From Marivita sp. S6314 (GTDB lineage Bacteria > Pseudomonadota > Alphaproteobacteria > Rhodobacterales > Rhodobacteraceae), in assembly GCF_023015985.1 (NCBI RefSeq), contig NZ_JALKAO010000001.1, positions 1 through 64,000 on the forward strand: 64,000 nucleotides of DNA. The letters run 5' to 3'. The notes below the pieces were generated by a model. That model was not told the DNA's origin, did not search any database, and saw only the letters and a program-made list of their open reading frames with translations. The number at the start of each line of letters is the position of its first letter. Within the stretch, counting starts at the first letter, position 1. A program made the translations under genes and the position numbers. Shown here piece by piece: positions 1 to 64,000 of this stretch.

Positions 1-61
1 GTGCCGTCGCGCCAATGGTACTGCGTCTCAAGACGTGGGAGAGTAGGTCATCGCCAAACCT
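1..61 (+). rRNA. rrf: 5S ribosomal RNA, 3' part
   Basis: The first 61 bases match the conserved 3' half of alphaproteobacterial 5S rRNA, including the helix IV/V segment CCAATGGTACTGCGTCTCAA and the tail GGGAGAGTAGGTCATCGCC. The 5' half lies outside the window, so an rRNA operon (16S-23S-5S) must end here on the plus strand. A tRNA-fMet, which often follows 5S in this family, is not visible in the next 100 bases. Confidence 0.93.
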
Positions 62-168
62 AATAAATACCTCATATCTCTCGTAAAACGATGAAACATC
101 TAATCCCGATATATTCAGTGTCCCTACCTGTGTCAGGGTGGGACTGCTGCAAACGCATCCGGAATTCT

Positions 169-756
169 TCATGTCCGCACGATCCGAAACGCCTCGCACG
201 TCACGCCACCTGCGTAGCGCAGAAGAATTGTGCCATCATGGGCATGACGTGCAAACGCGTCGGTCATGACGTCTCGTTCTGCAGGCCAGAAATACGCATA
301 AACCAAATCAAAATCGAACAAGCCAAAACCGTGACCGGTATCAAAATCGGTCATGGCGGCGGAGGCGTCGAACATGGCGCTGGGTTTGTAGCTGCATCGA
401 TAAAAGGATGCCGGGATGTGATGCCGGGCGGCCAACTTCCGCGCGGCGCTGACGAGGCGGGGTTCGATCTCTATTCCGGTTGCCGCCCACCCCATGCAAG
501 CTGCGAGGCAAGTGACACTCCCAAGGCCACTTCCCCATTCACAAAATCTTGGACGTGGCTTGTCGACATAGGCAGAGGCTGCTTGCAGAAATTGCGAGGC
601 AATACGGCCATCCGTGCTGACCAAACCTGGAATGCGGTTTGCCCCGGTTTCTGCCGCAAACGACTCGGAGAGGTTCCGGGATGCCGTGATGAACGGCATG
701 TGCTCCGCCGGCGTTTCCCCGGAAAGGGAAATTGGCAAAGCTTCCAGTCCGCGCAT
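169..756 (-). CDS. Class I SAM-dependent methyltransferase
   Basis: This 195-residue cytoplasmic protein carries a Rossmann-type SAM-binding signature. The glycine-rich motif I (FCEWGSGLG) is followed by an acidic residue closing the second strand (GIEIEP). The central part (FDFDLVYAYFWPAE) and the C-terminal strand also fit a small class I methyltransferase. An upstream extension to 867 is possible, but the ATG at 756 has a clear AGGAGA ribosome binding site and gives a normal N-terminus. The substrate cannot be told. It stands alone after the rRNA operon, with no operon partner. Such short EWGSG proteins are often annotated only as class I methyltransferases. Confidence 0.72.
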   Translation of the reverse strand: MRGLEALPISLSGETPAEHMPFITASRNLSESFAAETGANRIPGLVSTDGRIASQFLQAASAYVDKPRPRFCEWGSGLGSVTCLAACMGWAATGIEIEPRLVSAARKLAARHHIPASFYRCSYKPSAMFDASAAMTDFDTGHGFGLFDFDLVYAYFWPAERDVMTDAFARHAHDGTILLRYAGGVTCEAFRIVRT

Positions 757-917
757 GCCTCGTCTCCTGCAAAACACATGGCATAATTTTTTCAGATCAC
801 GCGGTCCTCGTCGCAATTTCGCGCCTGTCCGCCGACACCGGTTGATACTATAGCAGACAAATTGCACTTGGGCGTAGGCTTTGACATGGTGCGCAGACGG
901 AAACAGAGGCGGGTCAG

Positions 918-1439
918 ATGGCAGACGGAACTTTTGCGGTATTGTTGTTCGTGCTTGGTTTGACGGATATGAGCCTCAACCACTGTGGAACCGAGGCAGG
1001 GTGTCTTGGCACGTCGGACACAACGCCGCGATTTTCGCTGTCTGGTGGGGAAGTGCTGGAGCGTCGGGCAGATCCTGCAGGAGAGGTGTACCTGCGCTAC
1101 GATCTTGGACACAAGCGTGGACCGTTCGGCAATGCTGCAGGTTTGTCGGTTGGCGAAAACGGTGAAACATGGATCGGGTTCGGCTCCACCTATACGATCC
1201 CGTTTGGTCGAAGCGGTGCTTATGCGGAACTGCATTCCATGCCGGGTCTGTATTTCGACAATGGCGGGTTCGATCTTGGTGGTCCGATCGCGTTCCGGTC
1301 CGGAATCGAACTGGGTTATGAGACCCGCCAAGGCTGGCGCATGGCGCTGAGCTATGACCATCGGTCCAATGCGGGCATTTACGAGGACAATCCGGGGATC
1401 GAAACGGTTCAGTTCAAGGTCTCGATTCCACTGAACTAG
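918..1439 (+). CDS. Acyloxyacyl hydrolase, PagL-like lipid A 3-O-deacylase
   Basis: The 173-residue protein has the PagL signature near its C-terminus: YDHRSNAGIYEDNPGIE, with the His148-x-Ser150 catalytic pair and the downstream NPG (Asn158). Members are outer-membrane beta-barrels that remove the 3-linked acyl chain from lipid A. Alternating strands ending in an aromatic or hydrophobic C-terminus fit a barrel. The N-terminus is a short hydrophobic stretch (FAVLLFVLGL) that could be a signal peptide, though no clean cleavage site is seen. The gene overlaps the convergent neighbour by 4 bp. Family assignment is firm from the motif; lipid A activity is inferred. Confidence 0.8.
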   Translation: MADGTFAVLLFVLGLTDMSLNHCGTEAGCLGTSDTTPRFSLSGGEVLERRADPAGEVYLRYDLGHKRGPFGNAAGLSVGENGETWIGFGSTYTIPFGRSGAYAELHSMPGLYFDNGGFDLGGPIAFRSGIELGYETRQGWRMALSYDHRSNAGIYEDNPGIETVQFKVSIPLN

Positions 1440-2599
1440 CGCCGGGTGACCGATTCCACACTTAGAACGGTGGGCAGATGCGCCGCGATCTCGCGCCAGG
1501 TCTCGCCGGTGTCCAGCGAGGCGAACACGGATCCGGAATTGGTGCCGAAATAGACGCCCGGCTCCGGTTGCTGATCCACGCACATGGCTTGCCGCAACAC
1601 GGTAAAAAAGCAGTTTTCCCTTGGAAGACCAACGGTTTGCGCGGTCCATGTCGTCCCGCCGTCCGCACTGCGCCAGACGGCGGCTTTGGCGTCGGGCGGG
1701 TAGCGTCCGGCACTGTCGCCGTTCAGCGGGAAACACCACACCATTTCGGGATCAAACGGATGGACCGCGATGGGAAAGCCGAAGGTCGACGGCAGACCAG
1801 CGGTGATGTCCTGCCAGGATCGCGCACCGTCAAGACTGCGATACACACCATGATGGTTCTGCTGATAGAGCGTGACCGCGCCATCAGACTGCGCGATCTG
1901 CATGTTGTGCACGCAGCCACCGATTTCGGTGTCGCTGCCCCAGGCGGGATGGTCCGATGCGGTGTGCGGGGCGCTGTTGTCGCGGCGGATGCGGCGCTCC
2001 CAATCTGCGCCGCCGGTTTCGGTTGCAAAGACGCCGGCGGCGGAAATTCCGACCCACAGGCGCAAAGGGTCGTCAGGGTGCGGAACGATTGTGTGCAGGG
2101 TCAGGCCCGCTGCGCCGGGTTGCCATGCATCGCGGCCAGGGAAATCGGCCAAACCGGCAAAGCGGGTCCATGTGGCACCACCATCCGCGCTTTGATAGAG
2201 GTTCGCAGGTTTGGACCCGGCATATAGCGTTCCATGCGCCGGGCAGAGCGACCAGATCGCATCAATTTCGCCGTCATACGGGGCGTCCGGGGCAGGGGAC
2301 ATGCCGAACAAAGCCGCATCTTCCGGGTTGTCCCGCGCCCAGGCATCGGCCTCACCGTTGGCCAGCTTGGTCAGGGACCAGGTCGCGCCGCTGTCATTTG
2401 AGGCCCACACACCCGCCCCGCTCCAGGCATTACCGCCAGCGGCCCAGATCTCGTCCGAATGGGACGTGCCGACCGCGTGATTGATGGTCCACAGGTCACA
2501 ATGCGGTCCGCTGACGGTCCAGTCGCTGCGGGTTTCGGTGGATGTCAGCAGGAACAACCCCTTGGTTGTTCCAACCAGAAGCGTCGTGCGCGCGGTCAT
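1436..2599 (-). CDS. BNR/Asp-box repeat (sialidase-fold) protein
   Basis: This 387-residue protein has repeated Asp-box motifs of the form S-x-D-x-G-x-T-W (SNDSGATW, SADGGATW, SLDGARSW, SADGGTTW, SLDTGETW). They mark a six-bladed beta-propeller of the sialidase/photosystem-stability type. No signal peptide is visible, so it is probably cytoplasmic. No sialidase catalytic set (Arg triad, FRIP) can be recognised, so exo-sialidase activity should not be assumed. It lies 39 bp downstream of the sugar ABC ATPase on the same strand and is probably co-transcribed with IclR and the ATPase. A glycoside-related role is inferred from that context only. Confidence 0.75.
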   Translation of the reverse strand: MTARTTLLVGTTKGLFLLTSTETRSDWTVSGPHCDLWTINHAVGTSHSDEIWAAGGNAWSGAGVWASNDSGATWSLTKLANGEADAWARDNPEDAALFGMSPAPDAPYDGEIDAIWSLCPAHGTLYAGSKPANLYQSADGGATWTRFAGLADFPGRDAWQPGAAGLTLHTIVPHPDDPLRLWVGISAAGVFATETGGADWERRIRRDNSAPHTASDHPAWGSDTEIGGCVHNMQIAQSDGAVTLYQQNHHGVYRSLDGARSWQDITAGLPSTFGFPIAVHPFDPEMVWCFPLNGDSAGRYPPDAKAAVWRSADGGTTWTAQTVGLPRENCFFTVLRQAMCVDQQPEPGVYFGTNSGSVFASLDTGETWREIAAHLPTVLSVESVTRR

Positions 2600-2638
2600 G
2601 ATGTGTCCCCCCCGTTGTCTGGCGAGGATATCACAAAT

Positions 2639-3691
2639 TCAGCGCAAACGCTGCTCTGTCTTGGCGTCGAAAAAGAACAGGTGGTCGTGATCAATCACCA
2701 GATCCACCATATCGCCTTCCGCTGAGCGCTCGTCCCCGCGTTCTTCGACAACAATCTTTTCACCGCTTGGGCAGGTGATATAGGCATAAGATACACCGCC
2801 CAGACTTTCTGTCAGATCAACGCGGTGCTGCCCGCCTTGGCGCATGCCAAGATGTTCGGGTCGAAGGCCGACAAGAACCTCTTGCCCGTCCTGGGCCGAG
2901 GATGGTTTTGCCACGCTGCCGCCCAGACCGGTCGATGTCACCTCGGTACCCGACACGGTGCCAGCCACGAAATTCATCGCCGGAGAACCGATGAAGCCCG
3001 CGACGAACTTGTTGTCCGGATCGCGGTACAACTCCATCGGAGCACCAACCTGTTCGATGCGGCCCAGACGCAGCACAACGATCTTGTCGGCCAATGTCAT
3101 GGCTTCGACCTGATCATGGGTCACATAGATCATCGTCGCGCCGATTTCCTTGTGCAGACGGGCGATTTCGACCCGCATTTCCACGCGCAGTTCGGCGTCC
3201 AGGTTGGACAGCGGTTCGTCGAACAGGAACACTTCGGGGCCGCGGACAATCGCGCGGCCAATGGCGACGCGCTGGCGTTGTCCACCGGACAAGGCGGCGG
3301 GTTTGCGTTTGAGGTAATCATCAAGTTTCAGGATCCGGCTGGCCTCAGCGACCTTTTCCTTGATCTCTGCCGCCGGGTGGCCGTTCATCTTGAGGCCAAA
3401 CCCCATGTTCTCCTGTACGGTCATATGCGGATAAAGCGCGTAGGTCTGGAACACCATGGCGACGCCGCGATCCGACGGATCCAGCCGCGTGACATCCCGC
3501 GTGCCGATGGTGATCTGGCCTTCCGTGGTTTCTTCAAGCCCGGCCACCATGCGCAGCAACGTGGATTTGCCGCACCCGGACGGGCCGACAAACACGCAGA
3601 ACTCGCCGTCATTTATCTCCAGGTCGACACCGTGGATGACCTGCGTGTCGCCATACCGTTTGATGACCTTTTCAAGCGTCACTCCGGACAT
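2639..3691 (-). CDS. Sugar ABC transporter ATP-binding protein (MalK/UgpC type)
   Basis: The 350-residue ATPase shows Walker A (GPSGCGKST), the Q-loop (FQTYALYPHMTV), the ABC signature (LSGGQRQRVAIGRAI), Walker B (VFLFDEPLSNLD) and the H-loop (YVTHDQVEAMTLAD). A TOBE/OB-type regulatory C-terminus follows, as in MalK and UgpC. It would energise import by the divergent binding protein and permeases beginning at 4671, which have no ATPase of their own. The ATG at 3691 has a GGGAGA ribosome binding site; an upstream in-frame extension lacks homology. The start overlaps the end of the IclR gene by 20 bp, indicating translational coupling. Confidence 0.93.
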   Translation of the reverse strand: MSGVTLEKVIKRYGDTQVIHGVDLEINDGEFCVFVGPSGCGKSTLLRMVAGLEETTEGQITIGTRDVTRLDPSDRGVAMVFQTYALYPHMTVQENMGFGLKMNGHPAAEIKEKVAEASRILKLDDYLKRKPAALSGGQRQRVAIGRAIVRGPEVFLFDEPLSNLDAELRVEMRVEIARLHKEIGATMIYVTHDQVEAMTLADKIVVLRLGRIEQVGAPMELYRDPDNKFVAGFIGSPAMNFVAGTVSGTEVTSTGLGGSVAKPSSAQDGQEVLVGLRPEHLGMRQGGQHRVDLTESLGGVSYAYITCPSGEKIVVEERGDERSAEGDMVDLVIDHDHLFFFDAKTEQRLR

Positions 3692-4520
3692 GAGGCGTCT
3701 CTCCCTTTGATATATATTGTGCTGGCGTGGCAGCGCTGTTTGTCTGCGGAAACAGCCAGCTTTCGGCGTCGGTGGCGATGGCATGCGCGGCCTGTTTCAG
3801 CCGGGGACCCAGCGCGCGCAACGCGTCAAGACTTGTCCGCCGGGTGGTGCCCGTTACCGACAAGGCGCCCAGCGGGCGCTGGTGTGCGTTCAGGATCGGA
3901 ACGGCGACGCAAATGATTCCGGCTTCGTGTTCTTCGCGGTCAAAGCTAAGCCCGTCGCTGTGAATGTCGTGCAATTCCGTGCGCAGGCTGTCCGGGGATA
4001 CATGTGTGGTTGCGGTAAACCTGTGCCAGCTCTGCTGCGCAAGGGCGGCGTTCAGCTCGGGCTCTGGCAGATACGCCAGCATCGCCTTGCCAACCCCGGT
4101 GCAATAGGCGGGGCCAACCTTGCCCGCCTGGCTGAACATTTCGACCGGGTCGCGCGCATTGCGTTTGTCGACATACAGCACCTGTGCGTGATCAAGCTGC
4201 GCCAGATGCACGGTTTCGCCGGTTTCAGCGCTCAGCGCGTCAATATGAGGGCGTGCCACGGGCGCCAACGAAGACTGCGCCCAGGCGGCGTGCGCCAAGC
4301 GCACGAGCCGCAGACCGGGCGCATAGGTTTGCCGTTCCGGGTCGTATTGCAGCATGCCCTGATTGGTGAGCGTCTGCACAAACCGGTACAGCGTCGCCTT
4401 GGGCAGGGCCGAGTCACCCAGCAGTTCGGTAAACCGCACGGGCCGTCCGTAAGACGCAATCTGATCAAGCACAGAAAGGGCCTTGCCCACGGTTCCGTCG
4501 TTTTTCAGCGCCGCCGTCAT
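3672..4520 (-). CDS. IclR-family transcriptional regulator
   Basis: The 282-residue protein has an N-terminal winged helix (about residues 10-65, with the recognition segment LPKATLYRFVQTL) and an IclR effector domain containing the typical stretches YCTGVGKAMLAYL and GIICVAVPILNAHQRPLGALSVTG. It heads the leftward operon with the ABC ATPase and BNR protein, and is divergent from the galactoside uptake and catabolic genes. It is therefore the likely local regulator of both directions. The effector is unknown; a galactoside or a pathway intermediate such as KDGal is the obvious guess. A palindrome at 4616-4632 in the divergent region is a candidate operator. Confidence 0.92.
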   Translation of the reverse strand: MTAALKNDGTVGKALSVLDQIASYGRPVRFTELLGDSALPKATLYRFVQTLTNQGMLQYDPERQTYAPGLRLVRLAHAAWAQSSLAPVARPHIDALSAETGETVHLAQLDHAQVLYVDKRNARDPVEMFSQAGKVGPAYCTGVGKAMLAYLPEPELNAALAQQSWHRFTATTHVSPDSLRTELHDIHSDGLSFDREEHEAGIICVAVPILNAHQRPLGALSVTGTTRRTSLDALRALGPRLKQAAHAIATDAESWLFPQTNSAATPAQYISKGETPHVRSDA

Positions 4521-4566
4521 ACTCGCGAAATTCCTCCCTTAGCCGCCTGTCGCGTCAAGCGGGCTG

Positions 4567-4597
4567 TTGACAAGCATAGGTGAGTCGCTGCTATGAT
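4567..4597 (+). promoter_or_regulatory. Candidate sigma-70-like promoter of galactoside operon
   Basis: TTGACA at 4567-4572 and TATGAT at 4592-4597 match the -35 and -10 consensus closely. The spacer is 19 bp, longer than the ideal 17, so the assignment is tentative. The pair lies in the divergent region before the binding-protein gene at 4671. Confidence 0.4.
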
Positions 4598-4615
4598 TTC
4601 AATATGCAAAACTGA

Positions 4616-4632
4616 GTTTCAAATAATGAAAC
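4616..4632. promoter_or_regulatory. Candidate IclR operator palindrome
   Basis: GTTTCA-AATAA-TGAAAC is a perfect inverted repeat of 6 bp arms. It sits about 20 bp downstream of the putative -10 box and 39 bp before the binding-protein ATG. GTTTCA/TGAAAC arms resemble those described for the IclR-family regulator KdgR. Its position between IclR and the operon suggests repression of the rightward genes. Confidence 0.45.
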
Positions 4633-4670
4633 CTATTTGCACCAGATTTGGGAGCATTAGGGAGGATACC

Positions 4671-5927
4671 ATGCGTTCCACACTCAAAGCGTCAGCACTG
4701 GCGCTTGCAGCGGCGTTTGCCGCTCCGGCTGCATTTGCAGAGACACTCAGCGGTGACCTGAAAATTTTCCTCGACACGTCAAATCCGGCGCCGCGCGCGA
4801 CGATGGAAGCGATGATCGAGCGGTTCGGGGAAAAGCACCCGGACCTGAACATCGAAACGACCGTGATCGACCGCGAAGCGTATAAGACGCAAATCCGGAA
4901 CTTTCTGACAGCGGACGCGCCGGACGTGGCGACATGGTACGCCGCCAACCGCATGCGCCCCTATGTTGAGGCGGGTCTCTTCGAAGACGTGTCTGATCTC
5001 TGGATGGAGCCCGAGATTGCCGAAAACCTGGCCTCCACCAAGGGGGCGATGACCATTGATGGCAAGCAGTGGGGCGTGCCGTACACGTATTACCAGTGGG
5101 GCATCTACTACCGCAAAGACATCTACGAAGAGCTGGGCTTGTCCGAGCCAACCAACTGGGACGAGATGAAGTCCAACTGTCAGGCGATCGTCGACTCGGG
5201 CCGGGCCTGCTACACCATCGGGTCCAAGTTCCTGTGGACCGCAGGTGGCTGGTTTGACTACCTGAACCTGCGCACCAACGGGTTTGATTTCCACATGGAT
5301 CTGGCCGCAGGCAACGTCGCCTGGACCGATGACCGCGTGCGTCAGACCTTCGCCAACTGGCGCGAGCTGATCGACATGGGCGCGTTTGTCGAGAACCACC
5401 AGAACTACAGCTGGCAGGAAGCGCTGCCCTTTATGGTCAACGGCGAAGCAGCCGCGTATCTGATGGGCAACTTTGCCGTGGCCCCGTTGCGCGAAGCGGG
5501 TCTGTCAGACGATCAGCTTGATTTCTACCAGTTCCCGGCCATCAACCCGGATGTCGAACTGGCCGAAGACGCGCCGACCGACACATTCCACATCCCGGCC
5601 AATGCCGCGAACAAGGACGCAGCCCGCGAATTCCTGCGCTTTGTTGTGTCGGCTGAGGAACAGACCGAGATCAACAACGGTGCGAACCTTGGCCAGCTGC
5701 CGGTGAACGCGTCTGCGTCCATCGACGACGACAAGTTCCTGAACGAAGGGTTCGCAATGCTCAGCTCCAACAGCCCCGGTGGCGTGGCGCAGTTCTTTGA
5801 CCGCGACTTCCCGGCGGAAATGGCAGCCGAAGCGATGCAGGGTCTTCAGGAATTCATGGTGTTCCCGGACAACCTGAATGACATCCTGAACCGTCTCGAA
5901 AAGGTGCGAGCGCGCGTTTACAAATAA
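4671..5927 (+). CDS. ABC transporter sugar-binding protein (family 1 solute-binding protein)
   Basis: The 418-residue protein begins with a Sec signal peptide (hydrophobic core LKASALALAAAFAAPAAFA, cleavage likely after AFA) and continues as a MalE-like periplasmic binding protein. The segments LDTSNPAPRATMEAMIERF, PDVATWYAANRM and YTYYQWGIYYRKDIYEELG are typical. The ATG at 4671 follows a strong GGGAGG site; a start at 4593 would bury the signal peptide. It heads an operon with two permeases, an alpha-galactosidase and galactose-oxidising enzymes. The likely ligand is therefore a galactoside such as melibiose, raffinose or lactose-type sugars. The ligand is inferred from context only. Confidence 0.92.
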   Translation: MRSTLKASALALAAAFAAPAAFAETLSGDLKIFLDTSNPAPRATMEAMIERFGEKHPDLNIETTVIDREAYKTQIRNFLTADAPDVATWYAANRMRPYVEAGLFEDVSDLWMEPEIAENLASTKGAMTIDGKQWGVPYTYYQWGIYYRKDIYEELGLSEPTNWDEMKSNCQAIVDSGRACYTIGSKFLWTAGGWFDYLNLRTNGFDFHMDLAAGNVAWTDDRVRQTFANWRELIDMGAFVENHQNYSWQEALPFMVNGEAAAYLMGNFAVAPLREAGLSDDQLDFYQFPAINPDVELAEDAPTDTFHIPANAANKDAAREFLRFVVSAEEQTEINNGANLGQLPVNASASIDDDKFLNEGFAMLSSNSPGGVAQFFDRDFPAEMAAEAMQGLQEFMVFPDNLNDILNRLEKVRARVYK

Positions 5928-5933
5928 TCAGGT

Positions 5934-5990
5934 TGGGCCGGGCAAATGCCCGGCCCACGCCAAACCGGTAGGCCGGGCATTTTGCCCGGC
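5934..5990 (+). terminator. Double hairpin between binding-protein and permease genes
   Basis: Two stem-loops follow the stop codon. The first has 11-bp arms TGGGCCGGGCA/TGCCCGGCCCA separated by AA (5934-5957). The second has 8-bp arms GCCGGGCA/TGCCCGGC around TTT (5972-5990). The stems share the core GCCGGGCA. No T-tract follows, so this is more likely an mRNA-stabilising or attenuating element that lets the binding protein be made in excess than a full terminator. Confidence 0.7.
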
Positions 5991-6055
5991 ACATCCCGAC
6001 ATATCCGCAAGCCCAAACCCGGTTTTCGCATGTGCCGTGTGGAGGAGACCCGACC

Positions 6056-6982
6056 ATGACCGTCACAGCTTTGCCCGACACCACACCGCCCAAACGTGGG
6101 TGGTACAAGCGCAACGAGATTGCGGTGACGCCGTGGCTGTTTCTGGCGCCTGCGATCCTGTTCTTCGCCGTCTATGTCATCATCCCGATCTTCCAAAGCT
6201 TTTCGATCTCGCTTTACGATTGGGACGGGCTGGGCGAGGCTGAATTTGTTGGTCTGGGCAATTACGTCGAACTGATGGATGACAGCGCGTTCGAGGTGTC
6301 GCTTTGGAACAACCTCAAATGGCTGTTGTTCTATCTGTTGGCGATCCCGGCGGGACTGTTCATCGCGTTGTTCCTGAACCAGACGGTGACCGGCATTCGC
6401 ATTTACAAATCGCTGTTTTTCTTTCCCTTTGTACTAAGCCAAGTGGTGGTTGGGCTGGTCTTTGCGTGGTTCTACCTGCCCAACGAAGGGCTGTTGTCGA
6501 ACATGCTGGGATGGTTCGGGTTTGAGCCGATCAACGTGTTGGGCGATCCGACGCTGGCGACCTACGGCATCATCGCAGCCGGGCTTTGGCCGCAGACCGC
6601 CTATTGCATGATCCTGTACCTCACTGGCCTGAACGCCGTTGATCCCGAACAGGTCGAGGCCGCGCGCCTTGATGGGGCCAAGGGCTGGAAGATGCTCTGG
6701 TACGTGATCATTCCGCAGCTCAAACCGGCCACGTTCATCGCCTTCGTGGTGACGATCATCGGCGCGTTGCGGTCGTTTGACCTCATTTCAATCATGACCA
6801 ATGGCGGCCCGTTTGGTCAGACCCGCGTGTTGTCTTTTTACATGTTCGAAAAGGCGCTGTCTGAATACGGGTTCCGCATGGGCTACGGCGCGGCAATCGC
6901 GGTGGTGCTGTTCCTGATCATGCTGGTCTTCATCGCCTATTTCCTCTGGTCGATGTACCAGGAAGACAAGGGAGCCCGCTGA
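6056..6982 (+). CDS. Sugar ABC transporter permease (MalF type)
   Basis: The 308-residue inner-membrane protein has six predicted transmembrane helices, the first being WLFLAPAILFFAVYVIIPIF. A binding-protein-dependent permease EAA loop (EQVEAARLDGAKGWKMLWYVIIPQLKP) lies near residue 200 and docks on the ATPase. It pairs with the MalG-type permease that follows, with TGA and ATG sharing a base at 6982. The chosen ATG at 6056 has a GGAGGAG site. With the binding protein and the ATPase at 2639-3691 it forms a complete importer, probably for galactosides. Confidence 0.93.
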   Translation: MTVTALPDTTPPKRGWYKRNEIAVTPWLFLAPAILFFAVYVIIPIFQSFSISLYDWDGLGEAEFVGLGNYVELMDDSAFEVSLWNNLKWLLFYLLAIPAGLFIALFLNQTVTGIRIYKSLFFFPFVLSQVVVGLVFAWFYLPNEGLLSNMLGWFGFEPINVLGDPTLATYGIIAAGLWPQTAYCMILYLTGLNAVDPEQVEAARLDGAKGWKMLWYVIIPQLKPATFIAFVVTIIGALRSFDLISIMTNGGPFGQTRVLSFYMFEKALSEYGFRMGYGAAIAVVLFLIMLVFIAYFLWSMYQEDKGAR

Positions 6983-7830
6983 TGTTTCCCCGTCCCATCC
7001 AACAGGCCAGCCCGGTTGCACAAACCGCCTACAAGACGTTGTTGCCCATCGCGCTGATCATGTGGCTGCTTCCGCTGATCGCCGTGGCCATGTTTTCGAT
7101 CAAACCGGCGTCGGATTTCACGCAAGGCAATTACTGGGGCGTGCCGGGGTCGTTTGATTTCTTCAAGAACTACGGACAGGTGTTCTTCAACTCGGACATG
7201 CCGCGCTACATGTTGAATTCGGTGCTGATCACCGTGCCAACCGTGATCGGGGCCGTGGCATTGTCGGCGATGGCCGGGTTTGCGCTTGGCATCTACAAGT
7301 TCAAATCGAACCTCTGGGTGTTCTTCATGTTCGTCGCGGGCAATTTCGTGCCGTTCCAGATCCTGATGGTTCCGGTGCGCGACCTGACGCTGGATATGGG
7401 GCTCTACAACACCAAAACGGGTCTTGTGCTGTTCCACATCGCGTTCCAGACCGGATTCTGCACGCTCTTCATGCGCAACTTTATCCGCGCCTTGCCGTTC
7501 CCGTTGATCGAAGCCGCGCGGGTCGAAGGTGTCGCGGAATGGCGCATCTTCTGGTTCGTGGTTCTGCCGCTGATGAAACCCGCACTTGCGGCGCTGGCGG
7601 TGCTGATCTTCACCTTCATCTGGAACGATTATTTCTGGGCGATTGTCCTGACCCAAGGCCCGGATGCGCAACCGGTCACTGCCGGGATCACCAGCTTTAA
7701 CGCGCAGTTCCGGGCCGCCTATCACCTGATGAGTGCGGGAAGTATTGTCGCCGCCTTGCCGCCGGTGCTGATGTTCTTCCTGATGCAGAAACACTTCATC
7801 GCCGGTCTGACACTGGGTGCGGTCAAGTAA
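6982..7830 (+). CDS. Sugar ABC transporter permease (MalG type)
   Basis: The 282-residue inner-membrane protein has about six transmembrane segments and the EAA motif EAARVEGVAEWRIFWFVVLP, which contacts the ATPase. It ends in the characteristic GLTLGAVK tail of carbohydrate permeases. It is the second membrane subunit of the galactoside importer, translationally coupled to the MalF-type gene by an ATGA overlap. The next gene starts 1 bp after the stop codon. Confidence 0.93.
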   Translation: MFPRPIQQASPVAQTAYKTLLPIALIMWLLPLIAVAMFSIKPASDFTQGNYWGVPGSFDFFKNYGQVFFNSDMPRYMLNSVLITVPTVIGAVALSAMAGFALGIYKFKSNLWVFFMFVAGNFVPFQILMVPVRDLTLDMGLYNTKTGLVLFHIAFQTGFCTLFMRNFIRALPFPLIEAARVEGVAEWRIFWFVVLPLMKPALAALAVLIFTFIWNDYFWAIVLTQGPDAQPVTAGITSFNAQFRAAYHLMSAGSIVAALPPVLMFFLMQKHFIAGLTLGAVK

Positions 7831-7831
7831 G

Positions 7832-9928
7832 ATGCGGGCCTGGAGACTGGATGATGGCCGCCAGACGCTTGCGCTGGCGGCGACGGGGGACCGCCTGCCA
7901 CAGGTTGTGTATTGGGGCGCGCGTTTGCCGGACGACGAGGATCTGAGCATCCTGCAAGCCGCACAAATGATTGACGTGACGGGCGGCATGCTGGACGAAA
8001 ACCCCGATCTGTCGATCTGCCCCGAGGCGACCCGCAGCTTTCCCGGACAGCCGGGATTGGTTGTGCGCGCGCAGTCCGGCACGCCGATGTTGCCCAAGTT
8101 CTGTTATCACGGCGACGATGCAGGCGAGGGGGCGCTGACGCTCACCTACCGGGATGCGGATCACGGTCTGGCGCTGATCTTCAGCTTTGCGATTGATCCA
8201 GAGACGCATCTGATCACCGCCAAAACCACGCTGGAGGCAGACGCCCCGGTGCACCTGCACTGGCTGGCCGCGCCGGTTGTGCCTGCGCCGCAACTCTCGG
8301 AAGAGATGTATGATTTCAGCGGGCGCTGGTGTGGGGAATTCCAGTTGAACACGACCGCGTGGTCGCCGGGCATGCGTTACCGCGAAAACCGCACCGGGCG
8401 CACGGGGCACGAGCATTTCCCGGGGCTTCTGATCCCTGTCCGTGGTGCCACGAATGCGCAGGGCGAGGTTTACGGCTTTCACTATGGCTGGTCTGGCGGG
8501 CACCGGATGGTGGCCGAAGAGTTGCCGGACGGGCGGCGTCAGGTGCAGTGGGGGCATGCGTCGCGGCTTGAGGCGGGCGCGGCGACGGTGTTTGAGACCG
8601 CGCCGCTGTACATGGTCTATTCCAATGACGGCCTGAACGGCTGTGCCGTTGCGTTCCAGCGCCATCTGCGCGACCGGATCGTAACATGGGCCAAACCGGA
8701 CGCCCCGCGCCCGGTGCATTACAACTGTTGGGAAGCGGTCTATTTCGACCACAAGGTCGATGTGCTCAAGGACATCGCCAACCGCGCAGCCGATCTTGGG
8801 GCCGAACGTTTTGTGCTGGATGACGGCTGGTTCGGGCAGCGCGACGATGACACGCGCAGCCTGTCGGATTGGCAGGTGGACCCGCGCAAATATCCAGAAG
8901 GGCTGCACCCGCTGATTGACCATGTGCATGATCTGGGGATGAGCTTTGGCATCTGGTTCGAACCCGAGATGATCAATCCCGACAGCGATCTGCACCGGGC
9001 CCATCCCGATTGGGCGCTGGGGTCCGAAGACCAGACCCTTGGCCGCCAGCAAAAGGCCCTGAACATGGCGCTGCCCGAGGTCCGGGATTTCATCTATGAC
9101 CGCATGGCGGCGGTGCTGCGTGATCACGACATCGACTATATCAAATGGGATCACAACCGTGTCCTACCGATGCCGGACGCCGCCCAGACACGCGGGTCCT
9201 ACGCGCTGATCGACCGGCTGCGGGCCGAGTTCCCGCAGGTCGAGATTGAAAGCTGCGCCAGCGGGGGCGGGCGGATTGACTTCGGTATCCTCAAACGCAC
9301 CCAGCGGGTGTGGTTGTCCGACAGCAACGACGCCATCGAACGCCTGCGCATTCAGCACAATGCAGCGCTGTTCCTGCCGTTGGTAGTGACGGGGTCACAT
9401 GTCGGTCCACGCACCTGCCATACGTCTGGACGGGTGATCGACATCTCCATGCGGGCCTGGGTGGCCGCGCAACGTCATATGGGGTTCGAAATGGACCCGC
9501 GCGAACTGACCGAGGAAGAGGCGCGGGTGTTGCGCGAAGTCACCGCGTGGTGGAAGACCAATCGCGATTGGATGGCCGGTGCCGATATTTTACGGCTCGA
9601 CAGCGCGGACCCGGCTGTTCTGGCAGAACAACAATTGTGCCGGACCGGGGATCGCTTCGTCGTCTTTGCAGGCAAAGAAGACACCAGCCGCCAGATCGCG
9701 CCGCGCCCGATCCGCCTGACACGGTTGACGCCGGATGCGATGTACCGGATTGAACTGATCAACCGGGGCACCGCGCATCATCTGTCGCGCGGCACACCAG
9801 AGCTGAAATCGACCCCGATCACGGTGTCGGGGGCGTGGCTGATGACGCAGGGGATCACCTTGCCATGGTCGTTCCCGGCAACCATGTGGGTGCTGGAAGG
9901 CACCCTGACCGACAAAAAGGAGCGCTGA
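7832..9928 (+). CDS. Alpha-galactosidase, glycoside hydrolase family 36
   Basis: The 698-residue enzyme has the GH36 signature throughout: LDDGWFGQRDDD, GIWFEPEMINPDSDL, YIKWDHNR and ESCASGGGRIDFG. The nucleophile is Asp440 in KWDHN and the acid/base is Asp497 in WLSDSND. It would hydrolyse alpha-1,6-galactosides imported by the preceding ABC system. No signal peptide is present, so it works in the cytoplasm. The ATG at 7832 follows the permease stop codon directly; a GTG start 15 bp upstream inside the permease gene is less likely. Full length compared with bacterial GH36 enzymes of about 700-730 residues. Confidence 0.95.
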   Translation: MRAWRLDDGRQTLALAATGDRLPQVVYWGARLPDDEDLSILQAAQMIDVTGGMLDENPDLSICPEATRSFPGQPGLVVRAQSGTPMLPKFCYHGDDAGEGALTLTYRDADHGLALIFSFAIDPETHLITAKTTLEADAPVHLHWLAAPVVPAPQLSEEMYDFSGRWCGEFQLNTTAWSPGMRYRENRTGRTGHEHFPGLLIPVRGATNAQGEVYGFHYGWSGGHRMVAEELPDGRRQVQWGHASRLEAGAATVFETAPLYMVYSNDGLNGCAVAFQRHLRDRIVTWAKPDAPRPVHYNCWEAVYFDHKVDVLKDIANRAADLGAERFVLDDGWFGQRDDDTRSLSDWQVDPRKYPEGLHPLIDHVHDLGMSFGIWFEPEMINPDSDLHRAHPDWALGSEDQTLGRQQKALNMALPEVRDFIYDRMAAVLRDHDIDYIKWDHNRVLPMPDAAQTRGSYALIDRLRAEFPQVEIESCASGGGRIDFGILKRTQRVWLSDSNDAIERLRIQHNAALFLPLVVTGSHVGPRTCHTSGRVIDISMRAWVAAQRHMGFEMDPRELTEEEARVLREVTAWWKTNRDWMAGADILRLDSADPAVLAEQQLCRTGDRFVVFAGKEDTSRQIAPRPIRLTRLTPDAMYRIELINRGTAHHLSRGTPELKSTPITVSGAWLMTQGITLPWSFPATMWVLEGTLTDKKER

Positions 9929-9929
9929 C

Positions 9930-10703
9930 ATGACCAGCCATGCAAGCTTTCACGACCTCAAAGACGCGTCCGTGTTCATCACCGGCGGCGGGTCGGGCAT
10001 CGGCGCGGCGCTGACGGACGGGTTTCTGGCGCAGGGCGCGCAAGTGGCATTCGTTGGTCGCTCGGACGCCACGGCGTTTGCCGATGACATGGGTGCAAAG
10101 CACGGGGCAAAACCGTTGTTTATTCCCTGCGATATCACCGACACCGACGCCCTGCGCGCGGCGATTGCGCAGGCATCTGACGCACATGGGCCGGTGCGCG
10201 TATTGGTCAACAACGCGGCCAATGACAAACGCCACACCGCCTTGGAAGTGGACAAGGACTTCTGGGACTGGTCGCTGTCGATCAATCTGGACGCCTATTT
10301 CTTTGCCTGCCAGGCGGTCATCCCCGGAATGCAGGCGCAGGGTGGCGGCGCGATCGTGAACTTCAGTTCGATCAGCTACATGATGGGCAACGCGGGCTAT
10401 GCCGCCTACACCACATCCAACGCAGGCATTACCGGCATGACCCGAAGCCTTGCGCGTGAATTCGGTGTCGACAATATCCGCGTGAACGCGCTGGCGCCCG
10501 GTTGGGTGCTGACGCCGAAGCAAAAAGAGCTGTGGGCCGATCCGGACTCGCTTGCCGCGCATCTGGAAAAACAGTGTCTCAAGGAACATCTGGTCGAACA
10601 GGACATCGTGGACGCGACGCTGTTCCTGGCGTCCAGGACCAGCCGAATGATGACCGGGCAAACCATCGCCGTGGATGGCGGTGTGGTGACGGTGGCGGCG
10701 TGA
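9930..10703 (+). CDS. SDR-family oxidoreductase, probable D-galactose 1-dehydrogenase
   Basis: The 257-residue short-chain dehydrogenase has the cofactor motif TGGGSGIG, the NNAA motif and the catalytic Ser147 and Tyr160. The lysine expected four residues after the tyrosine is Asn164 (YTTSN instead of YxxxK). Context with DgoK, DgoA and a SMP-30 lactonase points to oxidation of galactose to galactonolactone, the first step of the De Ley-Doudoroff pathway. It begins 1 bp after the alpha-galactosidase gene. The substitution means activity cannot be assumed; the rest of the fold and the coenzyme-binding region look intact. Confidence 0.8.
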   Translation: MTSHASFHDLKDASVFITGGGSGIGAALTDGFLAQGAQVAFVGRSDATAFADDMGAKHGAKPLFIPCDITDTDALRAAIAQASDAHGPVRVLVNNAANDKRHTALEVDKDFWDWSLSINLDAYFFACQAVIPGMQAQGGGAIVNFSSISYMMGNAGYAAYTTSNAGITGMTRSLAREFGVDNIRVNALAPGWVLTPKQKELWADPDSLAAHLEKQCLKEHLVEQDIVDATLFLASRTSRMMTGQTIAVDGGVVTVAA

Positions 10704-11602
10704 TGGACTGGATCGCGGTGGATTGGGGCACGTCGCATCTGCGCGTCTGGGGCATGGGCCGCGATGGGTCCGTGCGGGTTCGCAAGGACAGTGATGCCGG
10801 CATGGGGGGCTTGGATCGCAGCGGGTTTGAACCGGCGCTGCTTGCCCTGATCGGCGACGATCTGGGAACAGGCACCACACCCGTGATCGTGTGCGGCATG
10901 GCCGGGTCCCGGCAGGGCTGGGCCGAGGCGAAATACGCCACCGCCCCCTGTTCGCCGCCAAGTGCGGACACCGCAACGCGGGTACAGACCGAGGACACCC
11001 GCCTGTCGGTCCATATCCTGCCCGGTGTCAAACAGGACAAACCGGCCGATGTGATGCGCGGTGAGGAAACCCAGATCGCGGGCTTTCTGGCGCTCAACCC
11101 GAAATTCGACGGCGTGGTTTGCCTGCCCGGCACCCACACGAAATGGGTGCATATCAGCGCTGGCGAAATTGTCAGCTTCCGCACGTTCATGACGGGGGAG
11201 ATGTTTGCGCTGCTCTCGGAACACTCTGTTCTGCGGCATTCGATGGCGGGATCCGGCTGGGATGCCCATGCGTTCGAAGACGCGGTCGGCACGGCAATGT
11301 CCAAACCCGAAGACATGGCCGCGCGACTTTTTTCGTTGCGAGCCGAAAACTTAGTGCACGATCTTGATCCAAATGCCGCACGTGCGCGCCTGTCCGGGCT
11401 GCTGATCGGGTCAGAGCTTGCCGCGACGCGTCCCTATTGGCTGGGTCAGCACGTGGCGCTCATTGGCGATGACACATTGTGCAAGGCCTATGCCGACGCC
11501 TTGGGCGCGCAGGGGTTGCCGGTGGAACGCACCGACGCTGAACGCATGACGCTGGAAGGTTTGAAAGCCGCCTATGCCTGCCTGAAGGAGCGCACATCAT
11601 GA
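10703..11602 (+). CDS. dgoK: 2-dehydro-3-deoxygalactonokinase
   Basis: The 299-residue kinase starts with the phosphate-binding motif DWGTSHLRVW and contains the family-typical segments GMAGSRQGW, GEETQIAGF, LPGTHTKWV and FMTGEMFALL. It phosphorylates 2-keto-3-deoxygalactonate to the 6-phosphate. The start overlaps the preceding stop codon (ATGA at 10703), and the next gene overlaps its end in the same way, so the catabolic genes are tightly coupled. Galactonate dehydratase, which makes its substrate, is not present in the window. Confidence 0.93.
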   Translation: MDWIAVDWGTSHLRVWGMGRDGSVRVRKDSDAGMGGLDRSGFEPALLALIGDDLGTGTTPVIVCGMAGSRQGWAEAKYATAPCSPPSADTATRVQTEDTRLSVHILPGVKQDKPADVMRGEETQIAGFLALNPKFDGVVCLPGTHTKWVHISAGEIVSFRTFMTGEMFALLSEHSVLRHSMAGSGWDAHAFEDAVGTAMSKPEDMAARLFSLRAENLVHDLDPNAARARLSGLLIGSELAATRPYWLGQHVALIGDDTLCKAYADALGAQGLPVERTDAERMTLEGLKAAYACLKERTS

Positions 11603-12210
11603 GCCGCAAGATCATCGCCATCCTGCGCGGCGTCACCCCGGACGAGGTGGGTCCCATCACCCAAGCGCTGATCACCGAAGGGATTGATCGGATCGAGGTG
11701 CCACTCAATTCGCCGGACCCTTTCCTGTCGATTCAACGCATGGTCGACGCCTTTGGCCAGACTGCGCTGATTGGGGCAGGCACCGTGCTGTTGCCCGACG
11801 ATGTGTTGCGTCTTGCCCAGATTGGTGCCGGGATGGTGGTGTCGCCTGACTGCAACCCGCGTGTGATCGTGGCGACCAAGCAGGCGGGGATGCAAAGCTA
11901 TCCCGGCGTGATGACGCCCACCGAATGCTTCACCGCGCTGCGCAACGGGGCGGATGGGTTGAAGCTGTTTCCCGGGTCCTTGATCGGCCCGGACGGGCTT
12001 AAAGCGATCAAGGCGGTCTTGCCTGCAGGAACGCAGACCTATGCTGTGGGCGGCGCAGGGCCAAGCAATTTTGCCGATTGGGCCAAGGCAGGTGTGGATG
12101 GATTTGGTCTTGGCACAGCGATCTACAGCCCCGGACTGTCCGCCGCAGAGGTGCAGGCCCGCGCAAAGGACATTGTCGTGGCCTATGATGCGGTGATGAA
12201 CGATGCGTGA
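11599..12210 (+). CDS. dgoA: 2-dehydro-3-deoxy-6-phosphogalactonate aldolase
   Basis: This 203-residue KDPG/KDPGal-type aldolase has a TIM barrel with the early glutamate in RIEVPLNSP and the Schiff-base lysine in GLKLFPGS. It cleaves KDPGal to pyruvate and glyceraldehyde 3-phosphate. The motif IAILRGV at the N-terminus and the phosphate-binding GGAGPSNF fit DgoA better than Eda because of the neighbouring dgoK. It overlaps dgoK by 4 bp and the lactonase gene by 8 bp. Confidence 0.93.
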   Translation: MSRKIIAILRGVTPDEVGPITQALITEGIDRIEVPLNSPDPFLSIQRMVDAFGQTALIGAGTVLLPDDVLRLAQIGAGMVVSPDCNPRVIVATKQAGMQSYPGVMTPTECFTALRNGADGLKLFPGSLIGPDGLKAIKAVLPAGTQTYAVGGAGPSNFADWAKAGVDGFGLGTAIYSPGLSAAEVQARAKDIVVAYDAVMNDA

Positions 12211-13048
12211 CGTTTTCAGCGATACTGTCTGCGCCTTGGGCGAGGGACCACTCTGGCACCCGACCGAACAGGCGCTGTATTGGTTCGACATCCTTGGCAT
12301 GCGCCTTTATCGCCGCAAAGGGGCGGAGGAGACGTTTTGGGAATTTGACGAACACGTGTCCGCCGCCGGATGGGTGGAGGACGGCCAGCTGCTGATCGCC
12401 AGCGAAACGGCGTTATCGCATTTCGATACCGCGACCGGGGAAAGCACGTTCCTGCAGCCGCTGGAAAGCGACAACAGCGTCACCCGGTCCAATGATGGCC
12501 GCGCCGATCCGTGGGGTGGGCTCTGGATCGGGACGATGGGTAAGAACGCCGAACCCAAAGCGGGCGCGATCTATCGCTATGTCGAGGGCACGCTGCACAA
12601 GCTGTTCGACAAGATCACCATCTCGAACGCGATCTGTTTTGCACCGGATCACAGCTGCGCCTATTTCACCGATACGCGCAAGCGCAAGGTGCTGCGGGTG
12701 GCCCTGGATGCGGACGGGTTTCCCGATGCCAAGCCAGAGCTTTTCGTCGATCTGACGCAGGACGAGCTGAACCCTGACGGGGCCGTTGTGGATGCGGATG
12801 GCAAATTGTGGGTTGCCCAATGGGGCGCGTCGCGGGTGGCGTGTTATGACACGGATGGCAGGTTTGAACGGGCGATCAATGTGCCCGCGGTGCAGACCTC
12901 CTGTCCGGCTTTCGGGGGCCCGGACCTTGGCACGCTCTTCATTACGACCGCCGCTGTCGGGCTTGATCCGGCTGGGCCAAACGATGGCATGACCTTTGCT
13001 GTGGACGCAGGCACGACCGGACAGAAAGAACACCAGATCATTCTATGA
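12203..13048 (+). CDS. SMP-30/gluconolactonase-family lactonase, probable galactonolactonase
   Basis: The 281-residue six-bladed propeller has the SMP-30 metal-binding positions: Glu in LGEGPLWHP, Asn and Asp in SNDGRADPWGGLWIGTM, Asn in ISNAICFAPD, and Asp in LNPDGAVVDADGKLWVAQW. In this operon it most likely opens galactono-lactone made by the SDR enzyme, giving galactonate. It overlaps dgoA by 8 bp and the beta-galactosidase gene by 4 bp. The exact lactone is inferred. Confidence 0.85.
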   Translation: MRDVFSDTVCALGEGPLWHPTEQALYWFDILGMRLYRRKGAEETFWEFDEHVSAAGWVEDGQLLIASETALSHFDTATGESTFLQPLESDNSVTRSNDGRADPWGGLWIGTMGKNAEPKAGAIYRYVEGTLHKLFDKITISNAICFAPDHSCAYFTDTRKRKVLRVALDADGFPDAKPELFVDLTQDELNPDGAVVDADGKLWVAQWGASRVACYDTDGRFERAINVPAVQTSCPAFGGPDLGTLFITTAAVGLDPAGPNDGMTFAVDAGTTGQKEHQIIL

Positions 13049-14991
13049 AACGAACGCTTGGCACTTGTTATTATCCCGAACACTGGTCGCGCGACATCTG
13101 GGAGGAAGACGCCGCGCGGATGGCGGCGCTTGGCCTGACCTGGGTGCGGATCGGAGAATTCGCGTGGTCGCGGATCGAGCCATCCGAAGGCGCGTTCGAT
13201 TGGGCGTGGCTGGACGACGCCATCGAGGTGCTGGGGGCTGCGGGACTGAAAGTTGTCTTGGGCACGCCAACGGCCACACCGCCGCGATGGATATGCGACA
13301 AACATCCAGACATGTTTGCCGTCGACGCCGAAGGCCGTCCGCGCGGATTTGGGTCCCGGCGGCATTATTGCTTCAGTCACGACGGATATCTGAACGAATG
13401 CCGCCGGATCGTGACAGACGTGGCCAAACGCTATGGCCGCAACCCCCACATTGCCGCGTGGCAGACCGACAATGAGTACGGTTGTCACGACACGATCCTG
13501 TCTTACTCTGACGCCGCGCGACAGGCGTTTCGCACATGGCTGCGCGCGCGCTATCCGGGGCAGGGCAATGATGGCGACATTGACGCGCTCAATGCGGCCT
13601 GGGGCAATGTGTTCTGGTCGATGGAGTACGATGCGTTTGAGCAGATTGATTTGCCTAACCTGACAGTGACCGAACCCAACCCGGCGCATGTGCAGGCGTT
13701 CCGGCGGTTTTCGTCCGATCAGGTGGTGGCGTTCAACCGCGCGCAGGTCGAGATCATTCGCCAGTATTCCGACGCGCCGATTTCGCACAATTACATGGGG
13801 CGGATCACCGAGTTTGACCATTTCGCCGTGGGCGAGGATCTGGAGATCGCCACATGGGACAGCTACCCGCTGGGCTTTCTGGAAGACCGTGTTGGCGCCA
13901 GCGCGGAGGATCAGCGCCACTATGCCCGACAGGGCCATCCTGATTTTCAGGCGTTTCACCATGATCTGTACCGCGCGGTGGGCAAAGACCGCTGGTGGGT
14001 GATGGAACAGCAACCCGGCCCGGTGAACTGGGCCCCCTACAACCCCGCGCCGTTGCCCGGCATGGTGCGGCTGTGGACGTGGGAGGCTTTTGCCCATGGG
14101 GCCGAGGCGGTGTGCTATTTCCGCTGGCGACAGGCCCCGTTTGCGCAGGAGCAGTTGCATGCCGGTCTCTTGCGGCCCGACAGCGTGGCGGCACCGGGCT
14201 TCTTTGAAGCGGAAGAGGTGGCAGAGGAGTTGGCCGATGCGCCCGACATCGGGAACTCGCAAGCCCCCGTGGCGCTGATCTTTGATTACGATGCAGCCTG
14301 GGCGTGGGATGTCCAGCCACAGGGGCAGGGGCTGGATTACTTCGCACTGGTGTTCGACCTCTACCGCGCGTTCCGGCGGGCGGGGGTGTCGATCGACATT
14401 CTGCCGCCGACCCAGCGGCAGTTCGAGGACTATCGCATCGTGGCCGCGCCCGGGATGATGACGGTTCCCGACGATCTGAAATCCGCGCTGACCGAAGCGT
14501 CGGCCCATGTGCTGATCGGCCCCCGCACAGCAGCGCGCGATGCCGATTTCAAGATACCGGTGCCATTGCCGCCGGATTGGCCGGCTCTAGACGCGACCGT
14601 GTCACGGCTGGAGACGTTGCGGCCCGACATGCCGATCCCGGTGAGCGGTGGTGGGCAGGTGAAGAACTGGTTTGAACATCTTGAAGGCGGGGCGGAAATT
14701 GTCTTTACGACCGGATCTGACATGCCAATCGTCTTGCGGTCGGGGCGCACCAGCTACTGCGGCGGTTGGGGGGATGACGCATTTTTTGACCGTTTGGTAA
14801 AAGATCTATGCGCGCAGGCGGATGTGGACGTGTTGGCGCTGCCGAAAGGCGTGCGGGTGCGCGATACCGCAACAGAACGGTTCTGGTTCAATCACAACCC
14901 GCATGATGTGGACAGTCCAGCCGGACCATTGTCCCCTGCGGGTGTGATCCGGCAAACCTTAGCCGATAAGCTCGATCAGGTGGGCGGCTGA
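13045..14991 (+). CDS. Beta-galactosidase, glycoside hydrolase family 42
   Basis: The 648-residue enzyme opens with the GH42 signature GTCYYPEHW and follows the family layout: TIM barrel to about residue 390, then trimerisation and C-terminal domains. The acid/base is Glu144 in QTDNEYG and the nucleophile is Glu321 in WVMEQQPG. It releases galactose from beta-galactosides in the cytoplasm, so the operon covers both alpha- and beta-linked galactose. It is the last gene of the rightward operon, and its final 33 bp overlap the end of the convergent glk gene. Confidence 0.95.
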   Translation: MKRTLGTCYYPEHWSRDIWEEDAARMAALGLTWVRIGEFAWSRIEPSEGAFDWAWLDDAIEVLGAAGLKVVLGTPTATPPRWICDKHPDMFAVDAEGRPRGFGSRRHYCFSHDGYLNECRRIVTDVAKRYGRNPHIAAWQTDNEYGCHDTILSYSDAARQAFRTWLRARYPGQGNDGDIDALNAAWGNVFWSMEYDAFEQIDLPNLTVTEPNPAHVQAFRRFSSDQVVAFNRAQVEIIRQYSDAPISHNYMGRITEFDHFAVGEDLEIATWDSYPLGFLEDRVGASAEDQRHYARQGHPDFQAFHHDLYRAVGKDRWWVMEQQPGPVNWAPYNPAPLPGMVRLWTWEAFAHGAEAVCYFRWRQAPFAQEQLHAGLLRPDSVAAPGFFEAEEVAEELADAPDIGNSQAPVALIFDYDAAWAWDVQPQGQGLDYFALVFDLYRAFRRAGVSIDILPPTQRQFEDYRIVAAPGMMTVPDDLKSALTEASAHVLIGPRTAARDADFKIPVPLPPDWPALDATVSRLETLRPDMPIPVSGGGQVKNWFEHLEGGAEIVFTTGSDMPIVLRSGRTSYCGGWGDDAFFDRLVKDLCAQADVDVLALPKGVRVRDTATERFWFNHNPHDVDSPAGPLSPAGVIRQTLADKLDQVGG

Positions 14992-15921
14992 CCCGGACAG
15001 GGCGGCATAGTCGTCATCCACCAGATACACCGGGAACTGGTGCATGAAATCGGCGAAACGGCCTTTATCCTTGAACGCAGCTTCGAACCCCAACCGTTTG
15101 AGATGCGGTGAAAAATGACGTGCGACGCCGCCGCATAGATAGATCCCGCCGAACGGCAAATGCACCAAGGCCAGATTGCTGGTGGCACGGCCCAGCATGC
15201 GGACGAACATCCGCGCGGCCTCTTCCGCGCGGGCGTTGGATCCGTCGTTGACACCTTGCATGATAGCCCCGGCGTCCAGCAAATCGGTGCTGCCTGCCTC
15301 ATCGCACAGCCACGCGTAAACACGTTCAAAACCGCGGCCCGACAAGACGTCCTCCAGACCCGGTGTGCCGTGCTTGGCGGCAATCCAGTCCAGCAGGCGC
15401 AGTTCATCGGTGTCCTGCGCGGGAAGCGACACATGTCCGGCTTCTGACGGGGGAACAAGCGTGCGATCACCCAGCCGGTACACGGCAGCGGCGTTCATGC
15501 CGGTGCCAACGCCAACCACAAGCCGCGCGGCATGGGTGCCTGCGGACTGACCTGGCAGGATCGTGGTCAGCACATCCGGCGTCAACCGGTCAAGCGCGTG
15601 GCCCTGCGCCTGCAGATCGTTCAAAACCGCCACGGTTGTGGCACCGGTTGCCGCCGCGACGGCCTCGCGTTCCACCAGCCAGTTCAGGTTGGTCAATTCT
15701 CCCACGCCGTCACGCACCGGGCCTGCCATGGCGACACAGGCGGCGTCCGGTATCACGGTCTGTTCCGCCATGTAGGCGCGCAGCACGGCGGGCAAGTCCG
15801 CATGGTCGGCGTTGCGGAACCGCTTGATGCTGTCCGTGCGGACAATGTCGCCGTCGGTGAGGGCGACACGCGTGTTGGTGCCCCCAAGATCGGCGACCAA
15901 AGCGGTTAGGGGATGTGTCAT
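14959..15921 (-). CDS. glk: Glucokinase
   Basis: The 320-residue protein is a bacterial (non-ROK) glucokinase. It has the phosphate motif ADLGGTNTRVAL, the glucose-contacting NLNW and LNDLQAQG segments, and VVGVGTGMNAA for ATP binding. It phosphorylates glucose released by the GH1 enzyme and AglA. It is the last gene of the leftward aglR-GH1-glk operon, 4 bp after the GH1 gene. Its 3' end overlaps the convergent GH42 gene by 33 bp, so antisense effects between the two islands are possible. Confidence 0.92.
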   Translation of the reverse strand: MTHPLTALVADLGGTNTRVALTDGDIVRTDSIKRFRNADHADLPAVLRAYMAEQTVIPDAACVAMAGPVRDGVGELTNLNWLVEREAVAAATGATTVAVLNDLQAQGHALDRLTPDVLTTILPGQSAGTHAARLVVGVGTGMNAAAVYRLGDRTLVPPSEAGHVSLPAQDTDELRLLDWIAAKHGTPGLEDVLSGRGFERVYAWLCDEAGSTDLLDAGAIMQGVNDGSNARAEEAARMFVRMLGRATSNLALVHLPFGGIYLCGGVARHFSPHLKRLGFEAAFKDKGRFADFMHQFPVYLVDDDYAALSGSAAHLIELIG

Positions 15922-15925
15922 GGTG

Positions 15926-17254
15926 TCAGGTCCGGGCCAATGCAGATGTCAGCGCGTGATAAGAGGATTTGGGCGTGCGGTCCAGCGTGTCAAAATCAAC
16001 GTGGATCAGACCAAAGCGTTTGTCATACCCCAGCGCCCATTCGTAATTGTCCATCAGCGACCAGATGAAATACCCCTTCAGCGGCACGCCGTCGGCCATC
16101 GCGCGTTGCGCCGCACCAACATGCTGATTGAGGTAGTCGATGCGATGCGGGTCCGCGACCTGACCATCCTTGATCACGTCCGGCGCGGCCATGCCGTTTT
16201 CGGTCACGTAAAGCGGCAGGTCGCCGGTATAGTCGCGCGCGGTGCGGGTCAGGAAATTGTACAGCCCGTCGGGATAGATTTCCCAATCCATGTACGTCTT
16301 TGGCAGCGGGCCTTCGACCTCTTCATGGCTGGGCCAGGGGCCATCATTGGGCGCAATGATCTTGCGGGTGTAGTAGTTGATCCCACACCAGTCGAGCGGG
16401 CTTTGAATGACGCCAAAGTCATCCTGCCAGCCTTTGGGCATGTGGGGCTCTAATCCCTCCAGCACGTTGTCGGGGTAGGTGCCTTTGAACACGCCGGACA
16501 GGAAGAAGTGGTTGTAATAGCCGTCATAGAGTGCGGCGGCCTTTTGCGCGGCCGCGCTGTCATCGACCGGGGTGGCCCATTCCATGTTGAAGACACCGCC
16601 GAGGTTCGACATGCCCAGCCCGCGCATCGTCTGGATTGCGTGACCATGCGCCAGCAGCACGTGGTGCATCGCATGCGCTGTCGCGCGGATGTCGCGCAGG
16701 CCGGGGGCGTGGTGGCCGAGGAAATGCGACAGCCACCCCACGCACCACGGTTCATTGATGGGGGCTACCGAAAACATGCGGTCGCCGATACGGGACATGA
16801 TCACCTCGGTATAGTCGGCAAACCACTTGGCGATGTCCGGATTGCGCCAGCCGCCCAGATCGGCAAGCGCCACGGGCAGTTCCCAGTGATAGAGCGTTGC
16901 GCAGGGTTTGATCCCGCGCTCCAGCATGGCGTCGGTCAGGCGATCATAGAAATCCAGCCCTTCCGCGTTGGGCGTGCCGCGCCCTTCGGGCAGGACGCGG
17001 GCCCAGCTGATCGAAAAGCGATAGGCGTCCAGATTGGCGGCGGCCACCAGATCAAGATCGCTTTCATACCGGTGATAGTGATCGCAGGCCCGGTCGCCGT
17101 TTTCGGCGCGCACGACATTGCCGGGGGTGGCCGCGAAGGTGTCCCAATGGGTTTTGCCGGCACCGCCAAAGGCATGGCCCTCGATCTGGTAGCTGGATGT
17201 GGCCGTGCCAAACAGGAAATCGTCAGGAAACTCCTGTCGTTTGAAAGTCAGCAT
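15926..17254 (-). CDS. Beta-glucosidase, glycoside hydrolase family 1
   Basis: The 442-residue cytoplasmic enzyme carries the GH1 N-terminal signature (FPDDFLFGTATSSYQIEG), the acid/base Glu168 in INEPW and the nucleophile Glu352 in YVTENGM. Length is normal for bacterial GH1 enzymes. It acts on beta-glucosides or related beta-glycosides. It sits between aglR and glk, so hydrolysis and phosphorylation of glucose are made together. The neighbouring importer is of the alpha-glucoside type, which suggests that one regulator controls both linkage types, or that the transporter is broader than its name. Confidence 0.95.
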   Translation of the reverse strand: MLTFKRQEFPDDFLFGTATSSYQIEGHAFGGAGKTHWDTFAATPGNVVRAENGDRACDHYHRYESDLDLVAAANLDAYRFSISWARVLPEGRGTPNAEGLDFYDRLTDAMLERGIKPCATLYHWELPVALADLGGWRNPDIAKWFADYTEVIMSRIGDRMFSVAPINEPWCVGWLSHFLGHHAPGLRDIRATAHAMHHVLLAHGHAIQTMRGLGMSNLGGVFNMEWATPVDDSAAAQKAAALYDGYYNHFFLSGVFKGTYPDNVLEGLEPHMPKGWQDDFGVIQSPLDWCGINYYTRKIIAPNDGPWPSHEEVEGPLPKTYMDWEIYPDGLYNFLTRTARDYTGDLPLYVTENGMAAPDVIKDGQVADPHRIDYLNQHVGAAQRAMADGVPLKGYFIWSLMDNYEWALGYDKRFGLIHVDFDTLDRTPKSSYHALTSALART

Positions 17255-17265
17255 GTGGGGTTCCT

Positions 17266-18291
17266 TCAGGCTGGGGCAGGGCCGGTGGACCGCCCGATGA
17301 TGAGGTCTGCTTCCAACAACCGGGATTGGACCGCTTTGCCGGGATCGGCGATCAGCGACAACAGCATATCCGCAGCTTCGCGCCCGGCGTAGCGAACCGA
17401 AGACCGAAGCGCGGTGAAGATCGGAACATCGTCGCCGTTTTCAAGATAGCTCAGCGCGTCGTCAAAGGTGATGATGGACACATCGCGGGCCAGGATCAAT
17501 CCGGCATCGTGAACGGCGCGCCGTGCGCCAAGCGCGGTGATGATCGACGAGCAGATAAAGGCGGTGGGCGGATCATCCTGCTCCAGCATGTCGCGGGCGG
17601 CCCGGTAGCCGAACACTTCGGTCATTTCCTCGCTGCGCATCAGGCGCGGGTCCGGGGTCAGGCCCTTGCCGATCAACCCGGTTTCGTACCCGTTGCGGCG
17701 GCGATGCGCGAAATCCATGTGTTCCTGACCATTGAGCAGTGCAATCCGCGTGTGGCCGAGTTCGATCAGAAACTGCGTGCCGCGCTCGAAGGCGCCCCGG
17801 TTGTTGACGTCAATCCATGAATAGGGCTGATCGACATCCGTGGACCGGCCATGCACCACGAAGGGCAGGCCAAGCCGGTTGAGCACACCGATACGCGCAT
17901 CATCGATCACCGGGCCATGCACGATAATCCCGTCCACGGTGCCGCGGGCGCGAATGTCCTGGTAGGCGCGGGTCATGTCCTGATCGGCCACCAGCGACAG
18001 CACCATGTCATAGCCCGCGCGGGCATAGGATTCCCCGGCACCCGCGATGAAATCGCCAAAGACCGGGTTCACCATTTCATGTTGGTTGGACACCGGGATC
18101 ACGTGACCGATCGCCAAGGCCCGCCCGGTGGCAAGCCCCTTGGCGCGGGTGTTGGGGCGATAATTCAGATCCTGTGCCGCCTCCAGAACCCGCTTGCGCG
18201 TGGCCTCGTTGACCTCTGGATACCCGTTCAGCGCCCGGCTCACAGTGGTCTGCGACAAGTTCAGATGCTGTGACAGTTGTTTGAGATTCAC
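17266..18291 (-). CDS. aglR: LacI-family regulator of the alpha-glucoside operon (AglR-like)
   Basis: The 341-residue protein has an N-terminal LacI helix-turn-helix (NLKQLSQHLNLSQTTVSRAL) with the hinge RPNTRAKGL, then a periplasmic-binding-protein-like effector domain. The GTG at 18291 is chosen because GAGGA lies 9 bases upstream; the ATG at 18300 would directly abut that site. It is divergent from aglEFGAK as in Sinorhizobium. Two perfect palindromes with an AAAGCGCTTT core flank the divergent promoters (18304-18317, overlapping its own leader, and 18463-18476), so repression of the agl operon and autoregulation are expected. Confidence 0.9.
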   Translation of the reverse strand: MNLKQLSQHLNLSQTTVSRALNGYPEVNEATRKRVLEAAQDLNYRPNTRAKGLATGRALAIGHVIPVSNQHEMVNPVFGDFIAGAGESYARAGYDMVLSLVADQDMTRAYQDIRARGTVDGIIVHGPVIDDARIGVLNRLGLPFVVHGRSTDVDQPYSWIDVNNRGAFERGTQFLIELGHTRIALLNGQEHMDFAHRRRNGYETGLIGKGLTPDPRLMRSEEMTEVFGYRAARDMLEQDDPPTAFICSSIITALGARRAVHDAGLILARDVSIITFDDALSYLENGDDVPIFTALRSSVRYAGREAADMLLSLIADPGKAVQSRLLEADLIIGRSTGPAPA

Positions 18292-18303
18292 GCAGGCCAT
18301 TCC

Positions 18304-18317
18304 TCAAAGCGCTTTGA
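18304..18317. promoter_or_regulatory. LacI-type operator, aglR side
   Basis: TCAAAGCGCTTTGA is a perfect 14-bp palindrome with the central CG typical of LacI-family sites. It overlaps the leader just before the aglR ribosome binding site, which fits autorepression. Confidence 0.75.
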
Positions 18318-18349
18318 ATATGTCGCCATAATAATTCACAAAAAAATCT

Positions 18350-18415
18350 GTGTGAAAAGCCCCTTTGCGCGCGCAAAATTGCTGCAAAGCAGCAAAATAT
18401 CTGGAGGTTTCACAC
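18350..18415. repeat. Nested palindromes in the agl divergent promoter
   Basis: Outer arms GTGTGAAA (18350-18357) and TTTCACAC (18408-18415) enclose two further palindromes: TTTGCGCGCGCAAA (18364-18377) and TTGCTGC-AAA-GCAGCAA (18379-18395). They lie between the two AglR-like operators. They could bind a second regulator or form a cruciform; no known site is recognised. Confidence 0.6.
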
Positions 18416-18426
18416 GATTCAGATGA

Positions 18427-18476
18427 TTGACAGGTGACGTCAAATACGCAATTTTAAAACATCCAAAGCGCTTTGG
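18427..18476 (+). promoter_or_regulatory. aglE promoter -35 and downstream LacI operator
   Basis: TTGACA at 18427-18432 is a consensus -35 box; the -10 is unclear (TTTTAA at 18452-18457 is the best candidate, spacing 19). The perfect palindrome CCAAAGCGCTTTGG (18463-18476) follows at the expected transcription start. It shares the core AAAGCGCTTT with the site at 18304, so AglR bound there should block transcription. Confidence 0.65.
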
Positions 18477-18536
18477 GGTGATTCCGGAGCGCGATGATAG
18501 GGTAAGCGCGACGAAGCGCGACTTGGGAGGTACTTC

Positions 18537-19805
18537 ATGAAAAAGACACTCACTTCGAGTGTGGCCATTGCTGCGCTTTGCGCATCCGCCGCATCCGCAG
18601 AAGATCTGACCGTTTTCGGTCCGTGGCTTGGCCCGGATCAGGCACTGGTCGAGCAGGTGCTTGCGGATTTCTCGGAAAAGTCCGGACATAATGTCAGCTA
18701 CGTTGGCTCGGACAGCTTTGAACAGCAGATTGTTGTGGACGCCGAAGCGGGCTCTGCGCCGAACGTGGCCGTGTTCCCGCAGCCGGGTCTGGCATCCGAC
18801 ATGGCGGCACGCGGGTTCCTGACACCGTTGAAAGACGGCACAGGCGACTGGATTCGCGACAACTACGCGGCGGGTCAGTCCTGGGTTGATCTTGGCACCT
18901 ATGCGGGTGCGGACGGATCGGACAACCTTTACGGCTTTTTCTACAAGGTCGATGTGAAATCGCTGGTCTGGTATTCGCCTGAAAACTTCGAGGACGCGGG
19001 CTACGAGGTTCCGACCACGATGGAAGAGCTGAAGGCGCTGACCGACCAGATCGTTGCCGATGGTGAAACACCGTGGTGCATTGGTCTGGGGTCCGGCGGT
19101 GCGACAGGCTGGCCTGCGACCGACTGGGTCGAAGACATGATGCTGCGCACGCAGACGCCTGACGTGTATGACCAGTGGGTCGCCAACGAAATCCCGTTCA
19201 ACGACGAACGTGTGGTTGCCGCGATCGAAGAATTCGGCGCGTTTGCCCGCAATGACGATTACGTCGCTGGTGGGGCCGGGGCCGTGGCGTCGACCGATTT
19301 CCGCGACAGCCCCAAGGGTCTCTTTGCGGCACCGCCACAGTGCTACATGCACCGCCAGGCGTCGTTTATCCCGGCGTTCTTCCCAGAAGGCACCGAAGTG
19401 GGCGCGGATGCGGACTTCTTCTACTTCCCGGCCTATGAGGGCAAAGACCTTGGTGCACCGGTTCTGGGGGCGGGCACGCTTTGGGCCATCACCAACGAAA
19501 ACGATGCTGCACACGATCTGATCGCGTATCTGCAGACGACGGACGCACATGAGATCTGGATGGCCAATGGTGGCTTCCTCACACCACACAAAGGTGTGGA
19601 CAGCTCCAAGTTCGTGGATGCGCCGACCGCCAAGATGAACGACATCCTGCTGGGCGCCACAACCTTCCGGTTCGACGGGTCCGACCTGATGCCAGGTGGC
19701 GTGGGTGCCGGCACGTTCTGGACCGGTATGGTCGATTACGCAGGCGGCGCCGATGCAGGCGACGTTGCCAGCCAGATCCAGGACAGCTGGGACGCGCTGA
19801 AGTAA
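18537..19805 (+). CDS. aglE: Alpha-glucoside ABC transporter substrate-binding protein
   Basis: The 422-residue periplasmic protein has a Sec signal peptide (LTSSVAIAALCASAASA, cleavage before EDL) and a family 1 solute-binding fold. The segments LYGFFYKVDVKSLVWYSPE and the C-terminal LLGATTFRFDGSDLMP are typical of AglE. The first gene of aglEFGAK, it would bind maltose, sucrose, trehalose or other alpha-glucosides. It is preceded by a GGGAGG ribosome site. A hairpin follows its stop codon, which may raise its expression over the permeases. Confidence 0.92.
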   Translation: MKKTLTSSVAIAALCASAASAEDLTVFGPWLGPDQALVEQVLADFSEKSGHNVSYVGSDSFEQQIVVDAEAGSAPNVAVFPQPGLASDMAARGFLTPLKDGTGDWIRDNYAAGQSWVDLGTYAGADGSDNLYGFFYKVDVKSLVWYSPENFEDAGYEVPTTMEELKALTDQIVADGETPWCIGLGSGGATGWPATDWVEDMMLRTQTPDVYDQWVANEIPFNDERVVAAIEEFGAFARNDDYVAGGAGAVASTDFRDSPKGLFAAPPQCYMHRQASFIPAFFPEGTEVGADADFFYFPAYEGKDLGAPVLGAGTLWAITNENDAAHDLIAYLQTTDAHEIWMANGGFLTPHKGVDSSKFVDAPTAKMNDILLGATTFRFDGSDLMPGGVGAGTFWTGMVDYAGGADAGDVASQIQDSWDALK

Positions 19806-19824
19806 GCGCCTTCTGAACAAAATA

Positions 19825-19850
19825 GGACTGTCCGGATTTCCGGGCAGTCC
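19825..19850 (+). terminator. Hairpin between aglE and aglF
   Basis: GGACTGTCCGG and CCGGGCAGTCC form an 11-bp stem with one G-T wobble around the loop ATTT. There is no T-tract. It is probably an intra-operon stabiliser or attenuator, at the same place as the double hairpin of the galactoside operon. Confidence 0.65.
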
Positions 19851-19939
19851 GCAGCGAATAGACTGCAAGACCAAGAACCCGCCAAGGGTCCACCAGTGAA
19901 GCGCACTGGATCAGCCAACATTTTGGGAGGGACATCATC

Positions 19940-20959
19940 ATGAATCCCGCACTACAAGGTCTTCTGACCATTGCCATCGGTGTCGGTGGGTGTCTGAGTT
20001 ATTTCTACTTTTCCAACCAGATTCTCGACAAGGTGATCTTTCCGGCGAAAGGGCCGAACGCAGGCAAGAACATCAACCGCGCCAATCTTGTGCGCCCGTG
20101 GCTGTTCCTGTTGCCCGCGATCCTCGCGTTAGGGCTATACCTCGCCTATCCCGTCGTCGAAACGATCCGCCTGTCCCTGACAGAGCGTGTGACCCAGCCG
20201 GACGGCACAACGACCTATGATTTCGTGGGTCTTGCGAATTACGCGCAGATGGCGTCGGAACCGAAGTTCTGGGAAGCCATGCGCAACAACATGCTGTGGC
20301 TGATCGTGGTGCCTGCGATGTCGACGGCCTTTGGCCTTCTGGCGGCGCAGCTGACCGACCGGATCAGCTGGGGCAACATTGCGAAATCGCTGATCTTCAT
20401 GCCCATGGCGATCTCGTTTGTGGGTGCGGCAGTGATCTGGAAGTTGGTCTATGACGCGCGCCCGCCGGGGACGGAACAGATCGGCGTGCTGAACGCGATC
20501 TATGTCTGGCTGTCCGGGAATGACCCGCAGCAGTGGCTGACGGTGCCGTTCTGGAACAGCTTTTTGCTGATGATCGTTTTGATCTGGATTCAAACCGGTT
20601 TCGCCATGGTGATCCTGTCCGCCGCCCTGCGCGGTATTCCGGAAGAAACCATCGAGGCGGCGATTGTGGACGGGGCAAGCCCGTTCCAGATCTTCTTCAA
20701 GATCAAAATTCCGCAAATCGCTGGCACCATCGTGGTGGTCTGGACCACCATCACACTTGTCGTTCTCAAGGTCTTTGACATCGTGTTCGCGATGACCAAC
20801 GGCCAGTGGGAAACGCAGGTTCTGGCCAATTACATGTTCGACAAGCTGTTCCGCGCCAATGACTGGGGTGTCGGGTCGGCGAGTGCGATCGTGATCATGC
20901 TGCTGGTGACGCCGATCCTTGTCTGGAACGTGCACAACGCCCGCAAAGAAATGCGCTGA
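19940..20959 (+). CDS. aglF: Alpha-glucoside ABC transporter permease
   Basis: The 339-residue MalF-type permease begins with an extra N-terminal hydrophobic segment (LLTIAIGVGGCLSYFYFSN) followed by six transmembrane helices. The EAA motif IEAAIVDGASPFQIFFKIKIPQI marks the ATPase contact. The extended N-terminus is characteristic of AglF. It follows aglE after 134 bp and precedes aglG by 13 bp. Confidence 0.92.
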   Translation: MNPALQGLLTIAIGVGGCLSYFYFSNQILDKVIFPAKGPNAGKNINRANLVRPWLFLLPAILALGLYLAYPVVETIRLSLTERVTQPDGTTTYDFVGLANYAQMASEPKFWEAMRNNMLWLIVVPAMSTAFGLLAAQLTDRISWGNIAKSLIFMPMAISFVGAAVIWKLVYDARPPGTEQIGVLNAIYVWLSGNDPQQWLTVPFWNSFLLMIVLIWIQTGFAMVILSAALRGIPEETIEAAIVDGASPFQIFFKIKIPQIAGTIVVVWTTITLVVLKVFDIVFAMTNGQWETQVLANYMFDKLFRANDWGVGSASAIVIMLLVTPILVWNVHNARKEMR

Positions 20960-20972
20960 GGGAGACTGGATC

Positions 20973-22130
20973 ATGGATAATATCGCAGGAACCAAATCAT
21001 CCCTCACATGGGCGGTCCACATCTCGGTTGTGGTGCTGGTCGCGCTTTGGCTGTTTCCGACGGTGGGTCTGTTTGTGTCGTCCTTCCGGACGGCAGACCA
21101 GATTGCCACATCGGGCTGGTGGAACGCGCTGTTCCCGACGGAACAAAGCCTGACCCTGCGCGCCGCAGGTCCGGATGAGCAGGTGCTGACAGACGGCGTC
21201 TACGTGATCGAGGGCAACCTGTTCGCCGGCGAAGACCTGTCGGACGAAATCGACATGTCGGCCTGGGGCACGTCTTCGCGTGACGTTGGGGCCTATGCGC
21301 CCGGTGACACGGCAGAGCTGCGCAACGGCAGCAGCATCACCGTCAATGCGGACGGATCGTACCGGATCGAAAGCGCCGTTGAGATGGAGGGCAGTCGCGG
21401 ACAGCGTGTCTTTGTGACCGCCGAACTGCCCCCGGATTTTACCTTGGACAATTACCGGCAGGTCCTGTTTTCAGGTGATGCCACAGACAGTATGTCCAAA
21501 GCCTTCTTCAACACGCTGACCGTGACCATCCCGGCGACCATCATTCCGATCGTCATTGCCGCTTTTGCGGCCTACGCGCTGGCATGGATGGACTTTCCGG
21601 GGCGGGCGCTGTTGATCGCGGTGGTCGTGGGTCTTTTGGTGGTGCCGCTGCAACTGGCGCTGATCCCGCTGCTGAAACTGCATCTGGGGATTGGCATTGG
21701 GAAAGGGTACCTGGGTACGTGGATGGCCCATACCGGTTTCGGCCTCCCGCTCGCCATATACCTCTTACGCAACTACATGGTCGGTCTGCCGCGTGACATT
21801 ATCGAAAATGCGCGGGTAGATGGGGCAACGGAGTTTCAGATCTTCGTCAAGATCATCCTGCCGCTGTCCTTCCCGGCGCTGGCCAGCTTTGCCATCTTCC
21901 AGTTCCTGTGGACATGGAATGACCTGTTGGTGGCCAAAGTGTTCCTGATCGACGCGACGGGGCAGACGACGGTGATGACGAACCAGATCGTCGAATTGCT
22001 CGGTACGCGTGGCGGCAATTGGGAAATCCTTGCCACGGCGGCCTTTGTTTCAATCGCGGTCCCGCTCTTGGTGTTTTTTGCGATGCAGAAATACCTCGTG
22101 CGCGGACTTCTGGCCGGGTCGGTGAAGTAA
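20973..22130 (+). CDS. aglG: Alpha-glucoside ABC transporter permease
   Basis: The 385-residue MalG-type permease has an EAA motif (IENARVDGATEFQIFVKIILPLSFP) and the usual C-terminal VRGLLAGSVK. It is about 100 residues longer than ordinary MalG proteins, because a large hydrophilic loop (about residues 45-150) lies between the first and second membrane segments. That loop would face the periplasm. As far as I recall a long loop is normal for AglG. The ATG at 20973 follows a GAGGGAG site. Confidence 0.92.
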   Translation: MDNIAGTKSSLTWAVHISVVVLVALWLFPTVGLFVSSFRTADQIATSGWWNALFPTEQSLTLRAAGPDEQVLTDGVYVIEGNLFAGEDLSDEIDMSAWGTSSRDVGAYAPGDTAELRNGSSITVNADGSYRIESAVEMEGSRGQRVFVTAELPPDFTLDNYRQVLFSGDATDSMSKAFFNTLTVTIPATIIPIVIAAFAAYALAWMDFPGRALLIAVVVGLLVVPLQLALIPLLKLHLGIGIGKGYLGTWMAHTGFGLPLAIYLLRNYMVGLPRDIIENARVDGATEFQIFVKIILPLSFPALASFAIFQFLWTWNDLLVAKVFLIDATGQTTVMTNQIVELLGTRGGNWEILATAAFVSIAVPLLVFFAMQKYLVRGLLAGSVK

Positions 22131-22192
22131 TACCGGCCTGACCGCCCCCTGATAACGACCGGCCCATCGTGGCCCAACGAAGGAAAACTCGA

Positions 22193-23848
22193 ATGAGCGT
22201 TGCACTTAGCCAAGCCGCGCAATTGCCAGAGATGGACAAAGACTGGTGGCGCGGCGCGGTGATCTACCAGATCTACCCGCGCAGCTATCAGGACAGCAAT
22301 GGCGACGGCATTGGTGATCTGCTGGGCATTGCACAGCGCCTACCACATGTCGCGTCACTGGGCGTCGATGCGATCTGGATCAGCCCGTTCTTCACGTCCC
22401 CGATGAAGGATTTCGGCTATGACGTGAGCAATTACTGCGATGTTGATCCGATGTTCGGGTCGCTGGCGGATTTCGACCATCTGGTCCAAACCGCGCATCA
22501 GCTGGGCATGCGGGTGATGATTGATCTGGTGTTGTCGCACACATCAGACCAGCATCCGTGGTTCAAACAAAGCCGCGCCAGCCGCGACAATGCGAAAGCC
22601 AACTGGTACGTCTGGGCAGACCCGAAACCCGATGGCACTCCCCCCAACAACTGGCTGTCGATCTTTGGCGGATCGGCCTGGCAGTGGGATGGGCGGCGCG
22701 AGCAGTATTACCTTCACAACTTCCTGACATCGCAACCCGATCTTAACTTCCACGAACCCGAGGTGCAGGACGCGCTGCTTGAGGTTGCGCGGTTCTGGCT
22801 GGACCGGGGGGTGGACGGGTTCCGTCTGGATACGATCAACTTTTACATCCACGACAAGGAATTGCGGGACAACCCGCCTCTGCCGCCGGAAAAGCGCAAC
22901 GCGACCATCGCGCCCAGCGTGAACCCGTATAATCATCAGGAACATCTCTATTCCAAGAACCAGCCCGAGAACCTGGACTTCCTGCGCAAGCTGCGCGCCG
23001 TGATGGAACCCTATGGCGCGGCGGCCGTGGGCGAGGTGGGTGACGCGCAGCGCGGGCTTGAGATCATGGGCGAATACACCGCCGGTGATGATCTTATGCA
23101 AATGTGCTACGCGTTTGAATTCCTCGCCAATGCGCGCCCCACGGCGCAGGACATTGTCGAAGTGATGGACCGCGTTGATGACGTCGCGTCCGAGGGTTGG
23201 GCCTGTTGGGCGTTTTCGAACCACGATGTGAAACGCCACGCGTCGCGCTGGAACCTGAATCACGGCGGTCTGAAACTGATGACCACGCTGATGATGTGTC
23301 TGCGCGGATCGGCCTGTATTTACCAGGGCGAAGAATTGGGCCTGACCGAAGCCGATGTGGCGTTCGAGGATCTGCAGGATCCTTATGGCATTGAATTCTG
23401 GCCGGAATTCAAAGGCCGCGACGGTTGCCGCACGCCCATGGTCTGGGAGCATTCGAACCAGAATGGCGGTTTCACGACAGGCATGCCGTGGCTGCCCGTG
23501 AGCCACGAGCACCTGCACAACTCGGTCCAGCATCAGGAGGACGACCCGTCCGCGATCCTGCACCACTACCGCCGCGCCATCGCGTTCCGCCATGCCCATC
23601 CGGCGCTGGACAAGGGCGCGCATGACAAGGTCAAGGCCACCGGTTCGGTGATCCATTTCACCCGCACCCATGGTGACGAAACCATCTTCTGTGCCTTCAA
23701 CATCAGCGATGACCCCGCGGTTATCGACATGCCCAAAGGCAAGTGGGCGCAGATCGGTCTGGAACTGGGGAGCGCCGGACCGCAACCCGATGGAAAATTA
23801 CATCTTGGCCCGTGGCAACCCAGCCTCGCGCTGAAAATGAAGTCCTGA
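22193..23848 (+). CDS. aglA: Alpha-glucosidase, glycoside hydrolase family 13
   Basis: The 551-residue cytoplasmic enzyme belongs to the oligo-1,6-glucosidase/alpha-glucosidase branch of GH13. Visible motifs are VIYQIYPRSYQDSNGDGIGDL, GFRLDTINF with nucleophile Asp213, the acid/base Glu281 in VGEVGD, and FSNHDVKRH with the third acid Asp345. It hydrolyses imported alpha-glucosides to glucose for Glk. The ATG at 22193 sits after AAGGAAAA; an in-frame start 24 bp upstream is less well supported. It lies between the permease and the ATPase gene of the same importer, as in Sinorhizobium. Confidence 0.94.
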   Translation: MSVALSQAAQLPEMDKDWWRGAVIYQIYPRSYQDSNGDGIGDLLGIAQRLPHVASLGVDAIWISPFFTSPMKDFGYDVSNYCDVDPMFGSLADFDHLVQTAHQLGMRVMIDLVLSHTSDQHPWFKQSRASRDNAKANWYVWADPKPDGTPPNNWLSIFGGSAWQWDGRREQYYLHNFLTSQPDLNFHEPEVQDALLEVARFWLDRGVDGFRLDTINFYIHDKELRDNPPLPPEKRNATIAPSVNPYNHQEHLYSKNQPENLDFLRKLRAVMEPYGAAAVGEVGDAQRGLEIMGEYTAGDDLMQMCYAFEFLANARPTAQDIVEVMDRVDDVASEGWACWAFSNHDVKRHASRWNLNHGGLKLMTTLMMCLRGSACIYQGEELGLTEADVAFEDLQDPYGIEFWPEFKGRDGCRTPMVWEHSNQNGGFTTGMPWLPVSHEHLHNSVQHQEDDPSAILHHYRRAIAFRHAHPALDKGAHDKVKATGSVIHFTRTHGDETIFCAFNISDDPAVIDMPKGKWAQIGLELGSAGPQPDGKLHLGPWQPSLALKMKS

Positions 23849-23873
23849 AACAGCAGGAAAAGGGAGGGACGAC

Positions 23874-24962
23874 ATGGCCAATCTCAAGCTGACGGATGTC
23901 GAAAAGACATATGCGGGCGCGGTGAACGTGCTCAACAACATCAACCTCGACATCAAGCAGGGCGAATTGATCGTCTTTGTCGGCCCATCCGGCTGCGGCA
24001 AGTCCACACTGCTGCGCATGATTGCCGGGCTGGAAAAGATCACCGGCGGCACGCTCGAAATCGACGGTGAAGTGGTCAACGACATGCCGCCCGCGATGCG
24101 CGGGATTGCCATGGTGTTCCAGTCCTACGCGCTGTACCCGCACATGACCGTGCGCGAGAACATGAGCTTTGCGCTCAAGATCGCCAAGAAACCGCAGAAC
24201 GAGATCGACGCGGCGGTGGATCGGGCGGCGAAGATGCTGCAACTGGATGAATACCTCGACCGTCTGCCCAAAGCCCTGTCCGGTGGTCAACGTCAGCGTG
24301 TTGCCATCGGCCGGTCCATCGTGCGCGACCCGAAGGTCTATCTGTTCGACGAACCGCTGTCGAACCTTGATGCCGCGTTGCGTGTGGCGACCCGGATCGA
24401 GATTGCGCAGCTCAAGGAACAGATGCCCGAGTCGACGATGATCTACGTGACGCACGATCAGGTCGAAGCGATGACGCTGGCGACCCGCATCGTGGTGCTG
24501 GCGAATAAAGGCATCGCGCAGGTTGGCCCACCATTGGAGCTCTATGAACGTCCCAATAGCGAATTTGTGGCGCAGTTCATCGGGTCGCCGTCGATGAACC
24601 TGTTGCCCGGTGAGATTGTCGGCACGGGTGTGCAAACCACGGTCAAGATGGTTGGGGGCGGCACGGCGGTGTCGGATTACCCGTCCACAGAGGCCGATAT
24701 GGGGCTGAAGGTGAACGTGGGCGTCCGGCCCGAGGATTTCCTGGAAACCGCCGGCGACTATATCTTCGAAGGCAAGGTGAACATAACCGAAGCGCTGGGT
24801 GAGGTGACGTTGCTTTATTTCGAAAAGCAGGGCGATTCGGAAGCGGTGATCGGCAAACTGCCGGGCATCCACGCCGATTTGCGCGGCAAGCCGGTGAAGC
24901 TGGGGGCCAGCCCCGACAAGGTGCACGTGTTCCACAACGGCACATCCTTGCTCTATCGGTAA
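23874..24962 (+). CDS. aglK: Alpha-glucoside ABC transporter ATP-binding protein
   Basis: The 362-residue MalK-type ATPase has Walker A GPSGCGKST, the Q-loop FQSYALYPHMTV, signature LSGGQRQRVAIGRS, Walker B VYLFDEPLSNLD and H-loop YVTHDQVEAMTL, then a TOBE-type C-terminal domain. It powers the AglEFG importer and closes the operon. Its stop codon is immediately followed by an array of four perfect palindromes (24962-25052) that probably ends the transcript. Confidence 0.94.
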   Translation: MANLKLTDVEKTYAGAVNVLNNINLDIKQGELIVFVGPSGCGKSTLLRMIAGLEKITGGTLEIDGEVVNDMPPAMRGIAMVFQSYALYPHMTVRENMSFALKIAKKPQNEIDAAVDRAAKMLQLDEYLDRLPKALSGGQRQRVAIGRSIVRDPKVYLFDEPLSNLDAALRVATRIEIAQLKEQMPESTMIYVTHDQVEAMTLATRIVVLANKGIAQVGPPLELYERPNSEFVAQFIGSPSMNLLPGEIVGTGVQTTVKMVGGGTAVSDYPSTEADMGLKVNVGVRPEDFLETAGDYIFEGKVNITEALGEVTLLYFEKQGDSEAVIGKLPGIHADLRGKPVKLGASPDKVHVFHNGTSLLYR

Positions 24963-25052
24963 AGCGCCTTCGAAGGCGCTTAACACCCGCGTTTCGAAAC
25001 GCGGTCACAAGGCCGTTCGAACGGCCTTGTTAAAGACTATTCGAATAGTCTT
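24962..25052. repeat. Array of four TTCGAA-centred palindromes
   Basis: Four perfect palindromes follow the aglK stop: AAGCGCCTTCGAAGGCGCTT (24962-24981), CCGCGTTTCGAAACGCGG (24987-25004), a 24-bp one at 25007-25030 whose inner 20 bp are AAGGCCGTTCGAACGGCCTT, and AAGACTATTCGAATAGTCTT (25033-25052). All share the centre TTCGAA but have different stems. The centres are spaced 24, 23 and 24 bp. As RNA they would give four successive hairpins. No named repeat family is recognised. The second unit is almost identical to a unit of the array at 42755-42883. Confidence 0.9.
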
Positions 25053-25069
25053 ACGCCACGTCTGGCTGC

Positions 25070-25084
25070 GTTCTATTTTTGTTC
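25070..25084 (+). promoter_or_regulatory. LexA (SOS) box of uvrA
   Basis: GTTC-TATTTTT-GTTC is a perfect match to the alphaproteobacterial LexA direct-repeat box GTTC-N7-GTTC. It is 65 bp upstream of the uvrA start codon, so uvrA should be DNA-damage inducible. Confidence 0.9.
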
Positions 25085-25149
25085 TCATTTTTCGATTGGC
25101 GAAACCCGCACCGTCAACTATGTGTTAACCGAGCCTATCGGGGGACAAC

Positions 25150-28011
25150 ATGGCCGAGCTGAAGCAAATCGAAGTGCGCGGCGCACGCGAGCACAATCTC
25201 AAGAATATCGACGTGGATATCCCGCGGGATCAGCTTGTGGTGATCACCGGGCTGTCCGGGTCGGGGAAGTCCTCATTGGCGTTCGACACGATCTATGCCG
25301 AAGGCCAGCGCCGCTATGTGGAATCGCTGAGCGCCTATGCGCGGCAGTTCCTTGATATGATGGAAAAACCCGATGTGGATCACATCGCGGGGTTGAGCCC
25401 GGCGATTTCCATCGAACAGAAAACCACGTCCAAGAACCCACGCTCCACGGTCGGTACCGTGACCGAGATTTACGATTACATGCGCCTGTTGTTTGCGCGT
25501 GTCGGCACGCCATATAGCCCCGCCACCGGTCTGCCCATTGAGGCGCAGCAGGTGCAGGACATGGTCGACCGCGTGATGGCGATGGAGGAGGGCACGCGCG
25601 CCTATCTGCTTGCCCCAATCGTGCGCGACCGTAAGGGCGAATACCGCAAGGAATTCCTTGAACTGCGCAAGCAGGGCTTTCAGCGGGTCAAGGTGGATGG
25701 GGAATTCTACGAATTGGACGAGCCTCCGACGCTCGATAAGAAATTCCGCCACGACATCGACGTTGTGGTGGATCGCCTTGTCGTGAAAGAGGGGCTTGAG
25801 ACGCGTCTCGCCGACAGTTTCCGCACGGCGCTGGATCTGGCCGATGGCATCGCCATTCTGGAAACAGCACCAAGTGACGGCGAACCGGAACGGCACACGT
25901 TCTCTGAAAAATTTGCGTGCCCGGTTAGTGGCTTCACCATCTCGGAGATCGAACCGCGTTTGTTTTCGTTCAACGCGCCATTCGGGGCATGCCCGGACTG
26001 TGACGGTCTTGGGGTCGAACTGTTCTTTGACGAACGCCTCGTTGTGCCGGATGCCACGCTCAAGATCGCCGATGGCGCGCTGGCGCCGTGGCGTAAGGGC
26101 AAATCCCCGTATTTCCTGCAGACCATCGAAGCCATCGCCAAGCACTACGAATTCAACAAGAACTCCCGTTGGAAAGACCTTGATCCCTTTGTGCAGCAGG
26201 TCTTCCTCTATGGCTCGGGCGACGAAGAAATCCCGTTCCGGTATGACGAAGGTGGGCGTGTATATCAGGTGACGCGCACTTTCGAAGGCGTGATCCCGAA
26301 TATGGAACGCCGCTACCGTGAAACCGACAGCAACTGGATCCGCGAAGAGTTCGAGCGCTATCAGAACAACCGGTCCTGCGGCACCTGCGGTGGGTATCGC
26401 CTGCGGGAAGAGGCACTGGCGGTCAAGATCGCGGGTCTGCATGTCGGGCAGGTGGTGCAGATGTCCATCAAAGAGGCGTTTGAATGGTGCAATACGGTGC
26501 CGGACCACCTGACCAATCAGAAGAACGAGATTGCAAAGGCGATCCTGAAGGAAATCCGCGAACGTCTTGGGTTCCTGAACAATGTGGGCCTTGAATACCT
26601 GACCCTGTCCCGCAATGCCGGAACGCTGTCGGGGGGCGAAAGCCAACGTATCCGTCTGGCGTCGCAGATCGGCTCTGGCCTGACGGGCGTTCTGTATGTG
26701 CTGGATGAACCGTCCATCGGCCTGCACCAGCGCGACAATGACCGCCTGCTGGGCACACTGAAATCCCTGCGGGATCAGGGCAATACGGTCATCGTTGTGG
26801 AACATGACGAAGAGGCGATCCGCGAGGCGGATTACGTGTTCGACATCGGGCCGGGGGCCGGGGTGCATGGCGGGCAGGTGGTCAGCCACGGCACGCCGAA
26901 ACATGTGGCAGACGACCCGGCATCTCTGACCGGGCAATATCTGTCCGGATCGCGTGAAATCGCGGTTCCGACGACGCGGCGGAAGGGAAAGAAAAAGACG
27001 GTCAAGGTGGTCAAGGCCACCGGCAACAACCTGCAGAACGTTACGGCCGACTTCCCACTGGGCAAATTTGTCTGCGTGACGGGGGTGTCGGGCGGCGGAA
27101 AATCCACGCTGACGATTGAGACCCTGTTCAAAACCGCCTCCATGCGTTTGAACGGCGCGCGCCAGACGCCTGCACCATGCGAGACGATCAAGGGGTTGGA
27201 GCATCTGGACAAGGTGATCGACATCGACCAGCGCCCCATCGGCCGGACGCCGCGGTCGAACCCTGCGACCTATACCGGGGCGTTTACACCGATCCGTGAC
27301 TGGTTTGCGGGGCTGCCCGAAGCCAAGGCGCGGGGGTACAAGCCGGGACGGTTCAGCTTCAACGTCAAGGGTGGGCGGTGCGAGGCCTGCCAGGGCGATG
27401 GCGTGATCAAGATCGAGATGCATTTCCTGCCGGATGTCTATGTCACCTGCGAAACCTGCAAGGGCGCGCGCTACAATCGCGAAACACTAGAAATCAAGTT
27501 CAAAGGCAAAAGCATAGCCGACGTTCTTGATATGACGGTTGAAGATGCACAGGAGTTCTTCAAGGCGGTGCCAAGCATTCGGGACAAGATGGATGCGCTG
27601 GCGCGGGTTGGTCTGGGATATATCAAGGTGGGCCAGCAAGCGACAACCTTGTCCGGCGGTGAAGCGCAGCGCGTGAAGCTGTCCAAGGAACTGGCAAAAC
27701 GCTCGACCGGGCGCACGTTGTATATTCTGGATGAACCCACAACTGGCTTACATTTCGAAGATGTACGCAAACTTCTTGAAGTGTTGCATGAACTTGTTGA
27801 CCAAGGCAATTCGGTGATCGTGATCGAGCACAACCTTGATGTGATCAAAACCGCGGACTGGCTGATCGATATCGGCCCCGAAGGCGGCGATGGCGGGGGT
27901 CAAATCGTGGCAACAGGCACGCCGGAACAGGTGGCCGAGGTCACGGCATCCCATACTGGGCGGTACCTCAAACCCATGCTGCAGGCCAAGAAACCCCTCG
28001 CGGCCGAGTAA
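25150..28011 (+). CDS. uvrA: UvrABC system protein A
   Basis: The 953-residue protein is a complete UvrA, the damage-recognition ATPase of nucleotide excision repair. It has two ABC modules: Walker [10 protein letters not shown] at residues 34-42 and GVSGGGKST in the second half, two signature motifs ([16 protein letters not shown] and [18 protein letters not shown]), and paired CxxC zinc motifs ([27 protein letters not shown]). The N-terminal [20 protein letters not shown] is typical. A perfect LexA box lies upstream. The stop codon is only 5 bp from the end of the convergent Hint-domain gene. Confidence 0.98.
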
Positions 28012-28016
28012 TGCAA

Positions 28017-29621
28017 TCAGGCGGCGCGGGCAGTCAGCGCACGCGCTTCGTGTGATTTCAGGATCGGGCGCGCGGCCTGCCATCCGCTTGATTGCAGATC
28101 GGCAAGCTCTGGGAACAAGGCAAGGATCTCTGCCTGCGCCTCTGCATCAAAGCTTTTCGACATCATCGGGCCGGGCAGGTAGCTTTCGGAGGCCAGACCG
28201 CTGCTGTTCAAAATTTGATGACGGTCGAACAGCAGATGCACATAGGTGACCGGTGTGCCAGAGGCCACACGGGTGACGGTGCTGCCATTCACCAGATCTT
28301 TGGCTTTCACCAGAACTTCGGCTTCGCCAAACAGCAGTTCAGCCCAGATGTCGCGCACCAGCACACGGTGCTGCGGCGACAGCCACACGTCAGATTGCGC
28401 GCCGTAGGAACCCGCCGCAATCACCACGGGGGCAAAATCGCCCATCGCCTCGGTCTCGCGCGACCCGGCCCAGCGGACGGGCTGGGGGCCATCATCCAGC
28501 GTCAGAACCAGATCACCCTCGCGCAGGTCTTGAACGGGTTTCGGGCCGTCGGGCGTGTCAATCATCGTGCCCGCAACAAAGCAGGGCATCTGCGTGACCT
28601 GCACAATCGCGGTGTCCGAGTTTCCAAGCCCGTCGGTGATCGAGTAGTTGAAATAGACGGTTTCATTATCGGCATCAGCCAACACGGTCAGCGTGCCATC
28701 GGCATTCAACGTGACTTGCTGGCCGGATGTCAGGGTGACGGTGTCGCCCGCAACAACGGCGATGCCGTTGATATGGGTGACGGTGATCGTGCCCGCCGCG
28801 TTGACGTCATTGTTGGTGACATCAATCGTCTTTGTGCTGTTCAGACCGACATTCGCGGCGTCATCGACCGCCACAAGGTTGGCTTGCGCGGATCCACCGG
28901 CGATCAAGAGGTTTGTATCGTAAGACCCGTCGCTCAGGTCCGCCACCCCGATCTTGATCGTGTTGGCGACGCCCGGATTGACCGGGGCAGACACACTCAA
29001 AGTAACGGTAAACCCATCCATTTCAGTGTTATAGGTGTCGTTGTTCGTGCCCGAGAAATTGTCGTTATACAGATTGGGGGATGTGCTTCCGTTGATATTG
29101 CCAACCGACACCTGGCCAGATCCGACCGTCACGGTGGCCTGAACACCATTGATCCAGATGCCCACCGTATCAAGATAGGCTGAGTTGATGAATTCCGGGT
29201 ATTCTTCAGAGCTGATGACAAAATCTAGCGTCAGCATATTGCCGTTCGGCGTGAATTCGGCCTGCAGGAAGGCCACGTCGTAGATACTGGACGCACCGGC
29301 AAGCGCGCTGAAATCCGGATCACTGCTTGGCCCGTTGCCATGACTTGTCGTGGTTGACCCCGAGGTGTTCGTGTTCGTGGTTCCGGAGTTGTTGGTAATA
29401 TCCGTCGCGGTCCCGGTCGACAGGATCACTCCGGTGTCGCCCGGTGTCAGCACCGGCGAAATCGTGTCACCGTTTGTGTAAATGCCCGATGAGATCGCTT
29501 CGCCGCTGTAAAAGGTCCGGAGCGGGTCCGAATTGACGGTGATGCCTGCGCCAAAGATGGCTTGCGCCATGTCAAACGCCGAAGCGCCTGTGTTGATGGG
29601 AAGATCTTGTGCAATGGGCAT
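28017..29621 (-). CDS. Choice-of-anchor L / Hint-domain secreted protein
   Basis: The 534-residue acidic protein has three parts. Residues 1-245 resemble the choice-of-anchor L domain (FISSEEYPEF-type core seen as DFVISSEEYPEFINSAYLD). Residues 250-340 are a cadherin/tandem-type beta repeat (DGTLTVLADADNETVYFNYSITDGLGNSDTA). A Hint domain starts at Cys347 (PCFVAGTMIDTPDGPKPV) and ends near SESYLPGP. The Hint domain is the self-processing half-intein fold, here without a C-terminal extein. Classical signal peptide absent; such proteins are typically exported by type I secretion in this family, but no RTX nonapeptides are seen. Role inferred as cell-surface or adhesion. Confidence 0.8.
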   Translation of the reverse strand: MPIAQDLPINTGASAFDMAQAIFGAGITVNSDPLRTFYSGEAISSGIYTNGDTISPVLTPGDTGVILSTGTATDITNNSGTTNTNTSGSTTTSHGNGPSSDPDFSALAGASSIYDVAFLQAEFTPNGNMLTLDFVISSEEYPEFINSAYLDTVGIWINGVQATVTVGSGQVSVGNINGSTSPNLYNDNFSGTNNDTYNTEMDGFTVTLSVSAPVNPGVANTIKIGVADLSDGSYDTNLLIAGGSAQANLVAVDDAANVGLNSTKTIDVTNNDVNAAGTITVTHINGIAVVAGDTVTLTSGQQVTLNADGTLTVLADADNETVYFNYSITDGLGNSDTAIVQVTQMPCFVAGTMIDTPDGPKPVQDLREGDLVLTLDDGPQPVRWAGSRETEAMGDFAPVVIAAGSYGAQSDVWLSPQHRVLVRDIWAELLFGEAEVLVKAKDLVNGSTVTRVASGTPVTYVHLLFDRHQILNSSGLASESYLPGPMMSKSFDAEAQAEILALFPELADLQSSGWQAARPILKSHEARALTARAA

Positions 29622-29791
29622 ACAAACACCGTCTTACGAGAAACCAAAGGTGACCTTGGATCGCGCGGTAAGACGGCATTGATGGGAAGGAATTTAGGTA
29701 AATTCTTGGTACATGCGGGGCGATTGTTTCCAATCCTGCCGCAATCAGGATTCGGGCCGTTGTCGCATTTCGCCACGATGACAGGTTTGAC

Positions 29792-29815
29792 CGGGCAGAA
29801 TGTCCTCTGCCCGGA
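29792..29815 (-). terminator. Hairpin after the valine-pathway fusion gene
   Basis: CCGGGCAGA and TCTGCCCGG form a perfect 9-bp stem with a 6-nt loop, beginning about 9 bp downstream of the fusion gene stop codon on the minus strand. No strong T-tract follows, so termination may be partial or Rho-assisted. Confidence 0.6.
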
Positions 29816-29824
29816 CGTTATTCG

Positions 29825-31747
29825 CTAACCGTTTCTCTTGCGCGCCTCGAAACGCGGCAACATGGCCGAGAAATCCCGGCCGCGCCCGTCTTCTGCCTCG
29901 ACAAACCGGGCGTAGAGTTCGGTCGCGGACTGTCCAAGCGGCGTGTCGGCATCCGATGCTTCGGCGGCCTGCTGGCTAAGTCTCAGATCTTTCAGCATCA
30001 ATTCGGCTGCAAACCCCGGGGTGTAGTTGTTGTCGGCGGGGCTTTGCGGTCCCACGCCCGGCGCCGGACAATAGGCGTTCATCGACCAGCTATAGCCGGA
30101 CGAGGTGCTGACCACGTCGAACATCGCCTGCCGGTCAAGGCCCAGCTTATCGGCCAGCGCAAAGGCCTCGCAGGTGGCGATCATCGTGACGCCCAGGATC
30201 ATGTTGTTGCAGATCTTGGCGGCCTGACCGTTTCCAGATGCGCCACAATGCACCGACTTCTGGCCCATGATGTCGAAGAGGGGCAGGGCGGTGGCATAGG
30301 CCTTTTCCGATCCCCCGACCATAAATGTCAGCGTGCCTGCTGACGCGCCTCCGATACCACCGGACACCGGCGCATCCAGCGGCAGGAGACCGGCCGCTTC
30401 GGCCTCTGCCGCGACGGCGCGGGCGCTTTCGACGTCCACGGTGGAGCAATCCAGCAGGGCTGCGCCGGATTTCATGGCCGGGATCACCTCGGACGCCACG
30501 CTGCGCAGGATGTCTCCGTTGGGCAGCATCGTGATGACCACATCTGCGACTGCGGCGGCCTCGGCCGCTGTTGCGGCCCGGGTCACGCCCTCCACACTGA
30601 CATCCATCGTATCAAAGCCAACCACCGTATGACCGGCGGCTGCCAGATTTGCCGCCATTGGCGCGCCCATATTCCCCAAGCCAATAAATCCGATCTTCAT
30701 TCCGCGCTCCTCTTGTTCGAATGTCAGTTTCTCACCCATGACCGGGCGCAGCATGGCTGCGACGTCGACGGACGGAACCTTTGCCAGATCATGCCGCCAT
30801 TTCGGCGATTTGTCTTTGTCGATGATGACCGCGCGGATGCCTTCGATGAAATCACCTTTCTCCATGCTGCGCGAGGTGAAGCGGTATTCAAGCTCGAGCG
30901 CCTTGCGGATATCGAGCGTGCCTGCGCGCAGGCGGTGGATGATTTCGAGTGCACATTCCATCGACAGCGGCGCGTTGCGGGACAGCTTCTTGAGCGCCGC
31001 TTCGGCAAAATCGCTGCTGTCCCGCGACAGGGTGTTGACGATATCGCTGAGCCGCGCGCCGCCAAACGCCATGTCGATCTGAGGCTGGCTGGTGCGCAGC
31101 GGGGCGTCGGGGGGCACCTGTGCCGCGTCTTCCAGCGCCTTGACATCGCCAGTGGCGCAAAGTGTCGATTTCAGCGCAGTCCATTGGTCTTCGGGGATGT
31201 ACAGGTCGGCAAACCCGACATAGATCGCATCGCCGGGGCCCATTCGGTCGGCGGTGAGGCCCAGATATTCCCCAAGCCGTCCCGGCGCGCGCGCCAGCAG
31301 GTAGGACCCGCCCACATCCGGGATCAGACCAATGCCGCATTCCGGCATGGCGATCTGGCTGCTGTCCCCGACAATCCGGTGCGACCCGTGGCATCCAACG
31401 CCAACACCGCCGCCCATGGTAAAGCCTTGCAGGAAACTGACCACGGGTTTGGGATATTCGGCGATCAGCGCATTCATCCGGTATTCGTCGCGCCAGAATT
31501 TCTGGCCGTAGGCATAGTCGCCCGCTGTGCCGGTGGCATACATTTCGGCAATATCACCGCCAGCGCAGAACGCCTTGTCACCTTCGGCATCAATCACGAT
31601 CACCTTGACGGTCGACTCTGCGCGCCAGGCCCACAGCGCGGCTTCGATCTCAAGGCACATCTGGTAAGTGAGCGCATTCAGCGCCTTGGGGCGTTGCAAC
31701 GTGATGCGGCCGGCATGGCCGTCCTGGCGAATGTGGATGTCGGTCAT
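29825..31747 (-). CDS. Fused 3-hydroxyisobutyryl-CoA hydrolase / 3-hydroxyisobutyrate dehydrogenase
   Basis: This 640-residue protein joins two successive enzymes of valine catabolism. Residues 1-349 are an enoyl-CoA hydratase/isomerase-family HIBYL-CoA hydrolase (KAFCAGGDIAEMY, GFTMGGGVGVGCHG, MPECGIGLIPDVGGSYLLARA). Residues 350-640 are a full MmsB-type dehydrogenase (MKIGFIGLGNMGAPMAANL for NAD binding, APVSGGIGGASAGTL, catalytic Lys511 in NGQAAKICNNM). The junction runs straight through a GAGGAG ribosome site and the MmsB ATG at 30698-30700, so a loss of the normal stop or frame between two adjacent genes is evident. Either a true fusion or a one-base error; separate MmsB translation remains possible. 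Confidence 0.85.
   Translation of the reverse strand: MTDIHIRQDGHAGRITLQRPKALNALTYQMCLEIEAALWAWRAESTVKVIVIDAEGDKAFCAGGDIAEMYATGTAGDYAYGQKFWRDEYRMNALIAEYPKPVVSFLQGFTMGGGVGVGCHGSHRIVGDSSQIAMPECGIGLIPDVGGSYLLARAPGRLGEYLGLTADRMGPGDAIYVGFADLYIPEDQWTALKSTLCATGDVKALEDAAQVPPDAPLRTSQPQIDMAFGGARLSDIVNTLSRDSSDFAEAALKKLSRNAPLSMECALEIIHRLRAGTLDIRKALELEYRFTSRSMEKGDFIEGIRAVIIDKDKSPKWRHDLAKVPSVDVAAMLRPVMGEKLTFEQEERGMKIGFIGLGNMGAPMAANLAAAGHTVVGFDTMDVSVEGVTRAATAAEAAAVADVVITMLPNGDILRSVASEVIPAMKSGAALLDCSTVDVESARAVAAEAEAAGLLPLDAPVSGGIGGASAGTLTFMVGGSEKAYATALPLFDIMGQKSVHCGASGNGQAAKICNNMILGVTMIATCEAFALADKLGLDRQAMFDVVSTSSGYSWSMNAYCPAPGVGPQSPADNNYTPGFAAELMLKDLRLSQQAAEASDADTPLGQSATELYARFVEAEDGRGRDFSAMLPRFEARKRNG
30698..30712 (-). 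promoter_or_regulatory. Internal ribosome binding site and start codon inside the fusion gene
   Basis: On the minus strand GAGGAG (30707-30712) precedes an ATG (30698-30700) by 6 bases, exactly at the first residue of the MmsB-type domain. This is what a stand-alone mmsB start would look like, and it encodes the linker residues EERG within the fused frame. Confidence 0.7.
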
Positions 31748-31776
31748 ATGCGGGTTGCCTTCTGGTCAGCGGGGGC

Positions 31777-31834
31777 AGGGGGCGTTGCCCCCTCGGCCTG
31801 CGGCCTCACCCCCAAGGTATTTTTGAAACAGAGA
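31777..31834 (-). repeat. 3'-UTR repeat element, copy 1
   Basis: On the minus strand, 3 bp after the acyl-CoA dehydrogenase stop, a 26-bp core (31809-31834, beginning TCTCTGTTTC and ending ACCTTGGGGG) is followed by a weak GGCC-GCA-GGCC stem and a 7-bp hairpin AGGGGGC/GCCCCCT (31777-31793). The core matches 24 of 26 bases in a second element at 50016-50041, which is followed by the same style of hairpins. Confidence 0.75.
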
Positions 31835-31837
31835 CGA

Positions 31838-32977
31838 TCAGGAAGCCAGCATTTGGCGGGCCACGATCAGGCGCATGATTTCATTTGTGCCTTCAAGGAT
31901 CTGGTGGACCCGCAGGTCGCGGACCAGCTTTTCAATGCCGTAATCGGCCAGATAGCCATAGCCGCCATGCAGCTGCAGGCACTGGTCCACGACATTGCTG
32001 CCGGTTTCGGTGACGAATTTCTTGGCCATGGCGCAGAATTTCGTGGCGTCCGGCGCGCCGGTGTCCAGCTTCCATGCCGCCTGGCGCAGGAAGGTGCGGG
32101 CGGCCTGCAGCTCGATCTCCATATCGGCAAGGCGGAATTGCAAGGCCTGAAACTGGTCGATGGATTTGCCGAAGGCCTTGCGCTCAGCCATGTAGGCCAA
32201 TGTTGCATCCAATCCGGTTTGTGCGGCGCCCAGCGAACAGGCTGCGATGTTCAAGCGCCCGCCATCGAGACCGGCCATCGCGTATTTGAAGCCCTGACCC
32301 TCTTCGCCCAGCAAGTTGTCGGACGGGATCTTGCAGTCGTCAAACTGCACCTGACGGGTGGGTTGCGACCGCCAGCCCATCTTGTCTTCCAGCCCGCCAA
32401 AGCTCAGCCCCGGTGTTCCGTCTTCGATCAGGACTGCAGAAACACCCCTTGGCCCGTCTTCCCCGGTGCGCACCATTGCCACGTAGAGGTCAGAATACCC
32501 GCCGCCCGAGATGAACGCCTTGGTGCCGTTCAGCGTGTAGCCTTCATTGGTGCGATCCGCGCGGGTTTTGAGGGCGGCCGCATCCGACCCGCTGCCCGGT
32601 TCGGTCAGGCAATAGCTGAGCACGGTTTCCATGGTCATGGCCTTGGGCAACACGCGCGCTTTCATGTCGTCGCTGGCGAAGGTGTCGATCATCTTGGCGC
32701 ACATGTTGTGGATCGACAGGAACGCCGCGACCGAAGGACAGGCCATCGAGAGCGCTTCGAACACCAGTGTCGCATCCAGCCGCGACAGGCCGGTGCCGCC
32801 GCTGTCCTCGGACACGTAGAGTCCGGCAAAGCCAAGCGCGCCGATCTGGGGCCACAGCTCTTTCGGGATGGTGCCTTGCGCTTCCCAGTCCCGTGCATGC
32901 GGCGCGATATTGTCCTGGCCAAAGGCATAGGCCATGTCGAAAATCGCGGTTTGCTCTTCGCTCAGGGCAAAATCCAT
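31838..32977 (-). CDS. Acyl-CoA dehydrogenase, probable isobutyryl-CoA dehydrogenase
   Basis: The 379-residue FAD enzyme has the acyl-CoA dehydrogenase signatures CLTEPGSGSDAAALKT and QLHGGYGYLADYGIEKLVRD, and the catalytic glutamate in QILEGTNEIMR near residue 364. The segment GGRLNIAACSLGAAQ is typical of the ACAD8-like isobutyryl-CoA branch. It oxidises isobutyryl-CoA to methacrylyl-CoA. It lies 90 bp upstream of the hydrolase/dehydrogenase fusion on the same strand and is likely co-transcribed. Substrate assigned from family and context. Confidence 0.9.
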   Translation of the reverse strand: MDFALSEEQTAIFDMAYAFGQDNIAPHARDWEAQGTIPKELWPQIGALGFAGLYVSEDSGGTGLSRLDATLVFEALSMACPSVAAFLSIHNMCAKMIDTFASDDMKARVLPKAMTMETVLSYCLTEPGSGSDAAALKTRADRTNEGYTLNGTKAFISGGGYSDLYVAMVRTGEDGPRGVSAVLIEDGTPGLSFGGLEDKMGWRSQPTRQVQFDDCKIPSDNLLGEEGQGFKYAMAGLDGGRLNIAACSLGAAQTGLDATLAYMAERKAFGKSIDQFQALQFRLADMEIELQAARTFLRQAAWKLDTGAPDATKFCAMAKKFVTETGSNVVDQCLQLHGGYGYLADYGIEKLVRDLRVHQILEGTNEIMRLIVARQMLAS

Positions 32978-33050
32978 CGCGGTGCTCCTCCCGGTGTCTG
33001 TGAATTGAACACGCGTTTAATTGCCAACTGTTTCAGGAGTTTTGCAAGCC

Positions 33051-34178
33051 TCAAAGCCCGTCGTGAAACGCATCGACAAGATCTGCGACAACGGCCCGCA
33101 TCTGGGCGTCCTGATCCGCGCCCGTTGCTTTGGCCGAGGCCGCAACCGCGCGTTGCCGTGTGGTGCCGTTGCCCTTGGCGACGATGTCCTTGCTGAACTC
33201 CACGTCGCGCACGCATTGCAGGACACCGGCGTCTTCTTCGATCAGCTCCATCAACTCGTGCATCAGGTCCGGCATGGAGACAATTTCACCGCGTCCAAAA
33301 TCGATCAGCCCGTCGCTGATGCCGTAGCGCTGCGCGCGCCAGCGGTTTTCGCCGATGAGAAACGGATCGTAGCGCCGCCAGCGCTGGTTGCGCACCCGCA
33401 GCCGCCACAGCATGCGCATCAGGCATTGGTTCAGGGCTGCAAGGGTCAGCGTGTGGTCAATGCTCGGCTGCACATCCATGATGCGCGTCTCCAGCGTGGG
33501 AAACTGCGCCGAGGGCCGCAGGTCCCACCAGATCTTGGAACTGTCTTCGATTGTGCCAATGTCGATCAGCACCTGCACCGACCGTTCGTATTCCGACCAG
33601 TTGTCAAACTGCGGCGGCAGGCCGGTGCGGGGCAGGTTGTCGAACACCGAAATGCGGTAGGACGCCAGACCGGTATCTTCGCCCTGCCAGAAGGGTGACG
33701 AGGTTGAGAGCGCCAGCAGATGCGGCAGGAAATACGCCATCTGTCCCATCAGGTCAGCGCGCAGCGCGTTGTCGTTTAGCCCGACATGCACATGCATGCC
33801 GCAGATCAACATCCGCCGGACCACGCCGCCAAGCGCGTCTTGCAGATCGTTGTAACGGTCCTTGTCAGTATGGTGTTGCCGCTTCCAATCGCCGAACGGA
33901 TGGCAGGAGGCCGCGATTGGGGCAAGGTTGTGCTCTTTCGCGCAGCGCGCGACCGTGCTGCGCAGACGCTTGAGATCCTCCCGCGCTTCGCTGATATTGG
34001 CACAGACCTTGGTGCCGATCTCGATCTGGCATTGCAGGAATTCGGGGCTGACCTGTTTTTCCAGTTCCGCCGCGCAGGCCGTCATCAGGTCTTCCGGCGC
34101 TTCGGCCAGCGCATAGCTGTCGAGGTCCACCAGCAAGTATTCCTCTTCGATGCCGATTGTGAAGTCTGGTTCCTGCAT
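33051..34178 (-). CDS. Carboxylate-amine ligase, YbdK family
   Basis: The 375-residue protein belongs to the GCS2/YbdK group of glutamate-cysteine-ligase-like enzymes. It starts with the diagnostic [14 protein letters not shown] and contains [28 protein letters not shown] and [11 protein letters not shown], which form the ATP- and metal-binding site. Members form an amide bond between a carboxylate and an amine; the E. coli protein has weak glutamate-cysteine ligase activity. True substrate here is unknown. It is monocistronic, between the valine-pathway operon and an unknown gene. Confidence 0.9.
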
Positions 34179-34248
34179 GACGCGTCCCCCCTACGTGTTA
34201 TTTCAGGTGAGTTTACGGACTGAGGGAGATTTGTCACTTGTTGCTGGA

Positions 34249-34680
34249 TCAGGCGCTTTCCGCGGCCCCGTCGTTGAGCATTTCGGCAATCGATCTGTGC
34301 GGGATGCCAAGGGCTTCCAAGGCGGCTTCCTCGCTATCTTGCACGATGGCAACAACACCACTTTCCGGCGTCCAGCCGTTCTTGCCGATATTGGCCGCCT
34401 GACGCCCAATCGGGGTTGTGGCGAGGTAGACCATAAACGTCTCAACACCCGTGCTGGCCAGCGTTTCGATCTTGGCCGCCTGCAATTCCATGAATTTCGG
34501 AAAATCCCGGTCGATATCGGTCAGACGCGTCATATCGACAAGGTGCCGCAGACCGGGGCGCGCATCGGGGTTCTGGGCGAAGGCCGCAAAGGCTTCGGCG
34601 CTTTCCTGCACCAGCATCACACCGGTGTAGCGCACGAAGACAAGGTTATGCTCTGGAAGAATATCAACAGTAATCGGCAT
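34249..34680 (-). CDS. Hypothetical protein, possible STAS/SpoIIAA-like fold
   Basis: This 143-residue soluble protein is not recognised with confidence. Its pattern, a strand (NLVFVRYTGVM), a helix (SAEAFAAFAQNP), a strand ending in VDMTRLTDIDRDF, a helix rich in Gln and Ala, and then VETFMVYLATTP, resembles the SpoIIAA/STAS-like proteins that sit alone in proteobacterial genomes. The ATG at 34680 is preferred over an upstream one at 34743, because the family-like region begins with PITVDIL. Function unknown. Confidence 0.6.
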   Translation of the reverse strand: MPITVDILPEHNLVFVRYTGVMLVQESAEAFAAFAQNPDARPGLRHLVDMTRLTDIDRDFPKFMELQAAKIETLASTGVETFMVYLATTPIGRQAANIGKNGWTPESGVVAIVQDSEEAALEALGIPHRSIAEMLNDGAAESA

Positions 34681-34835
34681 CTCAGCGTTCTCAAAACGAC
34701 GGTTTAACCACACAGTTGTTGAACAGGATTGATTTTGGATCAATCTGTTACGGAAGGATTGACGTGGCGTTAGTTGTTTCCGCCGCCCGGTTTTTCGAAC
34801 GCATTTGCCAATGGATCACCCGGCCTTAAACGTCA

Positions 34836-34861
34836 GCAGGGCGGCGTATTCGCCGCCCTGC
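34836..34861 (-). terminator. Hairpin downstream of mmsA
   Basis: An 11-bp stem (arms from 34836-34846 and 34851-34861, core CAGGGCGGCG/CGCCGCCCTG) with the loop TATT starts 6 bp after the mmsA stop codon on the minus strand. No T-tract follows. Confidence 0.7.
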
Positions 34862-34867
34862 AAGGGA

Positions 34868-36367
34868 TCAATCCATCGCTTTGAAGTTGAACTCGCCGCC
34901 TTCCTTGATGCCCGAGGGCCAGCGCGACGTGATCGTCTTGGTGCGGGTGTAGAACTTGAAGCTGTCGGGACCGTGCTGGTTCAGGTCACCGAACATGGAT
35001 TTCTTCCAGCCTCCGAACGTGTGGTAGGCCAGCGGCACAGGGATCGGCACGTTGATGCCGACCATGCCGATGTTCACGCGGTGCGCAAAGTCACGGGCGG
35101 TGTCGCCGTCACGGGTAAAGATCGCGGTGCCATTGCCGTATTCGTGATCCATCGCCAGCTTGAGTGCTTCTTCGTAGCTGCCTGCGCGCACGGTGCTCAG
35201 GACCGGGCCGAAGATTTCCTGACGGTAGATGTCCATGTCAGGCGTCACCTTGTCGAAGAGGTGCGGACCGACGAAAAAGCCATCCTCATAGCCCTGCAAT
35301 TTGAAGTCGCGGTTGTCGACAACCAGCTCCGCGCCTTGGTCGACGCCGGACTGGATGAGGCCAAGGATCCGCTCTTTCGCTTCGCGGGTCACAACGGGTC
35401 CGAAATCCACATCGTCGCCATCGGTATAAGGGGCCACGCGCAGTTTTTCGATGCGCGGGACCAGCGCGTCGATCAGGCGGTCTGCGGTTTCTTCGCCGAC
35501 CGGAACCGCAACGGATACCGCCATGCAGCGTTCGCCCGCGGCACCGAACCCGGCACCGATCAGCGCATCAGCGGCTTGGTCAATGTCCGCATCCGGCATC
35601 ACGATCAGGTGGTTCTTGGCACCGCCAAAGCACTGCGCGCGTTTGCCGTTCGCGGTGGCTCGGCTGTAGATGTACTGCGCGATGGGGGTGGATCCGACAA
35701 AGGACACGCCCTGAATGATCTCATGATCGAGCAGGGTATCCACGGCCTCTTTCGTGCCGTTCACCACTTGGAACACACCGGCGGGCAGACCTGCTTCGAC
35801 AAACAGTTCCGCCAGCATCAGCGGCACGGACGGGTCACGCTCAGACGGCTTCAGCACAACCGCGTTGCCACAGGCAAGGGCAGGGCCAACATGCCACAGC
35901 GGCATCATCGCCGGGAAATTGAATGGCATGATCGACGCGACAACACCCAAAGGCTGGCGCATGGAGTACATGTCGATGCCGGGGCCTGCGTCGTCGGTGT
36001 ATTCCCCTTTGAGCATCTGCGGCGCGCCGATGCAGTACTCGATCACCTCAAGACCACGCTGCAGATCGCCCTTTGCGTCTGGGATCGTCTTGCCGTGTTC
36101 GCGGCTGAGCGCCTCGGCCAGAACATCCATGTCGCGGTTCATCAGCGCGACCATCTTCATCATCACGCGGGCGCGTTTCTGCGGGTTGGTCGCGCCCCAG
36201 GCAACCTGCGCCTTGGCGGCATCCTCGACAGCGGCCGACACTTCTTCGGGTGTGGCCAGCGGAAGCTTCGCCTGAACTTCACCGGTTGCCGGGTTGTAGA
36301 CGTCGCCGAAGTTGCCAGAGGTGCCCTTGACCTGAGCGCCGTTGATAAAGTGCGTAAGCTCTTTCAT
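34868..36367 (-). CDS. mmsA: Methylmalonate-semialdehyde dehydrogenase (CoA-acylating)
   Basis: The 499-residue aldehyde dehydrogenase of the ALDH6 family converts methylmalonate semialdehyde to propionyl-CoA, completing valine catabolism and also serving inositol breakdown. The catalytic Cys281 lies in GAAGERCMAVSV, and the family-typical MPFNFPAMMPLW, FVGSTPIAQYIY and FGGAKNHLIVMPDAD are all present. The ATG at 36367 with a GGGAGAG site gives the normal length; an upstream extension to 36607 has no family similarity. It is divergent from a LysR regulator and separate from the other valine genes. Confidence 0.95.
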   Translation of the reverse strand: MKELTHFINGAQVKGTSGNFGDVYNPATGEVQAKLPLATPEEVSAAVEDAAKAQVAWGATNPQKRARVMMKMVALMNRDMDVLAEALSREHGKTIPDAKGDLQRGLEVIEYCIGAPQMLKGEYTDDAGPGIDMYSMRQPLGVVASIMPFNFPAMMPLWHVGPALACGNAVVLKPSERDPSVPLMLAELFVEAGLPAGVFQVVNGTKEAVDTLLDHEIIQGVSFVGSTPIAQYIYSRATANGKRAQCFGGAKNHLIVMPDADIDQAADALIGAGFGAAGERCMAVSVAVPVGEETADRLIDALVPRIEKLRVAPYTDGDDVDFGPVVTREAKERILGLIQSGVDQGAELVVDNRDFKLQGYEDGFFVGPHLFDKVTPDMDIYRQEIFGPVLSTVRAGSYEEALKLAMDHEYGNGTAIFTRDGDTARDFAHRVNIGMVGINVPIPVPLAYHTFGGWKKSMFGDLNQHGPDSFKFYTRTKTITSRWPSGIKEGGEFNFKAMD

Positions 36368-36401
36368 GATATCTCTCCCATTCTGCGCGCACGATAGCCT
36401 T

Positions 36402-36456
36402 GCAAATTTGCGGATCAAAGAGGCAATGTGCCAAAGACGTTTTGCATTTTTGCAAA
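36402..36456. promoter_or_regulatory. Palindromes in the mmsA/LysR divergent promoter
   Basis: GCAAATTTGC (36402-36411) and TTTGCA-TTTT-TGCAAA (36441-36456) share the half-site TGCAAA and lie about 40 bp apart in the 98-bp divergent region. The second reaches the regulator's ribosome binding site (AAAGGAG). They are good candidates for the LysR binding and autoregulation sites. Confidence 0.55.
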
Positions 36457-36465
36457 GGAGCCCGC

Positions 36466-37359
36466 ATGCAAAGCTGGGATGATCTGCGAATTTTCCTGTC
36501 CGTGGCGCGGAATGAAACCCTTTCGGGCGCGGGCAAGGCCTTGCGTATGGATCCGGCCACCGTGGGCCGGCGCATCGCCCGGTTGGAAAACGCGATCGGA
36601 CAAGCATTGTTTGTCAAAAGCCCGCAAGGCTACGCGCTGACCGAAGCCGGCACGCGGTTGGTGGATCACGCCGAACGCGCCGAACAGGCGATGCAGGGGG
36701 CCCGGTCGGTGCTGACCGGAGATGCAGAGACGCTGTCAGGCCAGATCCGGATCGGGGCCCCGGATGGTTGTGCAAACTTCGTTTTGCCGCGCGTCTTTGC
36801 CGACCTGTCCAAAGCCAATCCTGATCTTGACCTTCAAATCGTGGCCCTGCCACGGGTTGTGAACCTGTCCCGGCGCGAAGCGGACATGGCCATCACCGTC
36901 AGCCCGCCCACCGCGTCGCGGCTGTCGTATCAGCGCATCACGGATTACCAATTGCATCTTGCGGCCAGTGAAACCTACCTGTCGACCCGCCCGCCCTTGA
37001 CGCGGTTGCAGGATCTGCATGCGCATCGGATCGTTGGCTACATTCCGGATATGATCTTTGACAAGGAACTGGACTACCTGAGTGACCTGAACCTTGACCG
37101 GGTTGCGCTGGCGTCAAACTCGGCGTCGGTGCAATTGCAGCTGTTGCGACAACATGGCGGTGTCGGCATTGCGCACGATTTTGCACTGCCCTTTGCGCCA
37201 CATGTCAAACGGGTTCTCACCGGTGAAGTGTCCTTTACACGCAGCTTTTACTTGGTCCGGCATGCCGAAGACCGGCGCCTGGACCGGATCAGCCGCTTTG
37301 CCAAAGCGCTTGCGCAAGGGGTCAAATCCGAGGTCGCCAGACTGGAAGCGCTACTTTGA
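36466..37359 (+). CDS. LysR-family transcriptional regulator
   Basis: The 297-residue protein has an N-terminal winged helix (WDDLRIFLSVARNETLSGAGKALRMDPATVGRRIARLE) and a LysR effector-binding domain starting near residue 90 (LSGQIRIGAPDG). The ATG at 36466 follows AAAGGAG; an upstream start is not needed. Divergence from mmsA suggests control of that gene. Effector unknown; a valine or inositol catabolite is a reasonable guess. The HTH has the form often seen in regulators of this group that act on a single adjacent dehydrogenase. Confidence 0.92.
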   Translation: MQSWDDLRIFLSVARNETLSGAGKALRMDPATVGRRIARLENAIGQALFVKSPQGYALTEAGTRLVDHAERAEQAMQGARSVLTGDAETLSGQIRIGAPDGCANFVLPRVFADLSKANPDLDLQIVALPRVVNLSRREADMAITVSPPTASRLSYQRITDYQLHLAASETYLSTRPPLTRLQDLHAHRIVGYIPDMIFDKELDYLSDLNLDRVALASNSASVQLQLLRQHGGVGIAHDFALPFAPHVKRVLTGEVSFTRSFYLVRHAEDRRLDRISRFAKALAQGVKSEVARLEALL

Positions 37360-37424
37360 CGGCTTGACAGATCACGGTCAGGTGAAGACGCTAAGGGAAA
37401 TGCGCCGCTACTGGAGGAACCGCT

Positions 37425-37859
37425 ATGACAGTGCAAAAGATCCTGAAAAGTAAAAACAATGACACGGTGGTGACGGTTGCTTCGGGGACGCTTGTTTCCG
37501 AAGCTGCGAAAATCCTTGCGGAAAAGCGGATCGGGACGGTTGTCGTGTCGGACGATGGCGTGACCGCAAAGGGCATCCTGTCAGAACGGGACATCGTGCG
37601 TGAACTGGCGGCGCGGGGCGGGGCGTGTCTGATGGACACGGTGGACAGTTACATGACCTCGAAACTGGTCACCTGCGAACGCAGCGACAAGGCCGACGAC
37701 GTTCTGGCCCAGATGACCAAGGGCCGGTTCCGCCACATGCCGGTTGTGGAAGACGGAAAACTGGTGGGACTGATCACGCTTGGTGACGTGGTCAAGGCAC
37801 GCCTGAATGAACTGGCGATGGAGAAAGATGCGCTCGAAGGGATGATCATGGGGCATTAA
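37425..37859 (+). CDS. CBS-domain protein
   Basis: The 144-residue soluble protein consists of two CBS motifs forming one Bateman module: residues 8-60 (TVVTVASGTLVSEAAKILAE, GIVSERDIV-type GILSERDIVREL) and 75-130 (MTSKLVTCERSDKADDVLAQM, HMPVVEDGKLVGLITLGDVVKARL). Such stand-alone modules bind adenine nucleotides and sense energy state. Partner unknown. It precedes coaD by 81 bp on the same strand. Confidence 0.93.
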   Translation: MTVQKILKSKNNDTVVTVASGTLVSEAAKILAEKRIGTVVVSDDGVTAKGILSERDIVRELAARGGACLMDTVDSYMTSKLVTCERSDKADDVLAQMTKGRFRHMPVVEDGKLVGLITLGDVVKARLNELAMEKDALEGMIMGH

Positions 37860-37940
37860 TGCCGGTGCAAAGCACGACTTGCACTCTCCCGCGTTTTGAT
37901 GCCAGACAGGCGAAACACCACGACACACCGGAGATCGCCC

Positions 37941-38441
37941 ATGCGCATCGGTCTTTATCCCGGGACATTTGACCCGATCACAATGGGCCATATCGACATC
38001 ATCCGCCGCGCGTCCGCGTTGGTGGATCGGCTGGTGATCGGTGTTGCCATCAACCGCGACAAGGGCCCGCTGTTTTCGCTGGAAGAGCGGGTCGCCATGA
38101 TCGAAGCGGAATGCGTGTCACTGACCGAACAGACCGGGATCGAGATTATTGCCCATCCGTTCGAGAACCTGCTGATTGATTGCGCCCGCGATGTCGATGC
38201 CTCGCTGATCATTCGCGGATTGCGCGCGGTGGCCGATTTTGAATATGAATTTCAGATGGTTGGCATGAACCGCGCGCTGGACGACAGCATCGAAACCGTG
38301 TTTCTGATGGCCGAAGCGCGCCATCAGGCCATTGCATCGAAACTGGTCAAGGAAATCGCGCGTCTGAATGGCGATGTCAGTAAATTCGTCACCGCCCCGG
38401 TGCGCGACGCGTTGGTCGCTCGGTTTCGCAATACAAAATGA
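37941..38441 (+). CDS. coaD: Phosphopantetheine adenylyltransferase
   Basis: The 166-residue nucleotidyltransferase catalyses the fourth step of coenzyme A synthesis. The N-terminal GLYPGTFDPITMGHIDII holds the T/HxGH nucleotide-binding motif, and the C-terminal region SSKLVKEI-type (IASKLVKEIARLNGDVSKFV) matches the family. The ATG at 37941 gives the canonical MRIGLYPGTFDP start, and the length is normal. A strong hairpin follows the gene. Confidence 0.96.
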   Translation: MRIGLYPGTFDPITMGHIDIIRRASALVDRLVIGVAINRDKGPLFSLEERVAMIEAECVSLTEQTGIEIIAHPFENLLIDCARDVDASLIIRGLRAVADFEYEFQMVGMNRALDDSIETVFLMAEARHQAIASKLVKEIARLNGDVSKFVTAPVRDALVARFRNTK

Positions 38442-38445
38442 CAAA

Positions 38446-38468
38446 AGCCGCGCGGGGGCCGCGCGGCT
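38446..38468. terminator. Hairpin between coaD and the small gene
   Basis: AGCCGCGCG and CGCGCGGCT form a 9-bp stem around GGGGC directly after the coaD stop codon, between convergent genes. On the minus strand the loop-distal flank is TTTTG, giving a partial T-tract, so it may terminate in both directions. Confidence 0.7.
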
Positions 38469-38495
38469 GTGCCTCAGTGTCTGGATGTCCGGAGC

Positions 38496-38660
38496 TTATC
38501 TGCCGTAGACAGCCTGGTACGCAATCCTCTCGGCATCGCCGGGATAGATATCCAGGTCCAGTGCCACATCCAGTGGCATCGATCGGATTTCATTGACTGT
38601 ACGATTGTACGCGGCCCGCTTTTCAAGACGGTTCCGCAGGGAAGACATAAATTGGGCCAT
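38496..38660 (-). CDS. Small DUF1127-like protein (54 aa)
   Basis: A 54-residue frame starts with MAQFMSSLRNRLEKRAAYNR and ends with ERIAYQAVYGR. The central segment EIRSMPLDVALDLDIYPGDA resembles the DUF1127-like small proteins of Rhodobacteraceae, where an arginine-rich helix is followed by MPLD.ALDL. The ATG follows an AAAGGA site. A near-perfect palindrome, CTGTGAGCGCTAACAG, lies 42 bp upstream of the start, at almost the same distance as a related palindrome from the first gap gene. Function unknown; DUF1127 proteins have been linked to RNA and phosphate metabolism in related organisms. Confidence 0.8.
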   Translation of the reverse strand: MAQFMSSLRNRLEKRAAYNRTVNEIRSMPLDVALDLDIYPGDAERIAYQAVYGR

Positions 38661-38701
38661 CTGTCAGTCCTTTCGTTGCTCTATGGTCCTGAGCCATTGC
38701 G

Positions 38702-38717
38702 CTGTGAGCGCTAACAG
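38702..38717. promoter_or_regulatory. CceR-like/LacI-type palindrome before the small gene
   Basis: CTGTGAGCGCTAACAG differs from a perfect palindrome by one position and matches TGTTAGCGCTAACA in 13 of 14 bases. It is 42 bp upstream of the 54-aa gene and related to sites before both gap genes. Confidence 0.55.
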
Positions 38718-38849
38718 CTACAGAACAACAGATAGTCATGCTGCGCTGCAGCGCAACGGACAGAAGGGAAAGGCCGCCTTGCAGTTTGTGCATTGCTCTT
38801 CACAGGGCTGTGAAATGCGTGGCGTGAAAAAACGGGAATTGGTGCGGCA

Positions 38850-38870
38850 GGTCGGGCAGGGTGCCCGACC
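38850..38870 (-). terminator. Hairpin downstream of the first gap gene
   Basis: GGTCGGGCA and TGCCCGACC form a 9-bp stem around GGG, starting 9 bp after the gap stop on the minus strand. A run of six T follows about 18 bases later (minus strand), rather far for a classical intrinsic terminator. Confidence 0.6.
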
Positions 38871-38878
38871 GCCAGAGG

Positions 38879-39880
38879 TCAAATGAGTTTGCCCATCGCA
38901 ACAGCGGTATCCGCCATGCGGTTCGAGAAACCCCATTCATTGTCATACCATGTCAGGATTCGGACCATCCGGCTGTCCATGACCTTGGTCTGATCCGTGT
39001 GGAAGATGGACGAGTGCGGATCGTGGTTGAAATCCGACGATACGAGTTTCTTGTCAGTATAGCCAAGAATCCCCTTCAACGGACCGTTTGCCGCTTCGCG
39101 GATCGCGGTGTTGATTTCGTCCACGGAGGTGTCCCGCGTCGCGGTGAAGGTCAGATCAACCACAGACACGTTCGGGGTTGGCACCCGGATCGCCACGCCA
39201 TCGAGCTTGCCATCCAGTTCCGGTAACACCAGACCAACCGCCTTGGCCGCCCCTGTGGAGGTCGGGATCATGCTCAACGCGGCGGCACGGGCGCGGTACA
39301 GATCGCTATGCATCGTGTCCAGCGTTGGCTGATCGCCCGTATAAGAGTGGATCGTCGTCATGAAGCCACGCTCGATCCCGATGGCAGAGTTCAGAACATG
39401 CGCGACGGGGGCCAGACAGTTGGTTGTGCACGACGCGTTCGAGACGACAATGTCATCCTTGGTCAGCGTGTCATGGTTCACGCCATAAACAATTGTTTTG
39501 TCAGCATCCTTGCCCGGCGCGGAAATCAGCACCCGGCTTGACCCATTATCAAGATGCGCCTGGCACGCTTCTTTCGATTTGAAGATCCCGGTGCATTCCA
39601 TCACCACGTCCACATCCGACCAGGGCAGGTCGGCAGGGTTGCGGATGGCTGTGACCTTGATCGGCCCACGGCCCACATCAATGCTGTCATCCGTGGTCTT
39701 GACCTCGACAGGAAACCGTCCGTGGACGCTGTCAAACTGCAAAAGATGCGCATTGGTCTCTACCGGCCCAAGATCGTTTATGGCCACGACCTCGATATCG
39801 GTGCGGCCAGACTCGATGATGGCACGCAGGACGTTCCGGCCAATTCGGCCAAAGCCATTGATGGCAACTTTGATGCTCAT
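38879..39880 (-). CDS. gap: Glyceraldehyde-3-phosphate dehydrogenase, NAD type
   Basis: The 333-residue enzyme begins [19 protein letters not shown] and has the active-site [13 protein letters not shown] with the catalytic cysteine, and the C-terminal [12 protein letters not shown]. Asp36 (AINDLG) at the end of the second strand is the residue that favours NAD over NADP. The ATG at 39880 with GAGGAG upstream is preferred to one 18 bp earlier. It is the first of two gap paralogues on the same strand. A TTGTTA-CCGC-TAACAA palindrome lies 41 bp upstream, a likely control site for central carbon metabolism. Confidence 0.96.
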
Positions 39881-39920
39881 GGAAGACTCCTCGCTCATTC
39901 GGACAGAGTGCTCTGCCGGA

Positions 39921-39936
39921 TTGTTACCGCTAACAA
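39921..39936. promoter_or_regulatory. CceR-like/LacI-type palindrome before gap
   Basis: TTGTTA and TAACAA are perfect 6-bp arms around CCGC. The site lies 41 bp upstream of the first gap gene and resembles the sites at 38702 and 41314. A LacI-family regulator of central carbon metabolism such as CceR is the likely binder. Confidence 0.55.
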
Positions 39937-39977
39937 TCAGAACGCGTCGAAGCTGTCAAGCGACGACATCAGGCCGT

Positions 39978-40121
39978 CTATCGCCAGAAGGCAATCCACT
40001 CCAAAAGGTCGAGACCTTTGCCTGCTAGAAAAAGAAGTCCGTCGCCGCCGCTCAGGAAGGCGTCAATCGCGATCCCGCCAAGGATCAGAAGTCCCAAACC
40101 AATGGCAATCGAATTGGTCAT
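39978..40121 (-). CDS. Small membrane protein (47 aa)
   Basis: A 47-residue frame encodes one transmembrane helix (SIAIGLGLLILGGIAIDAFL) followed by SGGDGLLFLAGKGLDLLEWIAFWR. I recall similar proteins annotated as hypothetical in Rhodobacteraceae near gap genes. The ribosome binding site is weak. It lies 98 bp upstream of the first gap gene and 73 bp after the second, on the same strand as both, so it may be expressed from the second gap transcript. Function unknown. Confidence 0.7.
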   Translation of the reverse strand: MTNSIAIGLGLLILGGIAIDAFLSGGDGLLFLAGKGLDLLEWIAFWR

Positions 40122-40139
40122 CGCGCCCACGCCCCTGTG

Positions 40140-40162
40140 CTCTGGCATCCTGGATGCCAGAG
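40140..40162 (-). terminator. Hairpin downstream of the second gap gene
   Basis: CTCTGGCATCC and GGATGCCAGAG form perfect 11-bp arms separated by one base (effective loop a few bases wider). It lies between the second gap gene and the 47-aa gene, and may stop or attenuate the gap transcript before the small gene. Confidence 0.65.
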
Positions 40163-40194
40163 GTACTGAGTGGTGTCCCGTTCGTAAAGCGCTG

Positions 40195-41199
40195 TTAGTG
40201 CAACAGGCGACCCATCGCGCCAGCGACATCCGCCATGCGGGCCGAGAAGCCCCATTCGTTGTCGTACCAGGCCAGGACCCGCACCATGCGCTTGCCCACG
40301 ACCTTGGTCTGGTCCGGCGCAAAGATTGAACTGTGTGTGGTGTGATTGAAGTCAATCGACACCTTGGGTTCGGGGTCATAGGACAAAACCGTGCCCATAT
40401 GTGTGGCCGCGGCTTCGGCGACGACTTCGTTCACATCTGCCAGGGTGACGTCCTTCTTGGCGTAGAAGGTCAGATCAACCGCAGACACGTTTGGCGTCGG
40501 CACGCGCACGGCGGACCCATCCAGCTTGCCCTTCAGGTTCGGCAGCACTTCGCCAAGCGCCTTGGCGGCCCCGGTTGAGGTTGGGATCATCGCCATCGCG
40601 GCAGCACGTGCGCGGTAAAGGTCGGCATGGCGACGGTCCAGCGTTGGCTGATCGCCGGTGTAGCTGTGGATCGTGGTCATGATGCCCGACTCGATGCCAA
40701 TCGCCTCGTCCAGCACTTTTGCCAGAGGTGCCAGGCAGTTGGTGGTGCAGGACCCGTTCGAGATTATCGTATCGCCCGCCACCAGATCGCGGTGGTTGAC
40801 GCCGTAGACGACGGTTTTCTGAACATTCTTGGCAGGCGCGGAGATCAGAACCGATTTGGCACCACGGTCCATGTGGATACCGGCCTTGGTGCCGTCATTG
40901 AACTTGCCGGTGCATTCCAGAACCACGTCACAGCCGGACCAGTCCAGCTCTTCGGGGTTGTAGGTTGAAAACACTTCCATCGGGCCACGGCCCAGATCCA
41001 TCGTGTTCCCGCTGACCTTGACGTCGCCGGCAAAGCGCCCGTGTACGCTGTCATAGCGCAGCAGGTGGGCATTGGTTTCGATGGGGCCCGTGGCATTGAT
41101 CTTGACGACCTGCACGTCATTCCGAGAGCTTTCGGCGATATGTGCGAGGGTGCAGCGTCCGATGCGCCCAAATCCGTTAATTCCCAATGTGACCGTCAT
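40195..41199 (-). CDS. Glyceraldehyde-3-phosphate dehydrogenase, second copy, probably NADP-preferring
   Basis: The 334-residue paralogue keeps the active site ([14 protein letters not shown]), the phosphate-binding STGAAK and the [12 protein letters not shown] end. Residue 36 is Ala (KINATG), where the first copy has Asp; loss of this Asp is the classic change that allows NADP. It may therefore be the gluconeogenic or anabolic GapB-type enzyme. About 256 bp of upstream sequence contains two degenerate TGTTAGCG sites and a TGTTTC-AG-GAAACA palindrome. Erythrose-4-phosphate dehydrogenase is an alternative, less likely from the sequence. Confidence 0.93.
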   Translation of the reverse strand: MTVTLGINGFGRIGRCTLAHIAESSRNDVQVVKINATGPIETNAHLLRYDSVHGRFAGDVKVSGNTMDLGRGPMEVFSTYNPEELDWSGCDVVLECTGKFNDGTKAGIHMDRGAKSVLISAPAKNVQKTVVYGVNHRDLVAGDTIISNGSCTTNCLAPLAKVLDEAIGIESGIMTTIHSYTGDQPTLDRRHADLYRARAAAMAMIPTSTGAAKALGEVLPNLKGKLDGSAVRVPTPNVSAVDLTFYAKKDVTLADVNEVVAEAAATHMGTVLSYDPEPKVSIDFNHTTHSSIFAPDQTKVVGKRMVRVLAWYDNEWGFSARMADVAGAMGRLLH

Positions 41200-41283
41200 G
41201 AAACCGTCTCCTGCATCTGCGTCTGCCGCGCGTATACGAACCTATGGTTACCAGGGAAAGAAAAAACCTGAATTTTGCCAGCA

Positions 41284-41348
41284 TGTTAGCGTTAAATGTG
41301 GCGGACCGTCCCGTGCTTGCGCTAACAATTTCAATGTTTCAGGAAACA
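41284..41348. promoter_or_regulatory. Candidate operators upstream of the second gap gene
   Basis: Two degenerate copies of TGTTAGCGCTAACA lie at 41284-41297 (TGTTAGCGTTAAAT, 3 mismatches) and 41314-41327 (TGCTTGCGCTAACA, 2 mismatches). A separate perfect-arm palindrome TGTTTC-AG-GAAACA is at 41335-41348. They are 85-150 bp before the gap start and also precede the divergent DUF808 gene. Confidence 0.45.
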
Positions 41349-41455
41349 GTTTGCGATAACAGCGCGTTTCGTTGACGGTGCCTTGGAATCAGGGCACTGG
41401 CAGCCGGGGCCGGGAGGCACTACCTTTTTATGACCAATGCGAGTGGAGAGACAGT

Positions 41456-42412
41456 ATGAGCGGCTTGTTGGCCTTGCTGGATGATGTTGCGGGCATCGCC
41501 AAAGTTGCGGCGGCGTCGGTGGATGATATCGGCGCGGCGGCCGCCAAGGCGGGATCGAAAACCGCCGGGGTTCTGATCGACGACGCTGCGGTCACACCGA
41601 AATACCTGCAAGGCTTTGAACCGGCACGCGAATTGCCCATCATCTGGCGCATCGCACGTGGGTCGATCATCAATAAAATGGTGTTCCTGCTGCCCGCCGC
41701 ATTGCTTTTGTCAAGCTTCGCCCCCTGGCTCATTCCACCCTTGTTGATCCTTGGCGGCAGCTACCTGTGTTTCGAGGGCGCCGAGAAAATTGTCCATGTG
41801 CTTCAGAAACATGATGACCATTCCGGAGGGCCGGATGGCAGCCATGACGTCAAAGATCCGACCCATCTGGAAGAGGAAAAGGTTAAGGGTGCGATCAAGA
41901 CAGATTTCATCCTGTCGGCTGAAATCATGACCATCGCGCTGTCGGTGATCGACAGCACCAATATCTGGATGCAGGGCGCCACGCTGGCATTGGTGGGCCT
42001 GATGGTGACAGCGGGCGTCTATGGGGCCGTCGCAGTGATCGTGAAGATGGACGATGTCGGGCTGTGGATGTCCAAGGTCGGGCGCACCGGAGTCACGCGG
42101 TCGTTGGGGCGGGGCATCGTGCGGTTCATGCCGTGGCTGTTGAAAACGCTGACCGTGGTGGGGACAGCGGCGATGCTCTGGGTTGGGGGCTCCATCATTG
42201 TGCATTCCGTCGCACAGATGGGCTGGCACGGCCCCGAGGACGCGATTCACGATCTGGCAGTGGCACTCGGTGGCGGGTCCGGGTTCCTCGAATGGGCGGT
42301 CACGGCGTCGGTCGATTTTGTGCTGGGCTTCATCTGGGGGCTGATCCTGATTCCGATTGGGGTCAAGATCGTGACGCCGATCTGGAATGCGGTCACACCG
42401 AAGGGCATTTAA
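41456..42412 (+). CDS. DUF808-family membrane protein
   Basis: The 318-residue inner-membrane protein has the DUF808 N-terminus (SGLLALLDDVAGIAKVAAASVDDIG), the family motif DDAAVTPKYLQGF, and about five transmembrane segments. The charged HLEEEKVKGAIKTDFILSAEI is also typical. The E. coli homologue is YedI; biochemical function is unknown. The ATG at 41456 follows GAGAG and fits the family start. It is divergent from the second gap gene and monocistronic with the next small gene 49 bp away. Confidence 0.92.
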   Translation: MSGLLALLDDVAGIAKVAAASVDDIGAAAAKAGSKTAGVLIDDAAVTPKYLQGFEPARELPIIWRIARGSIINKMVFLLPAALLLSSFAPWLIPPLLILGGSYLCFEGAEKIVHVLQKHDDHSGGPDGSHDVKDPTHLEEEKVKGAIKTDFILSAEIMTIALSVIDSTNIWMQGATLALVGLMVTAGVYGAVAVIVKMDDVGLWMSKVGRTGVTRSLGRGIVRFMPWLLKTLTVVGTAAMLWVGGSIIVHSVAQMGWHGPEDAIHDLAVALGGGSGFLEWAVTASVDFVLGFIWGLILIPIGVKIVTPIWNAVTPKGI

Positions 42413-42461
42413 CGGCGCGTCGTTAATCCGATTTTAACCGCGAGCACGCGAAGGTCAGGGC

Positions 42462-42776
42462 ATGACCCGACCAACGCATCTTGATCCCGATGAATGGCTA
42501 CGTGCCGTGTTTTCCGCCAAATCCGTAGGGCGGGGTGGGGTGATCCACCGCGCCACGCGGGATGTGGAACGCTTTGCCGGCCGCAAGGCGTTTCTGGCCG
42601 AAGTGCGCAAACGGGGTTTCACCCTTGTTGAAAACGGCAGCCAATTCGTGGTGTTCTGCAACCGCGAACCCGTGCGGCTGGTGGTGGAACGTGATCCACC
42701 CCGCCTGTCAGATCGCGCCTTGCCGACTTTTCGCCGCTCTGCGGTTGCCAATCAAAACGCGTCAACGCGTTTATAG
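42462..42776 (+). CDS. Hypothetical protein (104 aa), basic
   Basis: This 104-residue arginine-rich protein (MTRPTHLDPDEWLRAVF at the start, VIHRATRDVERFAGRKAFLAEVRKRGF in the middle, ENGSQFVVFCNREPVRLVVE later) looks like a small conserved Rhodobacteraceae family that I recall only as hypothetical, sometimes mislabelled as a TrpF-like protein. It has no recognisable catalytic motif. The last five codons form half of the first hairpin of the palindrome array that follows, so the coding end and RNA structure are shared. Confidence 0.65.
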   Translation: MTRPTHLDPDEWLRAVFSAKSVGRGGVIHRATRDVERFAGRKAFLAEVRKRGFTLVENGSQFVVFCNREPVRLVVERDPPRLSDRALPTFRRSAVANQNASTRL

Positions 42777-42883
42777 CACTGCGATGCCGCAGTGCGGATC
42801 GCGTTTCCAAACGCGACCCAGCGCGTCACCGCGCTGGCACGATGCAGCGCTGCATCGTGGCGGTTCTTGTCACGGAACCGCCA
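42755..42883. repeat. Array of six hairpins with different stems
   Basis: Six successive inverted repeats fill the space between convergent genes: AAACGCG/CGCGTTT (42755-42772), GCACTGCG/CGCAGTGC (42776-42795), TCGCGTTT/AAACGCGA (42799-42816), CCAGCGCG/CGCGCTGG (42818-42837), a 22-bp perfect palindrome whose inner part is ACGATGCAGCGCTGCATCGT (42838-42859), and TGGCGGTTC/GAACCGCCA (42858-42883). Centres are about 22, 22, 20, 21 and 22 bp apart. Unit 3 contains CGCGTTTCCAAACGCG, one base from the second unit of the array at 24962-25052. Possibly a bidirectional terminator or RNA barrier. Confidence 0.9.
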
Positions 42884-42894
42884 CTGCAATGGGC

Positions 42895-44940
42895 TCAGGT
42901 GCGCGGGTCCGCCTGCCATTTGCCCTCGACCAGATCACGCACTTTCTGCACAACCGCGTCGGGGGTGATGCCGAACTGTTCGTAGAGCGTTTCGGCGGGG
43001 GCAGAGGCCCCAAAGCCGTGCATGCCAACGAACCCGGACTTTTCGCGCTTGCCGCGCTCGCCAAAGAGCCACCGGTCCCAGCCGAAGCGCATACCCGCTT
43101 CAACCGCCACGCGGACTGGTCCACCCGGCAAGACGCGTTTGCGGTAGCGTTCGTCCTGTTCTTCGAAAAGCTCCCAGCACGGCATGGACACAACCCGCGT
43201 ACCAATGCCGTCGGCCTGAAGAATGTCGCGCGCCTTCATCGCGATCTCGACCTCAGACCCGGTGGCCATCAGGATCGCCTGACGTTTGCCGTCCGCATCG
43301 GCCAGCACATAGGCGCCTTGCGCGACCATATTCTTGGTCTTGTGCTCTGTCCGCACGGTCGGCAAGCCCTGACGGGTCAGGGACAGAACGGAAGGCGTGC
43401 TTTTCTGTGTCAGCGCCAGCTCCCAGGCTTCGGCGGTTTCCACCGTATCGGCCGGGCGGAACACCAGCGTGTTCGGGGTCGCACGGCTGATGGCGAGGTG
43501 TTCGACCGGCTGGTGGGTGGGGCCATCTTCGCCAAGACCGATGGAATCGTGGGTCATGACAAACACCGTCGGCACTTTCATCAGCGCCGCCAGACGCATG
43601 GCCGGACGGGCGTAATCGGTGAAACACATAAACGTGCCGCCATAGGGGCGGATACCGCCATGCAGCGCCATTCCGTTCATCGCCGACGCCATGCCGTGTT
43701 CGCGAATGCCCCAATAGACATAGCGCCCATTCCGGCTGTCCACGTCAAACACACCCATATCGCCGGTTTTCGTGTTGTTCGATCCGGTCAGGTCCGCCGA
43801 CCCGCCGATGGTTTCCGGAAGGATCGGGTTCACAACCTCAAGCACCATTTCGGAACTCTTGCGGGTCGCCACTTTCGGTGCGGTTTCCGCGATCTGCTTT
43901 TTCAGCGCCTTGATGGTCGAGGACAGCTTTTTCGGCGCGTCGCCCGCCATGGTGCGCGCGAATTCGGCCTGCTTGGACGCGGACATTTTCTCAAGCCGCG
44001 CCTCCCACGCTTCGCGGTCTGAGACACCGCGACGACCGATGTCTTCCCAGGCAGCCTTGGTGTCGCCGGGCACTTCGAACGGACCGGTGGTCCAGCCCCA
44101 AAGCGCCTTGGCGGCTGCGTTCTGGTCGCCGTCGGTCAGGGCACCGTGCCCCTTGGACGTGTCCTGTGCGGCATGCCCCAGCGCGATATGGGTTTTGCAG
44201 GCGATCATCGACGGGCGGTCGTCTTTCTTGGCCGCCGTGATGGCCGCGTCGATTTCGGCGGGATTGTGCCCGTCGATTTCCTGTACGTGCCAGCCGGCGG
44301 CCTCGAACCGTGCCACCTGATCGGTGCGGTCGGACAGGTCCACGGTGCCGTCGATGGTGATGTTGTTATTGTCCCAGAACACAACCAGTTTGGACAGCTG
44401 CTGGCGTCCGGCGATGCCGATGGCCTCGTGGCTCACACCTTCCATCAGGCACCCGTCACCGGCGATGACATAGGTGTAGTGATCCACAAGTTTGGGTCCG
44501 AACCGCGCGCGCAGCGCTTCCTCGGCCATCGCGAAGCCGACGGAATTGGCAATCCCCTGACCCAGCGGGCCGGTGGTTGTCTCGATCGCCTGCGCGAGGA
44601 AGTTCTCCGGGTGGCCTGCGGTTTTCGCGCCCCACTGGCGGAAGTTCTTGACCTGGTCGAGCGTGATTTCCGGATCGCCACACAGGTAAAGCAGGGAATA
44701 GAGCAGCATCGACCCGTGCCCTGCGGACAGGATAAAGCGGTCGCGGTCGTGCCAATCGGGGCGTGACGCGTCGAACTTCAGGTGCTTTTCATAAAGCACG
44801 GTGGCAACGTCCGCCATGCCGATTGGCATTCCGGAATGGCCGGAATTCGCCGCAGCGACGGCATCCAGCGTCAATGCGCGGATGGCAGCGGCTTTGCTCC
44901 AATGGTCAGGGTTCTGGGCTTTCAGAGTCTCGATATCCAC
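42895..44940 (-). CDS. tkt: Transketolase
   Basis: The 681-residue thiamine-diphosphate enzyme transfers two-carbon units in the pentose phosphate pathway. It shows the N-terminal [17 protein letters not shown], the ThDP motif [13 protein letters not shown] through [10 protein letters not shown], the catalytic [14 protein letters not shown] and [19 protein letters not shown]. Start choice: GTG at 44940 has AAGGA 11 bases upstream and gives the usual [13 protein letters not shown] beginning; the in-frame ATG at 44961 lacks a ribosome site. The promoter region holds a half palindrome TGTTAGCGC at 44978-44986, like the sites before the gap genes. Divergent from the zapA operon. Confidence 0.94.
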
Positions 44941-45178
44941 GGGCCGTTTCGTCCTTATCATCAAGGTAAGAGGGGTCTGTTAGCGCGCTCCATATCAGTG
45001 TTGGGCCAGAGATCAAGCGGCACACCTGTGCCGGTTGCGTATAGGGGGGCGCAATTTCGGTCTTAGATTGTTAAACTTTCACATTAAGAGGACCGAGCGA
45101 TTCGTTTCGGGAGCACGGAAAAATGTGTCTGACATCGCAGGATGCGGGCCAGGCGAACAACACACAGGGATCAGGCAA

Positions 45179-45742
45179 ATGACCCAAATTGACGAGCTTC
45201 AACATCGCATCACTGCGGCTTTGGACCGCGTGGCACTGGGTGTCGCGAAAATTGACGCACGCGCAGCAGACGTGCCGGACACCCCGTCCGGACCCGAGAT
45301 TGACCCCGACGAGGTTGCGCGGCTGAAAGAGGCGTTGGACGAAGAGAAACTGGCCAATGCCCAGTTGGAAGAGCGGGTGCGTAAGTTGCACGAAACCCAC
45401 CGGGCCGAACTGGAAGAGGCCCGCGCCGCCGCAACAGCCGCGGCCGTCGCAGCCGCTGAACCGGCGCCTGCTGCGCCAAGCGTGGATGTCGAAGCGCTGG
45501 ATCTGGACATACAGCGCCTGCGCCATGCCAACGAAATGCTGCGCACCACCAACGAGGAATTGCGCAGCGCATTGGCCGAGAACGTGGGAGAGCCGCATCT
45601 GATCAACAAGGCCATGCTGGCCGAGTTGGAAGGGTTGCGCGCCGCGCGGGCGGTGGAAGCCGCCGAAACCAAAGCGGTGCTGGCGTCATTGACGCCGTTG
45701 CTGGAAGCCGCAGCCGATGCCGATGCACAGGAGGCGAACTGA
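45179..45742 (+). CDS. Coiled-coil protein upstream of zapA
   Basis: The 187-residue acidic protein is largely a predicted coiled coil: residues 37-80 (EVARLKEALDEEKLANAQLEERVRKL) and 100-150 (DLDIQRLRHANEMLRTTNEELRSAL), separated by an Ala-rich stretch. The ATG at 45179 has AGGGA upstream; a longer N-terminal extension contains no family-like sequence. It overlaps zapA by one base (TGATG), so the two are translated together. In function it may assist ZapA in FtsZ-ring assembly; that is inferred only from operon context. Confidence 0.7.
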   Translation: MTQIDELQHRITAALDRVALGVAKIDARAADVPDTPSGPEIDPDEVARLKEALDEEKLANAQLEERVRKLHETHRAELEEARAAATAAAVAAAEPAPAAPSVDVEALDLDIQRLRHANEMLRTTNEELRSALAENVGEPHLINKAMLAELEGLRAARAVEAAETKAVLASLTPLLEAAADADAQEAN

Positions 45743-46134
45743 TGCCCGAAGTTGAAATCTCGATCGGGGGCCGCAGCTTTGACGTGGCGTGCCAGGAAGG
45801 CGAAGAACAGTACCTGCGCTCTGCAGCCAAGATGCTGGACACCGAAGCACAGGTTCTGGCGCAGCAGGTGGGCCGTATCCCCGAAGCGCGGATGCTGCTG
45901 ATGGCGGGGCTGATGCTGGCCGACAAAACGGCTGGTCTGGAAGACAAGCTGCGCGAGATGGAAGACCGCGCTGCCGGATATGCCTCGGAATTGCGCGCGC
46001 TGAAAGATGCGCCGCCGCCCGAACCCGAACGGATCGAGGTGCCCGTGGTGCCTACCGAAGTGACGGAAACCCTGCAAGAGGTGGCCGCGAGGGCCGAAGC
46101 CCTGGCGCGCGATATCGAAGAAAAGGCCGGGTAG
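45742..46134 (+). CDS. zapA: Cell division protein ZapA
   Basis: The 130-residue protein has the ZapA core MPEVEISIGGRSFDVACQEGEEQYLRSAAKML, followed by a long helix ending in an acidic, Glu-rich coiled coil. ZapA tetramers cross-link FtsZ filaments at mid-cell. It is coupled to the preceding coiled-coil gene and followed by a perfect bidirectional terminator. Length slightly above the E. coli protein because of the C-terminal tail. Confidence 0.92.
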   Translation: MPEVEISIGGRSFDVACQEGEEQYLRSAAKMLDTEAQVLAQQVGRIPEARMLLMAGLMLADKTAGLEDKLREMEDRAAGYASELRALKDAPPPEPERIEVPVVPTEVTETLQEVAARAEALARDIEEKAG

Positions 46135-46156
46135 GGGCACTGCCAGCCCGAGACGC

Positions 46157-46183
46157 AAAACGGCGCCCGCGAGGCGCCGTTTT
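46157..46183. terminator. Bidirectional intrinsic terminator, zapA / grx4
   Basis: AAAACGGCGCC and GGCGCCGTTTT form an 11-bp stem around CGCGA, with the A and T runs making a T-tract on both strands. It separates the convergent zapA and Grx4 genes. Confidence 0.9.
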
Positions 46184-46204
46184 CATTGGGTCTTTGCGTG
46201 GATG

Positions 46205-46567
46205 TTACGCGTTGGCTTCGCGGATCTTGTTTGCCGCGTCCTTGTCAAAGGCAACGCCGTTTTCTTCCAGCAGCGCGTCCAGTTCGCCCGACAATGTCAT
46301 CTCGATGATGATATCGCAGCCGCCGACAAATTCGCTTTTGACATAAAGCTGCGGGATGGTGGGCCAGTCGGAATAGTCCTTGATCCCCTGGCGGATGTTT
46401 TCATCGGCCAGCACGTTCACGTCCTCGAACTCGACGCCCATGTAGTTCAGCACCCCGGCCACTTTGCTTGAAAAGCCACATTGCGGCATGGTTTTGGTGC
46501 CTTTCATGTACAGCACCACGTCGTTTGATTTGACGGTTTCGTCAATGATTTGTTTCGCGTCAGTCAT
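46205..46567 (-). CDS. grxD: Monothiol glutaredoxin, Grx4 family
   Basis: The 120-residue protein has the CGFS active site at Cys30 ([12 protein letters not shown]), the glutathione-binding [19 protein letters not shown] and the characteristic TKTMP motif. CGFS glutaredoxins carry and transfer 2Fe-2S clusters, usually in complex with BolA. Here the gene lies one small gene downstream of a BolA gene on the same strand. It overlaps the end of that small gene by 8 bp. Confidence 0.96.
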
Positions 46568-46706
46568 TGTCTTGCTCCATGCGTTCGCGGCGTTTCCGAT
46601 CGCGCCGAATATACGGCATCGTTGCGCCGTACGTAATGAGGCCGACCAGCGCAAGCGCGCCAAGGACCGGCCAGGTGTTGTTAAGGAAAGTCAGAATCCA
46701 GTCCAA
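46560..46706 (-). CDS. Small single-helix membrane protein (48 aa)
   Basis: A 48-residue frame starts at a TTG and reads [20 protein letters not shown], then [28 protein letters not shown] single transmembrane helix is followed by a highly basic cytoplasmic tail. It starts 4 bp after the BolA stop and its TGA overlaps the Grx4 start by 8 bp, so it is embedded in a translationally coupled bolA-small-grx4 unit. No ribosome binding site is evident, consistent with coupling from BolA. Function unknown; the tight arrangement suggests a role in the same Fe-S pathway or a mere fellow traveller. Confidence 0.65.
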
Positions 46707-46710
46707 ACGA

Positions 46711-46953
46711 TTAGTCCGGCGCCCGCGTGGTCAGCGCAAGGGCATGCAGTTCGCCTTGCGAACCATCCATCTTGCCCTTCAGCGCCGCATAAACCGCGCG
46801 CTGTTGCTGAACCCGGTTCTTGCCCTTGAAGCTGTCGTCGATCACTTCGGCGGCGTAGTGATTTCCATCTCCCGCCAGATCGGTGATCGTGATTTTTGCA
46901 TTTGGAAATTCGGCCCGGATCAGGTCTTCGATTTCCTGCGCTTGCATGGCCAT
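46711..46953 (-). CDS. BolA-family protein
   Basis: The 80-residue protein has the BolA pattern: EIEDLIRAEFPNAKITITDLAGDGNHYAAEVI, then FKGKNRVQQQRAVYAAL and a Gly-Glu-Leu-His-Ala segment (QGELHALALTT). The conserved histidines of GNHYA and ELHAL are the usual Fe-S ligands shared with a CGFS glutaredoxin. The ATG at 46953 has GGAG 9 bases upstream; a start 18 bp earlier is less probable. First gene of the BolA-small-Grx4 unit. Confidence 0.92.
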   Translation of the reverse strand: MAMQAQEIEDLIRAEFPNAKITITDLAGDGNHYAAEVIDDSFKGKNRVQQQRAVYAALKGKMDGSQGELHALALTTRAPD

Positions 46954-47025
46954 GTGGCAGCACTCCGTCATGTGATCGTGAAAGATGTATGTTGCAGAAA
47001 CGTTATGCGCAAGGCGGCGACCAAA

Positions 47026-47808
47026 TCAGGCGTCCAGTGCCACCCAAACGGGGACGTGGTCGGACGGTTTTTCGCGGCCACGCACGGCCGATTCAATCCA
47101 GCAATCGCTTAGCAAATCGGCGCAGGCCGGGGTCAGCAGGAAATGATCGATGCGGATGCCGTCATTCCGGTCCCACGCGCCCGCCTGATAATCCCAGAAC
47201 GAATAATGCCCGCCACCATGGGTGCGGGCGCGGAACGCTTCGGTAAAGCCAAGGTTCAGGATTTCGCGGAACGCCTGCCGCGTTTCGGGGCGAAACAGCG
47301 CATCCTCGACCCAGCGTTCAGGCTTTTTCGCATCCTCGGCTTGCGGGATCACGTTATAATCGCCTGCCATCAGCGCGGGCATTTCATCATTCAGCAAATC
47401 CTGCGCGCGCGCCTTGAGCCGTTTCATCCAGGCCAGCTTGTAATCGTATTTGGGGCCCGGTGCCGGGTTTCCGTTGGGAAGATACAGGCCACAAAGCCGC
47501 ACGGCGGTGGTGTCGCCGATCACGGTCGCCTCGATCCAGCGCGCCTGTTCGTCGCTGTCATCACCGGGCAGGCCCCGTGTCACATCCTCCAGCGGCAGCT
47601 TCGACAGAATGGCGACGCCGTTGAAGCCTTTCTGGCCATGCGTCTCGACCCGGTAGCCCAGGTCTTCCAGCGCCTCGCGGGGGAATGCCTCATCAACCGA
47701 CTTGATCTCCTGCAACAGCGCAACGTCAGGCGCGCTTTCGCGTAGCCAGTCGGTCAGCGCAGGCAGGCGCGCCTTGATGCCGTTGATGTTAAACGTGGCG
47801 ATTTTCAT
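47026..47808 (-). CDS. xth: Exodeoxyribonuclease III
   Basis: The 260-residue AP endonuclease/3'-exonuclease has the full motif set: MKIATFNINGIKARL, LLQEIKSVDEAFP with the metal-binding Glu34, LYLPNG, the catalytic GDYNVIP, and the C-terminal IRIDHFLLTP and KPSDHVPVWV. It processes abasic sites in base excision repair. Normal length for XthA. Monocistronic; divergent from the FTSGS-repeat gene across a 342-bp region. Confidence 0.96.
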   Translation of the reverse strand: MKIATFNINGIKARLPALTDWLRESAPDVALLQEIKSVDEAFPREALEDLGYRVETHGQKGFNGVAILSKLPLEDVTRGLPGDDSDEQARWIEATVIGDTTAVRLCGLYLPNGNPAPGPKYDYKLAWMKRLKARAQDLLNDEMPALMAGDYNVIPQAEDAKKPERWVEDALFRPETRQAFREILNLGFTEAFRARTHGGGHYSFWDYQAGAWDRNDGIRIDHFLLTPACADLLSDCWIESAVRGREKPSDHVPVWVALDA

Positions 47809-48150
47809 GTCGCACCTCCCCGGATTGCCCCTCTATCCCAAGTTGGGGCAAGGCGTACAAGCCGAGAATCTGTCGAATCGACACACGCGATTCTGTCGAT
47901 TTGCAGTCTCTTCGACGCTGTTCCAACCGCGGTGCTGCCCCGGATCTGACAGCTTTCGGATAGGCCGAAAAGTTATCCCCAGATTTTTGCGCTCTGTGGA
48001 TAACTGAAACTCCCTCACATCAAGAACAACCTATGAGTGTATCTTGATGTGGATAACTTCCCGTAATGCAATTTAAACGGGATTTACTCTTCTCACATTC
48101 AATTTTTGCGTGTCAGCCTGAGGGCATCAACTCAGCAACAGGAGGTCCAA
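47809..48150. promoter_or_regulatory. Gene-free region with DnaA boxes, GANTC sites and a CtrA-like site
   Basis: This 342-bp gene-free stretch holds three GANTC sites (47866, 47875, 47889), one DnaA-like box TTATCCCCA (47973-47981), two perfect DnaA boxes TGTGGATAA (47995-48003 and 48048-48056), an inverted repeat CACATCAAGA-N16-TCTTGATGTG (48016-48051) and a CtrA-like TTAA-N7-TTAC (48073-48087). It is AT-rich toward its right end. It looks like a cell-cycle-regulated promoter for the repeat gene, or an origin-like region. No small frame of note was seen. Confidence 0.6.
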
Positions 48151-48879
48151 ATGACCGCACTTCGTAAAATCGAAATTACTGAAAATTCCGTTGACGCACA
48201 GCAGGATACGGGCGTTTCCCGCAGCCTTCATGGCGGTGATGCAACAGCTCTGTTCACATCCGGCTCTGCACCCATGGCGTCAGCCGACGCGCTCTTGGGG
48301 GACGCCGTCGAAATGTTCACCTCCGGGTCCGCGCCACTGACCAGCTCAACAGCGCTGACCGGCGACGCAACAGGCCTGTTCACCTCCGGCTCCGCCCCAC
48401 AAAGCACATCCGCAAGCACCGGTGATGCGGTCGAGCTCTTCACGTCCGGCTCGGCACCGACAACGTCCGACGCTCGCACAGGTGACGCGGTTGAAGCGTT
48501 CACATCCGGTTCCGCGCCAACCACGTCCGACGCCCGTACAGGTGATGCAGTTGAGGCGTTCACATCCGGCTCTGCGCCAACCACATCAGACGCCCGCACA
48601 GGCGATGCGGTAGAGGCGTTTACGTCCGGCTCAGCTCCGACCACGTCCGATGCCCGTACAGGTGATGCGGTTGAGGCGTTCACGTCCGGCTCTGCACCAA
48701 CCACATCTGATGCCCGTACAGGTGATGCGGTCGAAGCGTTCACATCCGGCTCTGCTCCGCTGACAAGCGATGCGACAACCGGCGATGCGGTTGAGGCGTT
48801 CACCTCGGGGTCCAGCCCAACCACGGCCGAGCGGACCAGCGACGGCGAAGGTTGCGCGCTTTTCACCTCTGGGTCCTGA
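48151..48879 (+). CDS. FTSGS-repeat protein
   Basis: The 242-residue protein has a 28-residue N-terminus (MTALRKIEITENSVDAQQ onward, the only part with lysine) ending in HGG, followed by eleven repeats of about 20 residues; four are exactly GDAVEAFTSGSAPTTSDART. Every repeat holds FTSGS, and the protein ends on FTSGS. One Cys (235) is in the last, shorter unit. No signal peptide, membrane segment or enzyme motif. I recall a Rhodobacteraceae family with FTSGSAP, perhaps DUF6749, unverified. A ribosome site GGAGG precedes the ATG. It is 58 bp upstream of the next gene. Peptide precursor or scaffold are possibilities. Confidence 0.85.
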   Translation: MTALRKIEITENSVDAQQDTGVSRSLHGGDATALFTSGSAPMASADALLGDAVEMFTSGSAPLTSSTALTGDATGLFTSGSAPQSTSASTGDAVELFTSGSAPTTSDARTGDAVEAFTSGSAPTTSDARTGDAVEAFTSGSAPTTSDARTGDAVEAFTSGSAPTTSDARTGDAVEAFTSGSAPTTSDARTGDAVEAFTSGSAPLTSDATTGDAVEAFTSGSSPTTAERTSDGEGCALFTSGS

Positions 48880-48937
48880 CCCCTGATTTGACCCGGGGCG
48901 GGCGGTTGTCCTGTCCCTTCCAAAGGAGATATGGATC

Positions 48938-50011
48938 ATGACAAATGTCATCGAATTTACACCCCCGTCCCGGATCAATCCTCAGGAAGCGCGTCTCGGC
49001 GCGCTTCTGAGCTGCTTTGCCGAACACCGCCGGTTTGGTGATGACGTGTTCTGGCTCAAGGAAAACGCGGAAATCCTGAACATTCTGGAAAGCACCGGAA
49101 CCGGACCGGGCGAAGCCGCGCTTGCGCCTTACGCCGCGTTCTACGAAAGCCTCGAAAAACGCATGCGGTTTTTCCCGCAATATTATCGTTTTTTCCTGTC
49201 CATCGCGCTGGACCTCGAAGATCTCGGCATGACGGGCAACCGCGCGGAATCGCTGGTGGCCTGGGCCGATGCGCAGGATTTGCCACAAGCGGAACTGTCC
49301 GATCTGCAGCGCCTTGAAGCGGTTCGCCTGATGGCCCGCCGCGGTATTCGTTCCAATGGCGATGTCCCGGCGCTGGAAGACCGCGCGAGGGCCTTCATGG
49401 CACGTTCGGACACCTTTGCCTTGCCCAACAAGAAAGCCGCGTACGAGCTGACCCATATCGTGTTCTACCTGAGCGAATATGGTCGGAAGGACCCGCATTT
49501 GGACGCCGCTGCCAAGCGCAGTCTGCATTTCGCGGGTCTGCTGGCCTTTATCGAACAAAACGCCGACCTGCTGTCAGAGATTTGCATCGCCATGCATTTC
49601 GCAGGGGAGACCCCGCCGGATCTTTGGACAGACTGGCTGCAACGCGAAACAGCGTTGTTTACCGTGCAGGACGGACCCGATGTCAGCGTGCAGGACGATT
49701 ACCACGAATTCCTTGTCTGCAACTGGCACCAATCCGTTGTTGGCGATGCGGCCTTTGCCAAGGGTTTTGTCTATGACCGCATGCGGTTCGATCACAGCCA
49801 ATGGCGCGCCGCGCCGATGCGCGAAATGTCCGAAGCGATGTTCAATCTTGATGACGCGCGCAGCGGCGATTGGGGATCAATGCGCCTGCACATGGAAGAC
49901 GCGCTGTCGCCAGAAGCGATGACCGTGCTGTCCCAGGCCGAAACCTCATCCGCCCATTTCGAAGCGTTTTTCCACGGGTTTGCGCGCGCCGATGCTGGCA
50001 CGGTCCATTAG
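48938..50011 (+). CDS. Helical protein of unknown function, partner of FTSGS-repeat protein
   Basis: The 357-residue protein is predicted almost all alpha-helical and cytoplasmic. The best-marked stretches are FGDDVFWLKENAEILNILES, MRFFPQYYRFFLSIALDLEDL, the central PNKKAAYELTHIVFYLSEYG and LLSEICIAMHFAG. The YELTH-x4-YLSEYG pattern resembles an alpha/alpha-barrel or DUF6902-like family, from memory and unverified. Immediately downstream of the repeat gene on the same strand, with its own GGAG site. A processing, modifying or binding role for the repeat protein is inferred. A 3'-UTR element with two hairpins follows its stop. Confidence 0.75.
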   Translation: MTNVIEFTPPSRINPQEARLGALLSCFAEHRRFGDDVFWLKENAEILNILESTGTGPGEAALAPYAAFYESLEKRMRFFPQYYRFFLSIALDLEDLGMTGNRAESLVAWADAQDLPQAELSDLQRLEAVRLMARRGIRSNGDVPALEDRARAFMARSDTFALPNKKAAYELTHIVFYLSEYGRKDPHLDAAAKRSLHFAGLLAFIEQNADLLSEICIAMHFAGETPPDLWTDWLQRETALFTVQDGPDVSVQDDYHEFLVCNWHQSVVGDAAFAKGFVYDRMRFDHSQWRAAPMREMSEAMFNLDDARSGDWGSMRLHMEDALSPEAMTVLSQAETSSAHFEAFFHGFARADAGTVH

Positions 50012-50015
50012 ACCC

Positions 50016-50078
50016 TCTCTGTTTCGAAAATACCTCGGGGGAGTCCCGGATCCCATCCGGGACGGGGGCAGCGCCCCC
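50016..50078 (+). repeat. 3'-UTR repeat element, copy 2, with two hairpins
   Basis: Starting 5 bp after the stop codon, a 26-bp core (50016-50041) is followed by GTCCCGGAT/ATCCGGGAC (50043-50063, loop CCC) and GGGGGC/GCCCCC (50064-50078, loop AGC). The core matches 24 of 26 bases of the element at 31809-31834 in the same sense relative to the gene. It separates the helical protein gene from the convergent Fe-S carrier gene. Confidence 0.8.
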
Positions 50079-50081
50079 AGT

Positions 50082-50405
50082 CTACATCGAAAAACTTGTG
50101 CCGCATCCGCAAGAGGATGTGGCATTCGGATTTTCGATCACAAACCGCGCGCCGATCAGTTCTTCGGAAAAATCAATCACGGCATTGGACAGGAACGGTA
50201 GAGACACCGAATCCACGACCACGCGTTCGCCCTGACCCTCAAGCACCAGATCATCCTCGGCAGGGTCGTCCAGCTTGATTTCGTATTGAAAGCCTGAACA
50301 TCCCCCGCCTTCCACGGCAATGCGCAAGGCTTTGCCTTCGGCGCTGGCCCCGATTTCGGAAAGCCGCTCGAATGCGCGGGTGGTCACGGTGGGAGGAAGC
50401 TGCAT
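50082..50405 (-). CDS. A-type iron-sulfur carrier (HesB/IscA/ErpA family)
   Basis: The 107-residue protein has the three cysteines of A-type carriers: Cys in GGGCSGFQYE and the C-terminal Cys pair in SSCGCGTSF. It receives and delivers Fe-S clusters. The N-terminal MQLPPTVTTRAFERLSEIGA fits ErpA-like proteins of this family. Start at 50405 with GAGGGCGAT upstream; a longer start is not family-like. Divergent from the dGTPase gene, an arrangement common in alphaproteobacteria. Confidence 0.93.
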   Translation of the reverse strand: MQLPPTVTTRAFERLSEIGASAEGKALRIAVEGGGCSGFQYEIKLDDPAEDDLVLEGQGERVVVDSVSLPFLSNAVIDFSEELIGARFVIENPNATSSCGCGTSFSM

Positions 50406-50487
50406 ATCGCCCTCGGATTGCTTTAAATTCTGCGTTGCCCCGAATATAAGGGCTGTTGGGACAGGCGACAAGAACAGGCGGGCGGCG

Positions 50488-51648
50488 ATGACGGCGCAAT
50501 TTGCGTGCGATCCGGCAGGATCACGCGGCAGGCTCTATCCGGAAGAGGAAAGTGAATTCCGATCCTGCTTTCAGCGGGACCGGGATCGTATCATCCATGC
50601 CTCGGCCTTTCGTCGGCTGAAACACAAGACGCAGGTCTTCATTGAACATGAGGGCGATTACTTCCGCACCCGTCTCACGCATTCTATTGAGGTGGGGCAG
50701 GTGGCCCGCACGATCTCCAAAACGTTGGGTCTGGACCTGGAACTGACCGAGGCCGTCGCGCTGGCGCATGATCTGGGGCACACGCCGTTCGGCCATACCG
50801 GCGAAGATGCGCTGGATCGTCTGATGCGCCCCTATGGCGGGTTTGATCACAACGCGCAGGCGATCCGGATTGTGACCTCTCTGGAACGGCACTACGCAGA
50901 TTTCGATGGGTTGAACCTCACCTGGGAAACCCTTGAAGGCATTGCCAAACATAACGGTCCGGTGGGCAAACCGGTGCCTTTGGCGCTGGCGGATTACAAC
51001 AAGGTTCACGATCTGGAACTGCACACCCATGCCAGCGCCGAAGCGCAGGTGGCGGCCCTGTCAGATGACATTGCCTACAACCACCACGACCTGCATGATG
51101 GTCTGCGGGCCGAGTTGTTTTCAACTGATGAGCTGGCCGAGCTTCCCATCGTAAGTGATTGTTTTGCCGAGGTGGATCGCACTTATCCTGGCCTGAACTA
51201 TTACCGCCGCCGCCACGAGGCACTGCGCCGGTTCTTTGGCCTTCTGGTGTCTGATGTGATCACCGTCACCAAGCGCAATTTGCGCGATCTGGGCCCGCAA
51301 ACGCCAACCGATATCCGTCACGCTGGCAAGATGATGGTGCAGTTTTCCCCCGGTCTTTGGGCCGATCTGAAGGTGATCCGTGAATTTCTGTTCCACCGGA
51401 TGTACCGCGCGCCGGATGTTGTTCTGATGCGCAAACAGGTGACGGATGTCATCGACACTTTGTTCCCGCTTTTCATGTCGGATCCGTCCCTTTTGCCCAA
51501 GCAATGGCGCAAGGACGTCGCGGAAGTTTCATCGGACACGGAACTTGCACGCATCGTCGCGGATTATATTGCCGGGATGACCGACAGGTTCGCCCTCCAG
51601 GAACACGCGCGCCTGACCGGCGCGGATGTCATGGCCGACAGGTCTTAA
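50488..51648 (+). CDS. dgt: Deoxyguanosinetriphosphate triphosphohydrolase-like protein
   Basis: The 386-residue HD-domain phosphohydrolase has the motif set of dGTPase type 2: FRRLKHKTQVF, TRLTHSIEVGQVARTI with the first His, HDLGHTPFGHTGEDALD as the HD pair, and SDDIAYNHHDLHDGL later. It hydrolyses dNTPs to nucleoside and triphosphate. Start ATG 50488 gives the typical MTAQFACDPAGSRGRLYPEEES; no strong ribosome binding site is seen. First gene of the dgt-antiporter-argS run. Confidence 0.93.
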   Translation: MTAQFACDPAGSRGRLYPEEESEFRSCFQRDRDRIIHASAFRRLKHKTQVFIEHEGDYFRTRLTHSIEVGQVARTISKTLGLDLELTEAVALAHDLGHTPFGHTGEDALDRLMRPYGGFDHNAQAIRIVTSLERHYADFDGLNLTWETLEGIAKHNGPVGKPVPLALADYNKVHDLELHTHASAEAQVAALSDDIAYNHHDLHDGLRAELFSTDELAELPIVSDCFAEVDRTYPGLNYYRRRHEALRRFFGLLVSDVITVTKRNLRDLGPQTPTDIRHAGKMMVQFSPGLWADLKVIREFLFHRMYRAPDVVLMRKQVTDVIDTLFPLFMSDPSLLPKQWRKDVAEVSSDTELARIVADYIAGMTDRFALQEHARLTGADVMADRS

Positions 51649-51661
51649 GAAAGGACAACGG

Positions 51662-53491
51662 ATGGCGACACCAGCAGAGGGGGGACTGACCCCGGTCACC
51701 GCAATTGCCTTGATCGGCGCTTTGGGCGTCGGCGCGCAATGGTTGGCGTGGCGCCTGAACCTTCCGGCCATCGTGCTTATGCTGGCCGCAGGCCTTCTGG
51801 TGGGGCCGGTCTTGGGGATTCTTGATCCCTCTGTGGCTCTGGGCGATTTGCTGCAACCCATTGTGGCCATCGCCGTTGCCATCATCCTGTTCGAAGGCGG
51901 GCTGACGCTGAATTTCAAATCGCTGACGGATGCGGCCACCGGGGTCAAACGGCTGGTCATTGTTGGTGCGCCTGTGGGCTGGGTCCTGTCTGCGTCGGTT
52001 CTTCACTATGTCGGCGGGCTGAGCTGGGCCACATCGGCGGTGTTTGGCGGCATTATGATTGTGACCGGGCCGACGGTTATTGCGCCATTGCTGCGTCAGG
52101 CGCGGCTAAGACGGCGTCCGGCGGCGTTGCTGCAATGGGAAGCCATCGTCAACGATCCGGTGGGCGCGCTGGCGGCTGTGCTGGCGTTCGAGGTGGTGTT
52201 GGTCTGGAGTGCCGCGGCCTCGGCGCAAGAGGCCATCACATCCTTGATCGTCGGCATTGCCATTGCCACGGCCGTCGGGATCGCGTCCGGGCTTGGCCTG
52301 TCCCGCGCGTTTCAGCAGGCCTGGGTGCCGGAATACATGAAAGTGCCGGTGTTGTTTGTGGTGGTGCTGTGCACCTTTGCCGCAACGGATTCGGTCCTGC
52401 ACGAAAGCGGATTGCTTGCTGTGACCATCATGGGGGTGCTGATCGCCAACGCACATCTGCCCAGCCACGCCGAATTGCACCGTTTCAAGGAACACGCGAC
52501 CATTCTTCTTGTGTCAGGCGTATTCATCCTGCTGGCCGCGAACATGTCCCAGGACACGCTGCGCGCGATGAACTGGCAGACCTTGGCCACCGTTGCCGCC
52601 GTGATCCTGTTTGCCCGCCCGGTGACGGTGCTGGTTGCGCTGGCCTTTTCCAACGTGCCTTGGGCAGAGCGCCTGTTGGTCGCCTTCACCGGTCCGCGCG
52701 GGGTTGTGCTGGTTGCGGTGGCGGGGCTGTTTGGTGACCGTCTTGTGCAGGCCGGGATCGAAGACGCCGCCGGTGTGTCGGCGCTGGCCTTTGCGCTAGT
52801 GGCGGGAACCGTTGTGTTGCACGGGTTTTCGCTCAAACCGCTGGCCAAGGCGTTGGGTTTGACCGCATCGACCACGCCGGGTGTCCTAATTGTCGGGGGC
52901 AACAAGTGGTCGGTTGAATTGGGAAAAATCCTGACGCTTCAGGATATCCCTGTCATGGTGTCTGATCCGAACCGAAGCCACCTGCGCGACGCGCGCGAGG
53001 CCGGGTTGCGCATCTATTCGGGGGATATCCTGTCCGAAGCCGCCGAGCATTGGCTGGACTTGATGGCTTACGAAAAGGTCATCGCCGCAACCGACAATGA
53101 CGCTTATAACACGCTGGTCGCCACCGATCTTGCACCGGAATTTGGCCGGGAAAACGTCTACCAACTGAACCGGGAAACCTCGGACAGTGCGCGCTACGCG
53201 CTGCCGCCAAAGCTGGGCGGGCGCAAGATTGGCGCAAACGAGACCTACCGTCAGCTCCAGCATCGCATGTGGGATGGGTGGGAATTCCGCGCCACAACCC
53301 TGTCTGATGAATTTTCGATGCAGGACTGGCGCGACACCAATCCCGACGGTGTTCTGTTTGCCGAAATTGGCCCGAAGGGGGCGCTGCGCATCCTGAATGC
53401 CGACGCCGAGGTCAAGGATCAGCCGGGAACGCGCCTGATCTCGATGGTGCCCATGAAAGAGCATCGCGCAAAAGCGGAGGGACAGGCGTAA
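51662..53491 (+). CDS. CPA1-type cation:proton antiporter with TrkA-N domain
   Basis: The 609-residue membrane protein has about 12 transmembrane helices in residues 10-410, including the antiporter motifs VAIILFEGGLTLNF and EAIVNDPVGALAAVL with conserved acidic residues. A cytosolic TrkA-N-like nucleotide-binding part follows (VLIVGGNKWSVELGKIL, AATDNDAYNTLVA). It probably exchanges Na+ or K+ for protons. The ATG at 51662 is preceded by AAGGACA. It sits between dgt and argS, which are usually adjacent in related genomes, so it may be an insertion. Confidence 0.88.
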   Translation: MATPAEGGLTPVTAIALIGALGVGAQWLAWRLNLPAIVLMLAAGLLVGPVLGILDPSVALGDLLQPIVAIAVAIILFEGGLTLNFKSLTDAATGVKRLVIVGAPVGWVLSASVLHYVGGLSWATSAVFGGIMIVTGPTVIAPLLRQARLRRRPAALLQWEAIVNDPVGALAAVLAFEVVLVWSAAASAQEAITSLIVGIAIATAVGIASGLGLSRAFQQAWVPEYMKVPVLFVVVLCTFAATDSVLHESGLLAVTIMGVLIANAHLPSHAELHRFKEHATILLVSGVFILLAANMSQDTLRAMNWQTLATVAAVILFARPVTVLVALAFSNVPWAERLLVAFTGPRGVVLVAVAGLFGDRLVQAGIEDAAGVSALAFALVAGTVVLHGFSLKPLAKALGLTASTTPGVLIVGGNKWSVELGKILTLQDIPVMVSDPNRSHLRDAREAGLRIYSGDILSEAAEHWLDLMAYEKVIAATDNDAYNTLVATDLAPEFGRENVYQLNRETSDSARYALPPKLGGRKIGANETYRQLQHRMWDGWEFRATTLSDEFSMQDWRDTNPDGVLFAEIGPKGALRILNADAEVKDQPGTRLISMVPMKEHRAKAEGQA

Positions 53492-53551
53492 GCGCCATTT
53501 GACGCCGCGCCCTCAGGTGGTAGAGGACGCCCAAGACAAAGGACGTGTGAC

Positions 53552-55297
53552 ATGAACCTCTTTTCCGACATTCGGACGCTTGTAATTGACAGCCTGACAG
53601 CGATGGTCGCCGAAGGTGCGCTGCCTGAAGGTTTGGCCTTTGACAATGTCACGGTGGAACCGCCGCGCGACCCTCTGCATGGCGACATGGCCACCAATGC
53701 CGCGATGGTGCTGGCCAAACCCGCGCGTCAGAAACCGCGCGATATTGCCGAGGCATTGGCCGCCAAACTTGCAGATGATCCGCGCGTCTCCTCGGCCGAG
53801 GTGGCCGGACCGGGATTCCTGAACCTGCGGCTTGATCCGTCTGTCTGGCAATCGCTGCCCAAGGCGATCCTGTCGGCGGGGAAGACCTATGGCACATCTA
53901 CCGTTGGGCAGGGGAAAAAGGTCAACGTGGAATACGTGTCGGCCAACCCGACCGGCCCGCTGCATGTGGGCCACACGCGGGGCGCGGTGTTTGGTGATGC
54001 GCTGGCCTCCTTGCTGGATTACGCGGGCTATGACGTTACGCGGGAATATTACATCAACGACGGCGGCGCGCAGGTCGATGTGCTCGCCAGGTCGGTCTAC
54101 CTGCGGTATCTTGAGGCGCACGGACAAGAGGTTGCGTTTGAGGACGGCACCTATCCCGGCGATTACCTGATCGAGGTCGGTCAGGCGCTCAAGGACAAGG
54201 TGGGCGGCGCCTATGTCGGACAAAGCGAAGATGTCTGGCTCGAAGAGATCCGCAACTTTGCCACTGAAGCGATGATGGATCTGATCCGCACCGATCTGGC
54301 CCAGCTTGGTGTGAAGATGGACAAGTTCTTCAGCGAAAAATCCCTTTACGGCACGGGCCTGATCGAATCCGCGATCAAGGATCTTGATGATAAAGGCCTG
54401 ATCTATCGCGGTGTGCTGGAACCCCCCAAGGGCAAAAAGCCCGAGGATTGGGAACCGCGCGAACAGACACTGTTCAAATCAACCGAACATGGCGACGACG
54501 TGGATCGCCCGATCCAGAAATCGGATGGCGCCTGGACATATTTCGCCCCCGACATCGCCTATCACTATGACAAGGTGCAGCGCGGGTATGACCTGCTGAT
54601 CGACATTTTCGGGGCGGATCACGGTGGCTATGTCAAACGGATGAAAGCGGCCGTCAGTGCCTTGTCCGGTGGCAAGACGCATTTGGACATCAAGCTGACC
54701 CAGCTTGTGAAGCTGTTCAAAAACGGTGAGCCGTTCAAGATGTCCAAGCGGGCAGGGACGTTTGTGACCCTGCGCGACGTGGTCGAACAGGTTGGCCCGG
54801 ATGTGACGCGGTTTGTCATGCTCACCCGCAAGAACGATGCACCGCTGGATTTCGATTTCGACAAGGTGCTGGAACAGTCCAAGGACAACCCGGTCTTCTA
54901 TGTGCAATACGCCAACGCGCGTGTGCATTCGGTGCTGCGCAAGGCCCGCGATGCCGGGATTGCCGTCGATGACGCGGCCCTTGCGAACACCGACCTGTCT
55001 CAAATGACCCATGACAGCGAACTCGCCGTTGCCCGTAAACTGGCGGAATGGCCGCGCCTGGTGGAAATCGCCGCGCGCACAAATGAACCGCACCGAGTGG
55101 CCTTTTACCTTTATGAACTGGCGTCCGATCTGCATGCGCTGTGGAACAAGGGCAACGATGTGCCTGACCTGCGCTTTTTGCAGGAAGGCAACACCGAGGC
55201 GACACAGGCGAAAATCGCCCTCGCGCGGGCCGTGTCGGTTGTTATTTCCTCTGGTCTTGGTATCTTGGGTGTGACGCCAGTCGAAGAAATGCGCTGA
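53552..55297 (+). CDS. argS: Arginyl-tRNA synthetase
   Basis: The 581-residue class I synthetase contains the N-terminal Add1 domain, the HIGH-type motif in [20 protein letters not shown], the characteristic [15 protein letters not shown] and the KMSKR loop ([15 protein letters not shown]), then the DALR anticodon-binding domain. It charges tRNA-Arg. Ribosome site AAGGACGTGTGAC. It is followed 73 bp later by the SPOR gene. Length normal for alphaproteobacterial ArgS. Confidence 0.97.
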
Positions 55298-55370
55298 CAA
55301 AAGCGCCATGGCTGGCCGAGGCAAAGGCAAGAAACACCGGTGGCGTTGACCGCCGGGACAAGAGGCGGAC

Positions 55371-56357
55371 ATGGCAGACATGCATATGACGGGCCCCGCA
55401 CGCGGGGAAGAAACGTCAGGTGGGATTGCGTCGGCAGCCAATTGGCTGGGTGCAGCAATGTCTCTGGCGTTGATCATTGGTGTATCGGTGTGGGGGTATC
55501 GGCTGATCATGCGGGACGTCTCGGGCGTGCCGGTGGTGCGGGCGATTGACGGACCGATGCGCGTGGCCCCGGACAACCCCGGCGGCCAGATCGCACGACA
55601 CGAAGGTCTGGCGGTGAACGATGTGGCTGGAACAGGCGCCTCTGCGCCACCGCCGGAAAAGCTGGTTCTGGCCCCGCAACCCCTCGATATTTCGGACGAA
55701 GACATGCCAGTGGCACAGCTTGCGGTCCCGGAAACGCTTAGCGAACAGGAAGTTGTGGCCCTGGCATCCTTGCGTCAGGACGCGGCCGAAGACGAAGCGG
55801 CCATCGCGCTGAGTGACATCGTGAACGCCGAAGACCCGATCAAGGCGCTTGCCGATCAGATTGCCGCCAATGCAACGCCCTTGGGCGAAATCGCACCGGA
55901 TCCGAATGCCGGGTCCTTTGAAGCCGCGGTTGAAGCGCAGGTCGCCGCGATTGCGCCCACGGCCAGTCTTATCCCCGCGTCCGTTCCCGGCGTGTCGCGG
56001 TCATTGCGTCCCGCGCCGCGCCCGACCGGGTTGCGTCAGGCGTCATTGTCGGTCCCGACACCTGCGTTGACGGGTGCCTCAGAAATGAAGGCTGCGGACA
56101 TCCCGGCTGGCACGCGGCTTGTCCAGTTCGGGGCCTATGACAGCCCCGAGATCGCGCGCGAACAATGGATCAAACTGAACGTGCGGTTCAGCGAATACCT
56201 GAACGACAAGGACCGCGTGATTGAACAGGCGACTTCCGGCGGACGCGTGTTCTACCGACTGCGCGCGCATGGCTTTGCCGATCTCAGCGACTCGCGCCGG
56301 TTCTGTGCCGCGTTGGTGGCCGAAGGCGCTGATTGCATCCCGGTGGTAAGCCGGTGA
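55371..56357 (+). CDS. SPOR-domain protein
   Basis: The 328-residue protein has one N-terminal transmembrane helix (ANWLGAAMSLALIIGVSVWGYRLI), a long acidic, Ala/Pro-rich periplasmic stalk, and a C-terminal SPOR domain (about 245-328: GTRLVQFGAYDSPEIAREQWIKL and RVFYRLRAHGFADLSDSRRFCAAL). SPOR domains bind denuded peptidoglycan at the division septum. The position before nagZ, scpA and scpB is the usual alphaproteobacterial order. It overlaps nagZ at a GTGA. Confidence 0.9.
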   Translation: MADMHMTGPARGEETSGGIASAANWLGAAMSLALIIGVSVWGYRLIMRDVSGVPVVRAIDGPMRVAPDNPGGQIARHEGLAVNDVAGTGASAPPPEKLVLAPQPLDISDEDMPVAQLAVPETLSEQEVVALASLRQDAAEDEAAIALSDIVNAEDPIKALADQIAANATPLGEIAPDPNAGSFEAAVEAQVAAIAPTASLIPASVPGVSRSLRPAPRPTGLRQASLSVPTPALTGASEMKAADIPAGTRLVQFGAYDSPEIAREQWIKLNVRFSEYLNDKDRVIEQATSGGRVFYRLRAHGFADLSDSRRFCAALVAEGADCIPVVSR

Positions 56358-57367
56358 GCGCAAAACCCTTTGCGGCAGCAATTTATGGCTGCGAGGACGT
56401 GCGGTTGTCGAAAGACGAGCGCACGTTTTTTTCTGAGGCAAACCCGTTCGGGTTTATCCTGTTTGACCGCAATCTGAAGGACAGGGACGGCATCCGCGCC
56501 CTGACACAAGACTTGCGCGACTGTGTGGGTTGGAATGCGCCGATCTTCATTGATCAGGAAGGCGGTCGCGTCCAACGCCTGCGCGCGCCACTGGCCACAG
56601 ACTGGGCACCGCCACTGGATCACGTGACGCGGCTTGGTGCCAACGCGGTCGAGGCCATGCGGTTGCGCTACCAGATCATTGCGATGGAGTTGATGGACTT
56701 GGGCATCGACGCCAACTGCGCCCCGATGCTGGATATCGCGCGGCCCGAAACACATCCCTTTCTGCAGAACCGTTGCTATGGATCGAGTTTGGATACCGTG
56801 GTGTCGATTGGTCGGGCCGTCGCCGACGGATTAATGGCGGGCGGCGTTTTTCCGGTGATCAAACACATCCCCGGCCACGGTCTGGCACAGATGGACAGCC
56901 ATCTGGATTTGCCGGTCATTGATGCACCTGCCGATGACCTAAAAGCTGCGGACTTTGCCGCGTTCACACCGTTTTCGGACCTCGCCATGGGAATGACCGC
57001 GCATCTGGTCTACACCGCCTTGGGCGAAACCGAACCGGCAACCACGTCGCCCAGCATGATCCGGCGCATTCGGGACGAGATCGGGTTCACCGGCCTGCTG
57101 ATGACCGATGACGTCTCCATGCAGGCCTTGTCTGGCACCGTGCCAGAGCGCGGCGCGGCGTCGATGGCGGCCGGATGTGATGTGATTCTGCACTGCAATG
57201 GCGATCTGGCTGAACGACAGGCGCTTTTTGATCGCGTCGGCCCGATGCCGGCGGCCAGCCAGGCACGGGCCGAAGCGGCCCTGAAAACCCGGCCCATACC
57301 GCAGGATATTGACATTGCGGACCTCAAAGCCAAGCTGGCGGCATTGGAGCAAAGGTCCGGTGCATGA
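56354..57367 (+). CDS. nagZ: Beta-N-acetylhexosaminidase
   Basis: The 337-residue GH3 enzyme removes N-acetylglucosamine from peptidoglycan fragments in the cytoplasm. Motifs are IFIDQEGGRVQRLR, the catalytic acid/base loop KHIPGHGLAQMDSH (His/Asp), and the nucleophile Asp in GLLMTDDVSMQAL. The GTG at 56354 overlaps the SPOR stop codon and gives the family-like start SAKPFAAAIYGCED; an ATG 21 bp upstream lies inside the SPOR gene. The end overlaps scpA by 4 bp. Confidence 0.95.
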   Translation: MSAKPFAAAIYGCEDVRLSKDERTFFSEANPFGFILFDRNLKDRDGIRALTQDLRDCVGWNAPIFIDQEGGRVQRLRAPLATDWAPPLDHVTRLGANAVEAMRLRYQIIAMELMDLGIDANCAPMLDIARPETHPFLQNRCYGSSLDTVVSIGRAVADGLMAGGVFPVIKHIPGHGLAQMDSHLDLPVIDAPADDLKAADFAAFTPFSDLAMGMTAHLVYTALGETEPATTSPSMIRRIRDEIGFTGLLMTDDVSMQALSGTVPERGAASMAAGCDVILHCNGDLAERQALFDRVGPMPAASQARAEAALKTRPIPQDIDIADLKAKLAALEQRSGA

Positions 57368-58158
57368 CGGAAACGCCCACAGACATGTTTGACAGCTCTG
57401 TCGCCGACCGGTTGGCAGCGGAAGCGTTGATCGTGGATGTGGACGGGTTCGAAGGCCCGTTGGACCTGTTGCTCAACCTCAGCCGTACCCAAAAGGTGGA
57501 CCTGCGCAAGGTGTCGGTCCTGCAATTGGCGCAGCAATACCTGGCCTTTGTTGAAAAGGCCAAGGAACTGCGGATCGAACTGGCGGCGGACTATCTTGTC
57601 ATGGCGGCATGGCTGGCCTTTCTGAAATCCCGCCTGCTCTTGCCCCCCGACCCAACCGAGGATGGCCCGTCCGGCGAAGACCTTGCCGCGCATCTGGCGT
57701 TTCAATTGGAGCGCCTTCAGGCGATGCGCGACGTTGCGGCCAAGCTCATGGCGCGGGACCAGCTGGGTCGTGACTTCTTTGCCCGTGGTCTGCCGGAAAC
57801 CGTCGAACGGGTGCGCAAGGTGGACTACACCGCGACCTTGCTGGACCTGATGCAGGGCTATGCCCGCATCCGCACCAAGGATGAATTTCGCCCCTTTGTC
57901 ATGGACCGCGACGCCGTGTTCACGATGGAGCAAGCGCTGGAACGGATGCGCGGATTGATCGGCTTTGCCGGCACCTGGACCGATATCGCCACCTATATGC
58001 CGGACGGTTGGGATGCCGATCCGGTGCGCTGGCGGTCGGCCACGGCGTCGACATTTGCCGCCTCGCTTGAGCTTGCGAAGGAAGGCAAGGTCGAGATACG
58101 CCAGTCTGACACCTTCGCCCCGATTGAACTGCGCCGCAGGGAGCCCCGCAGTGACTGA
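57364..58158 (+). CDS. scpA: Segregation and condensation protein A
   Basis: The 264-residue kleisin of the SMC-ScpAB condensin has the N-terminal SMC-binding helix region (VDVDGFEGPLDLLLNLSRTQKVDLRKVSVLQLAQQYL) and a C-terminal winged-helix part ending in EIRQSDTFAPIELRRR. It overlaps nagZ by the ATGA sequence and scpB by 8 bp, so the three are translationally coupled. Confidence 0.95.
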   Translation: MTETPTDMFDSSVADRLAAEALIVDVDGFEGPLDLLLNLSRTQKVDLRKVSVLQLAQQYLAFVEKAKELRIELAADYLVMAAWLAFLKSRLLLPPDPTEDGPSGEDLAAHLAFQLERLQAMRDVAAKLMARDQLGRDFFARGLPETVERVRKVDYTATLLDLMQGYARIRTKDEFRPFVMDRDAVFTMEQALERMRGLIGFAGTWTDIATYMPDGWDADPVRWRSATASTFAASLELAKEGKVEIRQSDTFAPIELRRREPRSD

Positions 58159-58810
58159 CACGCCCGACATCGAAGAAAGCCTGTTCGAAGCGCCCCCCTT
58201 GGCAGAACAAGAGCGCATGGTCGAAGCGATCCTGTTCGCCACGGCGGAACCGGTCACGGTGAAAGAGTTGAACGACCGGATGCCGCATGGATCAGACGCA
58301 GCCGAAGCCTTGGTCTATCTACGCAAGCGGTATGAGGGCAGGGGTGTGAATGTGGTCAAGGTGGGGGATGCCTGGGCGGTTCGGACGGCTCCCGACCTTG
58401 GGTTCCTGATGCAGAAAGAAACGGTCGAGACCCGCAAGCTCAGCCGTGCGGCTGTCGAGACGCTGGCGATCATCGCTTACCATCAACCCGTCACCCGCGC
58501 CGAAATCGAAGAGATTCGTGGCGTTTCGGTCAGTCGGGGCACCGTGGACCAGCTTCTGGAAATGGAATGGATCCGCTTTGGCCGCCGCCGCATGACGCCG
58601 GGACGCCCGGTCACATTCGTGGTGACGCAGAATTTCCTCGATCACTTTGGCCTCGAATCCGCCCGGGACCTGCCCGGCCTCAAGGAATTGCGCGCAGCCG
58701 GGCTGTTGGAAAACCGGCCACCGCCGGGCACCATGCCGCAGGTTGGGGACGGTGATATCGATGCCGAAGAAGAAACCGAAGAGGGCCAGTCCGAGTTGTT
58801 CGAGGACTAG
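58151..58810 (+). CDS. scpB: Segregation and condensation protein B
   Basis: The 219-residue protein has two winged-helix domains typical of ScpB: residues 20-90 (MVEAILFATAEPVTVKELNDRM) and 100-175 (LSRAAVETLAIIAYHQPVTRAEIEEIRGVSVSRGTVDQLLE), followed by an acidic tail. It dimerises and binds ScpA. GTG start at 58151, 8 bp inside scpA, chosen because the frame before it does not resemble the family. Unlike many relatives, tatA/tatB do not follow. Confidence 0.95.
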   Translation: MTDTPDIEESLFEAPPLAEQERMVEAILFATAEPVTVKELNDRMPHGSDAAEALVYLRKRYEGRGVNVVKVGDAWAVRTAPDLGFLMQKETVETRKLSRAAVETLAIIAYHQPVTRAEIEEIRGVSVSRGTVDQLLEMEWIRFGRRRMTPGRPVTFVVTQNFLDHFGLESARDLPGLKELRAAGLLENRPPPGTMPQVGDGDIDAEEETEEGQSELFED

Positions 58811-58943
58811 GGTTTCCTTCTCGTCACCGCGTCGAGCGACCCGTCCAAATTGCATCAAAATTTGCGAACAATGCCTGAAATTCGACGCAATTGTCTCCTA
58901 TCTCCTGCGGTGAGGCAGATAATTTGCAGGAATGGAGGACGAC

Positions 58944-59096
58944 ATGAACCTCAATCAGATCATCAATATGGTCATGCGCACCGTGATGCGCCGCGTGGTC
59001 AACTCGGGCATCAACGCCGGGATGAACGCAGGCCAGAACGCGCTGGCCAAGCGTAAAAAGCCAAGCCAGCCGCACCCGGATGACCGTCAGCCCTGA
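58944..59096 (+). CDS. Small conserved protein (50 aa)
   Basis: A 50-residue frame, MNLNQIINMVMRTVMRRVVN at the start, then SGINAGMNAGQNALAKRKKP, ends in a hydrophilic QPHPDDRQP. It has a strong GGAGG ribosome binding site ending 7 bases before the ATG. The N-terminal half could form an amphipathic helix that touches the membrane. I recall similar short proteins next to scpB or dcd in Rhodobacteraceae. Function unknown. Its stop overlaps the convergent dcd gene by 10 bp. Confidence 0.75.
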   Translation: MNLNQIINMVMRTVMRRVVNSGINAGMNAGQNALAKRKKPSQPHPDDRQP

Positions 59097-60172
59097 TCGC
59101 TGGCAAAGTGTTTGGACAGTTTTAATCCCTGTCCCTGATAGTTCGACTTGATCCCCGCGCCATAAAGCTGGCTCGGGGATTGATCCATTTTCTCATAGAC
59201 CAAGCGTCCCACGATCTGCCCGTGCTCTAACACGAAAGGCGCTTCGTGGCAGCGCACTTCCAACACGCCGCGCGATCCCGATCCGCCTGCCGCATCGTGG
59301 CCGAAACCGGGGTCGAAAAACCCGGCGTAATGCACCCGAAATTCGCCCACCATCGCCAGAAACGGGGCCATTTCCGCAGCATAATCCGGTGGAATATGCA
59401 CCGCTTCGCGGCTGACAAGGATATAGAACGCGTCTGGATCAAGGATCAGCCGCCCGTTTGACGTGTGCAACTCTTCCCAGAACTCTGACGGCGCATAGTG
59501 CCCCAGCTTGTCCAGATCAATCACACCCGTATGAGGTTTGGCGCGGTAGCCCACCAGATCGCCGTTCGCTGGTTTCAGGTCCACCGAAAACCCCAACCCG
59601 TCGCTGATCACGGCGGGTCCGCCATTCACCAGTGTCTGTTCGTTGTGCAGCGCGTGCAGGGTGTCGTCCGACAGGATTGATTGCCCATTGCGAAACCGGA
59701 TCTGGTTCAGGCGCATGCCGGGACGGACCAACACGGAAAACGACCGCGGGCAAATCTCGGCATAAAGCGGCCCGGTATATCCCGGAGCGACGCGGTCAAA
59801 TTCGGTGCCTTCATCGGTAATTGTACGGGTCAGCAGGTCCAACCGTCCGGTCGAACTTTTGGCATTGGCCACAGCACTGATCCCATCGGGCAGGGACAGA
59901 CGCTCCATCAAGGGCACCAGGTACACACACCCTTTTTCAAGGACTGCGCCGCCGTTCAGCGAAATGCGGTGCATTTCGAAATCCGCCAACCGGTCTTCGA
60001 CGCGTTGACCTTTGCCCGCTAGAAACGACGCCCGCACGCGGTAAGCCACGGTGCCCAGGCGCAGATCAAGACTGGCGGGTTGAACCTGACCGTCGACAAA
60101 GGGACGCTCGGCGGCGATGACGCCTTGTTCCATCAGCGCGGTGATTTGCTGGTTGGCCAAAACGCCGGTCAT
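59087..60172 (-). CDS. dcd: 2'-deoxycytidine 5'-triphosphate deaminase, long two-domain form
   Basis: The 361-residue protein contains two dUTPase/dCTP-deaminase-like halves: the first with DGQVQPASLDLRLGTVAYRVRASF and AVANAKSSTGRLDLLTR, the second with GFFDPGFGHDAAGGSGSRGVLEVRCHEAPFVLEHGQ. This double form of about 360 residues is characteristic of alphaproteobacteria, compared with about 190 for the E. coli enzyme. It makes dUTP for thymidylate synthesis. ATG at 60172 with AAGGACG upstream; the longer start at 60250 is not family-like. Confidence 0.94.
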   Translation of the reverse strand: MTGVLANQQITALMEQGVIAAERPFVDGQVQPASLDLRLGTVAYRVRASFLAGKGQRVEDRLADFEMHRISLNGGAVLEKGCVYLVPLMERLSLPDGISAVANAKSSTGRLDLLTRTITDEGTEFDRVAPGYTGPLYAEICPRSFSVLVRPGMRLNQIRFRNGQSILSDDTLHALHNEQTLVNGGPAVISDGLGFSVDLKPANGDLVGYRAKPHTGVIDLDKLGHYAPSEFWEELHTSNGRLILDPDAFYILVSREAVHIPPDYAAEMAPFLAMVGEFRVHYAGFFDPGFGHDAAGGSGSRGVLEVRCHEAPFVLEHGQIVGRLVYEKMDQSPSQLYGAGIKSNYQGQGLKLSKHFASDQG

Positions 60173-60272
60173 ATCTGTCGTCCTTGTCCGCAGTTGGCCT
60201 TGCATATCAAGCTGGAGACCGCCACGCGAGAGCGATTTTCGCGTGGGCAAAAGTGATAGCGATGTAAATGAT

Positions 60273-60349
60273 TGGTCGGGCTAGCAGGACTCGAACCTGC
60301 GACCTTCCGTCCCCCAGACGGACGCGCTACCAGGCTGCGCCATAGCCCG
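60273..60349 (-). tRNA. tRNA-Pro (anticodon GGG)
   Basis: A 77-nt minus-strand tRNA folds normally: acceptor CGGGCTA/TAGCCCG, D-stem GCGC/GCGC, anticodon stem TCCGT/ACGGA with the loop CTGGGGG (anticodon GGG), T-stem GCAGG/CCTGC with loop TTCGAGT. Discriminator A and encoded CCA are present. Confidence 0.96.
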
Positions 60350-60417
60350 ACTGGTGCCTGTCATAACGGTTTTGGATCAGGCCGCAAGGGCGAAAATGCG
60401 TGAAATGTCGCGGGCTG

Positions 60418-61272
60418 TCAGGCCACCAATTTGCGCAGCTTTTCGACAAGTGGCGCAATCTCGCGCGCCGACTCGGGTGTCAGCCGCGTGATCCTGGCCA
60501 GCGCAGACAAGGCACCGGCGCGCGGTTCCGTCGGCGGGGCGACGGCGGGTTCAACCTCGTGTTCCGGCTCGGGCGCACTCTCGTCGGCAACCTCTTGCGG
60601 CGCATCTTCAACGGCTTCCGCTGCGTTGCGGTCATCAAGGGAGCGCTGCAAGAACCCGGGCAACGGGGTCGGGTCCGGGTTGTCTTCAGCCGCGTCATCT
60701 TCGGCGAAGTTTGCCTCTCGTTCCGGGCCCGCTTCGCCGACTGGTTCAGGCGTCTCAAGGGGCTCCGCAATCGTTTCCGCAACGGGCGGCAGAAGGTCGT
60801 CCTGCGCAGTGTTCTCCTCCAGTGGAGGTTCGTCTACGGCCTCTTCCGGCGCATCAGCCACAGGGACCGGGTCAACAGTGTCCTTGGCTGCCACAGGGGC
60901 AGGGTCCGCAGTTTTGGTGAACGGCACAACCGTGTCCAGCGGTTCGGTGGCAACCACGTCTTCGATCATCACGTCATCGCCGTCGTCGTCTTCTCCAACA
61001 CTTAATGTACAAAGTGAAGCAACGTGCTTAATACCTTTTTCCCGAAGGATTTTTTGCGCGCCCTTGATGGTCATTCCATCTTCGTGCAGCAGTTTCTTGA
61101 TACCGCCAAGCAACCGCATGTCGGCGGGACGGTAATACCGTCGACCACCGGCGCGTTTGACCGGTTTGACCTGGGTAAACTTGCTTTCCCAGAACCGAAG
61201 AACATGCGCGGGCGTGTCCATCCAGTCAGCCACTTCACTGATCGTGCGGAACGCGTCTGCGGACTTGCTCAT
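60418..61272 (-). CDS. MerR-family transcriptional regulator
   Basis: The 284-residue protein has an N-terminal MerR winged helix ([45 protein letters not shown], residues 8-52) with the dimerisation helix to about 85. The rest, residues 95-260, is a long acidic, Pro/Ala/Glu-rich low-complexity tail, ending in a short helical segment ([28 protein letters not shown]). No metal-binding Cys. It is the usual gene after ihfA in Rhodobacteraceae; target unknown. Confidence 0.92.
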
Positions 61273-61278
61273 GGCGGA

Positions 61279-61581
61279 TTACCTTTTGTTCCCAGCGGCG
61301 ACCCGGTCTTTCATCAGGTGGGAGGGGCGGAACGTCAGAACACGGCGCGGGTTGATGGGAACCTCTTCGCCTGTCTTGGGATTCCGGCCCACGCGCGCGG
61401 CCTTGTCGCGGATCGAGAAGGTGCCAAAGGACGAGATCTTGACCTGTTCGCCAGCGACCAGCGCGTCGGACATATGGTTCAAAACGGACTCGACCAAGTC
61501 CGCACTTTCGTTTCGCGACAACCCCACTTCGCGAAAGACGGATTCACTTAGATCCATACGTGTCAGCGTTTTTTGACTCAT
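61279..61581 (-). CDS. ihfA: Integration host factor subunit alpha
   Basis: The 100-residue DNA-bending protein has the HU/IHF core: [74 protein letters not shown]. The beta-arm residues RNPKTGE and the proline that intercalates DNA are present. ATG at 61581 preferred over one 60 bp upstream. Spaced 6 bp before MerR on the same strand. Confidence 0.96.
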
Positions 61582-61674
61582 CGAACAGGCCTCCCCAGTT
61601 TGAGCCAGAATGAGGCCAGCCAAATTCCGAGTCAATATCAATGGCTTGCGCGCAGGAATTTAGAGGAAATTTGC

Positions 61675-62646
61675 CTACCAGCGCAGGACAACGGCCCCCC
61701 AGGCCAAACCGCCGCCGATGGCTTCGGTGACAACCACATCCCCGGTCTTGATCTGGCCGCGTTCGACTCCCACCGAAAGGGCCAGCGGAATTGAAGCTGC
61801 AGATGTGTTTCCGTGGTCCTGAACGGTGACCACCACATGATCCATCGACAGGCCGAGCTTCTTGGCGGTGCCCTGAATGATCCGGATATTGGCCTGATGC
61901 GGGACAATCCAGTCGACCTCATCATTTGACAGGTCGATCTTCTCCATCGCCGTGGTCGCGGTTTTTGCAAGTTTCTCAACGGCGTGGCGGAAGACTTCCT
62001 TGCCCTGCATCCGCAAATAGCCGGTCGTATGCGTGCTGACCCCGCCATCGACGTAAAGGATATCCCTGTATTGCCCGTCCGAGTTCAGATCGACGGACAG
62101 GATACCCCGGTCAGTCTTGTCCCCAACGCCGTCCTGCGCTTCAAGGATGACCGCCCCGGCACCGTCACCAAACAGCACGCAGGTGCTGCGGTCGGTCCAG
62201 TCCATGATCCGGCTGAAGGTTTCCGCACCGATCACCATGACGCGCTTGGCCTGACCGGACACGATCAATGCGTTTGCGTTGGCCATCGCGTAGACGAACC
62301 CGGCGCAGACGGCCTGAACGTCAAAAGCAAACCCGCGTGTCATCCCGATGGCGGATTGCACCATGGTGGCTGCTGACGGAAAGGTCAGATCGGCTGTGGA
62401 GGTGGCCAGAACGATGGCGTCCAGATCGTTCGCCTCAAGCCCTGCAGATCGCAGGGCCTTTTTCGCGGCCTGCGTGGCCAGATCAGAGGTGGTTTCCCCC
62501 TCTGCCGCGAAATGACGCCGTTCAATGCCCGACCGGGAGCGGATCCATTGATCCGATGTGTCCAGTGAGGCTTCGAATTCGGAATTCGGCACCACACGTT
62601 CAGGAAGGTAATGCCCAAGTCCAACGACAACCGCGCGTGTGGTCAT
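61675..62646 (-). CDS. fabH: Beta-ketoacyl-ACP synthase III
   Basis: The 323-residue condensing enzyme starts fatty acid synthesis with acetyl-CoA and malonyl-ACP. The catalytic triad is Cys114 (VQAVCAGF), His250 (IVPHQANIRI) and Asn280 (HGNTSAAS). Length typical. The start overlaps the plsX stop codon by 4 bp, so plsX and fabH are coupled. Confidence 0.97.
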   Translation of the reverse strand: MTTRAVVVGLGHYLPERVVPNSEFEASLDTSDQWIRSRSGIERRHFAAEGETTSDLATQAAKKALRSAGLEANDLDAIVLATSTADLTFPSAATMVQSAIGMTRGFAFDVQAVCAGFVYAMANANALIVSGQAKRVMVIGAETFSRIMDWTDRSTCVLFGDGAGAVILEAQDGVGDKTDRGILSVDLNSDGQYRDILYVDGGVSTHTTGYLRMQGKEVFRHAVEKLAKTATTAMEKIDLSNDEVDWIVPHQANIRIIQGTAKKLGLSMDHVVVTVQDHGNTSAASIPLALSVGVERGQIKTGDVVVTEAIGGGLAWGAVVLRW

Positions 62647-63731
62647 TTTGGGCTCTCCTCGGTGTCGTGATGGTCAGCAAGTGTGTCGGCCGCAACATCT
62701 GAAATCGACGCCAATCGCGCAGCAAGCCGGTCTGAAAAGCCCGATTGTGCCAGTTGATGCGCAAGCCGGATTGCCGCGGACACGCCTGTGGCATCAGCCG
62801 ATCCGTGCGATTTCACAACCGTGCCGTTCAAGCCAAGAAAAACCCCGCCATTGACGCGGCGGGGATCAATTTTCTTTTGCAGACGGCGCAGCGACGTCAA
62901 GGCAAGAACGGACGCAATCTTTGACAGCAGGGAATAGGCAAACGCTTCTTTGAGCCGGTCGCCGATCAGCGATGCGGTGCCTTCGCCGGTCTTCAACGCG
63001 ACATTGCCGGTAAAGCCGTCGGTGACAATCACGTCGCAGGCCTCACCAGGAATATCGCCGCCTTCGACAAAGCCGACAAATTCGAACTGGGCGCGGTCGG
63101 AGGCGTTGGAAATCAGGTCATGCGCCTCTTTCAATTCGGCGCGGCCCTTGTGTTCTTCGGTGCCGACATTGAGCAAACCGACACGCGGACGGTCAAGTTC
63201 AAGACCGTTGCGCGCGTAAGACACGCCCATCAGGGCGTATTGCAAAAGATCCTCGGCATCGGCGCGAATATCTGCGCCCACGTCCAGCATCACGTTGAAC
63301 CCTTGCGGATTGCGCGAGGGCCACAGGATCGCAATGGCAGGGCGGTTGACGCCGGGCAGCTTGCGCAGGCGGATCATCGACAGCGCCATCAGCGCGCCGG
63401 TATTGCCACAGGACACCGCGACCGTGGCTTCCTTGTTGCGCACCGCATCAATCGCCGCCCACATGGACGTGTCCTTGCCATGGCGCATGACATGGCTGGG
63501 CTTGTCCGTCATCGACACGATGTCGGTTGCGTTGCGAACTTCGCACCGCCCGGCAAGCTCTTTGCGGCGCTCAATCAGACGCGTGAGTTCGGCCTCTGGT
63601 CCGCAAACCAGAAACCGAATGTCAGGGTTTGATTGTGCAGAACGAGACATGCCGGAGACAATTGCCTCCGGCCCAAGATCGCCGCCCATAGCGTCGATTG
63701 AAAGCACAATTGGCGCATCTCCCGCTTTCAT
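62643..63731 (-). CDS. plsX: Phosphate acyltransferase
   Basis: The 362-residue protein makes acyl-phosphate from acyl-ACP for phospholipid synthesis. It has the N-terminal VLSIDAMGGDLGPEAIV, GNTGALMALSMIRL, LLNVGTEEHKGRAELKEAHDLI and the C-terminal GVFLGLNGTVVKSHGSADATG. ATG at 63731 has AGGA 5-6 bases upstream, while the ATG at 63752 has none, so the shorter start is chosen. Standard rpmF-plsX-fabH order. Confidence 0.96.
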   Translation of the reverse strand: MKAGDAPIVLSIDAMGGDLGPEAIVSGMSRSAQSNPDIRFLVCGPEAELTRLIERRKELAGRCEVRNATDIVSMTDKPSHVMRHGKDTSMWAAIDAVRNKEATVAVSCGNTGALMALSMIRLRKLPGVNRPAIAILWPSRNPQGFNVMLDVGADIRADAEDLLQYALMGVSYARNGLELDRPRVGLLNVGTEEHKGRAELKEAHDLISNASDRAQFEFVGFVEGGDIPGEACDVIVTDGFTGNVALKTGEGTASLIGDRLKEAFAYSLLSKIASVLALTSLRRLQKKIDPRRVNGGVFLGLNGTVVKSHGSADATGVSAAIRLAHQLAQSGFSDRLAARLASISDVAADTLADHHDTEESPK

Positions 63732-63777
63732 ATGATCCTGCGACGAGGTCATGCAGAGAGGTACGCCTTTTCGTTGC

Positions 63778-63984
63778 TTATGCTGCGTCTTCGTCCAAGT
63801 CGATTTCGTCGGCCTGCGCGATCACTTCGCGGTCCGCGTAATGTCCGCAGGACGGGCACACGTGGTGCGGGCGCTTCAGCTCGCCGCAGTTGGTGCATTC
63901 GTTCGGGTTCGCAGCGACCAGAGCGTCATGTGCGCGACGGTTGTTGCGACGCGATTTTGATACTTTGTTCTGTTGGACAGCCAT
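63778..63984 (-). CDS. rpmF: 50S ribosomal protein L32
   Basis: The 68-residue protein begins [20 protein letters not shown] and has four zinc-type cysteines ([20 protein letters not shown]). It is a structural component of the large ribosomal subunit, located upstream of plsX and fabH in the usual order for coupling ribosome and lipid synthesis. The acidic C-terminus (EIDLDEDAA) is typical of the family in alphaproteobacteria. Confidence 0.97.
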
Positions 63985-64000
63985 GTCTCAACCTCAATTA

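Follow-up and report, generated by a model that had tools for sequence, protein, structure and literature searches.

A tandem-core precursor gene and its DUF6902 neighbour in Marivita suggest an undescribed family of bacterial modified peptides

The precursor gene and its partner in the window

The window analysed here, a 64,000-nucleotide stretch of the genome of Marivita sp. S6314, carries two adjacent genes, P0001 and P0002, on its forward strand (Table 1). A first-pass annotation had described the product of P0001 as a 28-residue N-terminus ending in GG followed by eleven 20-residue units, each with FTSGS and the last one ending exactly at the stop codon. We found eleven exact FTSGS pentapeptides, starting at residues 35, 56, 77, 97, 117, 137, 157, 177, 197, 217, and 238, with the last one at the stop codon as described. 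The unit length, however, is not constant, as three of the ten spacings are 21 residues (21, 21, then 20 seven times, then 21), and the GG is located at residues 28 to 29, its second glycine opening the repeat unit (G-D-x-x-x-x-F). Neither could the GG be upheld as a leader cleavage site or a double-glycine (C39) signal, since XGG[DE] precedes the first unit in just 5 of 23 leaders, a subset of the 137 collected. The M-T-A-L-R-K type start of the leader is common to other precursors. Nine different 15-nucleotide spellings encode the eleven identical pentapeptides, so the repeat pattern exceeds what would be expected by chance.

P0001 showed only weak matches in Pfam, NCBIfam, and PHROGs and none in PADLOC. 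A match to the FlmA family RiPP profile (NF052472) was rejected at 14.1 bits against a cut-off of 30 (E = 0.039); FlmA-type proteins are peptide-arginase precursors, and we found no link to P0001 in the accessible part of the paper on them (PMC12703449). Among ten other precursors, some pass the whole-protein cut-off of a Pfam family (e.g., CH or Herpes_UL35) with no single stretch passing, which we read as scores summed over the repeats. Judging from its residues, the N-terminus of P0001 has no hydrophobic secretion signal. No RNA family was matched at gathering level, and promoters and terminators were not in excess over shuffles. A 231-residue antisense ORF (48228 to 48923, minus strand) mirrors the repeats of P0001, and we regard it as a mere shadow of this gene.

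P0002 begins with an ATG at 48938, confirming the gap of 58 bp that had been given between the two genes. Its protein had been said to lack recognised domains, which is wrong: it matches Pfam DUF6902 (PF21843) over residues 1 to 351 with an E-value of 3.2e-175 and 582.6 bits (cut-off, 27). A partial match to DUF6895 (PF21836) covers residues 31 to 229 (E = 5.7e-22, 78.9 bits, cut-off 23.8); because DUF6902 fits better, we call P0002 a relative of DUF6895 and not a member. No match was found to a cofactor-binding family in Pfam or NCBIfam, to a TPR or DNA-binding family in Pfam, or, at E-values up to 1, to the calcineurin-like metallophosphatases in Pfam. A sequence search of the PDB for relatives of DUF6902 returned none, apart from one chance match (E = 2.4). 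A full-text search of one open library found no publication on DUF6902, and FTSGS, among the matches listed, referred by title and abstract to skin-graft surgery.

Table 1. Features of the cassette and of its borders in the window
Feature	Coordinates	Strand	Basis or remark
xth-like gene (Pfam Exo_endo_phos)	47026..47808	-	Pfam; left locus border, outside the system
AGGAGG, ribosome-binding-site-like, 5' of P0001	48140..48145	+	Inferred from sequence only
P0001, candidate multi-core precursor gene, 242 aa	48151..48879	+	ORF, ATG 48151 to stop 48879
N-terminal leader of P0001, residues 1-28	48151..48234	+	M-T-A-L-R-K type start
Eleven FTSGS cores in 20/21-residue units, G-D/E-x-x-x-x-FTSGS-(A/S)P-linker	48253..48876	+	Last core abuts the stop codon
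AAAGGAGA, ribosome-binding-site-like, 5' of P0002	48922..48929	+	Inferred from sequence only
P0002, DUF6902 protein, 357 aa, proposed core-modifying enzyme	48938..50011	+	PF21843, PF21836, profile match, conserved residues
Motif YELTHIVFYLSEYG, P0002 residues 169-182, shared with DUF6895 (YxxTHxxFYxxDFG)	49442..49483	+	Alignments
erpA/iscA-like gene (Pfam Fe-S_biosyn)	50082..50471	-	Pfam; right locus border, outside the system

A repeat precursor adjoins DUF6902 at a fixed chromosomal site

DUF6902 was detected in 108 of 394 genomes sampled from the same family, the genome of the window included, and in none of 14 control genomes. A class-wide sample of 385 genomes yielded five matches, namely, the genome of the window, three of the same family, and one of another family (G039), where the match is below the DUF6902 cut-off and the gene looks DUF6895-like, with a precursor-like ORF of its own. 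We failed to find any match in plasmid records or viral contigs. Among the best 80 of 395 relatives, the nearest named ones belong to Marivita species, with 75 to 82% identity. One DUF6902 gene, 60% identical to P0002, is on a contig (L229) titled Enemella evansiae, which we take to be an actinobacterium; contamination or mislabelling is the likely cause of this assignment.

To count pairings, two duplicates (L025 and L027) and one half of a gene divided between two contigs (L021) were set aside, and the pool of 201 loci was reduced to 155 with non-identical enzymes (46 dropped as identical over the compared stretch) and then to 148 with at least 700 nt upstream (7 dropped). An ORF ending within 700 nt upstream of DUF6902 and containing one 5-mer at least three times was present at 135 of the 148 loci, a count that was unchanged when unknown residues were excluded. 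By eye, ten of the other 13 have a shorter precursor with fewer copies (L071, L094, L095, L103, L106, L108, L111, L115, L118, and L120), L057 contains an N gap, and no precursor is present at L102 or L121. A repeat precursor thus lies directly upstream of DUF6902 at 145 of the 148 distinct loci, with a median gap of 64 nt, and a similar criterion applied downstream (800 nt, both strands) gave 5 of 142. With P0001 as the query, a homologue was found in all three Marivita genomes and, as a check of sensitivity, in all ten DUF6902 genomes of ten other genera, and there was no match in 15 of the 16 same-family genomes that lack DUF6902; the weak match in the sixteenth (7.6e-4), inside a 1,507-residue frame, is read as chance. 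At one locus (L115, 2199 to 2855, plus strand), two different precursor-like ORFs, with FTSGS-type and FGSSC cores, precede a single DUF6902 gene.

The idea of a multi-core precursor with a modifying partner, put forward in the first-pass annotation, is well supported by this comparative genomics. It was to be given up if the partner occurred mostly without FTSGS genes, and taken literally that is the case, FTSGS being the core of 24 of 148 called precursors; in substance, however, the objection fails because the partner nearly always adjoins a repeat precursor with another core.

Unlike most RiPP clusters, the DUF6902 locus is a fixed chromosomal site. Among 92 loci of 7 kb, genes that we take to be xth (Pfam Exo_endo_phos), erpA (Fe-S_biosyn), and dgt (HD) were present in 91, 81, and 77, respectively, with the DUF6902 locus between xth and erpA. 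The distance from xth to DUF6902 is 272 to 1,555 nt (median, 897), and that from DUF6902 to erpA has a median of 43 nt without and 971 nt with an EamA gene, so that in most cases little beyond the precursor and the EamA gene would fit. No processing protease or leader peptidase was found between the border genes xth and erpA. In the window, a glutaredoxin gene, a BolA gene, and the xth-like gene are on one side of the cassette (46208 to 47808), and the Fe-S_biosyn gene is on the other (50082 to 50471).

An EamA-type gene follows DUF6902 directly on the same strand, at a median offset of 20 nt, in 109 of the 149 loci with at least 1,100 nt downstream, and all seven that were scanned match Pfam EamA. 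Its presence requires at least 15 changes on the enzyme tree. Sixteen of the 40 loci without it are of the Marivita type; it is absent from the locus in Marivita, and three Marivita genomes have distant paralogues only (34% identity or less). The usual unit in most genera is therefore precursor, DUF6902, and transporter, of which the window has the first two, and a description as two genes and nothing else was dropped. The export partner once suggested for P0001 would exist in most relatives as this third gene, but it is not DUF6902 and is missing in Marivita. Among 16 genomes of the family without the cassette, 13 have xth and erpA within one stretch with neither DUF6902 nor an EamA-type match, in some of them only about 30 to 90 bp apart; this is the empty site. 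None of the stretches from the 16 genomes contains an EamA-type gene.

Cores are uniform within and variable between precursors

Cores were called for 148 of the 155 loci as 49 strings, of which three are register errors (L050, L098, and L124, corrected by eye for the tree count), so about 46 pentamers remain. The commonest are FSSGS (26), FTSGS (24), FTSWS (18), and FTSGL (11), and many occur singly, such as IMSAS, FTNWC, MMCCS, and MAQSF. A precursor has 2 to 20 copies (median, 7), spaced by 20 (524 times) or 21 residues (344 times). In 95 of 148 precursors, among them all those with FTSGS (24), FSSGS (26), FTSGL (11), or FTSGA (5), the last core abuts the stop codon; a tail of five residues follows it in 14 of 19 of the FTSWS types. 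Three precursors (L076, L091, and L095) mix two cores, e.g., FSSGS with FSTSC, and are possible intermediates of a core switch.

We compared the units of 127 proteins with at least three units by anchoring them on G[DE] only, which leaves the identities and codon tallies of some proteins out of register. Core positions 2 to 5 showed a within-protein identity of 0.78 to 0.79, compared with 0.36, 0.63, 0.36, and 0.36 between the modal residues of different proteins; position 1, mostly F, showed 0.72 within and 0.74 between. Within proteins, the identity was 0.45 to 0.54 in the upstream flank, 0.27 to 0.41 in the linker, and 0.54 and 0.69 in the x-P after the core. The core was more uniform than the flank in 112 of the 127 proteins (Wilcoxon, 5e-20), and some of the 15 others are register errors of the anchoring. 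The ratio of nonsynonymous to synonymous codon-pair differences between units was 0.54 in the core, 2.33 in the flank, and 3.83 in the linker, which indicates selection on the core. A core that is uniform beyond its surroundings is not explained by simple copying, which would even out whole units, and gene conversion could add to this uniformity.

Between species, the cores turn over repeatedly. A FastTree phylogeny of 145 enzymes with 45 core types requires at least 69 core changes. Positions 2, 4, and 5 require 43, 29, and 28 changes, compared with means of 60, 57, and 45 for shuffled labels, and the W-type cores, found in 31 of the 145, require just 5. The cores are partly clade-bound in this sense, so the match between enzyme and core may be closer than would be expected of an enzyme that reads the flank alone. 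Six cores occur among the 16 Marivita-type loci with a call, and two enzymes that are 95.5% identical (L030 and L189) accompany, respectively, a precursor with seven copies, every one FTSGS, and a precursor with six, every one FSSGS.

Kinship with DUF6895 and the proposed function

When the profiles of 99 DUF6902 and 7 DUF6895 proteins were compared, the match had a probability of 97 and an E-value of 1.3e-10 over 195 columns. The positions common to both are Y169, T/S172-H173, F176, E/D180, G182, D210, E214, and Y255-H256 in the numbering of the window protein. In an alignment of 99 of 120 enzymes (the 21 left out are mostly close relatives, and two are truncated), H173 and D210 are each conserved in 97, and E214 and H256 in 98. 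H173 is missing solely in L102 and L121, the latter also being without H256, and these are the two loci without a precursor, likewise without an EamA-type gene. That the loss of His173 coincides with the absence of the precursor, in two loci and noticed after the fact, is suggestive and not proof; possibly these are decayed or repurposed copies.

A DUF6895 protein is reportedly a lasso-peptide epimerase, going by the title of work by Shi et al. from 2026. We looked at 11 DUF6895-type loci, drawn from Alphaproteobacteria and another proteobacterial group as well as from Bacillota and Actinomycetota; one of them (L151) was placed with DUF6895 by eye and matches DUF6902 only below the cut-off, and G518, which looks unrelated, and G507 were left out as PF21836 matches below the cut-off. 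A precursor-like small ORF is upstream in 10 of the 11, which supports the view that the whole DUF6902/DUF6895 superfamily may be precursor-modifying. It adjoins the DUF6895 gene in seven (L138, L139, L140, L144, L145, L146, and L151), where the leader is roughly SG[IL][IVL][DN] and the core aromatic, and in three Streptomycetaceae loci (L147, L237, and L238) an LLLSP-type ORF is separated from it by one other gene. The remaining one, L141, is a short fragment without a precursor-like ORF. Two of the Streptomyces loci are on plasmids (L147, 2451 to 6603; L237, 3876 to 6916), with a small LLLSP-type peptide gene, a family-less gene, and two tandem DUF6895-type genes, and in L147 a P450 gene is upstream of this set. 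At L138 (2119 to 7741), two paralogous precursor-like ORFs and the DUF6895 gene are near genes for a C39-like/C70 cysteine peptidase, an MFS-type transporter, and a methyltransferase-like protein, possibly a fuller RiPP-like cluster.

We consider it probable, at roughly 0.7, that P0001 and P0002 form a multi-core RiPP-like system in which DUF6902 modifies each core, most likely by epimerisation. The precursor would consist of a leader of about 30 residues and many units, each with a recognition flank (G-D/E-x-V/T-x-x), a core pentapeptide (F-T-S-G-S in Marivita), and a linker. DUF6902 would act on each core by reading the constant flank, letting the core change. Since the last core so often ends the protein, cleavage may occur just after the core, and in precursors whose last core abuts the stop codon, the core end would be the working C-terminus of the product. 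In most relatives, the EamA-type transporter probably exports the small product; Marivita would have lost it or never gained it. As in RiPP pathways, the precursor gene adjoins the enzyme gene across species, and the recognition region is conserved with a core that varies between species. Counting against this reading are the fixed chromosomal site, the lack of a recognised protease between the border genes, the absence of the transporter gene from Marivita and from 40 of 149 loci in all, and the partly clade-bound cores.

The reaction itself is more tentative, and we would put epimerisation, taken on its own, at a little under an even chance. An L-to-D epimerisation of a core residue appears the likeliest chemistry because of the conserved His, Asp, and Glu residues and because the related family DUF6895 includes a protein named a lasso-peptide epimerase in a title cited by PMC13352647. 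Another reaction in the same RiPP-like system, such as dehydration, cross-linking, or proteolysis, is a possible but less probable alternative. At core position 3, 141 of 145 have Ser (127), Thr (10), or Cys (4), which would suit side-chain chemistry, and the homology to DUF6895 is remote; P0002, however, has no Pfam or NCBIfam match to a cofactor-binding family, and epimerisation is the only reaction that we found reported, by title, for a DUF6895 member.

It is doubtful, though conceivable, that the system makes a species-coded peptide signal. The many copies would be given a D-residue by DUF6902 and released by the EamA-type carrier (in Marivita, by general export), and core switches across a whole precursor would create new signal types, as in bacterial pherotypes. 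The EamA-type gene of most genera lends more support to the RiPP-like and the signal readings and less to a scaffold.

In signalling of the Rap-Phr type, a C-terminal species-specific pentapeptide is encoded beside a partner gene. That the repeat protein is similarly the source of a pentapeptide signal and DUF6902 its binding receptor, not an enzyme, seems unlikely to us. Species-specific pentapeptides, a core that forms the very C-terminus of 95 of 148 precursors, coordinated core switching, and cores partly clade-bound with the neighbouring protein would all fit such a pair. On the other hand, P0002 matches no TPR or DNA-binding family, the precursor has many copies and no hydrophobic secretion signal at its N-terminus, DUF6902 proteins that are 95.5% identical serve different cores, and the related DUF6895 is reported, by title, as an epimerase. 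It is also quite improbable that the repeat protein has a structural or scaffolding role and is never cut, DUF6902 serving it as a chaperone or binding to it: the long uniform repeats and the lack of a recognised protease between the border genes would agree with it, but a scaffold has no need for cores that are identical within a protein and replaced wholesale between species while the linkers diverge, 109 of 149 loci have a transporter gene after DUF6902, and the precursors of the DUF6895-type relatives are short and contain one or two cores. Neutral tandem repeats from replication slippage, with a function not tied to the neighbour, would account for near-identical neighbouring units in some precursors but are hardly credible given the pairing at 145 of 148 loci, the ratios of 0.54 in cores and 3.83 in linkers, and the nine spellings of one pentamer in P0001.

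The RiPP-like system proposed here resembles several known ones in part. Multi-core RiPP precursors of fungi and plants, such as the dikaritins, have many identical cores between divergent linkers, as P0001 does; P0001 differs in being bacterial, in its enzyme, and in having no secretion signal. In the FxSxx-COOH system (TIGR04268), a radical SAM partner adjoins the precursor. Many DUF6902-linked precursors likewise have F-x-S-x-x at the C-terminus, but cores such as IMSAS, MMCCS, and MAQSF break this motif, P0001 had no TIGR04268 match in the NCBIfam scan, and gene order and the Pfam families of the neighbours gave no sign of a radical SAM gene inside the borders of the locus in the window. 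The likeness to DUF6895 extends from remote homology and the YxxTHxxFY motif to conserved D/E and YH positions and an upstream precursor-like ORF, whereas DUF6902 is a Pfam family of its own, detected in our samples in a single alphaproteobacterial family, and its precursors, with 2 to 20 cores mostly of the F-x-S-x-x type, show no leader likeness to those of DUF6895. MslH, the peptide epimerase of the lasso peptide MS-271, is described in the accessible part of its report as using two His/Asp pairs (PMC10406935); DUF6902 would similarly use acid/base chemistry on a ribosomally made precursor, through putative His/acid pairs, although MslH has a calcineurin-like fold and P0002 has no metallophosphatase match. 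A study of Sulfitobacter RiPPs covers DUF692, P450, and S9 peptidase clusters and, in its accessible part, does not mention the precursor/DUF6902 pair (PMC11278168).

The system is real and widespread and appears to work like a RiPP pathway; we call it RiPP-like, modification and release of the core being putative. That related bacteria retain the two genes while the peptide differs hints at a family of modified bacterial peptides not described before, a widespread family of multi-core peptides in cultivable marine bacteria together with the enzyme family DUF6902. As a single enzyme family would serve some 46 natural cores, it would offer a ready-made test of how recognition is separated from the core, and it may be a source of D-amino-acid peptides from a single small enzyme.
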